From contig NZ_QQAK01000014.1 in NCBI RefSeq assembly GCF_003384035.1, forward strand, positions 62,001 to 126,000: 64,000 nt of DNA. Reading direction: 5' to 3'. The DNA comes from Sporosarcina sp. BI001-red (GTDB taxonomy: Bacteria > Bacillota > Bacilli > Bacillales_A > Planococcaceae). The notes under the pieces are model-generated. The model saw only the letters and a program-made list of their open reading frames with translations, was not told the origin of the DNA and did no database searches. Below, piece after piece: positions 1 through 64,000 of this stretch; the first letter of the stretch is position 1, and every line of letters begins with the position of its first letter. The position numbers and the translations under genes were made by a program.

Positions 1-1
1 G

Positions 2-166
2 GGTGGTTTGGCAGTTGAAGGATGCAGCAAGCAGCGACTTGTTTATATGAAAGATAAGGATGTTCCGAAGCAACTATGTACGGATAAAACCTTACGGGAG
101 TCACGAATAACAGGTTCAAAGAAGGAGAAGGAGTTCGAGTTGTTCCCATTTTCGTTTTTTGAGTGA
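2..166 (+). CDS. 3' end of an unidentified gene (5' end outside window)
   Basis: An open frame enters from the left edge and runs for 54 codons to a TGA at 164-166. The visible tail is Lys/Glu-rich and ends in the aromatic run FPFSFFE. I cannot identify it from this fragment. In B. subtilis the gene next to ywhD encodes the class A penicillin-binding protein PbpG, so a PBP C-terminal tail is one possibility from synteny alone. The frame closes before the 42-bp repeat array begins, and no terminator is seen until 501-542. Confidence 0.4.
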   Translation, partial: GGLAVEGCSKQRLVYMKDKDVPKQLCTDKTLRESRITGSKKEKEFELFPFSFFE

Positions 167-187
167 TGTTGGTGGCTTGAGATTTTG

Positions 188-466
188 GAAACGAGCGGGT
201 TCAAGTCGGGATTGAGCGGGTTGGACGGTGAAACGAGCGGGTTCAAGTCAGGATTGAGCGGGTTGGACGGTGAAACGAGCGGGTTCGTGGCCGAATTGAG
301 CGGGTTGGACGGTGAAACGAGCGGGTTCACGTCGGGATTGAGCGGGTTGGACGGTGAAACGAGCGGGTTCAAGTCTGGATTGAGCGGGTTGCTCAGTGAA
401 ACGAGCGGGTTCAAGTCGGAATTGAGCGGGTTGGACGGTGAAACGAGCGGGTTCAAGTCGGAATTG
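188..466. repeat. 42-bp GC-rich tandem repeat array (about 6.6 copies)
   Basis: Units start at 188, 230, 272, 314, 356, 398 and 440, an exact 42-bp period. Each unit is two 21-bp half-units, GAAACGAGCGGGTTCAAGTCG followed by one beginning GGATTGAGCGGGTT. The shared core is GAGCGGGTT. Because 42 is a multiple of three, long frames stay open on both strands, but they lack ribosome binding sites and one runs through the terminator at 501-542. I regard the array as non-coding. A related array lies at 37989-38404. Confidence 0.9.
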
Positions 467-500
467 AAGAACTTGGCCAGCGTGCTTCATCACAACGAAA

Positions 501-542
501 AAAGCTTCCTGCCTGTTGGGTCTAACGGGCAGGAAGCTTTTT
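501..542. terminator. Bidirectional Rho-independent terminator
   Basis: A 16-bp stem (AAAGCTTCCTGCCTGT with ACGGGCAGGAAGCTTT, one G-T pair) around an 8-nt loop. A T run follows on the + strand and an A run precedes it, so it can stop transcription from the left and from ywhD on the right. Confidence 0.9.
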
Positions 543-659
543 ATGTCGGGCGAACCCGAGTGTCCTAGCTTAGCAATTGCAAGCTACTTAATAGTTTACT
601 TCGTTTTGTCACGACATTCAACTAACTATTACGGACTTTGAGTAATTTGTTATAACTCT

Positions 660-1196
660 TTATAAATCAGGAGATGCTTCGCTTAGATCGATGTGAAGTT
701 TCGGTTCGCTGTTGTTCCACATATCTGTGTTATGTTCCTTCAGAAAGTCAGCTAGAATTTTTTTCGACTTTTCATCCATATTGTCGACGATAATGCGACG
801 CTTCATGGATTTATCCATCAAATTCACGTGATCTGCGAGTAGCTTGTAGCCACGGCGTTTTTCGCGGTTGACGATCATTTCACAAGACGTCATACCTGCA
901 TAGTACGGTCCTTTTTGATTGAAATCAATTGTTACCCAGACGAGCCAGTACAACTTGCCGCCTTCTGAGTCTTCTCGATTTGTTGTGAACTTTATGCCTC
1001 GCTCGATGTCGCTTTTCGCATGCATTGCACCGATTTCTATCGAAGCGAGCCCTTCTTCTGTGTCAACCATGACGGGTGTGATATTTTCCAAAGACAATGA
1101 CCCGATTCCAAACCCCTTGTGACCGTCCGTCGGATCATTCTTTATAATGGTGAACCCTAACTTTTGCTTTGGTTTTGATTGTTGTTCGTCTGCCAT
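660..1196 (-). CDS. ywhD: YwhD family protein
   Basis: The 178-residue protein matches the YwhD family of Bacillales, whose function is not established. The conserved stretches I recognise are LGFTIIKNDPTDGHKGFGIG near the N-terminus and YWLVWVTIDF near the middle. There is no signal peptide or membrane segment, so it should be cytosolic. A longer frame reaches 1322, but ATG at 1196 is chosen because AAAGGGG sits just upstream and the family begins there. It is divergent from the tautomerase gene with only 68 bp between starts, so both promoters share that gap. This neighbourhood resembles ywhD-ywhB of B. subtilis. Confidence 0.85.
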   Translation of the reverse strand: MADEQQSKPKQKLGFTIIKNDPTDGHKGFGIGSLSLENITPVMVDTEEGLASIEIGAMHAKSDIERGIKFTTNREDSEGGKLYWLVWVTIDFNQKGPYYAGMTSCEMIVNREKRRGYKLLADHVNLMDKSMKRRIIVDNMDEKSKKILADFLKEHNTDMWNNSEPKLHIDLSEASPDL

Positions 1197-1264
1197 TTCC
1201 GCAAACCCCTTTCTTTCTGTTAGTATATCTACTATACCGAACTTACTGGAAAGGTGGAAATTGT

Positions 1265-1450
1265 ATGCCGTATGTAACTGTAAAGATGTTAGAAGGACGC
1301 TCAGAAGAACAAAAGCGAGCAATGGTTGAGAAAGTGACGGAAGCGGTTATGGAGACAGCGAATGCGCCTCGAGAAAACATCGTGGTGTTCATCGAAGAAA
1401 TGTCAAAAAATCATTATGCGGTCGGTGGAAAACGATTAAGCGATCAATAA
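1265..1450 (+). CDS. ywhB: 4-oxalocrotonate tautomerase family protein
   Basis: The 61-residue protein starts MPYVTVKMLEGRS, so removal of Met exposes the catalytic Pro1 that defines the tautomerase superfamily. The ETANAPRENIVVFIEEM stretch and a basic residue near position 12 are also family-typical. Members act as small hexamers that ketonise enols; the physiological substrate in Bacillales is unknown. ATG at 1265 follows GGAAAGGTGG. A longer frame upstream would overlap the ywhD promoter and bury the catalytic proline. It is a single-gene unit ended by the terminator at 1452-1497. Confidence 0.9.
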   Translation: MPYVTVKMLEGRSEEQKRAMVEKVTEAVMETANAPRENIVVFIEEMSKNHYAVGGKRLSDQ

Positions 1451-1451
1451 G

Positions 1452-1497
1452 AAAAGCCGGATGCATCAAGGAATTCCCTTGGGCATCCGGCTTTTTT
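1452..1497. terminator. Terminator between convergent genes
   Basis: Perfect 13-bp stem AAAAGCCGGATGC / GCATCCGGCTTTT followed by a T run. It ends the tautomerase unit and, read the other way, the ywfO-ywgA unit. Confidence 0.9.
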
Positions 1498-1507
1498 GTG
1501 GAATGAA

Positions 1508-2014
1508 TCATGCGACAGCACATGCTGCCATTTCTGCGATAAATGCAAATGCAGTGTCCATCTCTTCATCCGAAAAGTTTAATTTATTTTTAACGATGCG
1601 CACCTTTTCAATTTGCTCAGAGCGCTCTAAATGGTCGAAATAAAGTAACGTGGAGACGAGTTCCAAAAAGCGTGAACTCTGTTTATTCAACTTGTTAATA
1701 CATGGTGCAAGTGATGCTAGCGGGGTATCTCCCGTCTCAGAAAACTTGAGACCGTCTTCAGTTGCGTGGTACGTATATTGGACATAAGACCCTTTGTCCG
1801 TGCATGTTTCATCCAAAAAGCCCATTTCACACAGTTCTTCAATGCGCAGCGTCAGCTCCTCTGAATAGGGGCCGTACATGTGTAATTCGTATTTCTCTAC
1901 AAAGGGAAACTCCATCTTTTTCAATATGTAGACCATCTTCTGTAGTTTTTTTCTTCCATTCACTTCATCCGCCAGGGAAATCATTTGAACGATTTTCGCG
2001 TGTTCCGCAAGCAT
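1508..2014 (-). CDS. ywgA: YwgA family protein
   Basis: A 168-residue soluble protein of the YwgA family, found across Bacillales without an assigned function. The LQKMVYILKKMEFPF and YELHMYGPYSEEL stretches recall the winged-helix-like fold of the Panacea/antitoxin SocA group, but that is a resemblance rather than an assignment. The start at 2014 follows AAAGGAG with 8-nt spacing. It lies 15 bp downstream of ywfO on the same strand, so the two are almost certainly co-transcribed, as in B. subtilis. Confidence 0.85.
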   Translation of the reverse strand: MLAEHAKIVQMISLADEVNGRKKLQKMVYILKKMEFPFVEKYELHMYGPYSEELTLRIEELCEMGFLDETCTDKGSYVQYTYHATEDGLKFSETGDTPLASLAPCINKLNKQSSRFLELVSTLLYFDHLERSEQIEKVRIVKNKLNFSDEEMDTAFAFIAEMAACAVA

Positions 2015-2029
2015 TGCGCACGCTCCTTT

Positions 2030-3328
2030 CTAGCCTCTTACTAGCTGTAAAATTTCCTTATATAGAGGATTGTCCTCTTGTCCTGCTTCAAGTATGTCTT
2101 CAGGGAAATAAATTTTATGGTCCGTTCGCCGTTTGCCCGAAATGGCATCGACGATATCGGATGACCGTGACAGTTCGCTCAACTCCCCGTTTGGAAGTTG
2201 TAAGTAGATCGGAACGCGTTCGTTTTCTTCTCCTGGGCGATAAAAATCGTATGGCAAATCGGAAGAAGAGTCCGTGACTAAATAATATTCGGGATCTATG
2301 CCTGCTTCTTTGAACAATGAGTCGAGTTTACCGATTTTGCGATATTCTTTCGCAGGATCAAATTCGGCATATTGAAATAGCTTTCGATTAATGAATCTTC
2401 GACATAAGTCAGATAGGATTGGGTCTTGTTCTTTCATCCAAAGCTGGAAATATGTAAATAAGACGCCTTCATCCAAAGAGATGTAATCTTCGAGCGTAAT
2501 GGTTTTATCGAAAAAAGACCGGAATGGTGCAGGGTCTTGTTGGAACGCATAGCCATCCTTATATAGCGCTTTTGCGCGATGCAAAATCTTGATGAGGATC
2601 ACTTCTGCACTGCGGGAAACAGGGTGAAAATAGACTTGCCAGTACATTTGGTAGCGACTCATGATGTAGTCTTCGACCGCGTGCATGCCGCTCGATTTGA
2701 TGACGACTTGTTCTTCCGCAGGACGCATAACACGTAAAATCCGCTCCATGTCAAAGTGACCGTACTGAACGCCTGTATAGTAAGCGTCTCGCTGCAAGTA
2801 ATCCATGCGGTCTGCGTCAATTTGACTGGAAATCAGGCTGATCACGAGCTTGTCCTTGTATGTTTTGCCAACGACATCAGCGACACGTTGCGGAAACTCT
2901 GGGCTTACGCGGCGGAGCACTGCATTTACTTCCGTGTCCCCTAGCAAAATTGCTTGGGTGAACTTCTCGTGGTCCAAGTCGAATACTTTTTCAAATGCGT
3001 GTGAAAACGGTCCATGACCGAGGTCGTGCAGAAGTGCTGCGCACAGTGCGACCAGTCGTTCATCCTCATTCCACTCAGGACGTCCTCCGAAGCCACTATC
3101 GATGATGCGACGGACAATTTCATAGACGCCAAGCGAGTGTTGGAATCGGCTATGCTCCGCTCCGTGGAAGACGAGATAGGTTGTGCCGAGTTGCCGGATT
3201 CTGCGCAGTCGCTGAAATTCCCGGGTGTCTATGACATCCCAGATGACACGATCTCTCACATGAATATAGCGGTGTACCGGGTCTTTAAATACTTTTTCTT
3301 CTGCCAGTTTCTCATGCTCATACGACAT
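2030..3328 (-). CDS. ywfO: HD-domain phosphohydrolase, YwfO-type (dNTPase-like)
   Basis: This 432-residue protein carries an HD metal-dependent phosphohydrolase domain. His64 (RFQHSLGVYE) and the His-Asp pair at 101-102 (LLHDLGHGPFSHAFE) are visible, with a later conserved SSQIDADRMDYLQRD. The arrangement is that of the SAMHD1/Enterococcus EF1143 dNTPase-like family, so a role in deoxynucleotide hydrolysis is plausible but not proved. ATG at 3328 follows GGAGGTG; the frame extends 12 codons further without a site. It is the first gene of the ywfO-ywgA unit. Confidence 0.88.
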   Translation of the reverse strand: MSYEHEKLAEEKVFKDPVHRYIHVRDRVIWDVIDTREFQRLRRIRQLGTTYLVFHGAEHSRFQHSLGVYEIVRRIIDSGFGGRPEWNEDERLVALCAALLHDLGHGPFSHAFEKVFDLDHEKFTQAILLGDTEVNAVLRRVSPEFPQRVADVVGKTYKDKLVISLISSQIDADRMDYLQRDAYYTGVQYGHFDMERILRVMRPAEEQVVIKSSGMHAVEDYIMSRYQMYWQVYFHPVSRSAEVILIKILHRAKALYKDGYAFQQDPAPFRSFFDKTITLEDYISLDEGVLFTYFQLWMKEQDPILSDLCRRFINRKLFQYAEFDPAKEYRKIGKLDSLFKEAGIDPEYYLVTDSSSDLPYDFYRPGEENERVPIYLQLPNGELSELSRSSDIVDAISGKRRTDHKIYFPEDILEAGQEDNPLYKEILQLVRG

Positions 3329-3501
3329 ATCGCACCTCCGTTCAACGTTTCTCCAGTATACCAAAAATCAGTAAGTTCGACAGCTGCAAAAGGCACATTC
3401 GAAAAAAGATGAAAGTATCAATCTTTTGTTCTGTATAAAAATCTTATGGTGTGTCCATGCTGTCAGTAGAAAGAGAGAACGAATTATGGGAGGCATTGGA
3501 G

Positions 3502-4134
3502 ATGGTAAAAATTAGACAAGATGCATGGTTGGAAGAAAACGATACATTATTGGCAGATACGGTCCTACGACATGTACGTGAAGGCAGTACGCAATTGAGT
3601 GCATTTGAAGAAGTCGGAGACGCTTTGAACCGAACGGCAGCAGCATGTGGGTTCCGTTGGAATGCTGTTGTAAGACAAGACTACGAGAAAGAATTGTCAC
3701 AAGCGAAGAAAGAACGTAAACAAGCTTTGCGTGTGCTCGGTTCAGATTTCAAACGTCGTGCAACACCTCTTTACACGATTCAAACGAATGAAGAAGAACA
3801 ACGTGCAACCTCGGTTCCACTGTCCGCACTTTCCATGGATACGGTGATTGCATTCCTCATTCGCATGCACCACTCAGGCGGTACGAATAATGATGCTCTG
3901 CGTTGGCAGCAAACCGCAAAGACCGCTCAAGCCCGTGTTGCAGAGCTTGAAAATATGGTAGAGCGCCTGAAAAGAGATAACAAGACAATCCGAGATGATT
4001 ACGAGCAATTTGTTGAAATCATGAACCGTGCGCGTCGACTCGTTACGTTGAATGAAGAAGGCGAGCATACTGCACCGACTTTCAAAATGGAGCAAAACGG
4101 AAATCTTATCTCAAAAGAACCCCCTATTCATTGA
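3502..4134 (+). CDS. rsfA: Prespore-specific transcriptional regulator RsfA family
   Basis: The protein of 210 residues opens with MVKIRQDAWLEENDTLLADTVLRHVREGSTQLSAFEEVG, the Myb/SANT-like DNA-binding domain of RsfA, followed by the RTAAACGFRWN motif. A predicted coiled coil (about residues 145-185) may dimerise it. In B. subtilis RsfA is made under sigma-F and modulates forespore gene expression. The frame opens at a GTG at 3451, but ATG at 3502 is preferred: GGGAGG lies 8 nt upstream and family members start just before RQDAW. I could not find a convincing sigma-F promoter. The stop codon sits inside the loop of its own terminator. Confidence 0.9.
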   Translation: MVKIRQDAWLEENDTLLADTVLRHVREGSTQLSAFEEVGDALNRTAAACGFRWNAVVRQDYEKELSQAKKERKQALRVLGSDFKRRATPLYTIQTNEEEQRATSVPLSALSMDTVIAFLIRMHHSGGTNNDALRWQQTAKTAQARVAELENMVERLKRDNKTIRDDYEQFVEIMNRARRLVTLNEEGEHTAPTFKMEQNGNLISKEPPIH

Positions 4135-4151
4135 AATAGGGGGCTTTTTTT
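4120..4151 (+). terminator. Terminator overlapping the rsfA stop codon
   Basis: CCCCCTATT / AATAGGGGG stem with a seven-T tail. The loop contains the rsfA TGA. Confidence 0.88.
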
Positions 4152-4155
4152 ATTT

Positions 4156-5001
4156 TCATTCAGCTAAAGCAATCATTTTCGCATTCCGTTCGACAACACG
4201 TTTCAAATAGAACGTATAAAGTTCCATTTCCTCGTCGCGGAAGCCGCCAGATTGGACGTTCTCCGCAAGCAAGTTCAACTGTTGTTGAATTCGCAAGTTG
4301 ACGTCCGGGACAGTAAGACTCTGGTCAAGCAGTTCCGATAATGAAGCCATCGTTTCTGGTTGAATGACAGGATATGCAAATTTCGTTGCCTCCCCGCCAA
4401 GGCCCGTTTCATATAACCCTTGGACGAGTGCTGCCCGCTCGCTACCACTACCTTCTATACATAAATAGACTTGCACGGCGACGCCTTGCCTCAATCGACG
4501 TTGTGAGATGCCTGCGAACTTCTTCCCATCAATACTAAGATCATAGCTTCCTGGACAATACGATCCTACGATTTCATAGGCCTCGATGCGGTCACTCACT
4601 TCTGGAAACAGCATGCGAATAAATTCCAGCATGACGTCATACCCGACGGAGATATCGATGGATCCGCTCTGTTCAGATAATACGATAGAAATATTGAGCA
4701 CCCCGCTATCGAGTACGACCGCAAGTCCTCCCGAATTTCGGACAATTGTTTTATATCCTGCTTCATGGATAGCTGGTAAAGCACGCTCTAAATGCGGGAG
4801 TCGATGATCCTGAACACCGAGTACGATGGTGTTATCGTGCACCCATGTACGGACGGTCGAGGCACTTTGTTGCTGTCCGACTAGTTGACAAAGGGTATCG
4901 TCTGCTGCGAAGGATTCTAATGCAGAACGACTTTTGGCCGAAAGGGATTCATCTATATAACGCCAAGTTGGAATGGTTAAATACGATTCAATTACTGACA
5001 T
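4156..5001 (-). CDS. lipL: Octanoyl-[GcvH]:protein N-octanoyltransferase LipL
   Basis: A 281-residue member of the biotin/lipoate protein ligase fold. It has the VRNSGGLAVV segment (about 88-96), the nucleophilic Cys149 in GSYCPGSYDL, and DGKKFAGISQRR (about 158-169) with the lysine that contacts the acyl group. LipL moves octanoyl groups from GcvH to E2 subunits of 2-oxoacid dehydrogenases by a thioacyl intermediate on this cysteine, completing lipoate assembly in Bacillus-type organisms. The start has AGGAG upstream. It is divergent from hemQ, as the B. subtilis homologue ywfL lies near ywfI. Confidence 0.93.
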   Translation of the reverse strand: MSVIESYLTIPTWRYIDESLSAKSRSALESFAADDTLCQLVGQQQSASTVRTWVHDNTIVLGVQDHRLPHLERALPAIHEAGYKTIVRNSGGLAVVLDSGVLNISIVLSEQSGSIDISVGYDVMLEFIRMLFPEVSDRIEAYEIVGSYCPGSYDLSIDGKKFAGISQRRLRQGVAVQVYLCIEGSGSERAALVQGLYETGLGGEATKFAYPVIQPETMASLSELLDQSLTVPDVNLRIQQQLNLLAENVQSGGFRDEEMELYTFYLKRVVERNAKMIALAE

Positions 5002-5114
5002 AAGCAGACTCCTGTGTGTGAATATTTTAGGTTTGATTACACTCAGTTTACACTACAAGCCGTTCCTCTTCCACTCGCTGTCGGGTGTCAAATTCGTGAC
5101 AACCGGTGTCTCGG

Positions 5115-5144
5115 CTGAATTGAAGTTGTCCGTTATGGTACACT
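5115..5144 (+). promoter_or_regulatory. Candidate sigma-A promoter of hemQ
   Basis: TACACT at 5139-5144 is preceded by TG (extended -10) and, 18 nt upstream, by CTGAAT, a poor -35. It lies about 75 nt before the hemQ start. Confidence 0.4.
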
Positions 5145-5220
5145 GAGAAAAGAACGGCTGCCCTGGGGATATTTCTCCGTCCACCCGTACGAATCTCAAT
5201 TTAAAGGAGTTCGATTTCAC

Positions 5221-5973
5221 ATGATTGAAGCAGCACAAACTCTGGATGGCTGGTATGTATTACACGATTTCCGTACGATGGACTGGACCTCTTGGAAACT
5301 TATTTCCAAAGAAGAGCGCCAGCACGCGGTTGACGAGTTCGTCGCGTTCCTTGATAAGCTGAATAAAGCGGATGAAAACAAAACAGGCAGCCACGCATTT
5401 TATACAATTGTTGGTCAAAAGGCTGATTTCATGCTCATGACGTTGCGTCCGACAATGGACGAATTGCAACAGCTTGAAGCGGAATTCAACAAACTCTCGA
5501 TCGCAGACTTCACAATGCCCGCGTATTCATACGTGTCCGTAGTGGAACTTTCCAACTACTTAGCTGGTGGAGATTCGGATGAAGATCCATACCAAAACCC
5601 ATACGTTCGCGGACGTTTGTATCCTGAACTTCCACGCAGCCAATACGTCTGCTTCTATCCAATGGACAAGAAGCGTGAAGGAGACGTTAACTGGTACATG
5701 CTCGATATGGATATCCGTAAAGAAATGATGCGCAGCCACGGCTTAATCGGCCGCAGCTATGCTGGAAAAGTAAAGCAAATCATCTCTGGTTCTGTCGGTT
5801 TCGACGACCACGAGTGGGGCGTTACACTGTTCGCAGACGACGTGCTTCAGTTTAAGAAACTAATCTATGAAATGCGGTTTGACGAAGTGAGCGCACGCTA
5901 CAGCGAGTTCGGCGAGTTCTTCGTAGGAACCATTTTACAGGACGACACGCGCGCCGATTTCTTCACGGTGTGA
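5221..5973 (+). CDS. hemQ: Coproheme decarboxylase HemQ
   Basis: The 250-residue protein is HemQ of the chlorite dismutase superfamily, the last enzyme of the coproporphyrin-dependent haem pathway of Gram-positives. It converts coproheme III to haem b using peroxide. The proximal haem ligand His173 is in [11 protein letters not shown] and the catalytic tyrosine corresponds to Tyr146 in VCFYPMDK, one position off the Geobacillus numbering. Length matches the family. The start follows AAAGGAG with a rather long 11-nt spacing. It is monocistronic with its own terminator. The chlorite dismutase name sometimes given to it does not apply. Confidence 0.95.
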
Positions 5974-5989
5974 AGGTAGAATATAGGTT

Positions 5990-6027
5990 AAGCCACCCCC
6001 GGGAGTGATCCTGGGGGTGGCTTTTTT
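5990..6027 (+). terminator. hemQ terminator
   Basis: AAGCCACCCCC pairs with GGGGGTGGCTT, followed by TTTT. Confidence 0.9.
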
Positions 6028-6032
6028 GTGAT

Positions 6033-6092
6033 TTATGAGGGCTTTGCTTGGGTTATGATCACTTTCTGCGATTTATGAGCGCTCTTCAAAAG
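6033..6092. repeat. 40-bp repeat family, three degenerate half-units
   Basis: TTATGAGGGC, TTATGATCAC and TTATGAGCGC half-units at about 20-nt spacing, directly after the hemQ terminator. Short outlier of the family seen in bulk at 15118-15532. Confidence 0.75.
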
Positions 6093-6156
6093 TTCTCCTC
6101 CTTGACCAACACAAAACTTGATTAATTTAAAATCCTACCTCACCCATGAAAACACC

Positions 6157-6183
6157 AGAAAAAAATGCTTCGCAAAGCGAAGC
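6157..6183 (-). terminator. Terminator of the NERD gene
   Basis: Read on the - strand, GCTTCGC-TTT-GCGAAGC is followed by ATTTTTTTC. It lies about 20 nt past the stop codon. Confidence 0.8.
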
Positions 6184-6203
6184 TCAACAAATCAATCTTG
6201 GTT

Positions 6204-7157
6204 TTACTTGGTAAGCGTATACGTTGTCGCTTTTCTTGTCCCCACTTTTTGAAGTAAAGGGCTGGTCAATAGACGTTTGGCTGTATGGCGGCATGTGAGC
6301 CCTGTAAATCCACAAAACTCTCTGTTAGTCAGCGACTTTCCAACGAGCATGAAATATTCCTCGATTGCCTTCTCGTAAGGGGCTTTACTTTTATGTCCAC
6401 AAAATGGACAGCTCCAGGCGTTTCCTTCGCGCACAATCGCTTGTGCATTCTTACAGCTTTGGCAGAGTACTCCATTTTTTAGTTCAGTGGGTTGAATTCC
6501 ATACCGTGCAGTGAGTGGGAATGGGTTGTAGTCTTGGTGATGTGTTAAGAATGTATGAGCAAGTTTTTGTATATCCTGCTTGGATAGCATGGAAGACTCA
6601 GGAGATATTTCCCTGAAAAATACAGGAGCTTCGTAATTCGGTAGAACAGGCATAGTGGGTGGCTCTTCTATGAGGATTTCATTGTTGTGTGCAAATGTAA
6701 TGAGGCCAGTTACTGGTAAATGAATCTCTTTTTCGTGCAGCCAACTGTTTAGAAAATGAATTTTTCGTTCGACTTCTGCAATTGGGTTTCTGAATACAGT
6801 GCGAGCACCAGTTTGCGACTCTTTTAGAAATTGTGTTGGATTCGCTTTTACTATGATTTTATCTGCAATATTTTTAACTTCAGTAATAATGATTCGATCC
6901 GGCGCAATGAACAAAGAATCGATTTGAAATTGTACACCGTTTTGCTGAAGACTTAGGTCATGCAAAATCGCATGAGGAAAATCAGTATAGACTTCTTTCA
7001 TACAGCGGTCGTATTCTTGTTCGCCTCCGTATCCAACACGAACTTTGTACAATTCATCCTGGATAAATCGGTACTTTTCATGTGTGGATGATAATCTGCT
7101 TACGAGTGATTGAAGTCCTTCTAACTGTTTGGGTTTTGTACGCTGTTTATAAAGCAT
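6204..7157 (-). CDS. NERD domain (nuclease-related) protein with zinc ribbon
   Basis: The 317-residue protein begins MLYKQRTKP, typical of Firmicute NERD proteins. The NERD core spans about residues 40-150, with GGEQEYD, QIDSLFI and ITEVKN, the Asp and Glu-x-Lys pattern of PD-(D/E)XK-like nucleases. A C-terminal zinc ribbon (CQSC and CPFC, about 232-254) and a helix-turn-helix-like tail follow. NERD proteins are presumed to act on DNA or RNA; no substrate is known. ATG at 7157 is preferred to ATG at 7163, which abuts the GGAAGG site. It stands alone, flanked by copies of the 40-bp repeat on both sides. Confidence 0.85.
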   Translation of the reverse strand: MLYKQRTKPKQLEGLQSLVSRLSSTHEKYRFIQDELYKVRVGYGGEQEYDRCMKEVYTDFPHAILHDLSLQQNGVQFQIDSLFIAPDRIIITEVKNIADKIIVKANPTQFLKESQTGARTVFRNPIAEVERKIHFLNSWLHEKEIHLPVTGLITFAHNNEILIEEPPTMPVLPNYEAPVFFREISPESSMLSKQDIQKLAHTFLTHHQDYNPFPLTARYGIQPTELKNGVLCQSCKNAQAIVREGNAWSCPFCGHKSKAPYEKAIEEYFMLVGKSLTNREFCGFTGLTCRHTAKRLLTSPLLQKVGTRKATTYTLTK

Positions 7158-7436
7158 TTGCATCCTTCCTTTCTTTCTATTTCATTGAGTGTAGCTTGTT
7201 TGCATTGTGATTGGAATAGCTTTTGGCAAGTTAGCATTTCGGACTATTTTCAAGAGACAAACTTGAAATTTGACGGGCATGCCCCTTACTTTGAAGGTCT
7301 ACTATTTTACAAAGTTTTGTGCTAAAAACCTTGTAAGGGCCTGATTTGTTGGCGCTTCGCTTATTTTTAGCTGAGTCGTGTGGATTTGGGCCAATTTCTG
7401 AGATATGGATGATAGTTCATCAGGTTTTTTTGAGAT

Positions 7437-7590
7437 TTATGATCAGTTCTTTCCTAGTTATGAGCGCTTTCCAGTGGTTATGATCACTTTCCTCCAGTTT
7501 ATGAGCGCCTCCCAGTGGTTATGATCACTTTCCTCCAGTTTATGAGCGCTTCCCAGAGACTATGATCTGTCTCCTTCTTTTATGCTGATT
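7437..7590. repeat. 40-bp repeat family, about 7 half-units
   Basis: Alternating TTATGATCA and TTATGAGCG half-units at 20-21 nt spacing occupy the middle of the 520-bp divergent gap between the NERD gene and cwlJ. The rest of this gap (7164-7436) is AT-rich; I see no gene in it. Confidence 0.85.
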
Positions 7591-7631
7591 CATCCCCCCA
7601 TCTCTCAGTTAAAAGTCCATCGCAATGCTTG

Positions 7632-7660
7632 GAATGTTTCTCACGCTCCGTTCATAGGAT
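7632..7660 (+). promoter_or_regulatory. Candidate sigma-E promoter of cwlJ-gerQ
   Basis: GAATGTT (7632-7638) and CATAGGAT (7653-7660) are separated by 14 nt. They match the mother-cell sigma-E consensus (KMATATT, 14 nt, CATACANT) at 6 of 7 and 6 of 8 positions. B. subtilis cwlJ and gerQ are sigma-E dependent, which supports the assignment. The implied leader would be very short, just reaching the GAGGGGG ribosome site. Confidence 0.5.
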
Positions 7661-7680
7661 ACCTGTGAGGGGGTAATCGT

Positions 7681-8100
7681 GTGGCGGTGATTAAGGCGAC
7701 GGATAAGCATATCGATTTGCTGGCGCGGTTAATGCGTGCGGAAGCGGAAGGCGAAGGTCAGCTCGGTATGCTGATGGTCGGCAATGTTGGTGTAAATCGA
7801 GTGCGAGCAGACTGCCTCGATTTTACCGATATTCGTAACTTGGATGACATGGTATTCCAAAGCCCCGGTGGCTTTGAAGCAACGACGAAAGGCTACTTTT
7901 ATCAACGTGCCCGTGAAGTGGATCGCAAATTAGCAAGGCGTGCGGTGAACGGCGAACGGTTCTCGCCTGCTGAACGATCTCTCTGGTTTTTCATGCCCCC
8001 TGGGGATTGTCCAGAGCAATGGTACGGTCAGTACAATACGGGTCGCTACAAATCACACTGTTTCTTCTCGCCAACCGAACAAGACTGCCCAACTATCTAA
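7681..8100 (+). CDS. cwlJ: Spore cortex-lytic enzyme CwlJ
   Basis: This 139-residue protein of the hydrolase_2 family has the catalytic Glu at position 21 in MRAEAEGEGQLGM and the characteristic VNRV, SPGGFEA and WFFMPPGDCPEQW motifs. CwlJ sits in the spore coat, has no signal peptide, and degrades cortex peptidoglycan during germination, particularly in response to Ca-dipicolinate. It needs GerQ, encoded immediately downstream. The start is GTG at 7681 with GAGGGGG before it. Length equals that of Bacillus CwlJ. Confidence 0.95.
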   Translation: MAVIKATDKHIDLLARLMRAEAEGEGQLGMLMVGNVGVNRVRADCLDFTDIRNLDDMVFQSPGGFEATTKGYFYQRAREVDRKLARRAVNGERFSPAERSLWFFMPPGDCPEQWYGQYNTGRYKSHCFFSPTEQDCPTI

Positions 8101-8118
8101 CTTTGAAAGGATGACAGC

Positions 8119-8520
8119 ATGGTTCAATATCAATGGTCACCGAACTACCAGCAGCAACCGCAATTTGCCTTTCCACCACAGCACCAACAGCAACAGCAAC
8201 AACAACAGCAACAAAACATACCACCCCAAGTCACCATTCCGAGCGGACGTCCGCCAGCGGGCGCATTTCGTGAAGAATCATACATCGAGAATATTTTACG
8301 ATTAAACCGAGGAAAAGTTGGGACGTTCCATTTTTCATTTGAAAGTGCCATGGAAGCGGGTACGAACGTAAAAGCTGTCACCGGTATGGTCGAAGCGGCG
8401 GGTCGTGACCACGTGATTTTAAGTGAACAAAGCACTGGCAAACGGTTCCTCTTCCCGATGATTTACTTCGATTATGCAGAATTTAACGAAGAGCTCAATT
8501 ACTTCCCACAGCGACCGTGA
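8119..8520 (+). CDS. gerQ: Spore coat protein GerQ
   Basis: A 133-residue protein with a Gln/Pro-rich N-terminal third (poly-Gln at about 23-32) and the conserved core from SGRPPAGAFREESYIENILRLNRGK onward. In Bacillus, GerQ is needed for CwlJ localisation or stability and is cross-linked into the coat by transglutaminase Tgl, so the Gln tract fits a substrate for that reaction. The gene lies 18 bp after cwlJ, with GAAAGGATGAC before its ATG, and shares its transcript. The CAA/CAG run is a likely site of length variation. Confidence 0.95.
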   Translation: MVQYQWSPNYQQQPQFAFPPQHQQQQQQQQQQNIPPQVTIPSGRPPAGAFREESYIENILRLNRGKVGTFHFSFESAMEAGTNVKAVTGMVEAAGRDHVILSEQSTGKRFLFPMIYFDYAEFNEELNYFPQRP

Positions 8521-8524
8521 CAAA

Positions 8525-8569
8525 AAAACACCTGCACGCTCTCTTATTTAGAGAGCGTGCAGGTGTTTT
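8525..8569. terminator. Bidirectional terminator, gerQ / DUF423 operon
   Basis: A perfect 19-bp stem closing on a 7-nt loop (TTATTTA), with A and T runs at the two ends. It serves the convergent units. Confidence 0.95.
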
Positions 8570-8576
8570 CATTTCA

Positions 8577-8957
8577 TTAATTTCCAAACTTCGAGGCTGC
8601 TACAATAAGCATGATCCAACCAGCGATGAATGCGACGCCACCAATTGGTGTAATCGCACCAAGGATACCGATTCCAGATAAGCTCAATACATACAGACTG
8701 CCTGAGAAAATGATGATTCCGGCTAACATGAGATACCCGGCCCATGATAATGCAGTCGATGAACCGAATAGCGCAGGGCTCATCAGAATCCCGATTGCGA
8801 GCAATGCGATTGCATGGAACATTTGATAGTGAACCGCTTTCTCCCAAACGTCTAAATAATGTGCTGATAATTTACCAGATAAGGCATGGGCACCAAATGC
8901 TCCAAGCATAACAGCGATCGCTCCGTTAACAGCACCAGCGATAATGAAAAATGGCAT
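8577..8957 (-). CDS. ywdK: DUF423 family membrane protein (YwdK-like)
   Basis: A 126-residue integral membrane protein with four predicted helices and the family hallmark [12 protein letters not shown] near the N-terminus, then [15 protein letters not shown]. The function of DUF423 proteins is unknown. The start at 8957 follows AAAGAGGG. It is the last gene of the operon running from 10987 down to here, 30 bp after ywdI. Confidence 0.9.
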
Positions 8958-8987
8958 GTTGTCTTCCCTCTTTCCGAGTAATTTGCA

Positions 8988-9308
8988 TTAAAAGTCAAAT
9001 AGCGAACCGCCATTTGCATCCTCTTCTTCTAAAACCTTGCCTTCAAGACTAGATTGGACTGGAGCGGTGATTGTCTCGGAAGCAGGCGACATTCCAGTTG
9101 GAGAAGCCCCTGCAACTGCATTATTTCCAGACAAAAACTTCAACTTACTCTCAGTGGATGGCAACTGTGCCGTCTTCTCTCCAAGTAGTAACCCGCATAG
9201 AGACTGCATCACTGCAATCGATTCACGCATCGCCGTTTCATCAGAAGTCATTTTCGCATTCGTTAGTTGACGTTGTAATTCTTCTAGAACACGATTTGTT
9301 GAAATCAT
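8988..9308 (-). CDS. ywdI: YwdI family protein (DUF5327)
   Basis: A 106-residue cytosolic protein. The N-terminal half is helical (MISTNRVLEELQRQL, then AVMQSLCGLLLGE); the C-terminal half is low-complexity and acidic, ending in GSLFDF. This matches the YwdI/DUF5327 family, conserved next to ung in Bacillales and of unknown function. Its ATG overlaps the stop of the upstream small gene by the ATGA arrangement, indicating translational coupling; AAAGGAAG is also present. Confidence 0.8.
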   Translation of the reverse strand: MISTNRVLEELQRQLTNAKMTSDETAMRESIAVMQSLCGLLLGEKTAQLPSTESKLKFLSGNNAVAGASPTGMSPASETITAPVQSSLEGKVLEEEDANGGSLFDF

Positions 9309-9481
9309 GCGCTACCGCTTCCTTTCTTCGGTTCAAACTTCATGCATTCCATACCTGAAGAACGCAAAACTACTGCAGAAGGCAGCTCCCGCGTTTTAAA
9401 TCCATACGCTTTGCAGCCACGCGGGTGCTTTGGATCCCACGTAACGTAGAAATGACAGCATTGAAAACAATTCACGGCCAT
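9305..9481 (-). CDS. Small cysteine-containing protein between ung and ywdI
   Basis: A 58-residue protein with CFQCCHFYVTWDPKHPRGCKAYGF, so Cys residues at C-x2-C-C and a later HPRGC, plus a final GMEC. The pattern suggests a single zinc or iron-sulphur site. Homologues adjacent to ung are often labelled uracil-DNA glycosylase in databases by transfer from the neighbour, but this chain has no glycosylase motif. ATG at 9481 is preferred to GTG at 9493, which abuts the GGAAGG site. It is coupled to ywdI by ATGA and lies 40 bp after ung. Confidence 0.7.
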   Translation of the reverse strand: MAVNCFQCCHFYVTWDPKHPRGCKAYGFKTRELPSAVVLRSSGMECMKFEPKKGSGSA

Positions 9482-9521
9482 AACAACGGTCACCTTCCTT
9501 CATTAGCATACAACTCATCCA

Positions 9522-10208
9522 TTATAACTCTGTCTTGCACCAATCAATCTCGGTTTTTCCCCAGGAAGCGAGCTGTTCGTTCGTTCTCGAAAACGGACGC
9601 GACCCGAAGAATCCGCGATTTGCACTGAGCGGACTTGGATGCACTGATTCAATGGTAACATGCTTTGTCAAATCGATGAGTCGCTTTTTCTCTTGTGCCG
9701 GACGCCCCCAGAGAATGAACACAATTGGCTCGTCACGGTCAGACAGTTTCCGGATCACTTCATCTGTAAACGTCTCCCATCCTTGCTTACGATGAGAGTG
9801 CGCTTCTCCTTCGCGGACGGTTAAGACGGTGTTCATCAAAAGCACGCCTTGCTCCGCCCATCCAAGTAATGAACCCGATTCAGGAACGGAACAACCGATA
9901 TCGCTAGCACGCTCTTTAAATATGTTGCGCAAACTCGGTGGTATTTTGACATTGGGTTGTACTGAGAAACTTAAACCATGCGCTTGTCCTTTACCGTGGT
10001 ACGGATCTTGTCCCAAAACAACCACTTTCACCGATTCATATGGGGTATGTCTAAAAGCGTTCCATATATTATCCATTTCCGGATAGACGATATGCTCTGC
10101 ATATTCTTTCTTCAAAAACTCATGCAACTGCGCATAGGACGGAGCTGCAAATGCGTCTTGAAGCACAGCATCCCACTGACTTTCGAATTGTGGTTTCAAT
10201 TTACTCAC
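9522..10208 (-). CDS. ung: Uracil-DNA glycosylase
   Basis: The 228-residue enzyme is family 1 UDG. It has the water-activating loop [17 protein letters not shown] with Asp68, the [12 protein letters not shown] uracil-binding region, and the [18 protein letters not shown] minor-groove/Leu loop. It removes uracil from DNA to start base-excision repair. Length and all motifs are standard. Its ATG overlaps the stop of the DUF4230 gene (ATGA), so the two are translationally coupled. Confidence 0.97.
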
Positions 10209-10987
10209 TCCTCAAACTGGATGGTCACGTCGTAGCCTGCAAGTGAAAACATCTCGTGAAGTGTCTGTTCCGCGTTTTTCTCTGCAGTTTCCAACACGCC
10301 TTGTCCAGCGCTCTCTTCACGAATTAATTTCTTCGCTTCGTCCGCAAGTTCATAGGCTTCAGTGATGTTGGCTTTCTCCCGGAATACTCCTTCAAACGAG
10401 TACACTTCAACTTGGTCGAAGAAAATTTCAGCGCCTCCAAGGAACTCAGGTTTCGGTAACTTGAGTGTTGCGGTTTTATTGGCCTCATTGATATCCATGT
10501 CTTTCTTGGTCACTGTTGATAAATCCACGCCGGCTTTAATAGCTCCAGGTATCACAACAAGCAGTTGGCGTTTCGTCCCAGGCAGATTAAGTCCGATGCT
10601 TTGTCCGAACAACTGGTTATCTTGACGTTCAATGATGACTTTTGTATAGGCTTCCGCCGTAGCCATTTCGTTCAAGTCTTGGATTTGCTCAAGGAAACTT
10701 GTTTTTTGTTCCGTAAAAGTACTTCCTTGCTTAATTAGATAGAAAGCAATGAACGGTAATGATGCGACTAATAGAATCACAATAAGCGCAATGATGAGAA
10801 ATGATTTTCTCCAAAGCGAGAAAAATAGCATAAGGATGCTCCCTAAACTTCTACGCTTTTTTCTGGGTCGGGCGAATGCTTCATCCACCGTAACTGCACT
10901 TTCTTTGTCCGATGCTTTCAACTCTTTCAGTAATTTCTCGATCTCTTCCAGTTTCCGTTCGTCCTTCGAATTGTTGTCCTGTTTCAT
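10205..10987 (-). CDS. DUF4230 domain membrane-anchored protein
   Basis: A 260-residue protein with a charged, helical N-terminal region ([19 protein letters not shown]), a single transmembrane helix at about 55-82, and an extracytoplasmic DUF4230 domain containing [31 protein letters not shown] and [13 protein letters not shown]. The function is unknown; the fold is described as a YdaL/Skn1-like surface domain only by family naming. ATG at 10987 follows AAGGAGG; six further in-frame codons upstream lack a site. It is the first gene of the ung operon. Confidence 0.82.
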
Positions 10988-11137
10988 GTCAGTCCTCCTT
11001 TTCAAAAGCGCTTCTAGCTATTGGTCTTACTTTATAGTCAATAAAATACAGAACTAATCAGTACGTACAGTTTGCAGGAAAGTTCCCGTGCAGACAAGCA
11101 ATCCATCGTGGTATGATGGCGCGAAGGAGGGATTGCC

Positions 11138-11386
11138 TTGTCCAACGTTCCGATTCGAGAAAAGGTGAAGCGTATTGCTGAAGCTGCAAAAGATGGTGAC
11201 ACGTATTCCGAGTCCTCAAAAAGTGCAGGAATGCTCTTCTTTTACGGCATCTTTGGCATCGCTATTTTGTTTCTCATCGCGCTAACATTCGGTCTCGCAC
11301 AAGGAGGCCATTATATAGGAAGTGCAATCTGCCTAGTCGCAGGAGGGGGGCTTGGATTCGTCCTCCTCAAGCTGGCACGTGCATAA
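11138..11386 (+). CDS. Small two-helix membrane protein
   Basis: An 82-residue protein starting at TTG 11138, directly behind a perfect AAGGAGG with 7-nt spacing. The first 30 residues are polar (NVPIREKVKRIAEAAKDGD) and are followed by two hydrophobic segments (about 31-52 and 57-80). I do not recognise a family. A TATGAT -10-like element lies at 11112-11117. It has no visible terminator before pdxK and could be co-expressed with it. Confidence 0.6.
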   Translation: MSNVPIREKVKRIAEAAKDGDTYSESSKSAGMLFFYGIFGIAILFLIALTFGLAQGGHYIGSAICLVAGGGLGFVLLKLARA

Positions 11387-11418
11387 TTCGCTCAATTTGT
11401 ATTTGCTTTTCTGATTGA

Positions 11419-11434
11419 GTACACTTAAGTATAC
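11419..11434. promoter_or_regulatory. Near-perfect 16-bp palindrome upstream of pdxK
   Basis: GTACACTTAAGTATAC is palindromic except for one base pair. It overlaps a TATACC hexamer and lies 26 nt before the pdxK start. It looks like an operator; the cognate regulator is not in the window. Confidence 0.45.
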
Positions 11435-11459
11435 CCTATTCGTAAAGGAGTCCTCTATA

Positions 11460-12293
11460 ATGACGATGAAAAAGACTTTGACAATTGCAGGTTCAGATAC
11501 ATCCGGTGGTGCCGGTATACAGGCGGACCTTAAAACTTTCCAAGAACTGGGTACATACGGCATGACTGCATTGACAGTTGTCGTCACAATGGATCCGGAC
11601 AAGCATTGGAGCCATAATGTCTATTCACTTCCGATCGATGTGATTAAATCACAAATTAAAACTGCCCTTTCCACTGGCATCGACGCCATTAAAACAGGCA
11701 TGTTAAGCACGGAAGAAGTCATTCAAACTGCAGGTGAAGCAATTGCTGAATCCGAACTATCACACGTCGTGATTGACCCCGTTATGGTTTGTAAAGGGGA
11801 AGATGAGGTCTTGAATCCTGGAACTGTCGACGCAATGATCGAATACTTGCTTCCACGTGCTGAAATCGTGACACCGAACTTGTTCGAAGCAGGACAGCTT
11901 GCAGGTATGAAAACTCCTAGCACAATTGAGCAAATGAAAGCGACAGCTGAGAAGATCCATTCTCACGGTGCACGCAATGTTGTCATAAAAGGTGGCAAGC
12001 AGTTGCAGCACGATAAAGCGGCAGACTTGTTCTACGATGGAAAAACCCATCTTTTGTTGGAATCCGAAAAAACGGATACCCACTATAACCACGGTGCAGG
12101 GTGTACGTTCGCAGCTGCGATTACAGCGAACTTGGCGAATGGAAAAGAAATAAAGGATGCAGTAATTGAAGCAAAAGCGTTCGTTGCTGCTGCAATCGCA
12201 AATGGATGGAAGTTGAACGAGTATGTAGGCCCTGTTATGCATGGTGCTAAGAATCGTTTTGGCGGACCTGAAATTACGACAACCGAAGTGTAA
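11460..12293 (+). CDS. pdxK: Pyridoxine/pyridoxal/pyridoxamine kinase (ThiD-like fold)
   Basis: This 277-residue ribokinase-family protein has TIAGSDTSGGAGIQADLKTF at the N-terminus, the substrate segment TMDPDKHWSHNVYSLP, VIDPVMVCKG, and the C-terminal HGAGCTFAAAIT with the catalytic cysteine typical of Bacillus PdxK (YwdB). It phosphorylates vitamin B6 vitamers at O5'; the same fold acts as HMP kinase in ThiD. The MDP-x3-W-x-H pattern and the neighbourhood favour PdxK. ATG at 11460 follows AAAGGAG; a longer frame from 11415 runs through the palindrome and lacks a site. Confidence 0.88.
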   Translation: MTMKKTLTIAGSDTSGGAGIQADLKTFQELGTYGMTALTVVVTMDPDKHWSHNVYSLPIDVIKSQIKTALSTGIDAIKTGMLSTEEVIQTAGEAIAESELSHVVIDPVMVCKGEDEVLNPGTVDAMIEYLLPRAEIVTPNLFEAGQLAGMKTPSTIEQMKATAEKIHSHGARNVVIKGGKQLQHDKAADLFYDGKTHLLLESEKTDTHYNHGAGCTFAAAITANLANGKEIKDAVIEAKAFVAAAIANGWKLNEYVGPVMHGAKNRFGGPEITTTEV

Positions 12294-12299
12294 CATTCT

Positions 12300-12334
12300 C
12301 AAGCACAGGAGGACTCGTCCTTCCGTGCTTTTTT
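12300..12334 (+). terminator. pdxK terminator
   Basis: AAGCACAGGAGGA pairs with TCCTTCCGTGCTT with mismatches, followed by TTTT. Confidence 0.8.
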
Positions 12335-12420
12335 GATGCTGAAACGGCATAATCGCAATTGCTTCGCTTACCGGATATAATTAAATGCAGAGTAAAAAAA
12401 TAGCCAGAGGAGGAAGACAT

Positions 12421-12771
12421 GTGGAACTTGTACAACGAGATCAGCTACAGAGCTTGATCGATTCCTTTGCGGGCAAAGATGTCTACATTCATTTGGAGAC
12501 GACAAACGGCTCCTATGCTGCGCATTTTCAGGAAGGATTCTTTAACGCAGGTGCGTTCATCCGCAATATTGTTGTGAACTACGAACTTGGAAAAGTGGCG
12601 GGCGACTCCCCTCACCGTATCGGGTTGAAACTACCTTCCGGGTGGATTTACGCGCAAGGAATTACACACTATGAATTAGATGAACACGGACGTCTGCTAA
12701 TGGCGGGTCTTGGACCAGATGGTAAATTGGCCGTATCCCTCGAAATTAGCGAAACTCCGTTTACGTATTAA
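12421..12771 (+). CDS. yojF: YojF family protein (DUF1806)
   Basis: A 116-residue protein of the YojF/DUF1806 family, seen in SFAGKDVYIHLETTNGSYAAHF and PHRIGLKLPSGWIYAQGITHY. In Bacillales it is paired with bshB2, as here (17 bp apart), but its own activity is not known; a partner of bacillithiol metabolism is the simple guess. The start is GTG at 12421 behind AGAGGAGGAAG; the frame continues upstream to ATG 12385 through the ribosome site itself, so that start is rejected. Confidence 0.85.
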   Translation: MELVQRDQLQSLIDSFAGKDVYIHLETTNGSYAAHFQEGFFNAGAFIRNIVVNYELGKVAGDSPHRIGLKLPSGWIYAQGITHYELDEHGRLLMAGLGPDGKLAVSLEISETPFTY

Positions 12772-12788
12772 TAAAAGGAGGACCAATA

Positions 12789-13460
12789 ATGATGGAAAAA
12801 GAACGTCATGTATTAGTCATTTTCCCACACCCGGATGATGAAGCATTTGGTGTTTCGGGAACAATCGCAACCTATATCGAAATGGGCGTCCCTGTGACAT
12901 ACGCTTGTCTAACACTCGGTGAGATGGGACGGAATCTAGGGAATCCCCCATTTGCCAACCGCGAAACGCTACCGGCAATTCGTAAGAAAGAACTCCAAGC
13001 ATCAGCTGACGCAATGGGACTAACCGATTTACGTATGATGGGTCTTCGCGACAAGACTGTAGAGTTTGAGGACGATGAAAAAATGGTGAAGCTCGTTGCA
13101 GATTTGATCGATGAATTGAATCCTTCCCTGGTGATTTCGTTCTATCCAGGATTGTCTGTACACCCTGACCATGATGCTACAGGACGAGCAGTGGTCGAAG
13201 CGATCCGTCGAATGGCTGAATCCGAACGTCCGAAGTTGTACACAATTGCATTCGACAATAAAACAGTCGAGCAAATCGGACATCCTGATGTCCACCATGA
13301 TGTATCTGGTGTGACTGAGAAAAAGCTTGGGGCAATGAATGCTCATGCATCTCAAACTGTCTGGATGATGGAAGATATGCAAAAACGTCTAGACGCACAG
13401 GATCCTGATGCGTTAAAATGGTTAAAGACAGAACATTTCTACACATATTCCTTTAAGTGA
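12789..13460 (+). CDS. bshB2: Bacillithiol biosynthesis deacetylase BshB2
   Basis: The 223-residue enzyme is a PIG-L/LmbE-type zinc deacetylase: PHPDDEAFG near position 13 supplies the HxDD metal motif and HPDHDATG (about 116) the second His. BshB2 removes the acetyl group from GlcNAc-malate in bacillithiol synthesis and can also act on bacillithiol conjugates. The second deacetylase BshB1 and the other bsh genes are elsewhere. ATG 12789 follows AAAAGGAGG. It closes the yojF-bshB2 unit. Confidence 0.93.
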   Translation: MMEKERHVLVIFPHPDDEAFGVSGTIATYIEMGVPVTYACLTLGEMGRNLGNPPFANRETLPAIRKKELQASADAMGLTDLRMMGLRDKTVEFEDDEKMVKLVADLIDELNPSLVISFYPGLSVHPDHDATGRAVVEAIRRMAESERPKLYTIAFDNKTVEQIGHPDVHHDVSGVTEKKLGAMNAHASQTVWMMEDMQKRLDAQDPDALKWLKTEHFYTYSFK

Positions 13461-13484
13461 GGAAACCGCTTTCAATGCGGTGAC

Positions 13485-13518
13485 TTCGGGATTGCTAGTT
13501 CTATCTAGTAATCCCGAA
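13485..13518 (+). terminator. Stem-loop after bshB2 (weak terminator candidate)
   Basis: TTCGGGATTGCTAG and CTAGTAATCCCGAA form a 14-bp stem with one mismatch. No T run follows, so termination is uncertain. A smaller ACCGC/GCGGT hairpin precedes it. Confidence 0.45.
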
Positions 13519-13551
13519 TATACATAATGGAGCTTTGGAGAAATATTCTTG

Positions 13552-13580
13552 TTTACATTCTGGTATTTACTCATTATCAT
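13552..13580 (+). promoter_or_regulatory. Candidate sigma-A promoter of the YjiH-family gene
   Basis: TTTACA (13552-13557), a 17-nt spacer and TATCAT (13575-13580), each one base from consensus, about 48 nt before the start codon. Confidence 0.6.
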
Positions 13581-13627
13581 GAATAAATATACATAGTATG
13601 CATTACTATTAGCGAAGGAGCTCATCC

Positions 13628-14983
13628 ATGAAAAAAGCGTCTTTATCCAACTGGTTATTGTTTTTAGTTCCATCTATTATCGGTGTCATTTTGTTTATGA
13701 TTCCTCTGAAAATCGGAGACGGCTGGAAAGTTCCGATAGCGTTCCTAGCTGATAAACTCGCCGGGTTTATAGAACCTGCGATGCCGTTTGCTGCGATGGT
13801 GCTCATTATCGTTTCAGCGGTAGGTTCCGTTATCTTCTTGTTTATAAAAAAAGAAGAAGGCGTGAAGCCTCCTTTCGTACAAACCTTGTTCAAAGTGACA
13901 CCATTTTGGACACTGACGCGTGTGGTAGGTGCGATTTTCGCGATTATGGTCACGTTCAAACTCGGACCTGAAGCAATTTGGAGTGAAAACACGGGTGGCT
14001 TGTTACTATCACCTGATGGACTTGTTTCGTTCTTATATACCATTTTCCTATTTGCAGGATTGTTCTTGCCGTTACTTTTGAATTTTGGATTGCTCGAGTT
14101 CTTCGGTACGATGATGGTGAAAATCATGCGTCCGTTGTTCAAGCTTCCTGGTCGATCCTCCATTGACGCGTTGACGTCTTGGGTTGGAGACGGGACGATT
14201 GGTGTCCTATTAACGAGTAAGCAGTATGAAGATGGACATTATACGAAACGTGAAGCAGCTGTTATTGCCACAACGTTCTCGATCGTTTCGATTACTTTCT
14301 CGCTTGTTATTATTAAAACGGTTGGTCTCGAAGATTACTTCGTTCCGTTTTACGCAACAGTTGCGGTGGTTGGTCTTGTATTAGGACTGATCATGCCTAG
14401 AATTTATCCCCTTTCGAAGAAACCAGATGAATTCATTGACGGTACTCCCCAAACAGGAACAGAAGAAAGTCTACCTGAGGGATATAATGTCATTTCTCAC
14501 GGTATTGAAAACGCACTTGCAACTGCGGATAAAAACCGTTCGGCAGGTAAAGTTATAGGCGATGGATTCCGGAACGTTTTGGATATGTGGATTGGCGTAG
14601 CCCCAATCGTTATGGCGTTTGGTACGATTGCAACGATGCTTGCAGAGTATACGAGTCTATTCACGATTCTCGGGAAGCCATTTGTTCCATACTTGAATCT
14701 GCTACAAATTCCTGAAGCTTCTGAGGCCGGTTCGCTAATGGTTGTCGGAATTACAGATATGTTCTTGCCTGCTCTACTTGCAGACGGTATGATTTCTGAC
14801 CCGATTACCCTTTTCACAGTGGCGACCGTATCTGTCGTTCAGCTCATCTACTTGTCAGAAGTGGGCGGCTTGATTCTTGGGACGAAGATTCCCGTCAACA
14901 TCTGGGATCTAATTGTGATTTTCTTACTTCGTACGATCATCGCGCTGCCAATCGTTGCAGGCGTTGCACACTTGTTATTTTAA
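13628..14983 (+). CDS. YjiH family nucleoside-recognition-domain membrane protein
   Basis: A 451-residue polytopic protein with about ten hydrophobic segments. It belongs to the YjiH/Gate (nucleoside recognition) group, with LPGRSSIDALTSWVGDGTIG and VGITDMFLPALLADGMISDP as the recognisable conserved stretches. Transport of a small polar solute across the cytoplasmic membrane is likely; the substrate is not known. ATG 13628 follows AAGGAG. It has its own promoter and terminator. Confidence 0.85.
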   Translation: MKKASLSNWLLFLVPSIIGVILFMIPLKIGDGWKVPIAFLADKLAGFIEPAMPFAAMVLIIVSAVGSVIFLFIKKEEGVKPPFVQTLFKVTPFWTLTRVVGAIFAIMVTFKLGPEAIWSENTGGLLLSPDGLVSFLYTIFLFAGLFLPLLLNFGLLEFFGTMMVKIMRPLFKLPGRSSIDALTSWVGDGTIGVLLTSKQYEDGHYTKREAAVIATTFSIVSITFSLVIIKTVGLEDYFVPFYATVAVVGLVLGLIMPRIYPLSKKPDEFIDGTPQTGTEESLPEGYNVISHGIENALATADKNRSAGKVIGDGFRNVLDMWIGVAPIVMAFGTIATMLAEYTSLFTILGKPFVPYLNLLQIPEASEAGSLMVVGITDMFLPALLADGMISDPITLFTVATVSVVQLIYLSEVGGLILGTKIPVNIWDLIVIFLLRTIIALPIVAGVAHLLF

Positions 14984-14994
14984 ATAACATTAGG

Positions 14995-15036
14995 AACACC
15001 CCCATGCGGCTGGTTGGCTGCATGGGGGTGTTTTTT
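14995..15036 (+). terminator. Terminator of the YjiH-family gene
   Basis: AACACCCCCATGC pairs with GCATGGGGGTGTT and is followed by a T run. Confidence 0.92.
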
Positions 15037-15117
15037 GTTTAGGGAGTGGTTGGTTGGTCGCGAGGTTATGTAAGGTGTTGATAGAAGCTTTCTTCCGCGG
15101 GAGGTGGACGGATGGGG

Positions 15118-15532
15118 TTATGATCACTTTTCCTGAGTTTATGAGCGCTTTCCTGGAGTTATGATCACTTTCCTAGCTTTATGATCGCTTTCCTGGAGTT
15201 ATGATCACTTTTCTAGCTTTATGAGCGCTTTCCTGGGGTTATGATCACTTTCCCAGCTTTATGAGCGCTTTTCTGGAGTTATGATCACTTTCCTAGCTTT
15301 ATGAGCGCTTTCCTGGGGTTATGATTACTTTCCTAGCTTTATGAGCGCTTTCCTGGGGTTATGATCACTTTTCTAGCTTTATGAGCGCTTTCCTATTGTT
15401 ATGATCACTTTCCCAGCTTTATGAGCGCTTTCCTGGGGTTATGATCACTTTTCTAGCTTTATGAGCGCTTTCCTGGAGTTATGATCACTTTTCTAGCTTT
15501 ATGAGCACTTCCCCCATTTTATGAGCACGAGC
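15118..15532. repeat. 40-bp dimeric repeat array (about 10 dimers)
   Basis: Strict alternation of two 20-bp half-units: TTATGATCACTTTCCTAGCT and TTATGAGCGCTTTCCTGGGG. The first 15 nt of each are conserved and the last 5 vary. TGATCA and AGCGCT are both 6-bp palindromes at the same place in the half-unit. The array fills the gap between convergent genes and lies outside both terminators. It contains no open frame with a ribosome site. Confidence 0.95.
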
Positions 15533-15557
15533 TGCCGCTACTCCCTATCACTTCACG

Positions 15558-15599
15558 CAAAAATCCCCGCGCGCTGGATTTCACCGGCGCGTGGGGATT
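15558..15599 (-). terminator. Terminator of the threonine dehydrogenase gene
   Basis: Read on the - strand, AATCCCCACGCG pairs with CGCGCGGGGATT (one mismatch or G-T pair), followed by TTT. Confidence 0.88.
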
Positions 15600-15606
15600 C
15601 ATTCTA

Positions 15607-16551
15607 TTAAGCATTCACTTTTTCGCGAATCTTTTCTAGCATGTCTGACACCATTGCATCGAGATTGTAAGTGGATTTGAAGCCCCACTCCGTTTCTGCG
15701 ACGGATGTGTCGATAGAATTCGGCCAGCTGTCAGCGATGGATTGGCGTACTGGATCAACATCATAGCTGATTTCAAATGTTGGGATGTACTTTTGGATCG
15801 CAGCTGCCAACTCGGATGGATCGAAGCTCATTGCCGTTACGTTGAACGCATTGCGATGCTTCAAGTTAGCGGCATCGGTTTCCATCAAATCGACAATCGC
15901 TTGGAGCGCATCTGGCATGTACATCATATCCATGTACGTACCTTCTGCTATGAATGACGTATACTTGCCCTCTTCTACCGCTTTGTAGAAAATGTCGACC
16001 GCGTAATCTGTTGTACCGCCGCCTGGTTGAGCAACGTATGAAATGAGTCCAGGGAATCGAACCCCACGTGTATCAACGCCAAACTTTTGATAATAATAAT
16101 CACATAACAATTCACCAGACACTTTGTTCACTCCATACATTGTCGTCGGGCGTTGGAATGTATCTTGTGGTGTGTTGTCTTTTGGTGTGGAAGGTCCGAA
16201 TGAGCCGATTGAGCTTGGTGTGAAGAATTGAAGGTCCAGTTCACGTGCTGTCTCCAGCGCATTTACGAGTCCTCCCATATTCAAATTCCATGCGAGCATC
16301 GGGTTCTCCTCCGCTTTTGCGGAAAGTAATGCTGCCATGTGCATGAGTGTGTCTGCACCGAACTCTTTTGCAAGCCCTGTCATTTTTGCTCCATCCGTTA
16401 CGTCAAGGATTGCGAATGGTCCATCCATTTCTGTTTGTGGTTCGCGAATGTCTGTTGCTAATACATTTTCCGTACCATATTCAGCGCGTAGTTTGGTAAT
16501 CAACTCTGAACCGATTTGACCAAGTGCGCCGGTCACCATAATTTTCTTCAT
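15607..16551 (-). CDS. Epimerase-type L-threonine 3-dehydrogenase
   Basis: A 314-residue short-chain dehydrogenase of the NAD-dependent epimerase group. It has the Rossmann motif GALGQIG (8-14) and the catalytic Tyr139/Lys143 in [13 protein letters not shown]. The SSIGSFGP and [12 protein letters not shown] stretches are those of UDP-galactose-epimerase-like threonine dehydrogenases, which oxidise L-threonine to 2-amino-3-ketobutyrate. The enzyme for the next step (kbl) lies at 17664-18854 on the same strand, which supports the substrate. It is unrelated to the zinc MDR enzyme Tdh of E. coli. Confidence 0.88.
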
Positions 16552-16739
16552 CGTGTATTCCCCCTATGAATGTTTGTCTTTTTGGAGAGGACAGTTTGTA
16601 TTTATCAAATGAAATAAGTAGTTTTAATAGCTGAAACTGATTATAAACTGTTCTGCTGGAAAATACAATTCCTTGAATAGCATTCTCTCTCGTTATCGGA
16701 ATCGTATGTTATAATGAAGGTAATTGGAGGGTGTACAGC

Positions 16740-17405
16740 TTGAAAGATAATCCATTTCTCATCCGCGGAGTAGCCCGTTGGCTGTTATTATTTGGCGGTG
16801 GAGTTCTCCTTACCGTAGTGCTACTGTTTGCTAATATTCCTTTTTGGGCCGTGTTCGGTATTGTCATAATTGTGTATATGTCAATTACACTTGGTTGGCC
16901 AATATATATCATCTATGGAACGAAAAACTTGGACAAAATCGATAAGTTTTTAACGAAGAATCGGGCTAATACCCTGTTCGCTTACGCCTATGCAATTGCT
17001 CATGAATCGGACGAAACGATTATTGAAACAATCGAAACCGTTTTACAAACTCACAAACAACCTAAAATCCAAGCAGTGTACGCCGCGAATCTTGCCGTTT
17101 GGCAAAACGATATGGAGGCGTTGCATCGCATTGCCATTCACTTACCCACAGCAGATTATGTGAATTACTACACGGCAAATGCATTGTTAATGGAAGGGAA
17201 TTTGGAACGCGCGCAAACTCTGCAAACTGCTATTAAAAAGCCATGGATGAAACACGCGCTTCAAGCTAGTATCGCCAAGCAGTCTGGTGACCAAACTGCC
17301 TATCGAAAAGAAGTGGAGCTCTCTACCTCTTGCGCTCGTGGTATTCAACATTTTGTATTGGTTTCTCTGTTCCAACGTCAAGACCAAGTATCTCCGATTA
17401 TTTAA
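16740..17405 (+). CDS. Unidentified membrane protein with soluble helical domain
   Basis: This protein of about 221 residues has two transmembrane helices near the N-terminus (about 12-33 and 36-60), followed by a cytosolic alpha-helical domain rich in Ala and Gln that looks TPR-like (AVYAANLAVWQND, YYTANALLMEGNLERAQTL). I do not recognise the family. TTG at 16740 has GGAGG at 9-nt spacing; the frame could start at GTG 16731, but that overlaps the site. A perfect TATAAT (16710-16715) lies just upstream. It is followed 14 bp later by a small gene. Confidence 0.65.
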   Translation: MKDNPFLIRGVARWLLLFGGGVLLTVVLLFANIPFWAVFGIVIIVYMSITLGWPIYIIYGTKNLDKIDKFLTKNRANTLFAYAYAIAHESDETIIETIETVLQTHKQPKIQAVYAANLAVWQNDMEALHRIAIHLPTADYVNYYTANALLMEGNLERAQTLQTAIKKPWMKHALQASIAKQSGDQTAYRKEVELSTSCARGIQHFVLVSLFQRQDQVSPII

Positions 17406-17419
17406 GAGGAGGGATGGCC

Positions 17420-17590
17420 ATGATTTACGAAGAAGAGACTTATGTAGAATTGCACGATGGTCGCAAAGGACTTGTCGTTCTTGTTCGAGTAGACGAGCGT
17501 ACACAGTATGACATTGAACTTGCAAATGGGGAGTTGACGACTGTGTATCACGAGGAAATTGCACGACCTGTTGATACTCCAACTAAATAA
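17420..17590 (+). CDS. Small conserved-looking protein of unknown function
   Basis: A 56-residue acidic protein, MIYEEETYVELHDGRKGLVV followed by a beta-rich segment and YHEEIARPVDTP. The pattern is a small beta-barrel or KOW-like fold, but this is only an impression. A GAGGAGGG site precedes two in-frame ATGs (17414, 17420); the second has better spacing. It is coupled with the membrane protein upstream and the unit ends at a strong terminator. Confidence 0.6.
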   Translation: MIYEEETYVELHDGRKGLVVLVRVDERTQYDIELANGELTTVYHEEIARPVDTPTK

Positions 17591-17633
17591 AAGCAGTCTG
17601 GAAAGGATAAGCCCTTTCCAGACTGCTTTTTTG
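17589..17633. terminator. Bidirectional terminator before kbl
   Basis: AAGCAGTCTGGAAAGG pairs perfectly with CCTTTCCAGACTGCTT, with A and T runs outside. Confidence 0.93.
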
Positions 17634-17663
17634 TTTTTCATACGAGGATAACCTCGCATTTAG

Positions 17664-18854
17664 TTACTGAATAACGCCGAGCTCTTTGCCAACCTTTTCA
17701 TAAATCTTAAGTGCGTCGTCTAGCATGTCTTTCGTATGGGCAGCGGTTGGCATGTTGCGAACGCGGCCTTTCCCTTTAGGAACTGTTGGGAATACGATCG
17801 ATTTTGCATAGACGCCTTCTTCAGCAAGACGTTTCGAGAATTGCTGTGTCAGTTTTTCTTCTCCGATGATACAAGGTGTGATTGGTGTTTCGGAATTCCC
17901 GATATCGAAGCCGAGTTTCTTCAAGCCCGCTTTCAAATAGTCCCCGTTTTCCCATAGTTTGTCGTGCAGTTCGGTCGATGCGCTAATTTTATCAAGCGCA
18001 CCCATGATTGCAGCAACGTCGCCTGGTGGTACTGCTGTTGAGAATAAGAACGGACGTGAACGGACTTTCAACCAGTCAATCAGTTTTTGTGTTCCAGCTA
18101 CATAACCGCCGACAACACCGACTGCTTTTGAAAGTGTCCCCATCTGCATATCGATTTCTTTTTCAAGTCCGAAATGCTTCACAGTTCCTTTCCCTTTACC
18201 AGTAACGCCTGAACCGTGCGCATCGTCCACGTATGTGATGAGGTCGAATTCTTTCGCGACTTCAACAGCACCCGGTAGGTTTGCGATATCACCATCCATT
18301 GAAAATACGCCATCCGTGATGTACATGACTTTCCCGTATTGTCCAGATTCCGTTGCTTCTTTTGCTTTTGCACGGAGATCATCCATGTCTTGGTGCTTCA
18401 CACGGATAATTTTAGCGCCAGATAGACGGCAACCGTCGATGATGGATGCGTGGTTTAATTCATCAGAAAGAATGGCATCGTTTTTGTTCATGACTGCAGA
18501 AATCGCCGCCATGTTGCAGTTGAATCCGGATTGGAATGAAATTGCGGCTTCTGTTCCTTTGAACTCAGCTAGCTTTTTCTCAAGCTCTATGTGGATATCG
18601 AGCGTACCATTAATGGTACGCACTGCTCCTGCACCGACACCGTATTTATTCACAGCTGCAATGTTAAGTTTTTTCAAGTCTTCGTCTGTTGCAAGACCTA
18701 AATAGTTATTTGAAGATAAGTTAATGAGTTCATTGCCTTTGATTTTAATGATTGGACCATTCGGACCTTCGACCGGCTCGATTTCGTTGTAAAGTCCCTG
18801 ATCCCGAAGTTCTTGCAAGTTCTCGTCTAGAAATGCATTTAATATGTTAGACAA
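17664..18854 (-). CDS. kbl: Glycine C-acetyltransferase (2-amino-3-ketobutyrate CoA ligase)
   Basis: A 396-residue PLP enzyme of the alpha-oxoamine synthase family. The internal aldimine lysine is Lys243 in [13 protein letters not shown], with the Asp-Asp-Ala-His pair (YVDDAHGSG) stacking on PLP. It cleaves 2-amino-3-ketobutyrate with CoA into glycine and acetyl-CoA, the second step of threonine breakdown after the dehydrogenase at 15607-16551. TTG at 18854 has AAAGGAAG upstream and agrees with the usual N-terminus; the GTG seven codons earlier is rejected. BioF is a close paralogue, but partner gene and length favour Kbl. Confidence 0.92.
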
Positions 18855-18926
18855 ACTAATCTTCCTTTCAGACACATGATGCTATTAGTGTAGCATATTT
18901 GTGCCTTCCCCCATAATGGAAGTGTG

Positions 18927-20000
18927 TTAGGGAGCGATGAGCTCTGTCAGCAGTTCCGCTTTTTCATGGAATGCTTTTAAGTCGAGTGCACTGTCCATGC
19001 CTGCGTCAATTTGACTCGCCAAACGTGCATAAGACTGCATATACCCTGCTGCATTCCCGATTGCTTCTTTATAACGCGGGCGGATGCCATCGATTGCCTG
19101 CTCTGCTTTTTCGCTTGGCGCACACATCTGGACAAGGTCAAGGATTTCATCGCCTTCTCGTTCTGCATCATACACGTGAGGCTCTGTCGCATCGAATAGG
19201 CAAACGGATAGTTCCGGAAATTGGACAAGGTCGATACTTCCGGCATCTAACCCACACCATCCATATAAAACGTCAATCCCCCGTTTTTCCGCTTCCTCTC
19301 CAAGCGCTTTCATCATCGTGGACTTCCCGGTTCCTGGTAGGGCTTTGATTAAGATTCTTCGCTTCAGAGATTTGGTAATGGACGGGATGAAGTCGCGTGC
19401 CCCCTTTGAAGATAACGAACCGATGATGCGATGTGAAACGGCAGCATTTTTGCGTAAATCCAGTGTGCCAAATAGATCATTTACGAGCGCATAAATTTTT
19501 GCTTCGTGCGCTTGCCAATCCATGCGACGGATGTTAACTGTTTCCCATTCATCGTGAACTGCTTTCGCTTCAGAAAGTGACGTAAGAGCTTTTTCCAAAT
19601 AAGTGGACGCCTCTTCTAGATGCCTAGCAATTTGAGGGTTGTTTGCACGCAATTTGGTTTCATCGTAGACATCATAAAAGCTGACAACGCGGTGCTTGCC
19701 GCCAAGTTCTGTTGGTTCTAATGGGACGGGATAGGAAGCCGCAATGTAAAAAATTTCGGGTCCTTTGACATAAATGCCATCCGTTTTTTCAATATGCAAT
19801 GGACTTCTGAATCGGTCAACATCATATCCTCGTTTTACATAAAGAATTGCGAGCTCATTCAAGATATTAGATAGCGCAAAGGTAGGGGGAGATTTAATAT
19901 AGACTGTCGTCGTTGCTTGTTGGATGAGATGCTCGTACTTGTGAGACAGTCCTCCTCCTGTATAGGCGGTTCCCATCGATTCTGTTAAATTTCCGTTCAT
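18927..20000 (-). CDS. P-loop ATPase, PRK06851-like, with degenerate N-terminal half
   Basis: The 357-residue protein has a clear Walker A, KALPGTGKSTMM, at about 220-231 and a Walker-B-like region around SVCLFDATEPH. Related Firmicute proteins are tandem P-loop duplications with a kinase-like nucleotide site in each half. Here the first half has only VYIKSPPTFALSNILNELA where a P-loop would sit, lacking the Gly-Lys-Ser/Thr. One active site is therefore likely. The substrate is unknown. ATG at 20000 is preferred over 20009 because AAAGGG abuts the latter. Confidence 0.7.
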   Translation of the reverse strand: MNGNLTESMGTAYTGGGLSHKYEHLIQQATTTVYIKSPPTFALSNILNELAILYVKRGYDVDRFRSPLHIEKTDGIYVKGPEIFYIAASYPVPLEPTELGGKHRVVSFYDVYDETKLRANNPQIARHLEEASTYLEKALTSLSEAKAVHDEWETVNIRRMDWQAHEAKIYALVNDLFGTLDLRKNAAVSHRIIGSLSSKGARDFIPSITKSLKRRILIKALPGTGKSTMMKALGEEAEKRGIDVLYGWCGLDAGSIDLVQFPELSVCLFDATEPHVYDAEREGDEILDLVQMCAPSEKAEQAIDGIRPRYKEAIGNAAGYMQSYARLASQIDAGMDSALDLKAFHEKAELLTELIAP

Positions 20001-20051
20001 CGTGACCATCCCTTTCTGATGTTCTTCAGAACAGTTTATGAAAGGACGATG

Positions 20052-20080
20052 AAAAAAAGCACAGCCTTAGTTGACTGTGC
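20052..20080 (-). terminator. Terminator of the YczE-like gene
   Basis: On the - strand, GCACAG-N10-CTGTGC is followed by seven Ts. Confidence 0.82.
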
Positions 20081-20086
20081 CCCCCA

Positions 20087-20719
20087 TTATAATAGAATCT
20101 CGCTATTTTCTTGCTTGGCTACTTTCAGTAAAAGCCTCTGACATTGCGGCATCGCGTAATGGACGAATTGACCAATCAGTAATGCAATGAGCACAGTTCC
20201 AATACCGACCGGCCCTCCGAGTGCCCATCCGAGTAGGGCGACAATGACTTCAATAGAGGTTCGTACAAGTTTCACACTAATGTTGAATTTGTGCACAATG
20301 AGCAACATCAAGCTATCTCGAGGACCTGCCCCCATATTTGGAGATACATAAAGCCCGATGCCGTAAGACATAATTACGACGCCTAGGATGAAAAAGACTA
20401 ATTGAGCTGCAATTGACGTTACGTCTGGCAGTAACCAATTGAACAAATCAATAAATGCTCCGAGCAATAGCATGTTGAGCCATGTCCCATACTTCGGCCA
20501 CTTTTTTTGTGCGGCCGCTGTAATGAGGACGATGAGTAATCCTGTAATGATGCTCCACGATCCAATGGACAACCCTATATTTTGATAAAGGCCGACGTGC
20601 AGGACGTCCCAAGGACCAATGCCAAGCAGTTGCCCTTTAATGGTCATGGCAATCCCTAACGCAAGAATCATTTGTCCCACTATGAAAAAGATCCATCTCC
20701 ACTGTTTTAACGTCAACAT
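20087..20719 (-). CDS. YczE/YitT-type membrane protein
   Basis: A membrane protein of about 210 residues with five or six helices. The GIGPWDVLHVGL and MGAGPRDSLMLLI segments are hallmarks of the YczE/YyaS family of Bacillales. B. subtilis YczE is linked to bacillomycin/surfactin production regulation, but the biochemical role is unknown. Several in-frame starts are possible; ATG at 20719 (MLTLKQWRW) has GGAAAGAAG with 7-nt spacing, ATG at 20725 only 1 nt. Confidence 0.75.
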   Translation of the reverse strand: MLTLKQWRWIFFIVGQMILALGIAMTIKGQLLGIGPWDVLHVGLYQNIGLSIGSWSIITGLLIVLITAAAQKKWPKYGTWLNMLLLGAFIDLFNWLLPDVTSIAAQLVFFILGVVIMSYGIGLYVSPNMGAGPRDSLMLLIVHKFNISVKLVRTSIEVIVALLGWALGGPVGIGTVLIALLIGQFVHYAMPQCQRLLLKVAKQENSEILL

Positions 20720-20855
20720 ACACATTCTTCTTTCCGCGAGCCGCTGCATAAACCTAGCGGCGTATTCTCTATATGCAATTGTAGCATGTCTAATCAGCTG
20801 GTGGTTGAGAGATTTTTGAGTTGGGGTGGTGTTGAAGAGGAGTTTCCAGGGACTT

Positions 20856-21314
20856 TTATGAGCTTTTTCGTAGTGTTATGATCACTTTTTGTGATTTATG
20901 AGCGGTTTCTCTGCGTTATGATCACTTTCCTTGATTTATGAGCGTTTTCACTGCGTTATGATCACTTTCCGTGATTTATGAGCGGTTTCCCAGTGTTATG
21001 ATCACTTTCCGTGATTTATGAGCGGTTTCCCAGTGTTATGATCACTTTCCGGGATTTATGAGCGGTTTCTCTGCGTTATGATCACTTTCCGTGATTTATG
21101 AGCGGTTTCCCAGTGTTATGATCACTTCCCAGGATTTATGAGCGGTTTCTCTGCGTTATGATCACTTTCCATGGTTTATGAGCGGTTTCTCTGCGTTATG
21201 ATCACTTTCCGGGATTTATGAGCGGTTTCTCTGCGTTATGATCACTTTCCATGATTTATGAGCGGTTTCTCTGCGTTATGATCACTTCCCAGGATTTATG
21301 TGGCACATTCCCCA
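20856..21314. repeat. 40-bp dimeric repeat array (about 11 dimers)
   Basis: TTATGATCACTTTCCGTGAT alternates with TTATGAGCGGTTTCTCTGCG for about 455 bp, in strict 20-nt register. Compared with 15118-15532, the second half-unit carries GCGG instead of GCGC, so its palindrome is lost, and the 5-nt tails differ. It fills the 670-bp gap between two - strand genes; no gene is seen in that gap. Confidence 0.95.
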
Positions 21315-21389
21315 CCTAGCTAAAGAAACTGCTTCATTGGTCACGTGATTGGGATGTATTAAATTGGGACACTTCCGCGGGCGTGGGTT

Positions 21390-21863
21390 CTATTTACATA
21401 ACTCCACAAACGGGGCACCTGTCACTTTCGCGTAATCTTTAGGGGAAAGTTTCATTTGGAAACCTGGTTTACCAGCACTAGCGTAGATAGACTGTTTCGT
21501 TTGAGCAGATATATCCAGAAAAGTAGGAAGAGTTTTCTTCATGCCGATGGCAGAACATCCACCTCGGATATACCCAGTCACGTCCGTCAGCTGTTTCAAG
21601 GGAAGCATTTCCAACTTCTTCTCTCCTGCTGCGCGTGCTGCTTTTTTCAAGTCAAGCTCGCATACTACCGGAATGACAAATACATAATTGCGAGTAGTTC
21701 CTGCTGTCGTAACGAGTGTTTTATAGACATCTGCTTCGGCACCGCCATCTGCTGCGGCATTTGCTTCTTCAGTCAGATCGCGTTCCAACAACGTATGTGG
21801 GATTCCCTCAGACTCCAAAATACGAATTGCATTCGTTTTAATATGTTTATTCTTCTTCGCCAT
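21390..21863 (-). CDS. ybaK: YbaK/EbsC-type aminoacyl-tRNA deacylase (Cys-tRNA(Pro))
   Basis: A 157-residue member of the YbaK/ProX editing family. LESEGIPHTLLERD opens the fold; VYKTLVTTAG supplies the conserved lysine (about 49) that activates hydrolysis, and GYIRGGCSAIGMKK the GxxxP-like loop. It hydrolyses Cys-tRNA(Pro) formed in error by ProRS. The length and motifs are typical. A GGGAGG site precedes ATG 21863. Confidence 0.92.
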   Translation of the reverse strand: MAKKNKHIKTNAIRILESEGIPHTLLERDLTEEANAAADGGAEADVYKTLVTTAGTTRNYVFVIPVVCELDLKKAARAAGEKKLEMLPLKQLTDVTGYIRGGCSAIGMKKTLPTFLDISAQTKQSIYASAGKPGFQMKLSPKDYAKVTGAPFVELCK

Positions 21864-21888
21864 GATAAGTGCCTCCCTTTCTCCAATA

Positions 21889-21919
21889 CAAAAACCCGCC
21901 AGAAGTAGGGGCGGGTTTT
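21889..21919 (-). terminator. Terminator of the gene at 21928
   Basis: AAAACCCGCC pairs with GGCGGGTTTT; the - strand copy ends in a T run. Confidence 0.88.
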
Positions 21920-21927
21920 AATATAGA

Positions 21928-22518
21928 TTATGCAATAAGTGAGTATGCCGAGTTTGCTTCCATGTATCCATGTTGCTTCGCACTTGTTTGGATAGAATAG
22001 GCTGCTGTGGCTTGATCATATAGTTTGTGCATTGCGTCCGCTAATGAGGAATCCATTGTTGAATTCGTCGGTTGCGGTTGCATCATTGAGTCTTCACGAC
22101 TTTCTTCCGTTCGTTGCGCGGTACGCAATCGATTTTCCAACGCTAGCTGCGCTTCTGCTTCCATGATTTTAGCAGAAGCTGCTGCTGCAAGCTGATGGTC
22201 CACTTCAGAAGGCTCCGGGTTAGAAAGTGCTTCACTTCGAACATGGCGCCAACTCTGAATCGTTTCTTCCAAAGTTTCTCCAAGCGGCAACGCCACTTGC
22301 TTCAATTGTCCAGCGCCCAGTTTTTTAAACTCTTTTAGTTGTGCAGGTTGCGAATCCGTCTGGGTATTCGTCAATCGTTGCGCTAAATCGTTGCGTTTAG
22401 CTTCATTTCCACCTGCATAATCCGCATGACGGGTATAAGCCACTTCTGCAGAACGCTTTCTTGCATTCTCATATCTTGTATTTTCCGTAACTACCGGATT
22501 CATTGAAATAGAGACCAT
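21928..22518 (-). CDS. Unidentified hydrophilic helical protein
   Basis: A 196-residue, Ala/Gln/Glu/Ser-rich soluble protein without signal peptide or cysteines. The N-terminus is MVSISMNPVVTENTRYENARKRSAEVAYTR-like, and the C-terminus repeats helix-forming Ala/Gln segments ending YSLIA. The low-complexity linker QPQPTNSTMDSS divides two helical parts. I do not recognise a family. GGGGTGA precedes the ATG, so it is probably expressed. It lies 79 bp downstream of topB with its own terminator. Confidence 0.6.
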   Translation of the reverse strand: MVSISMNPVVTENTRYENARKRSAEVAYTRHADYAGGNEAKRNDLAQRLTNTQTDSQPAQLKEFKKLGAGQLKQVALPLGETLEETIQSWRHVRSEALSNPEPSEVDHQLAAAASAKIMEAEAQLALENRLRTAQRTEESREDSMMQPQPTNSTMDSSLADAMHKLYDQATAAYSIQTSAKQHGYMEANSAYSLIA

Positions 22519-22597
22519 GAACTCACCCCGCCATAAATTAGTATTTTAATTATACAGTTTCCTTGCTCCCAATTCATGAGGCAAACGATTTTAATTT

Positions 22598-24769
22598 TTA
22601 CTTGTCAAATAGTTTCTTTAGCGCATCTGCCATTGCTGTATTTTCAGGTTCGTCATTCTCTTGCTTCTTAAGATACTTCTGGACATCACGTTTATCAGCC
22701 TTTTTACCTGTTGTTTGGGCTCTTCGCTTTTCAAACGACGACAACTTTTCACGGTAACCGCATTTACAGACGAAGATTTTGCCATCTCCATGACCGCGAA
22801 GTTCCAACTTTTTCTTACAAGTAGGACAACGTGCATTGGTAAGTGTAGATACCGTCTGACGATGGCCGCATTCTCGATCTTGGCAGACTAGCATCTTACC
22901 TCTTTTGCCATTCACTTCAAGCATAGGTTTTCCGCAATCCGGACACATTTTTCCTGTTACATTATCGTGTTTGAATTTTGTATCATCCGACTTTATATCA
23001 ACGATTGTTTTCTTAGAGAAGTTAATCATTGTGCGAATGAACTGATCTTTCTTCAGTTTTCCAGCTGCAATTTTGGATAAGTCGCTCTCCCATTCAGCAG
23101 TAAGTGCTGGAGATTTCAAATCTTCTGGGACAAGTTCCAAAAGCTGGCGTCCTTTAGACGTTGTGTAAATATCATTCCCTTTTTTCTCGATGACAAACAT
23201 GCCAAATAGTCGTTCAATGACGTCTGCTCGTGTTGCAACTGTACCTAGTCCACCGGTTTCTCCGATTGTCTTGATCAATTCCTTGGATTCACCCGCCATG
23301 AATTGCGTTGGATTTTCCATTGCGGCCAGCAACGTTCCTTCATTGAATCGTGCAGGTGGCTTGGTTTTGCCTTCTGTTCTTGAAAACGCACGAATTTGTA
23401 GGGTTTCGCCTTTTTTCATCGCAGGTAATGCATCCGTATCCGCTTCTTCTTCATCGGATGAATAGACCGCCTTCCACCCCTCGTTTGTCACAGTACGTCC
23501 TTTCAACGCAAAGGTCTCGTTGCCTGCTTGTAATTCTGCGCTCAACTGATCGTACTGGAACGGCGGGTAGAACACAGCAAGGAAGCGTTTAACAATGATG
23601 TCATAGAGACGTTGTTCTTTGTCTGAGAACGCGTGCAACGGAGGACTTTCCTCTGTCGGAATAATTGCATGGTGATCAGACACTTTACTATCATTGATGA
23701 CCCCTTTTTGCGGTTTGACAGGACCTTTACGAAGCAACGCATTCACTGATTTTCGATACGGACCGATTTCCACCGCTTTCACGCGATCCTTTAGTGTTTC
23801 CGTCATATCTGCAGTCAAATGCTTTGAATCCGTCCGTGGATACGTGACCGCTTTATGCCGCTCATATAGGGTTTGTAGCGTATTCAACGTCTCTTTTGCG
23901 GACCATGACCAGCGACGATGTGCTTCTTTTTGCAGTTCCGTCAAGTCAAATAAATGAGGGGCTGGTTGTGATTTCGGCGTCGATTTAAGATCAATAATTT
24001 TACCCTCTGTAATGCCTTCCAATGCGCTCATTTTCGAATCAATCACGGTTTCATCGAAGACTTGGGTTTGACCTTTCTCATCACTCCATGTAAAACGACC
24101 TGCTTCGGTCAGAGCCTGCATGCCCCAGTACGGTTTCGGCTGGAACTTTTGAATCACCTGTTCACGTTCAGCAATCATCGCTAACGTTGGTGTTTGCACG
24201 CGCCCTGTCGATAGTTGCGCATTATGTTTAACGGTAAGTGCACGTGTAGCGTTAATGCCGACGACCCAATCTGCTTCCGCACGTGCTGCTGCAGCTTCAT
24301 ATAAGTTATCGTAGGCTTTTCCGTCCTTCAGGTTAGCAAATCCATCCTTAATCGCTTTGTCTGTCACGGATGAAATCCACAATCGTTTAATTGGCTTGCG
24401 GTTTTTCGCAAGTTCCAGAATCCAGCGAGCCACAAGTTCCCCTTCGCGCCCAGCATCCGTTGCGATGATAACATCCTTTACATCTGCGCGACGCAACTGT
24501 GCTTTGACCGCATTATATTGTTTGGATGTTTGTTTAATAGGTGTCAGTTTAAATGGCTCAGGAATGATTGGTAAGTGCTCCATTTTCCATTCTTTGAATT
24601 CCTGTCCATACCCTTCAGGATCTGCATGGGTCACTAAATGGCCGAGCGCCCAAGTGACGATGTAACGATCCCCCTCAAGAAATCCATTCCCTTTTTTATG
24701 ACAGCCGAGCACACGGGCAATATCGCGCGCGACAGATGGTTTTTCTGCAAGTACAAGTGATTTAGACAT
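22598..24769 (-). CDS. topB: DNA topoisomerase III
   Basis: A 723-residue type IA topoisomerase. The Toprim domain begins SLVLAEKPSVARDIARVLG and includes IIATDAGREGELVAR; QLSTGRVQTPTLAMI and the active-site Tyr in VTYPRTDSKHL (about 312) follow. The C-terminus has zinc-ribbon modules (MCPDCGKPMLEV, CQDRECG, CPTCKKKLELRG, KCGYREK). It relaxes negative supercoils and decatenates replication and recombination intermediates. Length matches Bacillus TopB. AAAGGGG precedes the ATG. Confidence 0.97.
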   Translation of the reverse strand: MSKSLVLAEKPSVARDIARVLGCHKKGNGFLEGDRYIVTWALGHLVTHADPEGYGQEFKEWKMEHLPIIPEPFKLTPIKQTSKQYNAVKAQLRRADVKDVIIATDAGREGELVARWILELAKNRKPIKRLWISSVTDKAIKDGFANLKDGKAYDNLYEAAAARAEADWVVGINATRALTVKHNAQLSTGRVQTPTLAMIAEREQVIQKFQPKPYWGMQALTEAGRFTWSDEKGQTQVFDETVIDSKMSALEGITEGKIIDLKSTPKSQPAPHLFDLTELQKEAHRRWSWSAKETLNTLQTLYERHKAVTYPRTDSKHLTADMTETLKDRVKAVEIGPYRKSVNALLRKGPVKPQKGVINDSKVSDHHAIIPTEESPPLHAFSDKEQRLYDIIVKRFLAVFYPPFQYDQLSAELQAGNETFALKGRTVTNEGWKAVYSSDEEEADTDALPAMKKGETLQIRAFSRTEGKTKPPARFNEGTLLAAMENPTQFMAGESKELIKTIGETGGLGTVATRADVIERLFGMFVIEKKGNDIYTTSKGRQLLELVPEDLKSPALTAEWESDLSKIAAGKLKKDQFIRTMINFSKKTIVDIKSDDTKFKHDNVTGKMCPDCGKPMLEVNGKRGKMLVCQDRECGHRQTVSTLTNARCPTCKKKLELRGHGDGKIFVCKCGYREKLSSFEKRRAQTTGKKADKRDVQKYLKKQENDEPENTAMADALKKLFDK

Positions 24770-24836
24770 CGTTCAATCCCCTTTCGTTCTCTCCATTATA
24801 CGCAAGTTAGTCGGTTTCATCAGTTTTGACCATATG

Positions 24837-24877
24837 AAAAACGTCCATCCCGCGGAAATTCCGCTCGGACGGACGTT
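24837..24877 (-). terminator. Terminator of the FMN reductase gene
   Basis: On the - strand AACGTCCGTCC pairs with GGATGGACGTT and TTT follows; an inner GCGGAA/TTCCGC hairpin sits at the loop. Confidence 0.88.
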
Positions 24878-24884
24878 CTGTTTG

Positions 24885-25448
24885 TTATTGTGCGTCAAGC
24901 ATACCGTGGGTCAGTTCTTTACCCATTTCTGTATATTTTACGAATACACGCGCTAATTCCTTCAAGCGATCGTGTACATCTTGGTCTATAATTTTACTGT
25001 TTTCGTCAAAGTGATCACGATGCGTATACACATAATTCGGTGTTACGAGACATCGGAAATAGTCGAGTATCGGTTTCAGCTGATTTTCTACGACGAGGTG
25101 GTGTTGATATGTTCCACCATTTGCAACGATGGAAACCGGTTTGTAACGCATCGTATGTGGATGTAGCAAATCGAACGCATTTTTCAGCACACCTGGAATT
25201 GATCCCTGGAATACTGGAGTCGCTATAACATAGCCATCCGCTTCTTCAAACTTGCGAATCAGCTTTTTCATATCTTCATTATACTTTTCTGCAGGTCGCC
25301 CATCGACAAACTGGTGCTCATACTCCGAGAAATTCAATCTCTCTATCTCAAAACCGCAGCCTGTTTCTTCTATATACTGCTGCACAGCTTCGAGCACAAC
25401 ACCCGTTTTGTTGCCGATAATGGTCCCGTCCACAAACAAAACTTTCAA
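24885..25448 (-). CDS. NADPH-dependent FMN reductase family protein
   Basis: A 187-residue flavodoxin-fold reductase: KVLFVDGTIIGNKTG forms the phosphate-binding loop, ATPVFQGSIPGVLKNAFD the classical PxYxxxxPGxLKNaiD flavin motif, and VSIVANGGTYQHH the second loop. Members such as SsuE and azoreductase use NAD(P)H to reduce FMN or quinones. The exact substrate is open. The start is TTG at 25448 after AGGAGGT; the frame continues 10 codons through the site and that extension is rejected. It lies 68 bp downstream of the antiporter gene. Confidence 0.88.
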   Translation of the reverse strand: MKVLFVDGTIIGNKTGVVLEAVQQYIEETGCGFEIERLNFSEYEHQFVDGRPAEKYNEDMKKLIRKFEEADGYVIATPVFQGSIPGVLKNAFDLLHPHTMRYKPVSIVANGGTYQHHLVVENQLKPILDYFRCLVTPNYVYTHRDHFDENSKIIDQDVHDRLKELARVFVKYTEMGKELTHGMLDAQ

Positions 25449-25516
25449 AATGATCGTACCTCCTAATGATATTCTCACTCTACATCCTATCAGAATGAAT
25501 GGAAATTGCCTTGCAA

Positions 25517-27469
25517 TTAGCTTGATGGATTCTTTGTTGAAACACTCTGTATCGGTGGGGGCGCTTCTCCAGGTATCAGTGACTTTGTTTTCCCATGATC
25601 CTCACTGAATCGCATCTCTATTTTCTGGTGCTGAACCTCTTCCTCACCTTTTTCGTCCGCAATCCGTTCCTTAGCACGTTCAATCTGTTTAATAGGATGA
25701 GAGAGTGCAACGATCGTATCTCCTGCTACTGCTTGCAACTCTTCGGTTGGCGTGTAGAATTCCACACTTCCATCCTCCCGTAAAATATAAAGTAACACCG
25801 ACCGATCGTCCCGCTCTCGCAAATATTGAGTGTATCCGTACTGTTTAGAAAGCACCGTTTTGCGGAATACATGCCCCGAATTCATGCGTTCTTCCAAATC
25901 ATAGATCGATAATGCAGGTGTGAATAACGTCCGCCCACCTGTTACGTTAAACGACTCTACCCCTTCACCCACATGGAATTTTGTTTGAAATAAATTCTGC
26001 CGTCCTACGTCATACAGGAAATCCGCGCAAATATGGGCATTGTACGTATCGGCTTTTGTCATTGCGAGCATGTATCGATACGGCGACAAGTCTAGCGTGT
26101 ACTCTGTTTGCTCCGTTAAAATATCACCCACATGACTGGACAAGCCAAGGTTCCGTGCATGAGATAAGCCCGCCCACGAAGTATCCATCAACAGAACTTC
26201 ATTGCCTGTATCTTGAATGGACTGCGCAAGTTCTGCAGCAAATCTCGTCCCTCCGACGAAGAGCACGCCAGATTCATCTGTTGTTGTCAAATTCAAACGA
26301 CGGGCAAACGGGCCAATTGTAAATCCATGTAATACAACGGTAGAAAGTACAAGTGCAAAAGTAAGGGCAGTAAGGAGCTCCGCATCTTTGTATCCATTTT
26401 CGAGCAGTATGGATGCGAAATAGCCTGATACTGTAAGCGCAACGATTCCACGTGGGGCCACCCATCCAATCAAGTTCTTTTCCCGGTTCGATAAATCCGT
26501 ACCTACCGTCGATATCCAAATTGACAACGGACGGACAACGAATAACATGGCCGCAACATAGGTAATAATATGCCAGTCAAAAATCTCAATGAGTACGTGG
26601 GGATTTAACGAAGCTGTCAACATTACAAAAATCCCTGAAATGAGTAGCACGGAAATGTTCTCTTTAAATTGACGGATATCATGGATGGACGTCAAGTGCA
26701 TATTGGCCATCACAATCCCCATCGCAGTTACGGCGAGCAGTCCCGTTTCATGCATGAGTTCATCTGATACGACAAATGTAAACAAAACAACTGCAAATAG
26801 CACGGGAGCTTTCAGAAATTCGGGCACTAAACCCTTTTCAAATGCATACCCAAGAATACGTGCAGACGCCCAGCCGACGAATACAGCGAAAGCAGAGGCT
26901 GCAACGAATAACCCAAGTGCTGCGAAAGTAGCCTGCCCATTGACGAATTTTATGAATTCAAACGCAAATACAGCAAGTAATGCGCCGAATGGATCGACGA
27001 TAATGCCTTCCCATTTTAGGAGTGCTGCTGCGCGTGGCTTCAGTTTTGCCTGCCTAAGCATTGGTAAAATCACGGTTGGTCCAGTAACGATGAACAATCC
27101 GCCAATAATGAACGCAACTGTCCAAGAAAGTCCTGCCAAGTAATGGGCCGCCAAGGAGCCTGCAACCCAGGCAATGAACGCACCAAACGTTACGATGCGC
27201 ATAAGCGGCTTGCTGAATCCTTTAATTTCACGAAAATCTAGATTGAGACTTCCTTCAAATAATATTATCGCAACTGCAAATGAGATAATCGGACTAAATA
27301 GTTCTCCCAACGTTTCTTTCGGGTTGATGAATCCGAACACGGGTCCAACTATCAAACCTGCAATCGCCATGACGACAATCGCAGGAAGACGGTATCTCCA
27401 CGCAACCCACTGAGAGAGGATGCCGATGAACACAACGAGCATAAGGTCTGCAGCTATAGATCCGAACAT
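25517..27469 (-). CDS. CPA1-type monovalent cation/proton antiporter with TrkA domains
   Basis: The 650-residue protein has about 12 transmembrane helices (1-400) of the Na+/H+ exchanger fold, with AIILFEGSLNL and GPTVILPMLRQ and WEGIIVDPFGALLAV carrying the conserved acidic residues. A cytoplasmic TrkA-N Rossmann domain (SGVLFVGGTRFAAELAQS, about 405-520) and a TrkA-C domain (about 560-615) follow. These nucleotide-binding domains suggest gating by NAD(H) or a cyclic dinucleotide. It should exchange Na+ or K+ for protons. GGAG precedes the ATG. Divergent from the PseG-like gene. Confidence 0.9.
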   Translation of the reverse strand: MFGSIAADLMLVVFIGILSQWVAWRYRLPAIVVMAIAGLIVGPVFGFINPKETLGELFSPIISFAVAIILFEGSLNLDFREIKGFSKPLMRIVTFGAFIAWVAGSLAAHYLAGLSWTVAFIIGGLFIVTGPTVILPMLRQAKLKPRAAALLKWEGIIVDPFGALLAVFAFEFIKFVNGQATFAALGLFVAASAFAVFVGWASARILGYAFEKGLVPEFLKAPVLFAVVLFTFVVSDELMHETGLLAVTAMGIVMANMHLTSIHDIRQFKENISVLLISGIFVMLTASLNPHVLIEIFDWHIITYVAAMLFVVRPLSIWISTVGTDLSNREKNLIGWVAPRGIVALTVSGYFASILLENGYKDAELLTALTFALVLSTVVLHGFTIGPFARRLNLTTTDESGVLFVGGTRFAAELAQSIQDTGNEVLLMDTSWAGLSHARNLGLSSHVGDILTEQTEYTLDLSPYRYMLAMTKADTYNAHICADFLYDVGRQNLFQTKFHVGEGVESFNVTGGRTLFTPALSIYDLEERMNSGHVFRKTVLSKQYGYTQYLRERDDRSVLLYILREDGSVEFYTPTEELQAVAGDTIVALSHPIKQIERAKERIADEKGEEEVQHQKIEMRFSEDHGKTKSLIPGEAPPPIQSVSTKNPSS

Positions 27470-27660
27470 TGGAATTCGCCACTCCTATCGACTTGAAATT
27501 TCGTACTAGTGTACCACACCCACTCTATGAAACCACTTTTTTGTAGTTTTGGGATGACAATCCGATGGCATATTCCTCATCTTGTTCCCACTGAAGCATA
27601 CTCACGTCTTTCCCCCACTCAAACTGGTGACTCATCAAAAGCATGAAAAGACGCTGCTCC

Positions 27661-27880
27661 TAATCATAGACTATGGAAATTGATCATAAAACTGCGAATC
27701 TGATCATAAATCATGGATTCTGCTCATAAAACTTGAAATCTGATCATAAACCATGAAAATCCGCTCATAACTCTCAGAATGTGATCATAAATCTGGATTT
27801 CCGCTCATAAATCATAAAATGTGATCATAACTCCACGATTTCGCTCATAACTCTTAGAGTCTAGATATAACCTTTAGTGA
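27661..27880. repeat. 40-bp repeat family in reverse orientation (11 half-units)
   Basis: Half-units TGATCATAAA and CGCTCATAA lie every 20 nt from 27661, with a 1-nt shift near 27760. They are the reverse complement of the TTATGATCA/TTATGAGCG half-units elsewhere, and are more diverged. The array sits in the 520-bp divergent gap between the antiporter and PseG-like genes; I see no gene there. Confidence 0.88.
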
Positions 27881-27991
27881 ATATCCTTTTCACCACACCA
27901 AAAGCGTCACCAGAAAATACATTCATTAGAATTCCTCATAACTCCATCCTCCTCTTCATAGACTGGGAGGTGAAGAGACTGCATAGAAAGG

Positions 27992-29044
27992 ATGATTCCT
28001 ATTACGACTCAAACAAATAAGCTGGTTGCGATCTGTCTTTCATCTACAGAAGAAAAAAATGGCTATCCTTTACGGAGAGCGTTACGAATTGCTGAAGAAC
28101 TGTCTTCTGAAGCAACGATTGTTTTCATCACAGATGCCCCTAACCCGGAGCTACCAAGTTCTTATCGGGTTATGGAGGCGAGTAACCATCGTACTCTTCT
28201 TCAAGTTGTGTCCTTTTTGAAACCCGATCTTCTCATACGTGATACGGGCAACACCGTAAAAGAAGAGATCGAGGCGATTTGCAAGCTCGTTCCTTCTATC
28301 TTACATTTCGATGATTTTGGAGAAGGCGGACATGCCGCAGACTTCGTTATCCAAACATTATATGGAGAAAACGTGATGGACGTTACCGATCAATTTAAAA
28401 CGGGAATCCGAACATTCATGACAGATCCACGTTGTGCAGAGTTACGCACAAAACGGGATCAGCAAACGTTCGGGGATCCCCCTCGCCTGCTGATCGCGTT
28501 CGGGGAGAAAGATCCGGGCAACTTAACGTTCCGGGCGTTCCGTCATGTAATGAACTTGCAAATCCCACTGAATGTAACGGTTTTGCTCGGGAAGTCGTAT
28601 GAACACGATGCGGGTACTCTCCAAATGATGGCGCTGAGCCGAAGAAATACGATTGTCAAAAAAGCTCCACATGACTTCCTTGATTTAGTATCTGAAGCTG
28701 ATATTGTGCTCTGTGGAGGAGGCTACATGCCTTATGATGTGGCAAGTATCGGCGTGCCGTGCATCGTACTCGCACAAAGTACGTTTGAATCCGATTTGCA
28801 ATTCCCGAATGACCGAGATGGGTTCTCACATTTAGGACTAGGGCGCAAAGTGAAGCAATCTAATCTATTAAACGCGATTATGGAGCCCCTCTTACACGAT
28901 TCGCTCCGGAAGCGCGACATCGATCGTCAGCTTGCCTTGCCACTTGGAGAAGAAGCAGATACTGTGTTTGAAACGGTCAACTACTTACTGGATCATCCGA
29001 AACGGGACGTCCCCGGCAAACCTCTACGTGATGTGGTAAACTGA
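27992..29044 (+). CDS. PseG/SpsG-like GT-B fold protein
   Basis: The 350-residue protein has two Rossmann-like halves. YPLRRALRIAEEL begins the N-terminal half, SILHFDDFGEGGHAADFVIQT ends it, and RLLIAFGEKDPGNLTFRAFRH followed by EADIVLCGGGYMPYDVASIGVP forms the nucleotide-sugar-binding C-terminal half. This is the pattern of PseG, which hydrolyses UDP-sugar in pseudaminic acid synthesis, and of MurG-like transferases. No pse or other sugar genes adjoin, so the substrate is unknown. ATG 27992 abuts a GAAAGG site; a nearby unusual start cannot be excluded. Confidence 0.7.
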   Translation: MIPITTQTNKLVAICLSSTEEKNGYPLRRALRIAEELSSEATIVFITDAPNPELPSSYRVMEASNHRTLLQVVSFLKPDLLIRDTGNTVKEEIEAICKLVPSILHFDDFGEGGHAADFVIQTLYGENVMDVTDQFKTGIRTFMTDPRCAELRTKRDQQTFGDPPRLLIAFGEKDPGNLTFRAFRHVMNLQIPLNVTVLLGKSYEHDAGTLQMMALSRRNTIVKKAPHDFLDLVSEADIVLCGGGYMPYDVASIGVPCIVLAQSTFESDLQFPNDRDGFSHLGLGRKVKQSNLLNAIMEPLLHDSLRKRDIDRQLALPLGEEADTVFETVNYLLDHPKRDVPGKPLRDVVN

Positions 29045-29073
29045 GGGAAACTGCACCGGGGAGGACAACAAAC

Positions 29074-29256
29074 ATGACAAAATCACAAATCGAGTCTGAA
29101 ATCGTAGAACTCAAAATGGATTACATCAGTCTTCAAGGCGACATTGAAAAACTGGAGTCCACTGGACACGGTGACTCTGTCCAAAAAGCCGAATCCCGCC
29201 TCGCTAAAATGGAGGAACGTCTCGCTGAACTTAATCAGCAGCTCGCTGCCTTTTGA
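29074..29256 (+). CDS. SE1832 family protein
   Basis: A 60-residue, strongly helical protein, TKSQIESEIVELKMDYISLQGDIEKLESTGHGD then a heptad-rich KAESRLAKMEERLAELNQQLA. It matches the small SE1832 family of Staphylococcus and Planococcaceae, whose function is unknown. Coiled-coil dimerisation is likely. It lies 29 bp after the PseG-like gene with a GGGGAGG site and shares its transcript up to the terminator. Confidence 0.82.
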   Translation: MTKSQIESEIVELKMDYISLQGDIEKLESTGHGDSVQKAESRLAKMEERLAELNQQLAAF

Positions 29257-29322
29257 ATACACATTCATTAAGATAAACATGCATCCTATTCCTACCGTAT
29301 TATTCGGAGATAGGTGCAAACT

Positions 29323-29359
29323 AAAATCCTCTCACCTACAATAGGTAAGAGGACTTTTT
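29323..29359. terminator. Terminator between convergent genes
   Basis: AAATCCTCTCACCTA pairs with TAGGTAAGAGGACTT (two G-T or mismatched pairs) around CAA, followed by TTT. Confidence 0.88.
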
Positions 29360-29383
29360 GTCGTCTAGCGGTGCCCTATCCGA

Positions 29384-30859
29384 TTAATATGAAGTCAATT
29401 TCAACCACTCCTGCAACGCATAAATGATACGCTGCGGACGAGTGAATTTGTTCTGATATTCTTCCATATCAAGTGTAAAAAGAGCATCTTCGTTATTCCA
29501 CAATCGTTCGAAATAGGCATCTAACTTACCTGCTAGTTCGCTGTCGGTCGGTGCGACGACATACAAATCATTCTCCAAATTATAATTATCGAGAGTCCGC
29601 TCTGTTAAATTCGCAGATCCATTTAAAATATGCATGTCGTCGCCCCGTTCGATCATAACGAGTTTTGTGTGGTACTGGCCAACGACGGTATTGTACCACC
29701 GAACTTCAATTGCTCCATCGCTATCTTCAACAAGCTTTTGTACGACGGGACGATTGGGAAGACCTGACTTTTGGTTACCAAAAGAGTTCTGATTTGGATC
29801 TAAGATGAGCTTCACTTCCACACCGCGTTTTGCAGCATCCGTTACTTCCTTCACAACATCCGGTTCTGCAATGAAGAACATTCCCATCCGGATTCGGTCA
29901 CCGGATTGCGTAGCAGTGAGTTCATCCATCAATACGTCTTTAATTTTCTTCTCAGTTACGTATTGAACAGCGTACTCTCCGTCCTTAGGCTCTTCAGCCT
30001 TTATGCGTGGGAGTGTTTGACCGGTATTCCCTGTCGTATAATTCAGTACTGCTTCTTCAGCTTCTAACAAATCATTAATGATGGGACCGGACACTTTAAG
30101 TGCTACATTTCCATGGAATCCACTTGCATCATGCGGATTGGAAGAAGTTACGAGTCCTGCCTTTTCCGTTGCAATCACTTTACGATGATTCGATTTCACA
30201 TTCAGCAATTCAACATATGATGCTAACCGGAATTTAGGCGCTTCAGACGCCATCGCGTTCGTTATCCAACCTTTCCCTCCAATATCCCCCCATCTGAATA
30301 GTGTTCGGTACAATCCTGAATAGAGCGGCATCGAATCTCGTAATGGTTCCAAATCGGTATACACGACTTCAACTCCTGCATCCTTTAACTTGCCAAACCA
30401 TTTCGATTCATAGGAACCATACCCGTTATTGAGCGGATCTGTGATGAATACAATCGGCATGTCAGGACGAGCTTTCTTTTTCTCCACCAACTTCTTCGTG
30501 ATCGTTTCAGCAATCTTAGGGAAGTCGAGATCTTCATCTGAATAATGATCCATCAAAAAAAAGTCCAGCACGATAAATTCATCGGCTTCATCAATCATTG
30601 AATATACTTCATCAAAAATATTCAGTTCATGCTTCATGTCGTCTTTCTTCTTGTCCTTTGAGTATGTTAGATCCGCGAACATTTCCACGTCATCTGTCCG
30701 GTGAACTTTCCCTGCATAACTAACTCCTTTAGGAAGTTGCTTATATGTATGATACAAAATGACGGCGATATAAACGAGCAAAAATACGCCTAGTAGTATC
30801 CAGATGATGCGCCTTTGCTTTTTCGTAAACCACTTGTGCTTCTTTTTCTTTTTTGCCAT
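29384..30859 (-). CDS. Membrane-anchored phospholipase D-like protein with HKE motifs
   Basis: The 491-residue protein has a basic N-terminus, one transmembrane helix (about 17-38), and two PLD-type half-domains facing outward. The HKD motifs read HRKVIATE (with SSNPHD) and HTKLVMIE (with NGSANLTERTLDNYNLEND). In both, the usual Asp is Glu; His and Lys are kept. Cardiolipin synthases and surface PLDs are the nearest known relatives, and a phosphodiester transferase acting at the membrane surface is inferred. It is a single-gene unit with GGGGGT before its ATG. Confidence 0.8.
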   Translation of the reverse strand: MAKKKKKHKWFTKKQRRIIWILLGVFLLVYIAVILYHTYKQLPKGVSYAGKVHRTDDVEMFADLTYSKDKKKDDMKHELNIFDEVYSMIDEADEFIVLDFFLMDHYSDEDLDFPKIAETITKKLVEKKKARPDMPIVFITDPLNNGYGSYESKWFGKLKDAGVEVVYTDLEPLRDSMPLYSGLYRTLFRWGDIGGKGWITNAMASEAPKFRLASYVELLNVKSNHRKVIATEKAGLVTSSNPHDASGFHGNVALKVSGPIINDLLEAEEAVLNYTTGNTGQTLPRIKAEEPKDGEYAVQYVTEKKIKDVLMDELTATQSGDRIRMGMFFIAEPDVVKEVTDAAKRGVEVKLILDPNQNSFGNQKSGLPNRPVVQKLVEDSDGAIEVRWYNTVVGQYHTKLVMIERGDDMHILNGSANLTERTLDNYNLENDLYVVAPTDSELAGKLDAYFERLWNNEDALFTLDMEEYQNKFTRPQRIIYALQEWLKLTSY

Positions 30860-30931
30860 CCCAATACCCCCGCTTCAAGTCCGTCACTGTAGCATTCCCC
30901 TTCTATCCATCTTACAAACTCCGTGCAAAAC

Positions 30932-30960
30932 AAAAAAACTCCCCCTATTGTAGGAGAAGT
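30932..30960 (-). terminator. Terminator of the ECF sigma gene
   Basis: On the - strand ACTTCTCC and GGGGGAGT form a stem with G-T pairs, followed by seven Ts. Confidence 0.75.
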
Positions 30961-30975
30961 CCAAAATCGTTATTA

Positions 30976-31521
30976 TCACGCAATCACAAGTTCGTTGACA
31001 GACTGATCTTGCGTTAATAGCTCTTTTAAATACTTTTTCGCACGGAACAGACGGGATTTCACCGTTCCAATAGATACTTGCATCATTTCAGCAATTTCAA
31101 TGAGAGAGTATTGGTTCACATAAAAGTACTCAATTGTTGTTTTATAAATTCCATCGAGTTCATCGATCTTACTGCGAACCGCCGCACGGAGATCCTGTTT
31201 CTCTACGATTTCGCCTGGAAGTGGACTGCCACTTGGCACTAAATCGAGCAATGGGATATCCAACGTATCTGGCTGATTCATAACATACTTGCTGCGCCGG
31301 ACGTCTTTACGATACCGATCTCTGAATGTATTCATACAAATCGTCGTCAACCAAGCTTTCATGCGGTCTACGCCTTCCATACGATCGCTCGTGCGGACTA
31401 CCTTGACCCAAACGTCTTGCATGAGATCTTCAGCTTCTTCTTTATTACGTGTCAATTTCAAACATAAGTGATATAAGTATCTGCCATATTCATCATGCAA
31501 TTCATTAAGTGTTGGTTTCAT
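30976..31521 (-). CDS. ECF-type RNA polymerase sigma factor
   Basis: A 181-residue two-domain sigma factor. Region 2 (YLYHLCLKLTRNKEEAEDLMQDVWVKVVR... AWLTTICMNTFRDRYRK) and region 4 (YFYVNQYSLIEIAEMMQVSIGTVKSRLFRAKKYLKE) are intact. ECF factors direct RNA polymerase to promoters of envelope or metal stress genes and are usually encoded with a membrane anti-sigma factor. No such gene adjoins on either side, so control must differ or the partner is elsewhere. GGAGG precedes the ATG. A palindrome lies at 31603-31622 upstream. Confidence 0.9.
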   Translation of the reverse strand: MKPTLNELHDEYGRYLYHLCLKLTRNKEEAEDLMQDVWVKVVRTSDRMEGVDRMKAWLTTICMNTFRDRYRKDVRRSKYVMNQPDTLDIPLLDLVPSGSPLPGEIVEKQDLRAAVRSKIDELDGIYKTTIEYFYVNQYSLIEIAEMMQVSIGTVKSRLFRAKKYLKELLTQDQSVNELVIA

Positions 31522-31602
31522 CCGTTAACGCCTCCGTGTTCTAGCTGTTACGTTTAGTATGCACTAGAACAATCGGTTGAACTATCGGAGTTTCTTTCAG
31601 TT

Positions 31603-31622
31603 ACCTTACAAACGTGTAAGGT
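31603..31622. promoter_or_regulatory. Inverted repeat upstream of the ECF sigma gene
   Basis: ACCTTACA-AACG-TGTAAGGT is a perfect 8-bp inverted repeat about 80 nt before the sigma start and 10 nt after the stop of the CBS gene. It has no T run, so an operator is more likely than a terminator. Confidence 0.5.
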
Positions 31623-31631
31623 TTCTGTATA

Positions 31632-32882
31632 TTAGGATTCATCATCTATTAGTTCTTCTGGGCGACGTATAATACGAAGTCGTACGATTCGGTTGCGATC
31701 CATCTCTTCGATTTCAAACAATAAAGGACCATATGTGAAACGTTCTCCAGTTTCCGGTACATGATCCAGCTCTTGGAACGCAAATCCGCCGATTGTTTCG
31801 TTCTCTGTCGGTAAATCGATTCCTAGTAGTCTTACTGCCTCGTCGATTTCAAGACGTCCCTGACAAACGAGTGTGTCTTCTGTATGTTCATAGACCATTG
31901 CGTCTTCAGCTTCGTCGGTTTCATCTTCAATTTCCTGCCCAATCATTTCTTCAATAATATCTTCGTGTGTGACGATACCAAGTGTTCCACCATACTCGTC
32001 CAATACAATCGCCATATGCTTCTTGTGGGCAAGCATCATTTTAAATACTTTCTCGACACTCGCAGTCTGGACGACAAACAATGGATCGTGGTCAATCATG
32101 TCTTTGAATGGTTCTTGCGGAGTGATGGACCATTCGATTAACCGCTTGGAATAGAAGATACCGATAATCTTATCGATACTTTCTTCATAGATCGGATATC
32201 GTGTATAGAAATACTCAAGCACCGTACTACGAACTTCTTCATAACTTGAATCGAGCGGTAAGGCAACGACGTCTGTCCGGTGGGTTCCCATGACGTCTGA
32301 TACGTCTTTTTCCGGAAAGTCGAGAACTCCTTTTAAGCGCAACGATTCATCTTGTTGGAACGTTCCTTCAGTTGACGCGAGATCAACCATTGAACGAAGA
32401 TCTTCTTTAGTTAGTGTCGCTTCTGTCACTTTCCCTTTAGATAAGATGCGAATGAACATATTGGTGAAAAGCGCCAGTAGATAGGTGAGTGGGGTCAACA
32501 ACTTAACAATCACCCGGATTACAGGCGCTACCGTATACGCTAACTTGTCCGCAAACGTTGCGGCAATCGTCTTCGGTAATACTTCGCCAAAAATGATTAG
32601 GACAACGGTTAATATTCCTGTCATGAAACCAACGTTCAGTCCCTTGTCATAAGCAATCATTGTCACAATTGTCGGCATCATGATATTCGCTATATTGTTA
32701 CCAATTAAGATTGCTGTAATCATTCGATCTGGTTTCGAAACGAGGGCGCGGAGCCTGATTGCCTGAGGGTCTCCTTGCTCTGCACGCATTTGGATTTTCA
32801 TCCGGTTAACGGCAGTTAGTGCAGTTTCACTTCCTGATAAGAAAAATGACATCATCAAAAAGAAAGCAAGTGCGATGAACAA
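31632..32882 (-). CDS. CorC/HlyC-type CNNM membrane protein with CBS pair
   Basis: A protein of about 416 residues: an N-terminal CNNM domain with three or four helices (SGSETALTAVNRMK, IGNNIANIMMPT, FGEVLPKTIAATFAD), a tandem CBS module (DVMGTHRTDVVALPLDSSYEEV; LDEYGGTLGIVTHEDIIEEMIG), and a C-terminal CorC_HlyC transporter-associated domain. Such proteins are linked to Mg2+ or Na+ export; the hemolysin name is historical. TTG at 32882 after GGAGGAATCGC is preferred to an ATG 15 codons upstream that lacks a site and would add a charged stretch. Confidence 0.87.
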   Translation of the reverse strand: MFIALAFFLMMSFFLSGSETALTAVNRMKIQMRAEQGDPQAIRLRALVSKPDRMITAILIGNNIANIMMPTIVTMIAYDKGLNVGFMTGILTVVLIIFGEVLPKTIAATFADKLAYTVAPVIRVIVKLLTPLTYLLALFTNMFIRILSKGKVTEATLTKEDLRSMVDLASTEGTFQQDESLRLKGVLDFPEKDVSDVMGTHRTDVVALPLDSSYEEVRSTVLEYFYTRYPIYEESIDKIIGIFYSKRLIEWSITPQEPFKDMIDHDPLFVVQTASVEKVFKMMLAHKKHMAIVLDEYGGTLGIVTHEDIIEEMIGQEIEDETDEAEDAMVYEHTEDTLVCQGRLEIDEAVRLLGIDLPTENETIGGFAFQELDHVPETGERFTYGPLLFEIEEMDRNRIVRLRIIRRPEELIDDES

Positions 32883-33071
32883 GAGCGATTCCTCCCGAAA
32901 ATTTCTGGTTCGTTTCGATTTGCACATATAGACGTATATCTAAGGGTTGAGGTTGCAAACCTAAGACGGCTACAATTTGAATCCGATTTCATAGCTGTTG
33001 AAATAGTATAGCATAAGTACTAGAAAGAAACGGATTCAGAAGTCTCCTCTTTTTCGAATTCACTCCAATTC

Positions 33072-33226
33072 TGCTATACTCAAGGAATCAGCATCGTCTC
33101 AGCGGACGCACTCTTTTTGGGGGTCCACTCAAATAGATGGAGTCACTGTCGGCGAATGATAGGTTTCAGATTGCTTTCTGACTGCAACCTCGCATTTATC
33201 CAATTAAACCGAAAAGGGGTAATTTC
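33072..33226 (+). promoter_or_regulatory. Extended -10 promoter and leader of the dipeptidase gene
   Basis: TGCTATACT at 33072-33080 is an extended -10 element with a poor -35. It predicts a leader of about 140 nt. The leader holds an AGGTT..CAG / CTG..AACCT stem near 33161-33190 that could be structured. I do not recognise a riboswitch class. The remaining stretch 32883-33071 shows no gene. Confidence 0.4.
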
Positions 33227-34624
33227 ATGGCAACGCTTGACCAATTGAATGAGTACTTTGAAAAGAATCGCGACACGCATCTGAATCAGATGAAGGGGTT
33301 TTTAAGTATCCCGAGTATCAGCGCGTTATCTGAGAACAAAGCTGATATGCAAAAAGCGGCGGAGTGGCTGTCTACTTCGTTCAAAGAAGCAGGTCTTGAA
33401 AACATCTCCATTGAAACTACAAAAGGACATCCGGTCGTTTACGCAGACTGGCTACATGCAGAAGGTCAGCCCACGATCCTAATTTACGGTCACTATGACG
33501 TGCAACCTGTTGACCCATTGCACTTATGGGAAAGCGCTCCGTTTGAGCCAGAAATCCGTGATGAGAAAATGTTCGCTCGTGGATCTACTGACGACAAAGG
33601 ACAAGTGTTTATGCACGTTAAAGCGGTTGAAGCACTTATGCAGTTGGACGGTAAATTACCACTTAACGTAAAGTTCATCATTGAAGGTGAAGAAGAAGTC
33701 GGAAGTCCGAATCTTGTTCCGTTTATTAACGACAATAAAGAGAAGTTAGCTGCTGATACGCTAGTCATTTCGGATACGGCACTTCATGCACCTGGTCAGC
33801 CCGCAATCTGTTATGCACTACGTGGTTTAAGCGGTGTACAAATTGACGTCTACGGTGCTAAAAGCGACTTGCACTCAGGCGTATACGGTGGCGGTATCCA
33901 GAACCCAATACACGCAGTTGCCGAGATTTTGGCATCATTCCATGACCAGGAAGGAACGATTGCTGTAGAAGGCTTCTACGACAATGTTCGGAATTTGAAC
34001 GAAGAGGAACGTCAAGCTTACAGAGATCTAAACTTCGATGAAAATGGACTTAAAAAGGAAATTGGTGTTTCCGAGCTGTTTGGAGAACCTGGTTATTCGT
34101 TCCTTGAACGTACTTCTGCCCGTCCAACGCTTGAAGTAAACGGCGTATTCGGCGGTTTCAGCGGTGAAGGCATCAAGACCGTTTTACCTGCAGAAGCGGG
34201 CGCGAAAATTACGTGTCGCCTCGTTCCGGATCAAGATCCAGCGGAAATCGTTGAAAAATTGAAAGCACATGTTGAAAAGTACAAGCCTGAAGGTGTTAAC
34301 GTGACGGTCACACCGTTTGACCAAGGACGTCCGTTCATCACACCATTCGATCATCCAGCACTTAAAGCAGCAAGTGACTCTTATGAAAAAATTTACAACG
34401 TGCCGACTGTGTATACACGTGGTGGCGGATCGATTCCAATCGTTGCTGACTTCGATGAAATTCTCGGCCTACCTGTTGTCCTCATGGGCTTCGGTCTTGA
34501 AACAGAAAACTTACACGGACCTAACGAACACTTAACCCTTGAAAACTTCGACAAAGGATTACGCGTACTAGGCGACTATTACCAGTCACTCTCTGCCTTA
34601 TCAAAAGATGAGCTGAAGAAATAA
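33227..34624 (+). CDS. M20 family dipeptidase
   Basis: A 465-residue zinc peptidase. The metal-site motifs are ILIYGHYDVQP, RGSTDDKGQ, the catalytic EGEEEVGSPN, and a C-terminal FGLETENLHGPNEH with the last His ligand; GVYGGGIQNP lies in the lid domain. The closest functional group is the cytosolic CNDP-like dipeptidase/Cys-Gly peptidase set; the preferred dipeptide is unknown. There is no signal peptide. AAAAGGGG precedes the ATG. It is monocistronic with a terminator. Confidence 0.92.
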   Translation: MATLDQLNEYFEKNRDTHLNQMKGFLSIPSISALSENKADMQKAAEWLSTSFKEAGLENISIETTKGHPVVYADWLHAEGQPTILIYGHYDVQPVDPLHLWESAPFEPEIRDEKMFARGSTDDKGQVFMHVKAVEALMQLDGKLPLNVKFIIEGEEEVGSPNLVPFINDNKEKLAADTLVISDTALHAPGQPAICYALRGLSGVQIDVYGAKSDLHSGVYGGGIQNPIHAVAEILASFHDQEGTIAVEGFYDNVRNLNEEERQAYRDLNFDENGLKKEIGVSELFGEPGYSFLERTSARPTLEVNGVFGGFSGEGIKTVLPAEAGAKITCRLVPDQDPAEIVEKLKAHVEKYKPEGVNVTVTPFDQGRPFITPFDHPALKAASDSYEKIYNVPTVYTRGGGSIPIVADFDEILGLPVVLMGFGLETENLHGPNEHLTLENFDKGLRVLGDYYQSLSALSKDELKK

Positions 34625-34633
34625 ATCCTTTAC

Positions 34634-34668
34634 ACCCCCTATTGCGATTTCACGTAATAGGGGTTTTT
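34634..34668 (+). terminator. Dipeptidase terminator
   Basis: CCCCTATT pairs with AATAGGGG, followed by TTTTT. Confidence 0.88.
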
Positions 34669-34850
34669 AGTTGGGATTAGTAGGTATGCACTACGAATCG
34701 TAGCTTTTCATGACACCCTTCCATACTTTAAACTATTTCTCTTTCTGATAAATTCTTTGATAATGCCGATTCTTTTTTGCAGATGAATGAAACGAAGCAG
34801 AGGTTAAACAGCCTCGCCAATGTGACCCAACGTGTTTTGACCCATAACGC

Positions 34851-34883
34851 AAAAAAACCTCTTCCAATCTTACAGAAGAGGTT
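34851..34883 (-). terminator. Nitroreductase terminator
   Basis: On the - strand AACCTCTTC pairs with GAAGAGGTT and a run of Ts follows. Confidence 0.88.
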
Positions 34884-34888
34884 CTCGA

Positions 34889-35473
34889 TTATTCAATTGG
34901 TTCAGCTTGCCAATAGGTAACTTTGTCTTCAATCGGGGTACGTGGCTTTATTTTCGGCAAGTCATCAAAGTGACCGAACTGGAGCATACTAATGATTCGT
35001 TCGCCCGGCTCAACGCCTAGTACATCGCGAAACTTCGGATCATCTAAGAATCCAGGTGTTTTCCAGCATGTGCCGATCCCTTTGTCCCATGCGAGCAATT
35101 GGATGTTCTGAATCATCGTACTGGCTGCTGCAAAGTCTTCAAGACGCTGCTTTTGTCGCGCATCTTCGGGAACGATAACAAACAGAGCTGCGCTAGCACT
35201 TGTGAATTTGCTCATTTGTTTTTCAAGTGTTTCATCAGACAACTCTTTCCATTTGGGTACACCAAACTCGCGCAAGACATCTAAAAACTGTTCGTAATTG
35301 TCTTCCGCAGCAAGAACGAAACGCCAAGGATTACGGTTTCCGTGATTGGGTGCCCAAATTGCATCTTCTAAGATATCGTCAATTTCGCTTTGTTCAACAG
35401 GCTGTCCATTAAAGCTCTTGATGGAACGGCGCGAAATAATTGCGTCTCTTACTGATAGTGCTTGTTCATCCAT
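34889..35473 (-). CDS. Nitroreductase family protein
   Basis: A 194-residue FMN-dependent oxidoreductase of the nitroreductase fold. ISRRSIKSFNGQPV gives the FMN phosphate-binding Arg-Arg-Ser, WAPNHGNRNPWRF the isoalloxazine contact, and GIGTCWKTPGFLDDPKFRDVLGV the second half of the flavin site. These enzymes reduce nitroaromatics or quinones, usually as homodimers; the natural substrate is not known. AAAAGGGG precedes ATG 35473. It is monocistronic. Confidence 0.9.
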   Translation of the reverse strand: MDEQALSVRDAIISRRSIKSFNGQPVEQSEIDDILEDAIWAPNHGNRNPWRFVLAAEDNYEQFLDVLREFGVPKWKELSDETLEKQMSKFTSASAALFVIVPEDARQKQRLEDFAAASTMIQNIQLLAWDKGIGTCWKTPGFLDDPKFRDVLGVEPGERIISMLQFGHFDDLPKIKPRTPIEDKVTYWQAEPIE

Positions 35474-35556
35474 TTTTGTATCCCCTTTTGTCGTTGATAA
35501 ACTTCAGTATACATCATTTCGTTGTCTAGTTTCTAATTTCATAAGTAAGTAAGCTG

Positions 35557-36042
35557 TTACGAAAATTCGTCGTTTATCCGAAAGAAGATGTATTTTGCGT
35601 TAGGCCGATATGCGTAGGAGTCTTTGTAATCCCAACTTCTTCCTTGTACGTCATACGTATGGGCATTGACGAGTGGTGACGACCCCACTTTTGCGGTCAC
35701 AATCGTTGAATGATCAAAGCGCCCATCTCCTTGGAAGTCATATAGGATGACATCCCCAAGTTGCAACTCTTCAGCCGATTGCACTTGATAGGCAGTCAAC
35801 CCCTTTTTGGAACCTCCCAAATACCAGCGCAGGGAATGAGCCACGGACCAACTGAAACTCCAGTTTGAATCTGCAATCCACCACCCGCGATCTCGGACGG
35901 GGGTGCCGTGCATCGGTGCCCCTCCTGCACGCAAGCATTGCGAGATGAAATTTGTACAATCGACATCGAATGCAGGATACTGCGGATTGCGTCCATCCCA
36001 CCATTTGTCCGCATACCAGACTGCGGCTTCGCGGTCATACAT
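35557..36042 (-). CDS. Putative amidase-domain protein (cysteine peptidase-like)
   Basis: A 161-residue protein of the bacterial putative amidase family. It starts at [17 protein letters not shown] and has the nucleophile-containing [15 protein letters not shown] (Cys about 29), the conserved RDRGWW and [11 protein letters not shown], and the catalytic His in [11 protein letters not shown]. Such domains usually end secreted spore or wall proteins with a signal peptide; here the protein consists of the domain alone and no signal is seen. A role in spores or cytosol is possible. GGAGG precedes the ATG. Confidence 0.8.
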
Positions 36043-36105
36043 CGATTCGCCTCCTCATCCTATTCTATGTGAAGGACTAAGGTTTCATCCTTAAAATCGC
36101 ACACA

Positions 36106-36130
36106 AAAAGCGCCCGCTTAACGGACGCTT
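36106..36130 (-). terminator. tRNA-Ala terminator
   Basis: On the - strand AAGCGTCCG pairs with CGGGCGCTT and is followed by TTT, 6 nt after the tRNA. Confidence 0.85.
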
Positions 36131-36136
36131 GATCTA

Positions 36137-36208
36137 TGGAGCATACCGGATTCGAACCGGTGACCCCTTCGCTGCCAGCGAAGTATTCTCCCGCTGAACT
36201 AATGCCCC
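36137..36208 (-). tRNA. tRNA-Ala (anticodon GGC)
   Basis: A 72-nt cloverleaf on the - strand. The acceptor arm is GGGGCAT/ATGCTCC, D-stem GTTC/GAAT, anticodon stem CTTCG/CGAAG with loop CTGGCAG (anticodon GGC, reading GCC and GCU), and T-arm ACCGG-TTCGAAT-CCGGT. The discriminator is A. CCA is not encoded and must be added after transcription. It is a lone tRNA gene with its own terminator. Confidence 0.93.
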
Positions 36209-36331
36209 GTTATATCACGGAAATCCAATTGGAAAATAGTGTTGTTGAATAACGCTAATTAAGTTCCAATCTGATACAATTAAAAGTATAGCAACAAATG
36301 AAATAGATGACAATGGTTAGGAGGACGGCTT

Positions 36332-37351
36332 ATGCAACATGCAGAACGCGAACTGACTTCGCCGGTATTGCTTTGTGACAGCAAGGGATTACTGAATCCT
36401 GAAGCGATTGGCTATGCTCAGAAGCCGATCATCCAAAGTAATCTGAAGGGACAGTTCCCTAACAAGAAGAAATGGAATACGTGGACCGTCTATGGAGAAG
36501 AAGTCTTGTTCACCGCAACGATCGCTCATTTCGACATCGGTGCTGTGTGTCTCGTCTATTTCCTTGATTATGAGACGGAACGTTTTTTCGAGAAGCGGAT
36601 TTCCTTACCCTTTGCACGTCATGTTAAGATGCCTGAAGACGTGCTTACGGATAGTAAATTCGTGGATAACCGTCTTTCTATACATGCAAACCATTCAAAT
36701 GAGGAGACTCACTTATATGTCTCCATCGCCGATTTTGACAACGAAACCCTACATGCGGATCTTCATATTAGCCACCCAACAGAAGATCACTCATTGAATG
36801 TTGTCGTTCCAAAAAAACGGAATACTTTTCAATTCACTGCTAAACATCATACCTTACCGACTTCCGGCTTCTTGAGAATCGGTGATAAGCGGTATGAATT
36901 CAATCCAGATTATAGTTTTACCGTTCTGAACTATACTAGGGGCGTTTGGCCCAAAATGACGGAATGGAATTGGGCAATGGCTTCTCAGCGTTCAGGAGGT
37001 CGCCGGATCGGGTTGAATTTAGGTGGCAAGTGGACGGATGGCACAGGTATGACCGAAAATGCTGTATTGGTCGATGGGGTGATGACTAAAATTCATGAAG
37101 ATGTGATTTTTTCTTTTAATTCTGAACGTATGATGGAGCCTTGGACAATCCATACTAAGTTCACAGATTGCGTAGACTTATCATTTACGCCTTTTTTCGA
37201 ACGGGAAGCAAATGCTCACCGGAGAGGACTAAAAGCGGATTTCACTCAACTGTTCGGCTACTTTAACGGGAAAGTAAAATTAGCGTCTGGTGAATGGTTA
37301 GCCGTGCGTAGCCTCCTGGGATCGTGCGAGGCGTTTCACGCAAAGTGGTAA
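36332..37351 (+). CDS. DUF2804 domain protein
   Basis: A 339-residue protein of the DUF2804 family, known from AERELTSPVLLCDSKGLLNPEAIGYAQ at the start, NTWTVYGEEVLFTATIAHFDI, RGVWPKMTEWNWAMASQR and the final GYFNGKVKLASGEWLAVRSLLGSCE. It has no signal peptide or membrane segment and is rich in predicted beta-strands, a lipocalin-like arrangement. The function is unknown. AGGAGGACGG precedes ATG 36332. Confidence 0.85.
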   Translation: MQHAERELTSPVLLCDSKGLLNPEAIGYAQKPIIQSNLKGQFPNKKKWNTWTVYGEEVLFTATIAHFDIGAVCLVYFLDYETERFFEKRISLPFARHVKMPEDVLTDSKFVDNRLSIHANHSNEETHLYVSIADFDNETLHADLHISHPTEDHSLNVVVPKKRNTFQFTAKHHTLPTSGFLRIGDKRYEFNPDYSFTVLNYTRGVWPKMTEWNWAMASQRSGGRRIGLNLGGKWTDGTGMTENAVLVDGVMTKIHEDVIFSFNSERMMEPWTIHTKFTDCVDLSFTPFFEREANAHRRGLKADFTQLFGYFNGKVKLASGEWLAVRSLLGSCEAFHAKW

Positions 37352-37441
37352 ATTAGTTTGCCACCCTCTCTCGTTTGATTTCGTTTTTAAAAAGGTTCAG
37401 GAGTATCAGGCAATCGGAGTATTCAGAGAGGACGTGAGACG

Positions 37442-37912
37442 TTGAATAAGCTAGCAACGATTGGTTCTGTTGTATTTGCGAGCGTTCTATTTGTCAGCGG
37501 GTGCGGAAATCTCGGGAAAGATGCAAACAAAGAGAATCGTGAAGAAGCAGACATTGTTACGAAGGAGCAAAAAGAAGGCGGCGACCAGGAAACCGGGGAC
37601 GGGTTCGGGTTCAACAAATTCGATTTGGAGATTGACATCGATAACACAGATACCATCGAAGCACAGTATAAAATCGAGAAGGAATTCAAGCCGGAATATC
37701 AAAATAAGTTGACCAACATCGACTTAGAAGGTGCAGACGCGATGGATGAACTGAGCAAAATGTTCCAGACCGTTAACCTTCAACATGACATGTCGGGTGA
37801 GGAAGCACGCGAGAAAATTTTGGAGTATTTCCAAATTGACCTCTATTCGAAGTTTAAGCTGGATGTCGAATTTGACGATGGCACAAAGTTGGATTTTGAG
37901 GATAAACAATAA
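37442..37912 (+). CDS. YusW-like lipoprotein
   Basis: A 156-residue secreted lipoprotein. The signal peptide ends in LFVSGC (cleavage before Cys21), then comes a charged linker and the YusW-type domain with FDLEIDIDNTDTIEAQYKIEKE and LDVEFDDGTKLDFED. The domain family has no known activity. The start is TTG at 37442, with GAGAGGACG upstream. It probably sits on the outer face of the membrane. It is followed at once by a strong terminator. Confidence 0.8.
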   Translation: MNKLATIGSVVFASVLFVSGCGNLGKDANKENREEADIVTKEQKEGGDQETGDGFGFNKFDLEIDIDNTDTIEAQYKIEKEFKPEYQNKLTNIDLEGADAMDELSKMFQTVNLQHDMSGEEAREKILEYFQIDLYSKFKLDVEFDDGTKLDFEDKQ

Positions 37913-37918
37913 CGCTTA

Positions 37919-37945
37919 AAAACCACCGGACTGGTGGTTTTTTTG
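37919..37945 (+). terminator. Terminator of the YusW-like gene
   Basis: AAACCACC-GGACT-GGTGGTTT followed by a T run. Confidence 0.88.
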
Positions 37946-37988
37946 TTTTGTGAAGGGATTTGGGAAAGAAACCAGCTTATCGGGCGCA

Positions 37989-38404
37989 GGAATGGGCGGG
38001 TTCGGGTTCGGAACGGGCGGGTTCACCTCGGAAACGGGCGGGTTCGGGTGCGGAACGAGCGGGTTCACCTCGGAAACGGGCGGGTTCGGGCGCGGAACGG
38101 GCGGGTTCACCTCGGAAACGGGCGGGTTCGGGCGCGGAACGGGCGGGTTCACCTCGGAAACGGGCGGGTTCGGGTGCGGAACGGGCGGGTTCACCTCCGG
38201 AACGAGCGGGTTCGGGCGCGGAACGGGCGGGTTCACCTCGGAAACGGGCGGGTTCGGGTGCGGAACGGGCGGGTTCACCTCCGGAACGAGCGGGTTCAGG
38301 TGCGGAACGGGCGGGTTCACCTCGGAAACGAGCGGGTTCACCTCGGGAACGGGCGGGTTCACCTCCGGAACGAGCGGGTTCACTTCGGAAACAGTTGGGT
38401 TCAG
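37989..38404. repeat. 42-bp GC-rich repeat array (about 10 dimers)
   Basis: Half-units GGAACGGGCGGGTTCACCTC and GAAACGGGCGGGTTCGGGTG alternate with a 42-bp dimer period. Towards the 3' end the alternation fades. The core G(A/G)GCGGGTT is shared with 188-466. Four frames remain open through the array, but none has a ribosome site and it lies between two facing terminators, so it is not transcribed as part of a gene. Confidence 0.92.
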
Positions 38405-38443
38405 TACCTCAGCGCATTCCGCCCATCATTGAACATTGCGCAC

Positions 38444-38473
38444 GAAAAAACGCTCCCACAAGCGGGGAGCGCC
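38444..38473 (-). terminator. Terminator of the ABC exporter operon
   Basis: On the - strand GGCGCTCCC pairs with GGGAGCG and is followed by six Ts. Confidence 0.9.
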
Positions 38474-38479
38474 TTCAAT

Positions 38480-40309
38480 TCACAATTTTGATTGTTGCAA
38501 CATCGTATAATACATACCCTTTTGGGCGATTAAATCAGATTGACTGCCTGATTCGATCAGCTTGCCTTGGTCCATGACATAGATCGTATCCGCTTTTTTT
38601 ACCGTATTCAGACGGTGTGCAATGACGAAACTTGTGCGACCTTCCATTAGCTTTTCAAGTGCTGCTTGGATTTCCAGCTCAGTCACCGTATCGATACTAC
38701 TCGTCGCTTCATCCAACAATAACAGCACAGGATCCGCAACAAAGGCTCGTGCTATGGATAACAACTGCTTTTGCCCTTGAGAGATTTCACTTCCGTCTGC
38801 CGTGAGCAACGTATCGTACCCTTCTTCCAGACGGCTAATGAATTCATGAGCATTCGCTTTCTTCGCCGCTTCTTCAATCTCATCATCTGTAGCATCCAAT
38901 TTCCCATATCGAATGTTTTCTCTCACCGTTGATTCAAACAGGAATGGATCCTGTAAAACAAATGCTGTCTGACTTCGTAATGTCGCGCGTGGGAGCTCAT
39001 CGATCGGAATGCCATCTATCAAAATGGTTCCTTTATCCACTTCATAGAACCGGGCAATCAATTGGACAATCGTCGTTTTCCCAGCACCTGTTGCACCAAG
39101 AAGTGCAGCCGTCTCCCCCGCCTTCACGTTCAACGACACATCCTCCACCGTGTATCCGTCCGTGTCTGGTGCATAACCAAATGATACATTGCGGAATTCG
39201 ACGTTCCCTTTCAACTGGATATCTCCATTCGCCTCTGCTGCATCACGTTCGGCGTCTTCTCCCATAATCGAAAATACGCGTTCAGCACCGGCAATGGCGG
39301 ATAAGACTGTATTGAATTGGTTCGCCAAATCGTTCAATGGACGTGTGAATTGACGCGCATACTCCGCGAAAACGACGATCGTCCCAATTGTGACAATCCC
39401 ATCGCCTCGCAGTACGAGTAAGCCACCGATTCCGGCGACAATTGCAAAGGCCGCATTGTTCAACATGTTCATCACTTTCGGGATGAACCCTGAGTAGGTT
39501 AGTGCCCAAAATCCAGTTCGCCTCAATCGATCACTCTTCAAAGCAAATTCTTCCTTCATCCGTTCTTCTTGAGAAAATGCTTTGACGATTCGCTGACCGG
39601 ACATCGTTTCTTCGATCATCCCGTTCAATTCACCGATAGCGCGTTGCTGTTCTTTAAAAAGAATTCCAGTTCTACGTGTGATCCAACGCATGGCAATGAA
39701 CATGATCGGAACGATTGTCATTGTCAGCACAGTGAGTAGTGGACTCAGATAAAGCATGACTGCAAGCGTTCCACCGAGCGTTAAAATACTCGAGAATACT
39801 TGGATGAACGACGAATTCAACGTCTGGCTAATATTTTCAATGTCGTTCGTCATTCGACTCATGAGCTCACCATGTTGGCGTTTATCGAAGAACGAGACAG
39901 GTAATTTCTGCAAATGATTAAAGAGTCCAGAACGCAATTTATATACCGTGTTTTGAGCGATCCCAACCATCCAGAAGTTCTGGAAGTACATAGTGAGTGA
40001 TGTTCCTGTGTAAATCGCTAGCAACCATCCAATTTGCATAGCGAGTCCATCGGTTTTCATCGGAATGATGAAGTTATCAATGGTCTTCCCGATCAGAAAT
40101 GGACCTAGTAGAGTGAGTCCAGAACTCGCGAACACAAGGAGTAACACCGTAATAAGTAGCCCACGCTGTTCATCGACAAGTCTCCATACATTAAGCATTG
40201 CCTGCTTCCAGTCCCCGACTTCTTCCCGTTTACGTTTGGTACCTTTCTTCAAATCTTCGCGCTTAATGATCGGTTCGTAACCGAAGGGTTTCCTTGCGTT
40301 GTTCACCAT
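38480..40309 (-). CDS. ABC exporter subunit with canonical ATP site (YfiC/BmrD-like)
   Basis: A 609-residue half-transporter: six-helix exporter domain (about 40-320) with the XRLG coupling region and an NBD with Walker A GATGAGKTT, Q-loop, signature EISQGQKQ, Walker B VLLLLDEATSS (Glu present) and H-loop IAHRLNT. It pairs with the gene upstream, which has an altered Walker B, to form a type IV heterodimeric exporter of the BmrCD/YfiBC kind. Multidrug or lipid-like export is inferred. ATG at 40309 follows GAGGAGGTGG and lies within the end of the upstream gene (47-bp overlap). Confidence 0.9.
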   Translation of the reverse strand: MVNNARKPFGYEPIIKREDLKKGTKRKREEVGDWKQAMLNVWRLVDEQRGLLITVLLLVFASSGLTLLGPFLIGKTIDNFIIPMKTDGLAMQIGWLLAIYTGTSLTMYFQNFWMVGIAQNTVYKLRSGLFNHLQKLPVSFFDKRQHGELMSRMTNDIENISQTLNSSFIQVFSSILTLGGTLAVMLYLSPLLTVLTMTIVPIMFIAMRWITRRTGILFKEQQRAIGELNGMIEETMSGQRIVKAFSQEERMKEEFALKSDRLRRTGFWALTYSGFIPKVMNMLNNAAFAIVAGIGGLLVLRGDGIVTIGTIVVFAEYARQFTRPLNDLANQFNTVLSAIAGAERVFSIMGEDAERDAAEANGDIQLKGNVEFRNVSFGYAPDTDGYTVEDVSLNVKAGETAALLGATGAGKTTIVQLIARFYEVDKGTILIDGIPIDELPRATLRSQTAFVLQDPFLFESTVRENIRYGKLDATDDEIEEAAKKANAHEFISRLEEGYDTLLTADGSEISQGQKQLLSIARAFVADPVLLLLDEATSSIDTVTELEIQAALEKLMEGRTSFVIAHRLNTVKKADTIYVMDQGKLIESGSQSDLIAQKGMYYTMLQQSKL

Positions 40310-42035
40310 CGTCCGCCACCTCCTCATCCAACTGGGACTCAGCTATTTTCCGATACAGTTCCGATTGGTCCATGAGTTGTTCATGGTTACCATACGCGGC
40401 AACTTCTCCTTCATCTAACAAGAGGATGCGGTCGGCTCCTTGTGCGGTGTGGATTTTCTGTGTAATGACAATCATCGTTGCCCGTTCACCTTCCAGCGCT
40501 TCCCACAACGCGTTTTCAGTTTTCACATCAAGTGCGCTTGTACTGTCATCCAATAACAGGATCGCAGGTTTTCGAACGAGCGCCCGTGCAATGGATAGTC
40601 GTTGTTTTTGACCACCTGACAAGTTGACCCCTTTTTGTCCGACGCGTGTTTCATAGTTCGCCGGAAAACGTTGAATGGACGCATGGATTTGAGCCTTTTC
40701 GGCTGCAGCTTCCAGTTCATCTGGCCGTGCTTCAGGATCTCCCCACGCTAAGTTTTCGCGGATTGTTCCTGTAAAGAGGACCGATTGCTGCGGTACCAGG
40801 CCGATTGTATTACGAAGCTCTTCTAGCGGCCAGTCTTCTATATTTTTGCCGTCGAGTAGGATTTCACCTGATGTGGCTGTGAAAATCCGAGGAATTAAAT
40901 TCAGCATCGTGGACTTACCCGATCCAGTAGCCCCCATGACCGCAATTTTTTCTCCGGGGTTAATGGTGAACGAAACGTTCGATAACACTTGCTCCGGATG
41001 ACCTGGATAGTTGAACGACACATTGTTAAATTCCAATGCTCCACGTTTTTCATTCCCATTTTCTGTTTCACCAGGAACCATGATTTCACGATCATCATCT
41101 GCAAGAAGCACTTCTTCCATCCGAACGGAAGACGCTTGGGCTCGTGAAAATGCGACAATGAGGAACGAAAACATAGAGAATCCGCCAGTAATACGGAATG
41201 CGTAGTTCACGATTGCAACAATTTCTCCCACTTGTGCATCGCCAGTACGAACGACTCCCACTCCAAACCACAAAACAATCATCAGACTACCGTTCATAAT
41301 GAGGAGTAAAATCGGCATGATCAGTTCCATCATCCGAAACGCTTTCACCGTATCTTTTCTTAATAAATCCGCAACCTTTGAAAAACGACTACCTTCATAC
41401 ACACCGCGTAAATACGCTTTGATGAGACGCACAGCTTGCAGGTTCTCTTGGATAACCCGATTCACGCGATCTAAGCGACGCTGAACTTCTGAAAAGTACC
41501 CGACCCCTTTTCGCGCCATAACAAATAGAAAAACAAATAAAAAAGGAATTCCTATCAATAAAAAAGAAGCAAGTTTCACGTTAACGAGCATCGCCATCAC
41601 TAAACTCCCGATAACGACAAGCGGCGCACGTAGTAAAATCCTGAGACCCATGAACAAGATGTTTTGCGCCATTGTGACATCACTCGTTAACCTTGTAATA
41701 AGAGAAGACGTGGGAAAACGTAAAAATGTCGACATGGAGAATGCCTGGATCTGTCTAAAAAGTGCCTGTCGCAAATCGTACCCAAAACTTTGTGCGGCGT
41801 GGGCAGCGAAGAATGAATTGATGACTCCGGATACTAGTGCGAGGAGTGCGAGCCCCATCATGATGCTTCCATATAGAATAATCGTTTCCCGATTGCCAGC
41901 GGTAATCCCATCGTCAATTATTTTCGCGATAAGGAGTGGCTGAATGAGCTCGACACTTAACTCGGTTAGCATTAGAATGAGTGCAATCACAATTGGCCAT
42001 TTATATGGCTTTGCATAAGAAAATACTGTTTTCAT
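40263..42035 (-). CDS. ABC exporter subunit with degenerate ATP site (YfiB/BmrC-like)
   Basis: A 590-residue half-transporter with a six-helix domain and an NBD: Walker A GATGSGKSTML, signature NLSGGQKQRLSIARAL, Walker B ILLLDDSTSALD, in which the catalytic Glu is Asp, and the switch His is Gln in ITQKIHT. These substitutions mark the degenerate nucleotide site of heterodimeric exporters such as BmrC. ATG at 42035 has GGAAGG at 9 nt; ATG 42041 is too close. First gene of the pair; no regulator adjoins. Confidence 0.9.
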   Translation of the reverse strand: MKTVFSYAKPYKWPIVIALILMLTELSVELIQPLLIAKIIDDGITAGNRETIILYGSIMMGLALLALVSGVINSFFAAHAAQSFGYDLRQALFRQIQAFSMSTFLRFPTSSLITRLTSDVTMAQNILFMGLRILLRAPLVVIGSLVMAMLVNVKLASFLLIGIPFLFVFLFVMARKGVGYFSEVQRRLDRVNRVIQENLQAVRLIKAYLRGVYEGSRFSKVADLLRKDTVKAFRMMELIMPILLLIMNGSLMIVLWFGVGVVRTGDAQVGEIVAIVNYAFRITGGFSMFSFLIVAFSRAQASSVRMEEVLLADDDREIMVPGETENGNEKRGALEFNNVSFNYPGHPEQVLSNVSFTINPGEKIAVMGATGSGKSTMLNLIPRIFTATSGEILLDGKNIEDWPLEELRNTIGLVPQQSVLFTGTIRENLAWGDPEARPDELEAAAEKAQIHASIQRFPANYETRVGQKGVNLSGGQKQRLSIARALVRKPAILLLDDSTSALDVKTENALWEALEGERATMIVITQKIHTAQGADRILLLDEGEVAAYGNHEQLMDQSELYRKIAESQLDEEVADDGEQRKETLRLRTDH

Positions 42036-42175
42036 CGGCATGATCCTTCCTGAACTGTTTCGTTTCTCGAACTACTTAGTTATCATTAGTATGCCATATT
42101 CCTGAAAGGCTGTATAGCGATTGAACAGAATTATCTGAACTAGCAGATCAATGCTTAACTTTTATAGTATTCATC

Positions 42176-42206
42176 TTAAAAAACGCGCTCAAAAGAGAGC
42201 GCGTTT
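42176..42206 (-). terminator. EamA gene terminator
   Basis: On the - strand AAACGCGCTC-N6-GAGCGCGTTT followed by TTT. Confidence 0.9.
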
Positions 42207-42213
42207 CGATCGA

Positions 42214-43113
42214 TTACGTTTTCACTCTTCCGCCGGCAATGGAGATTCCTGTAACGCCTAGAAGCATCACAATTGCACCTGTTAACTGCCAAACGCCTAG
42301 GACGGCGCCAAGCCAAATGACCGATATGATCATTGCCGTCAATGGTTCAAAACTTGAGAGAATACTTGTTTCGATCGGGGATATGAACTTCATGCTAGCG
42401 AGGAACAGTAAAAATGCCACCGTACCCACGACGATGACGCCGAGCAACATGAAAGCAATTTTCCAGTCAAGTAAGTACTGGAAATCCCGGATCATCATGA
42501 CTGGGTTCGTAATCAGTAATGCTGACCCCCCTACCACCATCGCCCAACCGATTGACAGTAGGACACCCCACTCTTGCATGAGCCGTACTGGATAGAGCGT
42601 GTAAAACGTAAATGCAAATCCCACTGCGATTCCCCAAAATACTGCACTCGAGCTTAAACTGAAGCCGGATAACGACCCGTTTGTCAGCAATAGAAATAGA
42701 CCACCTAACGTGACACCCATACCAATGATTTGCGCAATTGGCGGGACAAATCGCTGTCGCAGTGAGACGAATAGAATGACGTAAATGGGCGACAAAAATT
42801 GGAAGAGTGTCGCGATAACCGCATTACTCTGTGCAATTGCAGAGGTGAATGAAAACTGAACCCCTAACATTCCTACAACTCCAAATATCAACATCTGCCG
42901 CGCCCATACTTTTTGGCGCCATGGCCGTGTCACTTGTTTTCCTTTTATCTTCAAATAGGCAATTAGCGACAAGCCCGCTATGAGAAGGCGAACGGTCAAT
43001 AAAAATGAAACGGACATCCCGCTATGCCCAAGCGTCCATTCCATCATCGGACCTGATAGCCCCCATAATGATGCACCGATGATAATCATCGCTAGTCCTT
43101 TTATCCGCTCCAT
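42214..43113 (-). CDS. EamA family (DMT superfamily) transporter
   Basis: A 299-residue protein with ten predicted helices in two EamA repeats. The signature starts GLAMIIIGASLWGLSGPMMEW, and the second repeat has SSFEPLTAMIISVIWLGAVLG. DMT transporters move metabolites, often amino acids or their derivatives, outward; the substrate is not visible from sequence. GAAGGTG precedes ATG 43113. It is divergent from the EAL-domain gene. Confidence 0.9.
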   Translation of the reverse strand: MERIKGLAMIIIGASLWGLSGPMMEWTLGHSGMSVSFLLTVRLLIAGLSLIAYLKIKGKQVTRPWRQKVWARQMLIFGVVGMLGVQFSFTSAIAQSNAVIATLFQFLSPIYVILFVSLRQRFVPPIAQIIGMGVTLGGLFLLLTNGSLSGFSLSSSAVFWGIAVGFAFTFYTLYPVRLMQEWGVLLSIGWAMVVGGSALLITNPVMMIRDFQYLLDWKIAFMLLGVIVVGTVAFLLFLASMKFISPIETSILSSFEPLTAMIISVIWLGAVLGVWQLTGAIVMLLGVTGISIAGGRVKT

Positions 43114-43241
43114 TAATTCACCTTCATTTCTATAAAGTCTATCTATATCAAATTACACTATTTTTATTTTCACATATAGGTGAAAAGTTCTTAGTTTTCC
43201 TATATACTAGCCTTATGAACTAGTTGAAAGGGGAACATAGC

Positions 43242-44891
43242 ATGACAACCTCACGTGAACAGATCTCTGTGGACTTACCCGATATCCGTCGCAGTCTCGA
43301 TCATTACTATATGGTAACCCGAACTGATGCTGAAGGTCTCGTAATTTCGGTAAATAAAAATTTACTGAACGTCAGCAATTGGACACCGAAACGGATTCTA
43401 GGCAAAACTATTTGGCAAATGTTCGATGAATCCGAGAAAGCTCAAGATGCCATTCATGCCATATGGGAACAGCTCAAAGAGGGAAAGACCTGGTTCGGAA
43501 CTGCCCAAAAGCTGAAGCGTACAGGTGAAACGTACTATACGAACTTACTCGCGGTCCCTTCCATGACAGCGGACGGCAAGCTAGAAAGTACTATGTTCCT
43601 TGAACTCGATATTACTGAAGAAGTAAATTTGAAAGAACGTCTCGAACAGATTGCATTCATTGACGTCGAAACCGGTCTAATGAGCCGCCATAAATTAGAA
43701 GTGCTCGTAAATGAGATGATTCATGATGAAAAAAGTTTCTCGTTCGTCTACTTGTCGATTGATCATTATTATACGTTGAAAGAACTCCAGGCTGGAACAG
43801 CTGAAACAGAGCTCACTCAAGCCTTTGCAAACCGACTAAAACGCTACTTTCAAGATAACCCAATCGCACGTGTCGGGGGAAGTCAATTTGTGATCTTAAC
43901 ACCTTTTGGCGACTGGTACGTCCAAGGATTCTTGGAGTTCCTTGAGCAACAGCCTATCTATGTGGGCAACGAAGCCTTGCCCCTATCAATTAGCGGCGGA
44001 ATTGCACGCTACCCTGAAGACCAGAAAAGTTTTGTGAATTTAATAGAAGCATCTGCAATGACGTTAGAAGAAGTCCGGAACAAAGGAGGCGGTAAAATTG
44101 TTTCTTTGTCTGCTTCCTCTCACAAAGTGCTCGACCGTCGCTCTCTCATTAATCGCAAATTATTAACTGCACTTGACCATAATGCATTGCAAGTCGTCTA
44201 TCAGCCACAATATGACATTGCTTCAGACAAAATCTCAGTCTATGAAGCACTCGTCAGATGGGAAGACGATGAGCTTGGCACTGTCACACCCGACGAGCTC
44301 ATTCCAATTGCAGAGTCAAATGGGCTGATTGCCAATATTGGCGCATATGTACTAACCGAAGCAGCGCAATTAGCTGTAAAACTGGACGAGAAGGAAGGTC
44401 ACCCTCACGTTTCAGTTAACACATCCGTTCGAGAGTTTTCCAACAATCCGATGAAAGACAATATTCTTCGTATCCTGCAAGAAACATCTTGTCGTCCCAA
44501 TCAACTGGAGTTGGAAATTACTGAAAAGTTCGCATTCCAAGCTGAAGAAGAGCACTCCATCATTCAGCAGATGAAAGAATTACAAGATGCAGGTGTTGAA
44601 TTCATCCTCGATGACTTCGGTACTGGATATGCGTCGTTCCGCTATATGCAGCATTTGCCGATCTCAAAGGTGAAGATCGACAAAATATACATGAACAGCT
44701 TGTTGACCCACCCGAAAACACAGCAACTGGTTGAGGGAATGATCCAATTCAGTAAGTCGATGGGCTTATATACAATCGCAGAGGGCGTCGAACACAAAGC
44801 CCAATACGACTTGCTGAAAACGATGGGAATCGATGCTGTCCAAGGTTATTATATTGGAGCTCCGGTTCCAGCAGAAAAACTAACGAATTGA
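43242..44891 (+). CDS. PAS-GGDEF-EAL protein: c-di-GMP phosphodiesterase with degenerate GGDEF
   Basis: A 549-residue cytosolic signalling protein. A PAS domain (about 15-125) precedes a GGDEF-like domain (about 135-285) whose signature reads RVGGSQFVIL, so cyclase activity is not expected. The EAL domain (about 295-540) keeps all catalytic residues: YEALVRW, VSVNTS, LELEITE, DDFGTGYASF, KIDK, AEGVE, and VQGYYIG. It should hydrolyse c-di-GMP to pGpG, with the PAS and degenerate GGDEF as sensors. ATG 43242 follows GAAAGGGG. It faces the YdaK/YdaM-like pair across a terminator. Confidence 0.9.
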   Translation: MTTSREQISVDLPDIRRSLDHYYMVTRTDAEGLVISVNKNLLNVSNWTPKRILGKTIWQMFDESEKAQDAIHAIWEQLKEGKTWFGTAQKLKRTGETYYTNLLAVPSMTADGKLESTMFLELDITEEVNLKERLEQIAFIDVETGLMSRHKLEVLVNEMIHDEKSFSFVYLSIDHYYTLKELQAGTAETELTQAFANRLKRYFQDNPIARVGGSQFVILTPFGDWYVQGFLEFLEQQPIYVGNEALPLSISGGIARYPEDQKSFVNLIEASAMTLEEVRNKGGGKIVSLSASSHKVLDRRSLINRKLLTALDHNALQVVYQPQYDIASDKISVYEALVRWEDDELGTVTPDELIPIAESNGLIANIGAYVLTEAAQLAVKLDEKEGHPHVSVNTSVREFSNNPMKDNILRILQETSCRPNQLELEITEKFAFQAEEEHSIIQQMKELQDAGVEFILDDFGTGYASFRYMQHLPISKVKIDKIYMNSLLTHPKTQQLVEGMIQFSKSMGLYTIAEGVEHKAQYDLLKTMGIDAVQGYYIGAPVPAEKLTN

Positions 44892-44893
44892 GT

Positions 44894-44954
44894 CTAACAA
44901 AAAGAGCTTTTCCGAGCGCCCTTCTTGGGCAAACGGAATTGCTCTTTTTGTTAG
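44894..44954. terminator. Bidirectional terminator, EAL gene / glycosyltransferase
   Basis: CTAACAAAAAGAGC pairs perfectly with GCTCTTTTTGTTAG; an inner TTTTCCG/CGGAATT stem and a GCCC/GGGC tip extend it. Confidence 0.88.
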
Positions 44955-44963
44955 GGTAGGTTA

Positions 44964-46265
44964 TCATTTCGATTTGAATCGTTGTGTCTTATCCCACCCG
45001 ATCACTTGTCGGTTCTTTTTCGCTTTTATATACAAAATCAGACTTCGTACGAACAAGTACGAAAACAGTTGGGCATACGTGAAATACATAATGACGCTGA
45101 TGAATACATTAAGCGGTGTGAAGGTTCGCTGGGTCGCTTGTGCTGCAAACAGCTGCGTTGTGTACACAATGTACGCCAAATACCAAATAAACAACAGTGG
45201 ATACGTATACTCTATATAGAAGATATCCAAGATTCCTAGCGCAAACCACACATACGAAATGAGGAGGAATAGCCAAAAGATCACGTACACGAGTAACTGG
45301 TGTATCGAGTGAACAAGTAGCTTCCCTTTAAAGTAGCCCGGTTCCGTTAACGTTTTTTCAACGATGTACAAGTTTCCTTGTAACCAACGCGTCCGTTGCT
45401 TCAAGTACACACCTAGCGTTTCGGGTTCCTGCTCCCATGTAATGGAGTCCGGGACAATCGGTAAATAATATCCGGCTTTCGTGATACGAAGCGTTAGTTC
45501 CGCGTCTTCAGCGATTGCATACGGATCATATCCACCCAGCTCCTCAATGACACTGCGCTTCACAAGCATATTCGTTCCTGTTAAAGAGCCTGTTTTAAAC
45601 AATTGCCAGCGTCCAGATTGCATCAGTAATTGAAACACTTGAAATTCTATTGAAATCATACGAGTTAGCCAGTTTGTCTTTTCGTTAATAGTCCGCACGT
45701 ATCCAACAGCCCCTGCAGATTGCTGGTCCTCCTCAGCTATTGACACTAGCTTGATAAGCGCCTCTGAATCAGGCTGATTATCCGCGTCATAGACACAATA
45801 ATATGGATTCGATGAAATGCTCAGCCCATAGTTAAGTACACGTGATTTTCCACGCGGTTCTCCAGGAGGCACTTGAATGTGGTGAACGTTTTTGAATGTC
45901 GCTGCGAAGTCTCCCGCGATGTCCCCGGTTTCATCAGACGAATTATCGTTCAACACATATATTTGCAAGTCACCCGGGTAATTCAGCCCAGTCATCGCTT
46001 CAATTGTGTCTTTGATGACAACCCCTTCGTTATGTGCGGGAATCAGAATATCAACACCAGGATAACAATCCAGTTCGGGAATCTCCCGCTTCTTCAACCG
46101 GTTGTAAAGACCCGCGAGCGTCAATAGTGAATAGTATCCGAGCAATGTTAAAAACAATGCTGTTGTCAGAAACAACAGGATTTTCACGTTAAAAATCGCA
46201 GCCAGTATAAGACCTACGAGAAAAACGATTGATAAGACGAGCAAGATGACGAGACGCTTATTCAT
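44964..46265 (-). CDS. Processive family 2 glycosyltransferase (YdaM-like)
   Basis: A 433-residue membrane glycosyltransferase: two N-terminal helices (about 5-50), a GT2 domain with DILIPAHNEG, the DxD-like VYDADNQP, the EDAELT base motif and the QRTRW motif, then four or five C-terminal helices. D, D, D, QxxRW marks a processive beta-polysaccharide synthase such as cellulose or PNAG synthase. It is closest in layout to B. subtilis YdaM. It overlaps the upstream gene by 4 bp (ATGA), so the two are coupled. Confidence 0.88.
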   Translation of the reverse strand: MNKRLVILLVLSIVFLVGLILAAIFNVKILLFLTTALFLTLLGYYSLLTLAGLYNRLKKREIPELDCYPGVDILIPAHNEGVVIKDTIEAMTGLNYPGDLQIYVLNDNSSDETGDIAGDFAATFKNVHHIQVPPGEPRGKSRVLNYGLSISSNPYYCVYDADNQPDSEALIKLVSIAEEDQQSAGAVGYVRTINEKTNWLTRMISIEFQVFQLLMQSGRWQLFKTGSLTGTNMLVKRSVIEELGGYDPYAIAEDAELTLRITKAGYYLPIVPDSITWEQEPETLGVYLKQRTRWLQGNLYIVEKTLTEPGYFKGKLLVHSIHQLLVYVIFWLFLLISYVWFALGILDIFYIEYTYPLLFIWYLAYIVYTTQLFAAQATQRTFTPLNVFISVIMYFTYAQLFSYLFVRSLILYIKAKKNRQVIGWDKTQRFKSK

Positions 46266-47044
46266 GGAGTCACCAACAATTCTTCGATGGAACGTTCCCC
46301 TTCAACCATACGGATGTTCCAGTTGATCTGCTCGTAGGCTCCCTGTTCGATTTGGACCTTGATGTTTTCTTTTAACCGTTCCTCGACAATCTTAAATCCC
46401 TCATCACTAATGTTTTGCAGCAATACAACAATCGTTTTGTCATCAAAGTGGCCCACGAGATCATAATGCTTACGCAATGTACCGAATAGGACGGTGGAGC
46501 AAGCAATCAGTGCTTGTTTACGTGCTACTTTTCGAATTCCCGATAAATCCACTTGAACGAAATAGCCAGGCTCACCATGTCGAGCCATTGTAGACAACAC
46601 TATGGAAGATTGCTTTTCAAATTCTCTTTTCGTCAATACGCCATGTTCAGAAATGTATTCTTGTAACTCTTCGAGACTTTTTTTCAAGGACGTATTTTCT
46701 GAACGATACGAATACACGTACTTTGCAATACTATAAAGTGCAAAAAGATGTAGTAAAAATAAAAAATGCATACCTATGCCGGCCGCTTGCTCGCTTGGAG
46801 ACCATCCTTCTACAAAAGCATTGTACAAAAAGTAGAACACTGTAGTTAAAGTCAATACTATAAAAGCAAAAAAAGCCATACGGTCAGACACTAAGAAAAA
46901 GAGAACGGCAACTCCAATAAAACCAAGCATTCCGTACAACGAGTTCTCACTAGTTTGATGCCATAGTAAAACCATTGCGGATGCTAACCAAACAGTTGCA
47001 GCGACTGGCATTTGAAGTCGTTGCCAAAAAGTTACGCTCTTCAC
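46262..47044 (-). CDS. Membrane protein with degenerate GGDEF domain (YdaK-like c-di-GMP receptor)
   Basis: The protein of about 260 residues has four helices (about 10-110), a short coiled coil, then a domain with GGDEF-fold features: VLTKREFEKQSSIVLST, GYFVQVDLSGIRKVARKQ and HYDLVGHFDDKTIVVLL where the GGDEF signature would stand. The signature is fully lost, as in B. subtilis YdaK, a membrane c-di-GMP receptor that governs a polysaccharide synthase. GTG at 47044 is chosen since AAGGGGG lies 8 nt upstream; ATG 47074 has no site. Receptor function is inferred from layout and partner gene. Confidence 0.75.
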   Translation of the reverse strand: MKSVTFWQRLQMPVAATVWLASAMVLLWHQTSENSLYGMLGFIGVAVLFFLVSDRMAFFAFIVLTLTTVFYFLYNAFVEGWSPSEQAAGIGMHFLFLLHLFALYSIAKYVYSYRSENTSLKKSLEELQEYISEHGVLTKREFEKQSSIVLSTMARHGEPGYFVQVDLSGIRKVARKQALIACSTVLFGTLRKHYDLVGHFDDKTIVVLLQNISDEGFKIVEERLKENIKVQIEQGAYEQINWNIRMVEGERSIEELLVTP

Positions 47045-47116
47045 ATCTAAATCCCCCTTACTTGTTACATCCAACCATTCATACTCTTCCCTAATAGTAT
47101 ATTCAAAAACACACCA

Positions 47117-47141
47117 GGTTTGCTAGTCCTTCTTATGGGAA
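47117..47141 (+). promoter_or_regulatory. Candidate sigma-B promoter of the SDR gene
   Basis: GTTTGC (47117-47122), 13-nt spacer, GGGAAT (47136-47141). The sigma-B consensus is GTTTAA, 12-15 nt, GGGTAT. It lies 38 nt before the start codon, and homologous SDR genes in Bacillus belong to the general stress regulon. Confidence 0.6.
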
Positions 47142-47179
47142 TACTTGAACTAGATATCCGGATAAGGAGGATTTTAACG

Positions 47180-48061
47180 ATGACAAAAGACAAATATGAA
47201 CAAATTGATGAAAACGTAAAACCTCAGACTCAGGAACAGCAACCTGGCGTGGAAGCAGAAATGTCACCTCAGCCGATTTACGATGATGAGATGTACAAAG
47301 GTTCCGGCAAATTAACAGGTAAGAAGACGTTGATCACCGGAGGAGATAGCGGAATCGGTCGTGCAATTGCCGTTGCTTTCGCAAAAGAAGGTGCAGATGT
47401 CGCGATTGCTTACTTAAGTCCGGAAGAAGATGTAGATGCACATAAAACCGTGGAACTTATTGAAAAATACGGTGGAAAAGCCTATAAAAAACGTATTGAT
47501 ATTAGCGAAGAAGAAAACTGTGAAGAGTTAGTGGAAGCAGTAGTTAAAGAGTTTGGTGGTCTTGATGTACTCGTGAATAATGCAGGAAAACAATTCCCTC
47601 AAAAATCACTTCTTGATATTTCAGGGGACCAGTTACGAGAAACGTTTGAAACGAACTTTTTCGGACTGTTTTATTTAACTAGAGCGGCGTTACCTCACTT
47701 GAAAGAAGGAAGCTCAATCGTCAACACGTCTTCAGTCACGGCTTATAACGGATCCCCAGGACTGTTAGATTATTCAGCGACAAAAGGTGCAATTACAACA
47801 TTCACACGTTCACTCGCCTTAAACCTGGCCGATCAAAAGATTCGTGTAAATGCCGTTGCACCAGGACCGATTTGGACGCCTCTCATCCCTTCAACGTTCG
47901 ATGCGGAGACCGTTAAAAAACATGGAGATAATACACCGATGAAGCGCCGCGGCGAGCCTGCAGAAAACGCACCCGCCTATGTATTCCTTGCTTCGAACGA
48001 TTCCAGTTATATGACGGGTCAAACCATTCACATCGACGGCGGAGACTTTGTTGGCTCGTAA
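47180..48061 (+). CDS. SDR family oxidoreductase (general stress type, YhdF/YdaD-like)
   Basis: A 293-residue classical short-chain dehydrogenase with the long N-terminal extension (about 45 residues, Gln/Glu-rich) typical of the YhdF/YhxC/YdaD group. TLITGGDSGIGRAIA is the NAD(P)-binding motif, VNNAGKQ and the catalytic Ser-Tyr-Lys (NTSSVTAY, DYSATKGA) follow. The natural substrate is unknown. ATG 47180 follows AAGGAGG; the frame extends upstream through the promoter and is rejected there. A sigma-B-like promoter suggests stress control. Confidence 0.9.
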   Translation: MTKDKYEQIDENVKPQTQEQQPGVEAEMSPQPIYDDEMYKGSGKLTGKKTLITGGDSGIGRAIAVAFAKEGADVAIAYLSPEEDVDAHKTVELIEKYGGKAYKKRIDISEEENCEELVEAVVKEFGGLDVLVNNAGKQFPQKSLLDISGDQLRETFETNFFGLFYLTRAALPHLKEGSSIVNTSSVTAYNGSPGLLDYSATKGAITTFTRSLALNLADQKIRVNAVAPGPIWTPLIPSTFDAETVKKHGDNTPMKRRGEPAENAPAYVFLASNDSSYMTGQTIHIDGGDFVGS

Positions 48062-48070
48062 ATCCATATG

Positions 48071-48107
48071 AAAAGCAGCGACCTATGTTGAGAGTCGCTG
48101 CTTTTTT
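48071..48107 (+). terminator. SDR gene terminator
   Basis: AAAGCAGCGAC pairs with GTCGCTGCTTT, followed by a T run. Confidence 0.9.
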
Positions 48108-48281
48108 CGTTGGATTAGGGTTCACATCCGGCTTAGTGTGGTAGCCCATTGGAGGAGGGTACCCACTTAATTTGATGAATTGTATGCGGTGGCGGATTCA
48201 GCCTAAGCCGTTAGAATCCACAACAAAAAACAAGCGAAGCGCTACCGATTGATCCCTTTACGCACTTGAATTGTGTACCGT

Positions 48282-48385
48282 TATCGGAAAACTCTTCCAT
48301 GTGTCGGAGAAATCACGTCCTGTGTCGGACAAGTTCACACGTGTGATCGAGAAACACTTGAGAGTGATGGATAAGTCGACTAAGC
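48282..48385. repeat. 21-bp tandem repeat, five diverged units
   Basis: Units start TATCGG, TGTCGG, TGTCGG, TGATCG and TGATGG at 48282, 48302, 48323, 48344 and 48365. The core is TGTCGGA-N-AA-N-TC. This is a third intergenic repeat family, distinct in sequence from the other two but with the same 20-21 bp spacing. Confidence 0.7.
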
Positions 48386-48458
48386 TGATTTAGAAAGTAA
48401 ATCATCTTTTAGCAAACACCCCTTCATGCAGAGATATCACCGATTCATCCTCACATTA

Positions 48459-48599
48459 AGTGGATAACTCATTCCCAAAACCAACTTTGCACAGAACAAA
48501 ATAAATCCTCTGTGGATAACCACAATTCCATCCCCAATTGGGCATAACATCATCGGCTCCCGTAGATAACTTCTCAATGCACTCTACTTGTTATCCACA
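48459..48599. promoter_or_regulatory. Cluster of DnaA-box-like sites
   Basis: Two perfect DnaA boxes, TGTGGATAA at 48511-48519 (reverse) and TTATCCACA at 48591-48599 (forward), and AGTGGATAA at 48459-48467 with one mismatch. They lie in a 585-bp gap between the SDR and yhgE genes where no other gene is seen. They may titrate DnaA or regulate. Confidence 0.55.
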
Positions 48600-48631
48600 A
48601 AAAACCGGCAGACGTGTCATTCCGTCTGCCG
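48600..48631 (-). terminator. yhgE terminator
   Basis: On the - strand CGGCAGACG pairs with CGTCTGCCG, followed by a T run. Confidence 0.92.
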
Positions 48632-48646
48632 ATTTTGGATCATTTC

Positions 48647-50854
48647 TTATGCTTCTACTACGTCTGTTACAGAATGACGTTTTTTGAACAGCAATGCGAA
48701 GTAGCCCGCTGTCAATGCGAGACACGCAACCATGAAGCCAAGCAATATACCGTTTGACGTCCATAGATGTGCCATATCGCCTGTAGAGATTGATGCTTTG
48801 AATGCCTGGACAGAGTATGTCATCGGCAAGAATTTATTGAAAATCTGAAGCGGTTCTGGGATCAATTCCAATGGGAACGTTCCCGCACTAGTTACGAGTT
48901 GCATGATCAAGACGAGAATCGCTAGGAAACGTCCTGCATCACTGAATACAGATACGAACAACTGCACAAGCGCGATGAATGTGTAACTTGTAATGACCGC
49001 TGTGAGTATAAACAATGGTGTGTTGATGGTTTCCATACCTAACCCGTATTTAATAACACCTACGGCAATCAATGCTTGAATGAGCCCGACAACAGCGAGC
49101 ACGGACACTTTACTTGCGAACCAGCGGAATGGACCTGTTGGTGAAATTACTGGTTGAACAAGCGGGAATACGATGGACAATAGCAATGCACCGACGAACA
49201 ATCCTAGTGATAGGAAGTATGGCGCAAATCCTGTTCCGTAGTTCGGCACTTCATTGACAGCTGATTTTTCTACGTCTACTGGAGCTGCTACCATGTCATA
49301 GGTTTTGTCGTTTGGTTTCACTTCAGAAGCTGTATCGTTTGCCTCAGTCAATTTCTCTTGAAGTGTTCCCGTTCCTTCATTCAATTCTTTCGCTCCGTCC
49401 GCAAGTGCTGCTGAACCAGTTGCTAAGTCTTGTGATTTGGACGCGAGCGTACCTGTTCCGTCTGTTAACGTTTTTGTTCCTGCTGATAACGCCGATAGTC
49501 CATCGACCAGCTTACCAGATCCTTCTTTTGCAGCTGTTGCGCCTGTTGCAAGTTTACCAGCACCTGCGCTCAATGCGCTATTTCCTTCAGCGAGTGCTGA
49601 TGAACCTGCAAGCAATTGTCCAGATTTACTGTTCAGCTCATTTACTCCTGCAAGTGCCTGTGAATGCGCACCCGCTAATTGACCTGCAGCACCGTTCAAT
49701 TCTTTAGCTCCAGATTGAAGCGCTGCGGTTCCTTGCGATAATTCACCAAGTCCGCCTGCCACTTGGGCGCTGCCTGCTTTCAATTCACCAAGAGCACCTT
49801 GCAAGGCTGCTTTTTGTTCTTCAGGAAGTGAAGCTAAAATTGGTGCGAGTTGTTCAGACAACTGTCCAAGTCCAGCGTTCACTTGCTGCGCACCGCCTGT
49901 TAATTGACCAGCTGCAGCATTCAGTGAACCGGATTTTTCAGCTAAGTTACCTACGCCTGCACCGAATTCTTTTTCTTTTGCTGCAATCTGTTGATAACTA
50001 CTTGCGAGCTTACCAACGCCTTGCGTGTATTGAGACAATCCTGAATTCAACTCACTTGCACCCGCAGATGCTTTTTGAGCGCCTCCTTGAAGTTCACTTA
50101 CGCCTGACGACAATGTTCCAAGTCCTGAATTTAATGAAGATGCACCATTTGCTGCTTCGATGACACCTTTTTTCAACTTATCAGAGCCGTCTGCAAGTGT
50201 TACTGTACTTGATGCAAGCTGCTCCAAATAGCCTTTTAAATCGTCCGTTCCGGTAACGAGTTTGCCAGAACCGTCATGCAGTTTCCCTGCACCGTCAGCT
50301 GCATCCCCAAAACCATCGCCCATTTCTTTAATGGAGTCAAAAAGTTGTTCCGCATATGTGGACGATACTTTTTCGTTTACTTCCGCTTTGATACGATCCA
50401 TCGCTGTTTCTCCGATTTGTGCAGAAAGGAAGTTGAAGCCTTCGTTCGGTTTGTAGACCAATGCTAGTTTCTCAGGTGTTTCATCCAATAACGTGGTCGC
50501 GTGTTGAGAAAAGTTATCTGGAATTTCGATTGTCATATAATAATCTTGATCCGTAAGGCCTTTTTTAGCTTCGGATTCAGAGATACTTTGGAAGTCGAAT
50601 TGCTTACTATCGACGAGTTTGTCGACAAGTTCTTTACCAAGATCGAGTTCAGTTCCTTCAAACTCTGCCCCTTCGTCCATATTTACAACTGCAACGGGTA
50701 GTGCATCCATATTTGCGTACGGGTCCCAAAACGCCCATAAAAACATCCCTGCATATAATACCGGTATAAATAAAATCGCAATCATTGGCACAATCATTTT
50801 ACGCGTGCGTAATAACTGTTTCCATTCCGCTCCTGTCATCGTCTTTTTCATCAT
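48647..50854 (-). CDS. yhgE: YhgE/Pip domain membrane protein
   Basis: A 735-residue protein of the YhgE/Pip (phage infection protein) family. One N-terminal helix (about 20-42) is followed by a large extracytoplasmic region; residues about 190-520 form a long helical, Gly/Ala/Leu-Ser-rich repeat (GSGKLVDGLSALSAG-like pieces), then five or six C-terminal helices of ABC-2 permease type. B. subtilis YhgE is the phage SPP1 receptor-like protein, and relatives help type VII secretion and envelope export. GGAGG precedes ATG. The TetR gene upstream probably represses it. Confidence 0.92.
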   Translation of the reverse strand: MMKKTMTGAEWKQLLRTRKMIVPMIAILFIPVLYAGMFLWAFWDPYANMDALPVAVVNMDEGAEFEGTELDLGKELVDKLVDSKQFDFQSISESEAKKGLTDQDYYMTIEIPDNFSQHATTLLDETPEKLALVYKPNEGFNFLSAQIGETAMDRIKAEVNEKVSSTYAEQLFDSIKEMGDGFGDAADGAGKLHDGSGKLVTGTDDLKGYLEQLASSTVTLADGSDKLKKGVIEAANGASSLNSGLGTLSSGVSELQGGAQKASAGASELNSGLSQYTQGVGKLASSYQQIAAKEKEFGAGVGNLAEKSGSLNAAAGQLTGGAQQVNAGLGQLSEQLAPILASLPEEQKAALQGALGELKAGSAQVAGGLGELSQGTAALQSGAKELNGAAGQLAGAHSQALAGVNELNSKSGQLLAGSSALAEGNSALSAGAGKLATGATAAKEGSGKLVDGLSALSAGTKTLTDGTGTLASKSQDLATGSAALADGAKELNEGTGTLQEKLTEANDTASEVKPNDKTYDMVAAPVDVEKSAVNEVPNYGTGFAPYFLSLGLFVGALLLSIVFPLVQPVISPTGPFRWFASKVSVLAVVGLIQALIAVGVIKYGLGMETINTPLFILTAVITSYTFIALVQLFVSVFSDAGRFLAILVLIMQLVTSAGTFPLELIPEPLQIFNKFLPMTYSVQAFKASISTGDMAHLWTSNGILLGFMVACLALTAGYFALLFKKRHSVTDVVEA

Positions 50855-50875
50855 TTTTTCCTCCTTGACTGGTTG

Positions 50876-50898
50876 ACCACTTCAGATTTATGGTCATT
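50876..50898. promoter_or_regulatory. Operator candidate upstream of yhgE
   Basis: TGACC, 13-nt spacer, GGTCA, 22 nt before the yhgE start. The same inverted half-sites with the same spacer occur at 51513-51535 in front of the TetR gene. Confidence 0.6.
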
Positions 50899-50908
50899 AA
50901 TACTTGAA

Positions 50909-50936
50909 AAAAGAAGTCTCAAATTAAGAGACTTTT
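50909..50936 (-). terminator. Terminator at the end of the TetR gene
   Basis: AAGTCTC pairs with GAGACTT and a T run follows on the - strand. The TetR stop codon (50919-50921) lies within the stem. It separates the TetR gene from yhgE only partly. Confidence 0.75.
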
Positions 50937-51488
50937 AAAAATGGTACTACTCAGTAAATCGATGATCTCGGTTTGTTCCAACTCTTGCTTGTGGGTTTTA
51001 CCCCAGTCTACAACGAGTGCCATATACGATTTAAACAGCAAATACGCGACCATTTCTACGTTACATGGTTTGACTTCACCGCGATCAATGCCTTTTTGGA
51101 TTTTTTCAGCAATGAATTTCACAATCTGTTTCTCGATATCTACGAGTACTTCTTGCACGGCAGGCGTCCGGATTTCTTTTCCCTCATCAATCAGTTTGGC
51201 GTAAAGCTGGTGCGTCGTCCTGAATTTTAAAATTGACATAAGACGAGCATGCGCATTTTCTTCAAATGTAGCCCCTTCAATTGCAGCGGCTTCCGCTTCT
51301 GTCCTCATCTCTTCAATCATTCCGACGACAATGGCGTTGAACAGTTCTTCTTTGTTCGCGAAGAATGTGTAAATCGTACCTTTCCCAACGTTTGCAATTT
51401 TAGCGACTTGGTCCATTGTGGTCGCTTTGTAGCCAAACAGCGAGAAGGATTTTGCAGCGGCTTCCAAAATCTCCGTTCTGCGATCCAT
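50919..51488 (-). CDS. TetR family regulator (YhgD-like)
   Basis: A 189-residue repressor. The N-terminal helix-turn-helix reads ILEAAAKSFSLFGYKATTMDQVAKIANVGKGTIYTFFANKEELF; the C-terminal domain is all helical. YhgD of B. subtilis is encoded next to yhgE in the same way. The start at ATG 51488 follows GAGGTG, and 44 further in-frame codons upstream run over the operator and are rejected. The operator-like pairs at 51510-51545 and 50876-50898 suggest it represses itself and yhgE. Confidence 0.9.
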   Translation of the reverse strand: MDRRTEILEAAAKSFSLFGYKATTMDQVAKIANVGKGTIYTFFANKEELFNAIVVGMIEEMRTEAEAAAIEGATFEENAHARLMSILKFRTTHQLYAKLIDEGKEIRTPAVQEVLVDIEKQIVKFIAEKIQKGIDRGEVKPCNVEMVAYLLFKSYMALVVDWGKTHKQELEQTEIIDLLSSTIFKSLLI

Positions 51489-51509
51489 GTGCCCACCTCT
51501 TTCATTGTA

Positions 51510-51545
51510 AAATGACCGGAATTCAATTTTGGTCATTTGGTCATT
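51510..51545. promoter_or_regulatory. Operator candidate upstream of the TetR gene
   Basis: AAATGACC (51510-51517), 13 nt, GGTCATTT (51531-51538): a perfect 8-bp inverted repeat, with an extra GGTCATT at 51539-51545. Confidence 0.6.
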
Positions 51546-51603
51546 CCTTATCTTACGCTCACTATAAATAGATTGCAAGTTTTTTTTGATCAGATTTTCA
51601 AAA

Positions 51604-51633
51604 GAAAAAACGAAGGACATGTTTGCTCCTTCG
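51604..51633 (-). terminator. Terminator of the octopine-dehydrogenase-family gene
   Basis: CGAAGGA-N9-TCCTTCG with TTTTTT following on the - strand. Confidence 0.88.
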
Positions 51634-51644
51634 CTTCCTATATA

Positions 51645-52751
51645 TTAGTATACTTTTGTTGTTTTATGAGGACTGATGAATGAAAATAATTCCTCTGCGG
51701 TTTTGAAGCCGAGTTTTTCGATAGAACGCGCCTCTAAGAAATAATCTTCTCCTACCATGGTTCCTGAGAGGGTGATGATAGAATCGGTCACTGGCGTTGG
51801 CAACCCGATGTGTTTCCCGAGCGAGTGAAGGAGTCCAAGACCCATGGGTACGTCTTCTGTAATGTACCGGTTGTTAACGGACTTTGTACGCAAATCCTTG
51901 ACACTGTCTGCATAGATGGCGAATGCTTCATCATCTGACTGGGCTTCAGGATCAGTGAATGTGCGTACTTTGAATTCTTCAATGTAAGAGCGGCGTTTCG
52001 ATCCGATTTTTTCGAGCATGTCCATTTTTTCTTGATCCAACTCGTGTGCCACTTTCCATGTGGATGGAGTGAATCCTTCTGTATACATCGAAAATTGACC
52101 ATCTGAGTTCTCGATATATGCGGCGTTCAGAGCGATTCCCACTGTGTGCATAATGAGGTTTGGGTTGTGCAATGCAACTTCTGCAATATTTTCCCGAGGG
52201 ATACAGTTACCTAGGATGGGTTTTAACGTGTGGCATGCTTCTTGAACACGATCTGCTGGAATGGTAGCAATGGGATGACCGTAGTTCTCGGAATACAGTG
52301 TGACCTCACCTGGATTTGTGATTCTGCAGCTGTATGGCAACGTTTCACCTTCTGCAAATAGTGGTGCGTCTTCTGTTCTGCCGATCCGTTTTAATTCATG
52401 CAAGAAGAATATACTGCCGAGATACCCCGGACAAATGTAGACTGTTTGATGCTTTTGTAAATGCGGAGCTAGAGCGCTCGCGAGGGACTTGTGGTAATTT
52501 GAGACGTAATAAATGAGGATAATATCTGCTTGTGGAATAACTTCTGCAGGATCGCGAGTCACAGCATGAAGTGGGACAGTTTGCTCCTTTTCTCCCTCTT
52601 TCAATGTGATGCACTTTGTTTCTTCTAATCTTGTGAAATGTTCGTTTGGCTGATTGCTTAGCTTCAACATACTCACTTGGTGACCATCGCGTGCTAGACA
52701 AGCAGCTGCGGTAGAACCTCCGTGCCCTGAACCAACAATCGTAATATTCAA
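51645..52751 (-). CDS. NAD/NADP octopine/nopaline dehydrogenase family protein
   Basis: A 368-residue enzyme: KLNITIVGSGHGGSTAAACLARDG is the Rossmann dinucleotide site; HNPNLIMHTVGIALNAAYIE and FSMYTEGFTPSTWKVAHELDQEK belong to the C-terminal helical domain with the catalytic His typical of octopine and nopaline dehydrogenases. Members reductively join an amino acid to a keto acid or act as related opine enzymes; the substrate is not predictable here. The start is TTG 52751 behind GGGGAAAC; the longer frame lacks a site. The unit is monocistronic. Confidence 0.82.
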   Translation of the reverse strand: MNITIVGSGHGGSTAAACLARDGHQVSMLKLSNQPNEHFTRLEETKCITLKEGEKEQTVPLHAVTRDPAEVIPQADIILIYYVSNYHKSLASALAPHLQKHQTVYICPGYLGSIFFLHELKRIGRTEDAPLFAEGETLPYSCRITNPGEVTLYSENYGHPIATIPADRVQEACHTLKPILGNCIPRENIAEVALHNPNLIMHTVGIALNAAYIENSDGQFSMYTEGFTPSTWKVAHELDQEKMDMLEKIGSKRRSYIEEFKVRTFTDPEAQSDDEAFAIYADSVKDLRTKSVNNRYITEDVPMGLGLLHSLGKHIGLPTPVTDSIITLSGTMVGEDYFLEARSIEKLGFKTAEELFSFISPHKTTKVY

Positions 52752-52894
52752 TTTTAGTTTCCCCTTTCTTGTGAAATTCTTCATAATGTAGAACAAAAAA
52801 GTGTTGATTAATCTCAACTTCTCTATTTTATCATAGTTACCATTAAAAAACTATTTTGCTTGATTTATCCGAAAACATCACACCCTTTGCGGAC

Positions 52895-52932
52895 AAAAAG
52901 TCCCGATAACCCTTCAAGGCTTCGAGACTTTT
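52895..52932 (-). terminator. Serpin gene terminator
   Basis: On the - strand AAGTCTCGA pairs with TCGGGACTT (one G-T), followed by TTT. Confidence 0.82.
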
Positions 52933-52937
52933 ATCTA

Positions 52938-54209
52938 CTAGTCTCCTTGTACAGGATTGGCAATTTTCCCTGCAAACAACAATACATTTGCTTCCGTATC
53001 ACGGATTGTGATGAAGAAAGGCTTATCTGCAGACATTTCGAATGGTTCTCCGCTAGGTGCCGATTCAATACTTACTGTAACGGAAGTGACTCCAGCCGCC
53101 TCTGTCCCTTTTTCATCAATCGATAGATACGTCTTCTGTTTCACCTTACTTACAAAGAGTCTCTCTTTTTCTTCCTTTACCAGCAAACTTAAATCTGCTG
53201 ATCCGCCATCGAAGGCTTTTTGCATCCCTAAATCCAAAAGCGAATCTTTCATATCTGCTTCATAGTCTAGTTGAAGCTTCGGCATCCGGATAGAACCGGG
53301 TGTAGGTTCAAAAGAATCGTTCCATGTTGTACGGTTTGCAGACGTCCAAGATTTTAGAAAGGACTCTACGTCTTGACCTTCTTTCGGCACAAACACGTCC
53401 ATTGTCATCTTTCCTTCATCTCCGTAAGGCAGCGATACTGCTTGGAACTGGTCATTCTCGAAATAAGGCAGAGATTCGTACAGAGTCATGAATGGCGCAG
53501 TTGTTTCACTTCCGTCTGCAAGACTGAATGTCCCGTCCTTTGTCATTTCTTCGTTGAACGGGTAGGTCCACGATGCTTTGAAATAAACAGCATTCATCAA
53601 ATACATGATAAGATCACTATCGAGGGGTGCTTCGACCATCTTCTCAATTTTACCGTTCGTCGATTCCTTCACCCAGTCATTTATACGGTCTGCAGATTTT
53701 GAATCACTGATGTCAATCTCCTCGGCATCAGCTAAAAAGTAATCCCGCGTGACACTTTTAAAAGCATCTTGAAGCGTGTACGTGTCATTCAACCATAGAG
53801 AATTTGCTGTTTTAAGCGTCAACTCTTCGTCTGATTGTTGAAGATAGTCCAGCAATGATGCATTCGCACGATTAATGGCTTCTTCATCCAGCCCTTTTAG
53901 TTGGATCGCTTCCAAAATTTCCTCTCTCGTCTCTCCATTCGAACCATTTTGAAGCATGGACAATGCCAACAAAAGACTGACTGGAGACACGAATACATTG
54001 CCGTCCTCATCTGGTTTTACTTTCGTAACCAGTTGCATTCCGAGTTCGTTGGTCGGTTCACTCAATTTCAAATAATCATCTTCCCCAAAAGATACAGCCA
54101 CTTTGTCTGGCTTCGACTCTTCTATTTTCACGGGTGCGTGGACCGTTCCACACGCAGACAAGACAACTGCAGCACCGACAGCCACCGCAAGTACAGCCTT
54201 TTTGTACAT
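52938..54209 (-). CDS. Lipoprotein serpin (serine protease inhibitor)
   Basis: A 423-residue serpin preceded by a lipoprotein signal: VGAAVVLSACG, with Cys20 as lipidation site. The serpin core includes NVFVSPVSLLLALSMLQNGSNGETREEI, LWLNDTYTL, LMNAVYFKASWTYPF and the hinge YLSIDEKGTEAAGVTSV. The reactive-centre loop runs about 374-395, then KPFFITIRDTEANVLLFAGKI completes the fold. Serpins trap serine proteases covalently. Surface tethering suggests protection from its own or foreign proteases. GGAG precedes ATG. No terminator separates it from the acyl-CoA dehydrogenase gene 45 bp upstream. Confidence 0.93.
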   Translation of the reverse strand: MYKKAVLAVAVGAAVVLSACGTVHAPVKIEESKPDKVAVSFGEDDYLKLSEPTNELGMQLVTKVKPDEDGNVFVSPVSLLLALSMLQNGSNGETREEILEAIQLKGLDEEAINRANASLLDYLQQSDEELTLKTANSLWLNDTYTLQDAFKSVTRDYFLADAEEIDISDSKSADRINDWVKESTNGKIEKMVEAPLDSDLIMYLMNAVYFKASWTYPFNEEMTKDGTFSLADGSETTAPFMTLYESLPYFENDQFQAVSLPYGDEGKMTMDVFVPKEGQDVESFLKSWTSANRTTWNDSFEPTPGSIRMPKLQLDYEADMKDSLLDLGMQKAFDGGSADLSLLVKEEKERLFVSKVKQKTYLSIDEKGTEAAGVTSVTVSIESAPSGEPFEMSADKPFFITIRDTEANVLLFAGKIANPVQGD

Positions 54210-54254
54210 GGTCTCATCTCCTTTACTAGATGAGTCGGTTATGATGCAGGAAAG

Positions 54255-55454
54255 TTACACGTTTTCGTCAAACGGCCACGCTGGCAACATGTTATTCAGA
54301 GGCTTGTCTTGACGGTATCCGAGAACGTACTCCGCTTGCATAATCGTATGAATTTCCCGTGTACCTTCATAGATCACCGGCGCTTTCGAGTTGCGCAAGA
54401 ACCGTGCTACTGGATAATCGTCGGAATACCCGTATGCCCCATGGATTTGGAACGCATCGTCTGCTGCTTGATTGGCAAAATCGCACGCTTGCCACTTGGC
54501 CAACGATGTTTCCCGAGTATTGCGTAGCCCTTCGTTTTTCATTTCCCCAGAACGATAGACGAGTAAGCGACTCATTTGATAGCCTGCTTCCATCCGCGCG
54601 ATCATTTGCTGGACGAGCTGATGCTGACCTATTGGTTTTCCAAATGTACTGCGTTCTTCACAGTACGCAACACTTACTTCTATACAGGCTTGAATTAATC
54701 CGACTGCACCTGCAGCCACGGTGAATCGACCGTTATCTAATGCAGACATGGCGATTTTAAACCCTTCGCCCTCTTCACCGAGCAAATTAGCCACAGGAAC
54801 TCTGATGTCTTCAAAAAACAGTTCGCCCGTATTCCCTGCTTTGATGCCATATTTGTTTTTGATGGCGTTGGATGAAAAACCGGGCATGGTCCGCTCCACG
54901 ATGAACGCAGAAATCCCGTGATGTTTTTTTGATTTATCCGTATAGGCAAAGACGAGAAAATGATCCGCACTGTCGCATAGTGAAATCCATGTTTTCTGGC
55001 CGTTCAGTACGTAATACTCTCCATCTCGGACAGCAGTGGAACCCATTGCGGCGACATCTGTCCCCGCACCCGGCTCTGTCAGACCGAACGCACCCACTTT
55101 CTGACCTTTAGCTTGGGGGATCAAATACTTCTGCTTCTGTTCTTCCGTTCCCCACTGTAGGAGCGTTAACGAATTCAGCCCTGTATGAACCGATACCGCG
55201 GTTCGGAACGCGGTATCCCCGCGTTCCAGTTCTTCACACAAAATAGCTAGAGCATTATAGTCCATGCCGCTTCCGCCATATTTCTCCGGAATACACGTCC
55301 CCATGAAACCAAGTTCAGCGAGTTCTTTCCATACTTCGGGGTCAAAGCCGCCTGCTGCATCCCATTTCGCGATGTTCGGAAGGATACGATCATCGACATA
55401 ACGTCTCACTGTTTTACGCAGCAACTGCTGTTCTTCGGTAAAGTTGAAATCCAT
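54255..55454 (-). CDS. Acyl-CoA dehydrogenase
   Basis: The 399-residue flavoenzyme has the full acyl-CoA dehydrogenase fold: FGLTEPGAGTD and WISLCDSADHFLVFA in the FAD-binding sheet, ERSTFGKPIGQHQLVQ, QIHGAYGYSDDYPVARFLRN and IYEGTREIHTIM with the catalytic Glu. Placement after lysine 6-dehydrogenase-like and semialdehyde dehydrogenase genes hints at a late step of lysine breakdown such as glutaryl-CoA oxidation, but the acyl chain cannot be read from sequence. AAGGAGG precedes ATG, 26 bp after the upstream gene. Confidence 0.9.
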   Translation of the reverse strand: MDFNFTEEQQLLRKTVRRYVDDRILPNIAKWDAAGGFDPEVWKELAELGFMGTCIPEKYGGSGMDYNALAILCEELERGDTAFRTAVSVHTGLNSLTLLQWGTEEQKQKYLIPQAKGQKVGAFGLTEPGAGTDVAAMGSTAVRDGEYYVLNGQKTWISLCDSADHFLVFAYTDKSKKHHGISAFIVERTMPGFSSNAIKNKYGIKAGNTGELFFEDIRVPVANLLGEEGEGFKIAMSALDNGRFTVAAGAVGLIQACIEVSVAYCEERSTFGKPIGQHQLVQQMIARMEAGYQMSRLLVYRSGEMKNEGLRNTRETSLAKWQACDFANQAADDAFQIHGAYGYSDDYPVARFLRNSKAPVIYEGTREIHTIMQAEYVLGYRQDKPLNNMLPAWPFDENV

Positions 55455-55480
55455 CTCTGTTCCTCCTTACACACCGCGAG

Positions 55481-56647
55481 TTAGCGTGCGGCTTCACCAG
55501 TGTGAATGGTTTCTGTAATGTGAACGCCGCGTTTGCCCATTTCTTCGATGTATAGATCTCCTGGTACAATTGATTCGGGTGGATAAACACCGCGTTTTGT
55601 AATCGTGCCGTTCCCAATCATTTGTGCCACGACGGAAATTGTGTTCGCAGTCGCTAGAGCCATTGCGGTTTCATTCATCTCAGTATCTTTTGTCACTGTC
55701 ATGTTGTATTCATAAGTCGCAGACATGCCGGAAGCTTCACCACTTACGAGAACGCGGAGCAGGACGGCATCTTTTTTGTCGCCAAGCAGCATTTGCGGTG
55801 TTAGGTGCGCACGCATGACATCACGCACACGTAATGGCTTCCCATCAACTTGGATGGTCGATTCACGGGATAGCAAGCCAAGATCCACGAGCAATTGAAA
55901 CTTTTCCGCGTGTCCTGGATAGCGTAAAGTCTTGTACTCAAGTGTTTGAACGTCAGGGAATGATTCAATAAGTGTGGAAGTTCCACCTGATGTATGAAAA
56001 GCTTCCATGTTGCCAAAGTCATCGAAATGGACGGTTTCAATTTCTGATAGTGACGGCAGTTCTAGAACATTTCCGTCTCGGATTACACGCGAAGAATCCG
56101 TATAATGGTCGAATACGCCTTCCAATGAAAACACGATGTTGTAGTTAAGCGGCGGATCAGGATTGACGGGTACACCACCAACAAACAATCGGATAGATTC
56201 GACTTTATCCAATTTGTCAGCCCCATGACCTGATAGAATATTGATCATCCCTGGTGCGACACCTAAGTCTGGAATAAGCGTGACGCCACGTGCTTCTGCT
56301 TGTTCTTTCATTTTGAGGACTGCATCTGTTGCCCCACCGATGTGTCCGCCGAGATCTACACTATGGACACCAGCTAATATCGCCAGTTTTGCGACTTGCT
56401 CGTTGAATGTATAGAACAGTGCGTTGATGACGACGTCACCGAGCGCAATGACCTCGCTCAGTTGCAATTCATTACGCGCATCGAGTACTAAAATACTAAG
56501 TTTGTCGGACAAAAGTTCATCTGCAAAATTCTCCGCTTTTCGAACGTCTTGATCTGCTAAATAGACGGCTGTCACCTCATCGCTTTTTACCAAGTCTCGA
56601 ACGGCTTCTTTCCCCATTAACCCTGCACCTAATACGACGACTTTCAT
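55481..56647 (-). CDS. Saccharopine dehydrogenase family: probable L-lysine 6-dehydrogenase
   Basis: A 388-residue protein: [20 protein letters not shown] is the NAD site; [22 protein letters not shown] and [22 protein letters not shown] are the substrate-side motifs. Length and layout match Geobacillus lysine 6-dehydrogenase, which oxidises L-lysine to allysine/piperideine-6-carboxylate, better than the longer saccharopine reductases. The aldehyde dehydrogenase 15 bp upstream would take the semialdehyde to 2-aminoadipate. A saccharopine-cleaving role is the alternative. GGAGG precedes ATG 56647. Confidence 0.78.
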
Positions 56648-56662
56648 CCAATCATCCTCCTT

Positions 56663-58141
56663 TTAGTTGTTATCGATCTGTGCCCGTTGCAACTTGCCGC
56701 TGAAATCAACGTAAATGCTCTTCCACTCCGTGAAGACATCAAGGGCCGCAACACCTGAGTCACGATGGCCGTTTCCTGTTCCTTTTGTACCGCCGAATGG
56801 CAAGTGAATCTCCGCGCCAGTTGTTCCAGCATTCACGTAGACGATTCCTGTATCAAGGTCGCGTTGTGCTTGGAAAATTTTGTTGACATCCCTAGAGAAA
56901 ATCGAGCTGGACAAGCCATATACCACACTGTTGTTCACTTCAATTGCTTCTTCTAAGCTACTGATTTCAATGAGCGAAATGACAGGGCCGAAAATTTCTT
57001 CTTGGGCAAGGCGACTATCCGCTGCAACGTCTGTGAAGAGTGTCGGTTCAAAGTAGTGCCCACCTGTGTAATGGCCCTCTGTCAGCGTACTTCCGCCTGC
57101 CAACAGTTTCGCACCTTCTTCTTTCCCAACGTTCACGTAGTAGCTAATTTTCTCAAGTGCTTTTGCATTGATGACAGGACCGATTTTATTCGATTCATCT
57201 GCCCCGTCGCCAATCGGCAAGCCTTTCATCGCTTCTAGCAACTTGTGCTCAAGTTCCTGCTTTATATCCGTATGCGCAATAACTCGACTACATGCAGTGC
57301 ATCGTTGTCCAGCTGTTCCAAATGCACTCCAGAGTATACCTTCTACAGCGAGGTCAATGTCCGCATCATCCATGACGATAATTGCGTTTTTACCCCCCAT
57401 TTCGAGAGATACCTTCTTCAAATGACGGCCACCTAGTTCTGCTACGCGTCTCCCAGTTTCCGTTGAGCCTGTGAATGAAATGACACGAACATCTGGATGC
57501 TCGATCATCGCAGTTCCTACTGTGCCGCCACTTCCGAATACGACGTTCGCCACGCCTTCAGGCAAACCAGCTTCTTCAAAAATGAGCGCCATTTCATATG
57601 CCATCATCGGTGTTTCTGTCGCGGGCTTCCAGATGAATGTGTTGCCAGCAACGATTGCCGGGAACGATTTCCACGTAGCAATCGCAACCGGGAAGTTCCA
57701 TGGTGTGATTAATCCGACGACGCCGATTGGCGCACGAACGCTCATTGCAAATTTGTTATCAAGTTCAGATGGCACCGTTTCCCCGAAGAGTCGGCGGCCT
57801 TCACCTGCCATATAATAGGCCATGTCGATGCCTTCTTGGACTTCACCGCGTGCTTCTTCTATGACTTTACCCATTTCTTTTGTGAGTATTTGTGAAAGAT
57901 GCTCTTTCTTTTCAATCATAATGCGACCGATTTCATATAAGTAATCCGCGCGTTTTGGTGCGGGTACTCGCGCCCATTTCTTTTGTGCCACTTTTGCTGC
58001 TGCAACTGCTTGGTTGACATCGTCCGCTGAGGATAACCGCACATCCGCAAGCGTTTTCCCGTTTGCTGGATTTTTCACTGCTGTATAGTCTGCTCCTGTA
58101 TCTGTTCCCCATTGTCCATTGATGTAGTTGTTCAGTTTCAT
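56663..58141 (-). CDS. Aldehyde dehydrogenase (probable 2-aminoadipate semialdehyde type)
   Basis: The 492-residue enzyme has the NAD-binding [14 protein letters not shown], the general base in [12 protein letters not shown], and catalytic Cys in [13 protein letters not shown] (about 287). [20 protein letters not shown] and the C-terminal [14 protein letters not shown] are also typical. The [16 protein letters not shown] end is that of ALDH7A1/AmaB-like semialdehyde dehydrogenases. It is first in the operon with the lysine-dehydrogenase-like and acyl-CoA dehydrogenase genes. AAAGGGG precedes ATG 58141. Confidence 0.87.
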
Positions 58142-58260
58142 TGCTGTATTCCCCTTTCGAGATAGGTTGATAGATTTGTAAGCCCTTTCATACTCTATTC
58201 GACAGGAATAAGATATTACCTTTCGTTATATAGATGAAGATTCTGATTGATTAGTACAAG

Positions 58261-58620
58261 TTATGAGCAGTTTGCTGAGATTATGATCACGTCTCTTACG
58301 TTATGATCACTTTTCGTGATTTATGAGCGCTTTCCCAGAGTTATGATCACTTTTTGTGATTTATGAGCACTTTCCCAGGGTTATGATCACTTTTCGTGAT
58401 TTATGAGCAACTTCCCAGAGTTATGATCACTTTTTGTGATTTATGAGCACTACCCCAGAGTTATGATCACTTTTCATGATTTATGAGCACTTTCCCAGAG
58501 TTATGATCACTTTTCGTGATTTATGAGCACTTTCTTAGGGTTATGATCACTTTTCATGATTTATGAGCGCCTTCCCAGGGTTATGATCACTTTTCGTGAT
58601 TTATGAGCAACTTCCTAAGT
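58261..58620. repeat. 40-bp dimeric repeat array (9 dimers)
   Basis: Exactly 18 half-units of 20 nt, mainly TTATGATCACTTTTCGTGAT and TTATGAGCACTTTCCCAGAG. Here the second half-unit carries GCAC or GCGC. It fills most of the 617-bp gap between the aldehyde dehydrogenase start and the MFS stop; I see no gene in the rest. Confidence 0.95.
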
Positions 58621-58712
58621 AATGTTAGTTGGTCGCGTGATTGTTTTGGGTGAACACTTGGGATTCCTTCCGCGGGATGGATATAACCATGCTAATTGAT
58701 TTGATTCCAAAC

Positions 58713-58756
58713 AAAAAAGTCTTCCATTGGAAATTCCATTCCAATGGAAGACTTTT
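58713..58756 (-). terminator. MFS gene terminator
   Basis: AAAAGTCTTCCATTGG pairs perfectly with CCAATGGAAGACTTTT; the - strand ends in TTTTTT. Confidence 0.93.
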
Positions 58757-58758
58757 GA

Positions 58759-60312
58759 TTATGTGTTGTCGCTTTTTAGCTGTGTTTGAGCCCGCTTTTC
58801 TGCTGGCTTTAGTGGGTTAGCTTGATCTTTAAACTTCGGTGGTAGCACGCGTTTCATGAAGAACGTTAACACAAGTGCTACACCTGCAATCACTGTTGAG
58901 ATGAAGAACGCATGGTTTATGCCGTCGAGCTGTGCTTGTTGTGCCACTTGTACTTTGAATTCTGCCAATGCCGCTGCATCTGTCGGCAATTTGCCTGATG
59001 TTGCTGCATTTGTAGCAATCTCAGTACCCGTTGATTCAGCACGTTTTGTCATGAGTGTCAATAGAATCGCGGATCCAATTGCACCCGAGACTTGTTGAAC
59101 GGTACTGTTCATAGCAGTACCATGCGGGTTTGAAACCATCGGCAACTGGTTCATACCATTCGTCATAATCGGCATTGTCACCATAGAAAGCCCGAACATG
59201 CGTGCTGAATAAATCAACATAAGTTCAAAATAGCCTGTTTCCATCGTAAGTTGGCTAAGCATGTACGTTGTCAGCATGGTAATCGCTAACCCTGTGATGG
59301 CAAGCGCTTTTGGTCCATATTTATCGAACAACTTACCTGTAATCGGAGACATAATCCCCATCAAAACCGCCCCTGGTAACATTAGTAATCCAGAGTCTAG
59401 AGGTGAAATGTGACGTACACTTTGAACGTATAGCGGTGTCAAAATCATCCCTGAGAACATGGCAACCGATACGACAACTGAAATGACCGATGATAGTGCG
59501 AACATCGGATGCTTGTAGATTCTGAAATCGAGCATTGGATCTTTTTTTCTAAGCTGTCGAAAGACAAACAAGAAGAGTCCGATGGCACCGATAGTGATTG
59601 TTCCGTAAACTTCAATCGATGACCAGCCTTTACTACCTGCTGAACTAAATCCGTAAAGTAATCCGCCAAATCCAATACTTGAAAGAACGATGGAGAAGAC
59701 ATCGACTTTAACTGGTTTATTCGGCGTAATATTCTTTAGTTTGAAATAGGCATAGACCATCGTGAATAGTGCTATTGGTAAAACGATGATGAATAATGCG
59801 CGCCATGAATAGTGTTCCACAACGAAACCTGACAGCGTCGGTCCTATTGCTGGAGCTGTAAACATGACGAGTCCAAAGTAGCCAAGTGCCTGACCTCGTT
59901 TTTCAATAGGAAACGCCACGAGCATGACATTCATTAAAAGTGGCATTAGAAGCGCTGCCCCGGAAGCTTGAATCATCCGTGCTGCTACTAATAATGAAAA
60001 GTTGGGCGTGACAATCGCCAAAAATGTTCCTATTGAAAACAGCATCATCGCTGTTAAAAATAAGTGTCGGTTCTTAAATTTAAGAATGAAAAAAGCACTG
60101 GCTGGCATCATAATACCGCCGACTAGCATATAGCCCGTCGTTAGCCATTGTACCTGAGAAGGGGTGATCTTAAATTCGTTCATAATTGTAGGAAGTGCAA
60201 TATTGAGTAATGTATTATTCAAAATCGCGACAAACGCCCCGATGAATAAAATCGCAATTATGCCGTATGGTGGCTTATCATTCTCTTTCTTAATTTGTTC
60301 ATTTTTTACCAT
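58759..60312 (-). CDS. DHA2 family multidrug MFS transporter
   Basis: A 517-residue, 14-helix major facilitator. ILNNTLLNIALPTIMNEF and QWLTTGYMLVGGIMMPASAFF open helices 1-2; RMIQASGAALLMPLLMNVM is the family motif B region and GYFGLVMFTAPAIGPTLSGFV motif C of drug antiporters. It is an LmrB/EmrB-type proton-coupled exporter; substrates unknown. GGAGG precedes ATG. It is divergent from a TetR gene with a 19-bp palindrome between them, the usual regulator-pump arrangement. Confidence 0.92.
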   Translation of the reverse strand: MVKNEQIKKENDKPPYGIIAILFIGAFVAILNNTLLNIALPTIMNEFKITPSQVQWLTTGYMLVGGIMMPASAFFILKFKNRHLFLTAMMLFSIGTFLAIVTPNFSLLVAARMIQASGAALLMPLLMNVMLVAFPIEKRGQALGYFGLVMFTAPAIGPTLSGFVVEHYSWRALFIIVLPIALFTMVYAYFKLKNITPNKPVKVDVFSIVLSSIGFGGLLYGFSSAGSKGWSSIEVYGTITIGAIGLFLFVFRQLRKKDPMLDFRIYKHPMFALSSVISVVVSVAMFSGMILTPLYVQSVRHISPLDSGLLMLPGAVLMGIMSPITGKLFDKYGPKALAITGLAITMLTTYMLSQLTMETGYFELMLIYSARMFGLSMVTMPIMTNGMNQLPMVSNPHGTAMNSTVQQVSGAIGSAILLTLMTKRAESTGTEIATNAATSGKLPTDAAALAEFKVQVAQQAQLDGINHAFFISTVIAGVALVLTFFMKRVLPPKFKDQANPLKPAEKRAQTQLKSDNT

Positions 60313-60445
60313 CTAGCAATTCCTCCATTTTCTTGTTAGTTCGAACTTCGAAAAACATCATGAAATACATTTTATACTCACAGTCCAAAAAAATCAATAA
60401 AAAGATTTATGTGATTAAATTTCATTGATAAATAAGGGTTTCCGG

Positions 60446-60464
60446 AGTAGACTGTCAGTATACT
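60446..60464. promoter_or_regulatory. 19-bp palindrome between MFS and TetR genes
   Basis: AGTAGACTGTCAGTATACT is an almost perfect palindrome (AGTA-N-ACTG-N-CAGT-N-TACT). It overlaps TATACT (60459-60464), a likely -10 of the TetR gene. A TetR operator controlling both genes is the simple reading. Confidence 0.65.
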
Positions 60465-60485
60465 AACTTACAAAAAGGTGATGTG

Positions 60486-61394
60486 ATGAACGAGCGGAAA
60501 CTGAAAATCATTCTAGCTGCTCAGCAAGTTTTCCAAGATAAAGGGATTGTCGCAACTTCTGTTCAAGACATTTTAACTGCCGCGGGAATATCCAAAGGCA
60601 CATTTTACAATTATTTCACTTCAAAAAACGAATGCTTATTAGCAATACTAGAAATAGCAAACGAAGAGTCGATCACAAGAAGGCGAAAATTGCTCCTTGG
60701 ACAAGACCGATCCGATAAGACGATTTTTGCTTTACAAATTGTAACCCGTGCGCATGTAGATCGAGAACGGAATTTACTTCCTATCTATGAAGCTGTTTTC
60801 TTTTCGAACGATGATGAGATGAGAACCTTCGTCCGAAAACAATATTTATCTGAAATTTCCTGGTTATCGGGTCGGTTACTAGAAGTCTACGGCCCTGAAT
60901 CTGAACCTTATAATGCGGACGGTGCCGTTATGCTCGTGGGTATGATGCAACATATCCACCATTTCGTAAAAATTGGCGGAAGAGAAAAGAATTCATTCAA
61001 TTATGATCAGCTCGTACCTTTCGCGATCCGTCGGCTTGATGATATTATGACTAGCATGATATCAAGTGAGGACAAGTTGCTAGGTAAAGCTCTTCTCGAT
61101 AAGTTAACGTATGACGATAATGAAAATACAAAAGAATTGCTAATGAAAGAATTACGAGTCATGCTTGCACGTTTTGAAAAAGATAAGGAAGCTAAAGGCG
61201 TAGAATATGCAACATTTTTGTTAGAAGAAATTGTAACTGGAAATAGCGGTCCAACAATTTTGGAATCCGTTACGACTTCGTTCCAAGAACACTATTTTTC
61301 TACACCTTATGCAGATGAAGTTTCAAAACTGTGCTTCCAAATTAAAACGATGAAAGATTTACGGGAGAAAGGCACTTGCAGTACGAATAAATGA
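60486..61394 (+). CDS. TetR family regulator of the MFS exporter
   Basis: The 302-residue protein, long for the family, starts with NERKLKIILAAQQVFQDKGIVATSVQDILTAAGISKGTFYNYFTSKNE, a standard TetR DNA-binding domain. The C-terminal part (about 190-300) is an extra helical region after the usual ligand domain. It is divergent from the MFS gene and likely represses both. ATG 60486 has AAAGGTG upstream; GTG 60483 is adjacent and in frame but closer to the site. Confidence 0.88.
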   Translation: MNERKLKIILAAQQVFQDKGIVATSVQDILTAAGISKGTFYNYFTSKNECLLAILEIANEESITRRRKLLLGQDRSDKTIFALQIVTRAHVDRERNLLPIYEAVFFSNDDEMRTFVRKQYLSEISWLSGRLLEVYGPESEPYNADGAVMLVGMMQHIHHFVKIGGREKNSFNYDQLVPFAIRRLDDIMTSMISSEDKLLGKALLDKLTYDDNENTKELLMKELRVMLARFEKDKEAKGVEYATFLLEEIVTGNSGPTILESVTTSFQEHYFSTPYADEVSKLCFQIKTMKDLREKGTCSTNK

Positions 61395-61456
61395 AACCTT
61401 CGTTCTAGATATAACGTATATCTAATTAACAAATATTAAACTCGGAGGAACTGACA

Positions 61457-62251
61457 ATGAATAATCACGAAATTGACTATAAGATTCATGGCGATGATAT
61501 GCAGTTTGTTGAAGTTGAACTAGATCCGCAGGAAACGGTCGTAGCTGAAGCCGGTGCCCTTATGATGATGGAAGATCATATTGAGATGGAGACCATCTTC
61601 GGGGATGGTTCAGGCAATGGTGGTGGATTTTTCGGAAAGATTGTGGGAGCTGGCAAGCGCGTGCTAACAGGAGAAAGTTTGTTCATGACGACCTTCACGA
61701 ATACTGGAACGGGTAAGCGCCATGTATCATTCGCTTCTCCTTATCCAGGAAAAATAATTCCCATGGATTTAAGTGAACATAGCGGCAAAATTATTTGTCA
61801 GAAGGATGCGTTTCTAGCAGCGGCTAAAGGCGTTTCTGTCGGAATTGAGTTTCAGCGTAAGCTTGGGACTGGATTCTTCGGTGGCGAAGGATTCATTATG
61901 CAAAAATTAGAAGGTGATGGACTCGCGTTTGTGCATGCAGGTGGGACAATCATTGAGAAGAAACTGCAACCTGGTGAATCATTACGTGTAGATACTGGGT
62001 GCTTAGTTGCAATGACGCACGACATCGACTATTCGATTGAAACCGTAAAAGGTGTCAAAACGGCACTGTTCGGTGGCGAAGGGCTGTTCTTTGCAACACT
62101 GCGCGGGCCAGGTTCTGTCTGGATCCAATCACTTCCATTTTCACGTCTTGCGAGTCGCGTTTTTGCTTCTGCACCTCAAATCCCAGGAAGCAGTTCCAAA
62201 GGTGAAGGTAGTGTCGCAGGTGGATTATTCGATTTGTTTGGTGGAAAGTAA
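61457..62251 (+). CDS. AIM24/TIGR00266 family protein
   Basis: The 264-residue protein is of the AIM24 type: [34 protein letters not shown] at the start, [28 protein letters not shown], and [27 protein letters not shown] form the repeated beta-helix (TRAP-like) fold. The C-terminal [20 protein letters not shown] is low complexity. Eukaryotic AIM24 affects mitochondrial structure; the bacterial function is unknown. GGAGG precedes ATG. It stands 62 bp after the TetR gene with its own terminator. Confidence 0.9.
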
Positions 62252-62267
62252 GTTTTAAACAATAACG

Positions 62268-62299
62268 AAAAGCTGCCCGCAGATGCGGACAGCTTTTTT
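62268..62299 (+). terminator. AIM24 gene terminator
   Basis: AAAGCTG-C-CCGCA and TGCGG-A-CAGCTTT around GA, then a T run. Confidence 0.88.
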
Positions 62300-62338
62300 G
62301 GTTACTTGGTGTAAGCGCAATTGCATGGCGTATGAAGT

Positions 62339-62396
62339 TTATGAGCTCTTTTCATGGTTTATGATCACTTTCCCTGGTTTATGAGCACGATCCCGC
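62339..62396. repeat. 40-bp repeat family, three half-units
   Basis: TTATGAGCTC, TTATGATCAC and TTATGAGCAC at about 20-nt spacing between convergent genes. Confidence 0.75.
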
Positions 62397-62521
62397 AACT
62401 TGCCGCTATCCAACAGTGACAGCACCCCGCTGCAAAGAATAGCTATGCACTTAGTGCCCTTTACCAATCAAATCTCTTCCGCTCTTCATTACTTGTATAC
62501 GATTACTCCAATGCTAAAGTA

Positions 62522-64000
62522 TTAATTGACAGCGCTTTGTTTACTTTTCTCCAATGTTTCCTTCACGCCACTCGGTCCATTTAACAACAGCCAAATATAG
62601 CGCGATTCCTCTTTACTGCCAGGTTCGAGACGTTCGTGGCGTGGATACTCAATCGTTTGGGCACGGAACGCCATCAAGTGCATGACATTGCCATTTGCTG
62701 CCGATGCTTTCTTTAGCATATCTGCCTCTTCTTCAGACTCGCCACTAGATGCTTCGTTTTCGAGCTTCCAATCCAAGTATAAATACGTTGCATCGTTTTC
62801 CGATCCGCGTTCGTAACGAACTAATAACTCTCCTGCTTCATTGAAGCGTTCAGCATGGATCAGCGAAGCAATCGCTTCATAGCGCGCCCCTTGGTTATCT
62901 GTTGTATTCATGTGAACGAGATCCAAGAACACTTCGGCAGCTTCGTTGAACTCCCCATGCATGAATAGATGAGTTCCATACGCAAATGCAGCACGCATGA
63001 ACGGTCGATTCGGAATGTTTTGCCATGGGTTTTCGCCCGCTTCAAAGCATTTACTCGCCTCACGGATTGCCCGTTCGTACAGCTCGCTTGCTTTTTCCAC
63101 GTCATTTTCTATTTCTGCTTTCAGCAATAGCCCATCAGACAATCCCGGTACAATGGACAATGCAGATTCGGCCAATTTCCGGCGCATATCTTCATCTTCT
63201 GCGCCAAACGCTTCATAAGCAAGGCGTTGCGCACGCCCCTCGTCTACTCCTGGACGACGCTCCGGCTCGACAACGCCAGAAGTGGTCATCGCTGTTTCCC
63301 ATAACTCAGATTCTGTAGGTCTTGGGTCTGTTCCAATCTCGTAGATGGCAGCAGCTGCAGCATCTCCGTCTGTCATCATTGCATCATACAAATCTCTAAG
63401 CTCAGTTGAGAAGTGTTCAACCGCGTTCGTATCCTCTGTTGCTTCAATCGAAGTCTCATGTTTCACCAGTGATAACGACTGTCCAACTTGGAGTGATGCC
63501 TGTACAAACGCAGACACATCCAGTTTGGCATCCTCTGTCATTTCGGTATTCAAAAAGTATGCAACCGACAATTTCTGAAGCATTTCTCTGACATCTGCAG
63601 GCTCATTTGCTTTTGCAAGTTTTTCGTCAAGCTGCTTTAATGCAGTCAACTGGGACGGTGCAAGTACATCTTCAATCATTTCATTCATCGAAGCCATGCT
63701 GCGTTTTACGAGCAGCTCATAGATTTCAAGCGTATGGTTGCGGATGAATTCTGCAGGCGAAGGGTCAGACGACTTCTCCCATAACTCAAGCAATGACTTT
63801 TTCGTCTGTTTGCTCCATTTCGCTAAAAACAGCATAGATGAAACCGGTGCTACCGCATTGTCACCACGGCGGGTATCCGGAAGTACAACTCCAAACAACA
63901 ATGTACCTTCATCTGCAGGCATACCTTCTATACGCGCAAGTTCAATTACATCGCCTGTCAATAACTTTGTAATCTCCAACGTATTTGGTTTCGCAGCCGT
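62522..64000 (-). CDS. TPR-containing protein (5' end beyond window)
   Basis: At least 492 residues are visible; the frame is still open at the right edge, and the TTG at 63979 has no ribosome site, so the true start lies outside. The chain is helical and acidic. Tetratricopeptide-like repeats are seen at RKLAESALSIVPGLSDGLLLKAEIENDVEKASELYERAIREA, RAAFAYGTHLFMHGEFNEAAEVFLDL and ASLIHAERFNEAGELLVRYERG-like segments (about 270-400). A scaffold or binding role is inferred; I do not recognise a named family. Confidence 0.7.
   Translation of the reverse strand, partial: TAAKPNTLEITKLLTGDVIELARIEGMPADEGTLLFGVVLPDTRRGDNAVAPVSSMLFLAKWSKQTKKSLLELWEKSSDPSPAEFIRNHTLEIYELLVKRSMASMNEMIEDVLAPSQLTALKQLDEKLAKANEPADVREMLQKLSVAYFLNTEMTEDAKLDVSAFVQASLQVGQSLSLVKHETSIEATEDTNAVEHFSTELRDLYDAMMTDGDAAAAAIYEIGTDPRPTESELWETAMTTSGVVEPERRPGVDEGRAQRLAYEAFGAEDEDMRRKLAESALSIVPGLSDGLLLKAEIENDVEKASELYERAIREASKCFEAGENPWQNIPNRPFMRAAFAYGTHLFMHGEFNEAAEVFLDLVHMNTTDNQGARYEAIASLIHAERFNEAGELLVRYERGSENDATYLYLDWKLENEASSGESEEEADMLKKASAANGNVMHLMAFRAQTIEYPRHERLEPGSKEESRYIWLLLNGPSGVKETLEKSKQSAVN

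Follow-up and report, generated by a model that had tools for sequence, protein, structure and literature searches.

In the window, by which the whole analysed stretch of 64,000 nt is meant, a tandem array of short direct repeats separates the genes at 13628-14983 (+) and 15607-16551 (-), with hairpin-plus-T sequences on either side (recognized by eye), which raises the question of what such arrays are and what they could be for. A sequence-only reading had described the repeat at seven sites of the window, and considered it to be scattered over the genome and located outside genes. Indeed, all seven sites carry units with a TTATGA core that are 20-21 bp apart (Table 1), and the window contains 57 exact TTATGAKCRC cores as opposed to 0.66 expected (100 shuffles; the largest shuffle gave 3). 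Genome-wide, 462 exact cores were counted compared to 23 for the reversed control, so the repeat is not limited to the window, and the window arrays sit in gaps that separate longer ORFs. The genes flanking them are ordinary, and par or rep genes were not found adjoining the arrays.

Table 1. Repeat arrays and flank modules in the window
Feature	Position	Strand	Units	Steps	Setting
Array	6033..6092	+	3	20 bp	convergent gap
Array	7437..7579	+	7	20/21 bp	gap between divergent genes
Array	15118..15538	+	21	20 bp	convergent gap
Array	20856..21300	+	22	20 bp	between two minus-strand genes
Array	27650..27850	-	10, degenerate		gap between divergent genes
Array	58261..58620	+	18	20 bp	between two minus-strand genes
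Array	62339..62398	+	3		convergent gap
Flank module TTGGTCGCG...CTTCCGCGGG	15054..15101	+			upstream of 15118 array
Flank module TTGGTCGCG...CTTCCGCGGG	21337..21381	+			downstream of 20856 array
Flank module TTGGTCGCG...CTTCCGCGGG	58629..58676	+			downstream of 58261 array

Repeat motif, spacing and copy number

The sequence common to different arrays is TTATGA[TG]C[AG], a core of about 9 bp that alternates with spacers of about 11-12 bp. This core is conserved in the 8-unit arrays of G000, G198 and G010 (184 units), whereas their spacers are variable (identity 0.42-0.52, compared to 0.98 for the core), and the same TATGAKCR motif is present in 90 units of G028, a lineage with 21-bp steps. The proposed composition of 15 conserved and 5 variable nucleotides applies inside single homogenized arrays, but between arrays only the core of about 9 bp is shared. 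Likewise, of the two palindromes thought to occupy the same place, TGATCA of the T half-unit recurs, whereas AGCGCT is not kept between arrays (GCGG at 20856, mostly GCAC at 58261); palindromes were hence rejected as the core of the repeat, the conserved part being TATGA[T/G]C[A/G].

Coding repeats were likewise considered and rejected, as the TGA of TTATGA hits every frame within three units of a 20-bp array, and as TATGA is followed by T or G in 245 of the 246 units with an exact core, where coding would also permit A and C. None of 106 arrays overlaps a predicted gene once ORFs made mostly of array are removed. Half of the 14 arrays in G028 overlap ORF calls of at least 100 aa, which the 21-bp step may have opened.

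The unit step is 20 bp, or 21 bp in other lineages, and in G028 every step in 14 arrays is 21 bp despite differing spacers. Eight is the commonest unit number, found, after trimming, in 20/53 arrays of G198 (some of which occupy a common gap), 10/44 of G000 and 2/15 of G010 (untrimmed 18/50, 8/47 and 2/15), the counts covering the fetched stretches of each genome. In G028, 12/14 untrimmed arrays have seven units when the end units may carry one mismatch, while trimming to exact-core ends leaves eight arrays with seven units, five with six and one with four. One of two arrays in G338, which belongs to another family, has exactly eight units at 20 bp. The commonest array thus consists of eight motifs with diverged spacers, and not of the 40-bp dimer that had been taken as the basic form. 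The alternation of half-units is strict in long arrays, but in 8-unit arrays it is a tendency alone, with 105/161 neighbors differing compared to a shuffled mean of 84.4 (23 loci; 2/5000 shuffles reach the observed value).

The substitutions between orthologous sites follow the same division into core and spacer. Over the 32 units of four orthologous site pairs, a single change is seen in TATGA and C taken together, and the T preceding TATGA changed once, whereas each spacer column changed 5-15 times. K changed eight times, every time between T and G and with no transitions to C or A, and R changed six times, every time between A and G. A wider set of seven pairs agrees with this profile but is partly non-independent, as one pair is non-orthologous and four share one array, hence the recount on four. 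T/G and A/G positions each present a common major-groove contact, and this substitution profile is the strongest evidence for sequence-specific recognition.

Genomic positions and orientation

In the clade formed by G198, G000 and G010, arrays are stable in position. An array is present in the orthologous G198 gap for 37/38 comparable G000 arrays, in the same orientation in 37/37 cases, the sole G000 array lacking a G198 counterpart being that at C9:89379; the G198 stretches were mostly picked for holding arrays, and of five picked by interpolated position, three have an array and two do not. A preliminary comparison had matched 35/47 G000 arrays in G198, the remaining 12 regions being outside the compared stretches, and had found a counterpart in all 12 compared regions of G010. 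The 6033 array has counterparts of 8 units in G198 and 23 units in G010. Array positions in G028 mostly differ from clade-A positions, and in shared gaps the orientation is opposite.

A bias in replichore orientation had been suggested as a check, and it is present in the clade. G198 consists of one contig of 3,203,634 bases with a sign change of GC skew near 1.5 Mb, before which, with one array counted per gap and orientation, 15 are on the minus and 8 on the plus strand, and after which 19 are on the plus and 2 on the minus strand. When arrays are counted in this way, and those not flanked by genes on both sides within the stretch are dropped, 76/95 are antisense to the leading strand (G198 34/44, G000 30/38, G010 12/13), the leading strand being defined by a turning point at 1.50 Mb in G198 and by the GC skew of the stretch elsewhere, with assignment by hand for three weak-skew stretches (the window, L123 and L124). 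Antisense arrays account for 40/41 in convergent gaps, the sole exception at 1.4897 Mb being at the skew turning point, as well as 6/6 in lagging-strand tandem, 29/42 in leading-strand tandem and 1/6 in divergent gaps, and orientation thus depends on gene context too. The 27650..27850 array has the same sense as the leading strand, which is the minority orientation. Lineages beyond the clade show a weak bias by the skew of the stretch, with 10/14 antisense arrays in G028 and 0/1 in G045, 14/22 in other genera and Sporosarcina lineages, 3/6 outside the family (G338 and G612), and 8/13 in convergent gaps of lineages outside the clade; strong replication polarity is therefore a property of the clade. 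Two sequence classes as the cause of orientation were rejected, since the TTTCC/AATTC difference tracks the strand. The second base after TATGAKCR is a purine in 0.15 of units in antisense arrays compared to 0.84 in sense arrays.

The location of the arrays would also suit an RNA element, where the arrays would be transcribed by read-through or from their own promoter and the RNA motif would bind a protein or small RNA, acting as a sponge or in 3′ control. Arrays lie near the 3′ ends of genes, the 3′ end of antisense arrays being at a median of 88 bp from the next gene, and on the leading strand their spacers are rich in purines. However, the motif is found in both orientations relative to neighboring genes, the RNA fold of 32 8-unit arrays scores just below that of shuffled sequences, with little difference between the strands (mean z -1.15 and -1.35), and an Rfam comparison of the window gave a single match, a tRNA. 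Moreover, we know of no single Watson-Crick or wobble partner that would fit a T/G-only position. A hairpin-plus-T sequence separates gene from array at 43/82 convergent gene ends, a count that also speaks against an RNA element. With 19/42 leading-tandem and 3/6 lagging-tandem gene ends besides (all counted with no control run), the case for the arrays as terminators is weak. An RNA element is hence unlikely.

Neighboring genes, flanks and mobile elements

Sequences related to the flank modules recur near other arrays. Within 250 bp, TTGGTC[AG]CG (allowing one mismatch) is found upstream of 14/112 and downstream of 11/112 arrays, compared to 3.8% of random windows, and CTTCCGCGGG is found upstream of 4/112 and downstream of 6/112, compared to 0.55%. 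Between loci, spacers with the same unit number resemble one another slightly (identity 0.436 vs 0.409, sd 0.003). Among the gene clusters that adjoin arrays in eight lineages, 13 are shared by two lineages and one by three, the latter being the very common short-chain dehydrogenases, and the arrays of these lineages were not found to have a gene family of their own next to them.

Together with array positions that differ between lineages, the enriched flank modules and the resemblance of same-number spacers would suit a MITE-like non-autonomous element, whose sites would be bound by a transposase or recombinase and whose orientation bias would stem from replication-linked insertion. A locus in G198 (L076, G198:C1:2836880-2838700), where five tandem copies of a unit of about 318 bp each consist of an 8-9-unit array plus flank, would fit as well; this flank carries GCTTCGC...GCGAAGC and CCGCGGG. 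On the other hand, 37 of 38 positions are stable between two species, the motif is constrained after dispersal, and Y1_Tnp, the sole transposase family searched, has one match in G000, two in G198 and none in G010, so that the REP-like element with a transposase that had been named as a possible refutation did not emerge. Plasmids and phages gave no array match, and viral contigs gave none with the strict pattern and one match each in 34 contigs with the loose pattern. No empty site was encountered within a species. We regard a MITE-like origin as improbable.

Phylogenetic distribution

The strict dimer pattern is present in 15/61 Sporosarcina genomes and in 9/200 family genomes (2/19 genera), with 0 matches for the reversed control in either set, and its 12 stretches in the named genome collection are all from Sporosarcina. 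The 15118 array has 60 BLAST matches in G010, which belongs, like the window, to Sporosarcina. A loose pattern of three TCATA at 19-21 bp occurs in 51/61 Sporosarcina genomes, with at least 10 matches in 34 of them and a maximum of 2 per genome for the reversed control, and in 107/200 family genomes, where it is indicative only, as the reversed control is also frequent in some genera. The stricter GMTCATA pattern occurs in 76/261 genomes and 9/19 genera of the order, the listed genomes all belonging to one family, with many matches of the reversed control in G106, G176 and G213. Outside the family, 6/359 sampled Bacilli genomes match, two of which have arrays (G338 with 108 and G612 with 26 matches) and four a single match. 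Many related genomes have few or no arrays, hence the array function would be dispensable or replaceable.

A similar patchwork is seen at the 15118 gap, of which a flanking gene is present in 43 genomes and 30 loci were compared, read by eye. An array is present at 11 loci (clade-A type in L131-L136; variants in L137, L138, L147, L153 and L155), with CATA always in the same direction as the neighboring gene, while 6 loci are bare, with 54-66 bases and one terminator-like hairpin, 3 are without the other flanking gene and 10 have remnants or other sequence. In G036 and G053 (L149 and L154 being the loci concerned), the array is replaced by another sequence, which contains long inverted repeats.

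A second array family in the window (188-467 and 37994-38381) is composed of 21-bp units around ACG[AG]GCGGGTT that form 42-bp dimers. Three consecutive cores of this family are found in 9/61 Sporosarcina genomes, G000 alone accounting for 190 matches, and the arrays examined in G000 and G198 are likewise antisense to the leading strand. Reversed controls also match apparent further arrays with 19-21-bp steps in G041, G016, G032 and G037 as well as in G106, G176 and G213, with cores of a TTGGGCG type and an ATACT type, so that the bacterial family seems to harbor additional types of array with different cores.

Long arrays and homogenization

Spacers two units apart have an identity of 0.77-0.79 in arrays of at least 13 units, compared to 0.52 in 8-unit arrays, which suggests that the long dimeric arrays arose later from the short form, by local tandem duplication of two units at a time. 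The concerted evolution that the sequence-only reading had proposed within arrays is thereby borne out. Several G000 draft contigs end in or near arrays (C3 end, C9:1072, C10:128, C14:127, C2 and C4), so assemblies may break at arrays and long arrays may be undercounted.

A neutral minisatellite, in which slippage and gene conversion would spread and homogenize repeats without function, is very unlikely: the long arrays show local homogeneity and a 40-bp higher-order repeat, and unit numbers vary between species at a single site, as such a process would predict, but homogeneous duplicated tandem units are not seen in 8-unit arrays, slippage leaves a T/G-only position at exact 20/21-bp steps amid diverging spacers unexplained, the same motif is found in nine genera of the family and in other families, and the substitution profile of the four pairs disfavors it.

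A candidate binding platform

The DNA-binding role that had been suggested for the repeat is the likeliest reading. Specifically, the arrays may be helically phased binding platforms for a putative DNA-binding protein, a proposal to which we would give an even chance of being right. In its basic form, such a platform would present about eight copies of TATGAKCR on one helix face, two turns apart, and a putative sequence-specific protein would read the motif and assemble cooperatively, giving rise to a directional nucleoprotein complex at the boundaries between transcription units. This complex could have a polar job, for example as a barrier or marker that is met head-on by leading-strand transcription and the replication fork, or could alternatively serve as a chromosome-organizing site. 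Protein assembly on DNA is suggested by the helical phase of the motif spacing, the preferred copy number, the constraint on the motif with its T/G and A/G positions and, within the clade, the conserved positions and the polarity, from which we infer binding, oligomerization and a polar job.

No account of such an element was found in a literature search, in line with the earlier remark that no named element has this form. More tentatively, and with somewhat less than an even chance, the arrays could represent an undescribed class of chromosomal sites, namely phased TATGAKCR arrays favoring 7-8 sites, where a polar protein filament would be loaded between operons at tens of places. These would have been rebuilt as lineage dialects across one Bacilli family, with two or more other families having them as well. 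Constraint on a multi-site motif that recurs at tens of shared positions, antisense in the clade, would imply an undescribed genome-wide DNA-binding system. A 160-bp array is a ready bait, for which changing K to C or A offers a built-in specificity control, and relatives with few or no arrays can be used for comparison. If the proposal is true, the arrays would be a bacterial case of short functional sites seeding satellite-like expansion.

Comparison with known systems

Several known systems share single features with the arrays. CRISPR arrays, which have cas genes and repeats of about 23-50 bp with unique spacers, do not correspond to the core of about 9 bp and spacers of about 11-12 bp described here. 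KOPS/SRS and DNA uptake sequences are similar in being short polar or dialect-forming chromosomal motifs, but they are single scattered words, whereas the arrays are multi-site, intergenic and, in the clade, mostly antisense. MIRU/VNTR loci are likewise tandem repeats that lie dispersed between genes and vary locally in copy number, yet the arrays differ by a conserved degenerate motif amid diverging spacers, a preferred number of eight and replication polarity.

REP/BIME elements consist of palindromic hairpins and depend on a RAYT transposase for their association. Like the arrays, they are dispersed and intergenic, often at gene ends, and present in tens of copies; in contrast, the arrays consist of direct units with diverged spacers and weak RNA fold, and Y1_Tnp is absent from the array-rich G010.

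Replication iterons are tandem direct sites at regular helical spacing. Both iterons and plasmid centromeres resemble the arrays in having direct sites, and the 20/21-bp steps correspond to about two helical turns. For parC/ParR and tubC/TubR, two papers describe how direct-repeat arrays can seed polar nucleoprotein helices, the parC repeats of pSK41 being 10 bp and bound as a dimer of dimers (PMC5016525, PMC4911067). In contrast to these plasmid systems, which occupy one plasmid locus beside par or rep genes, the arrays are without a specific adjoining gene family in the eight lineages compared and are distributed over tens of chromosomal gaps.
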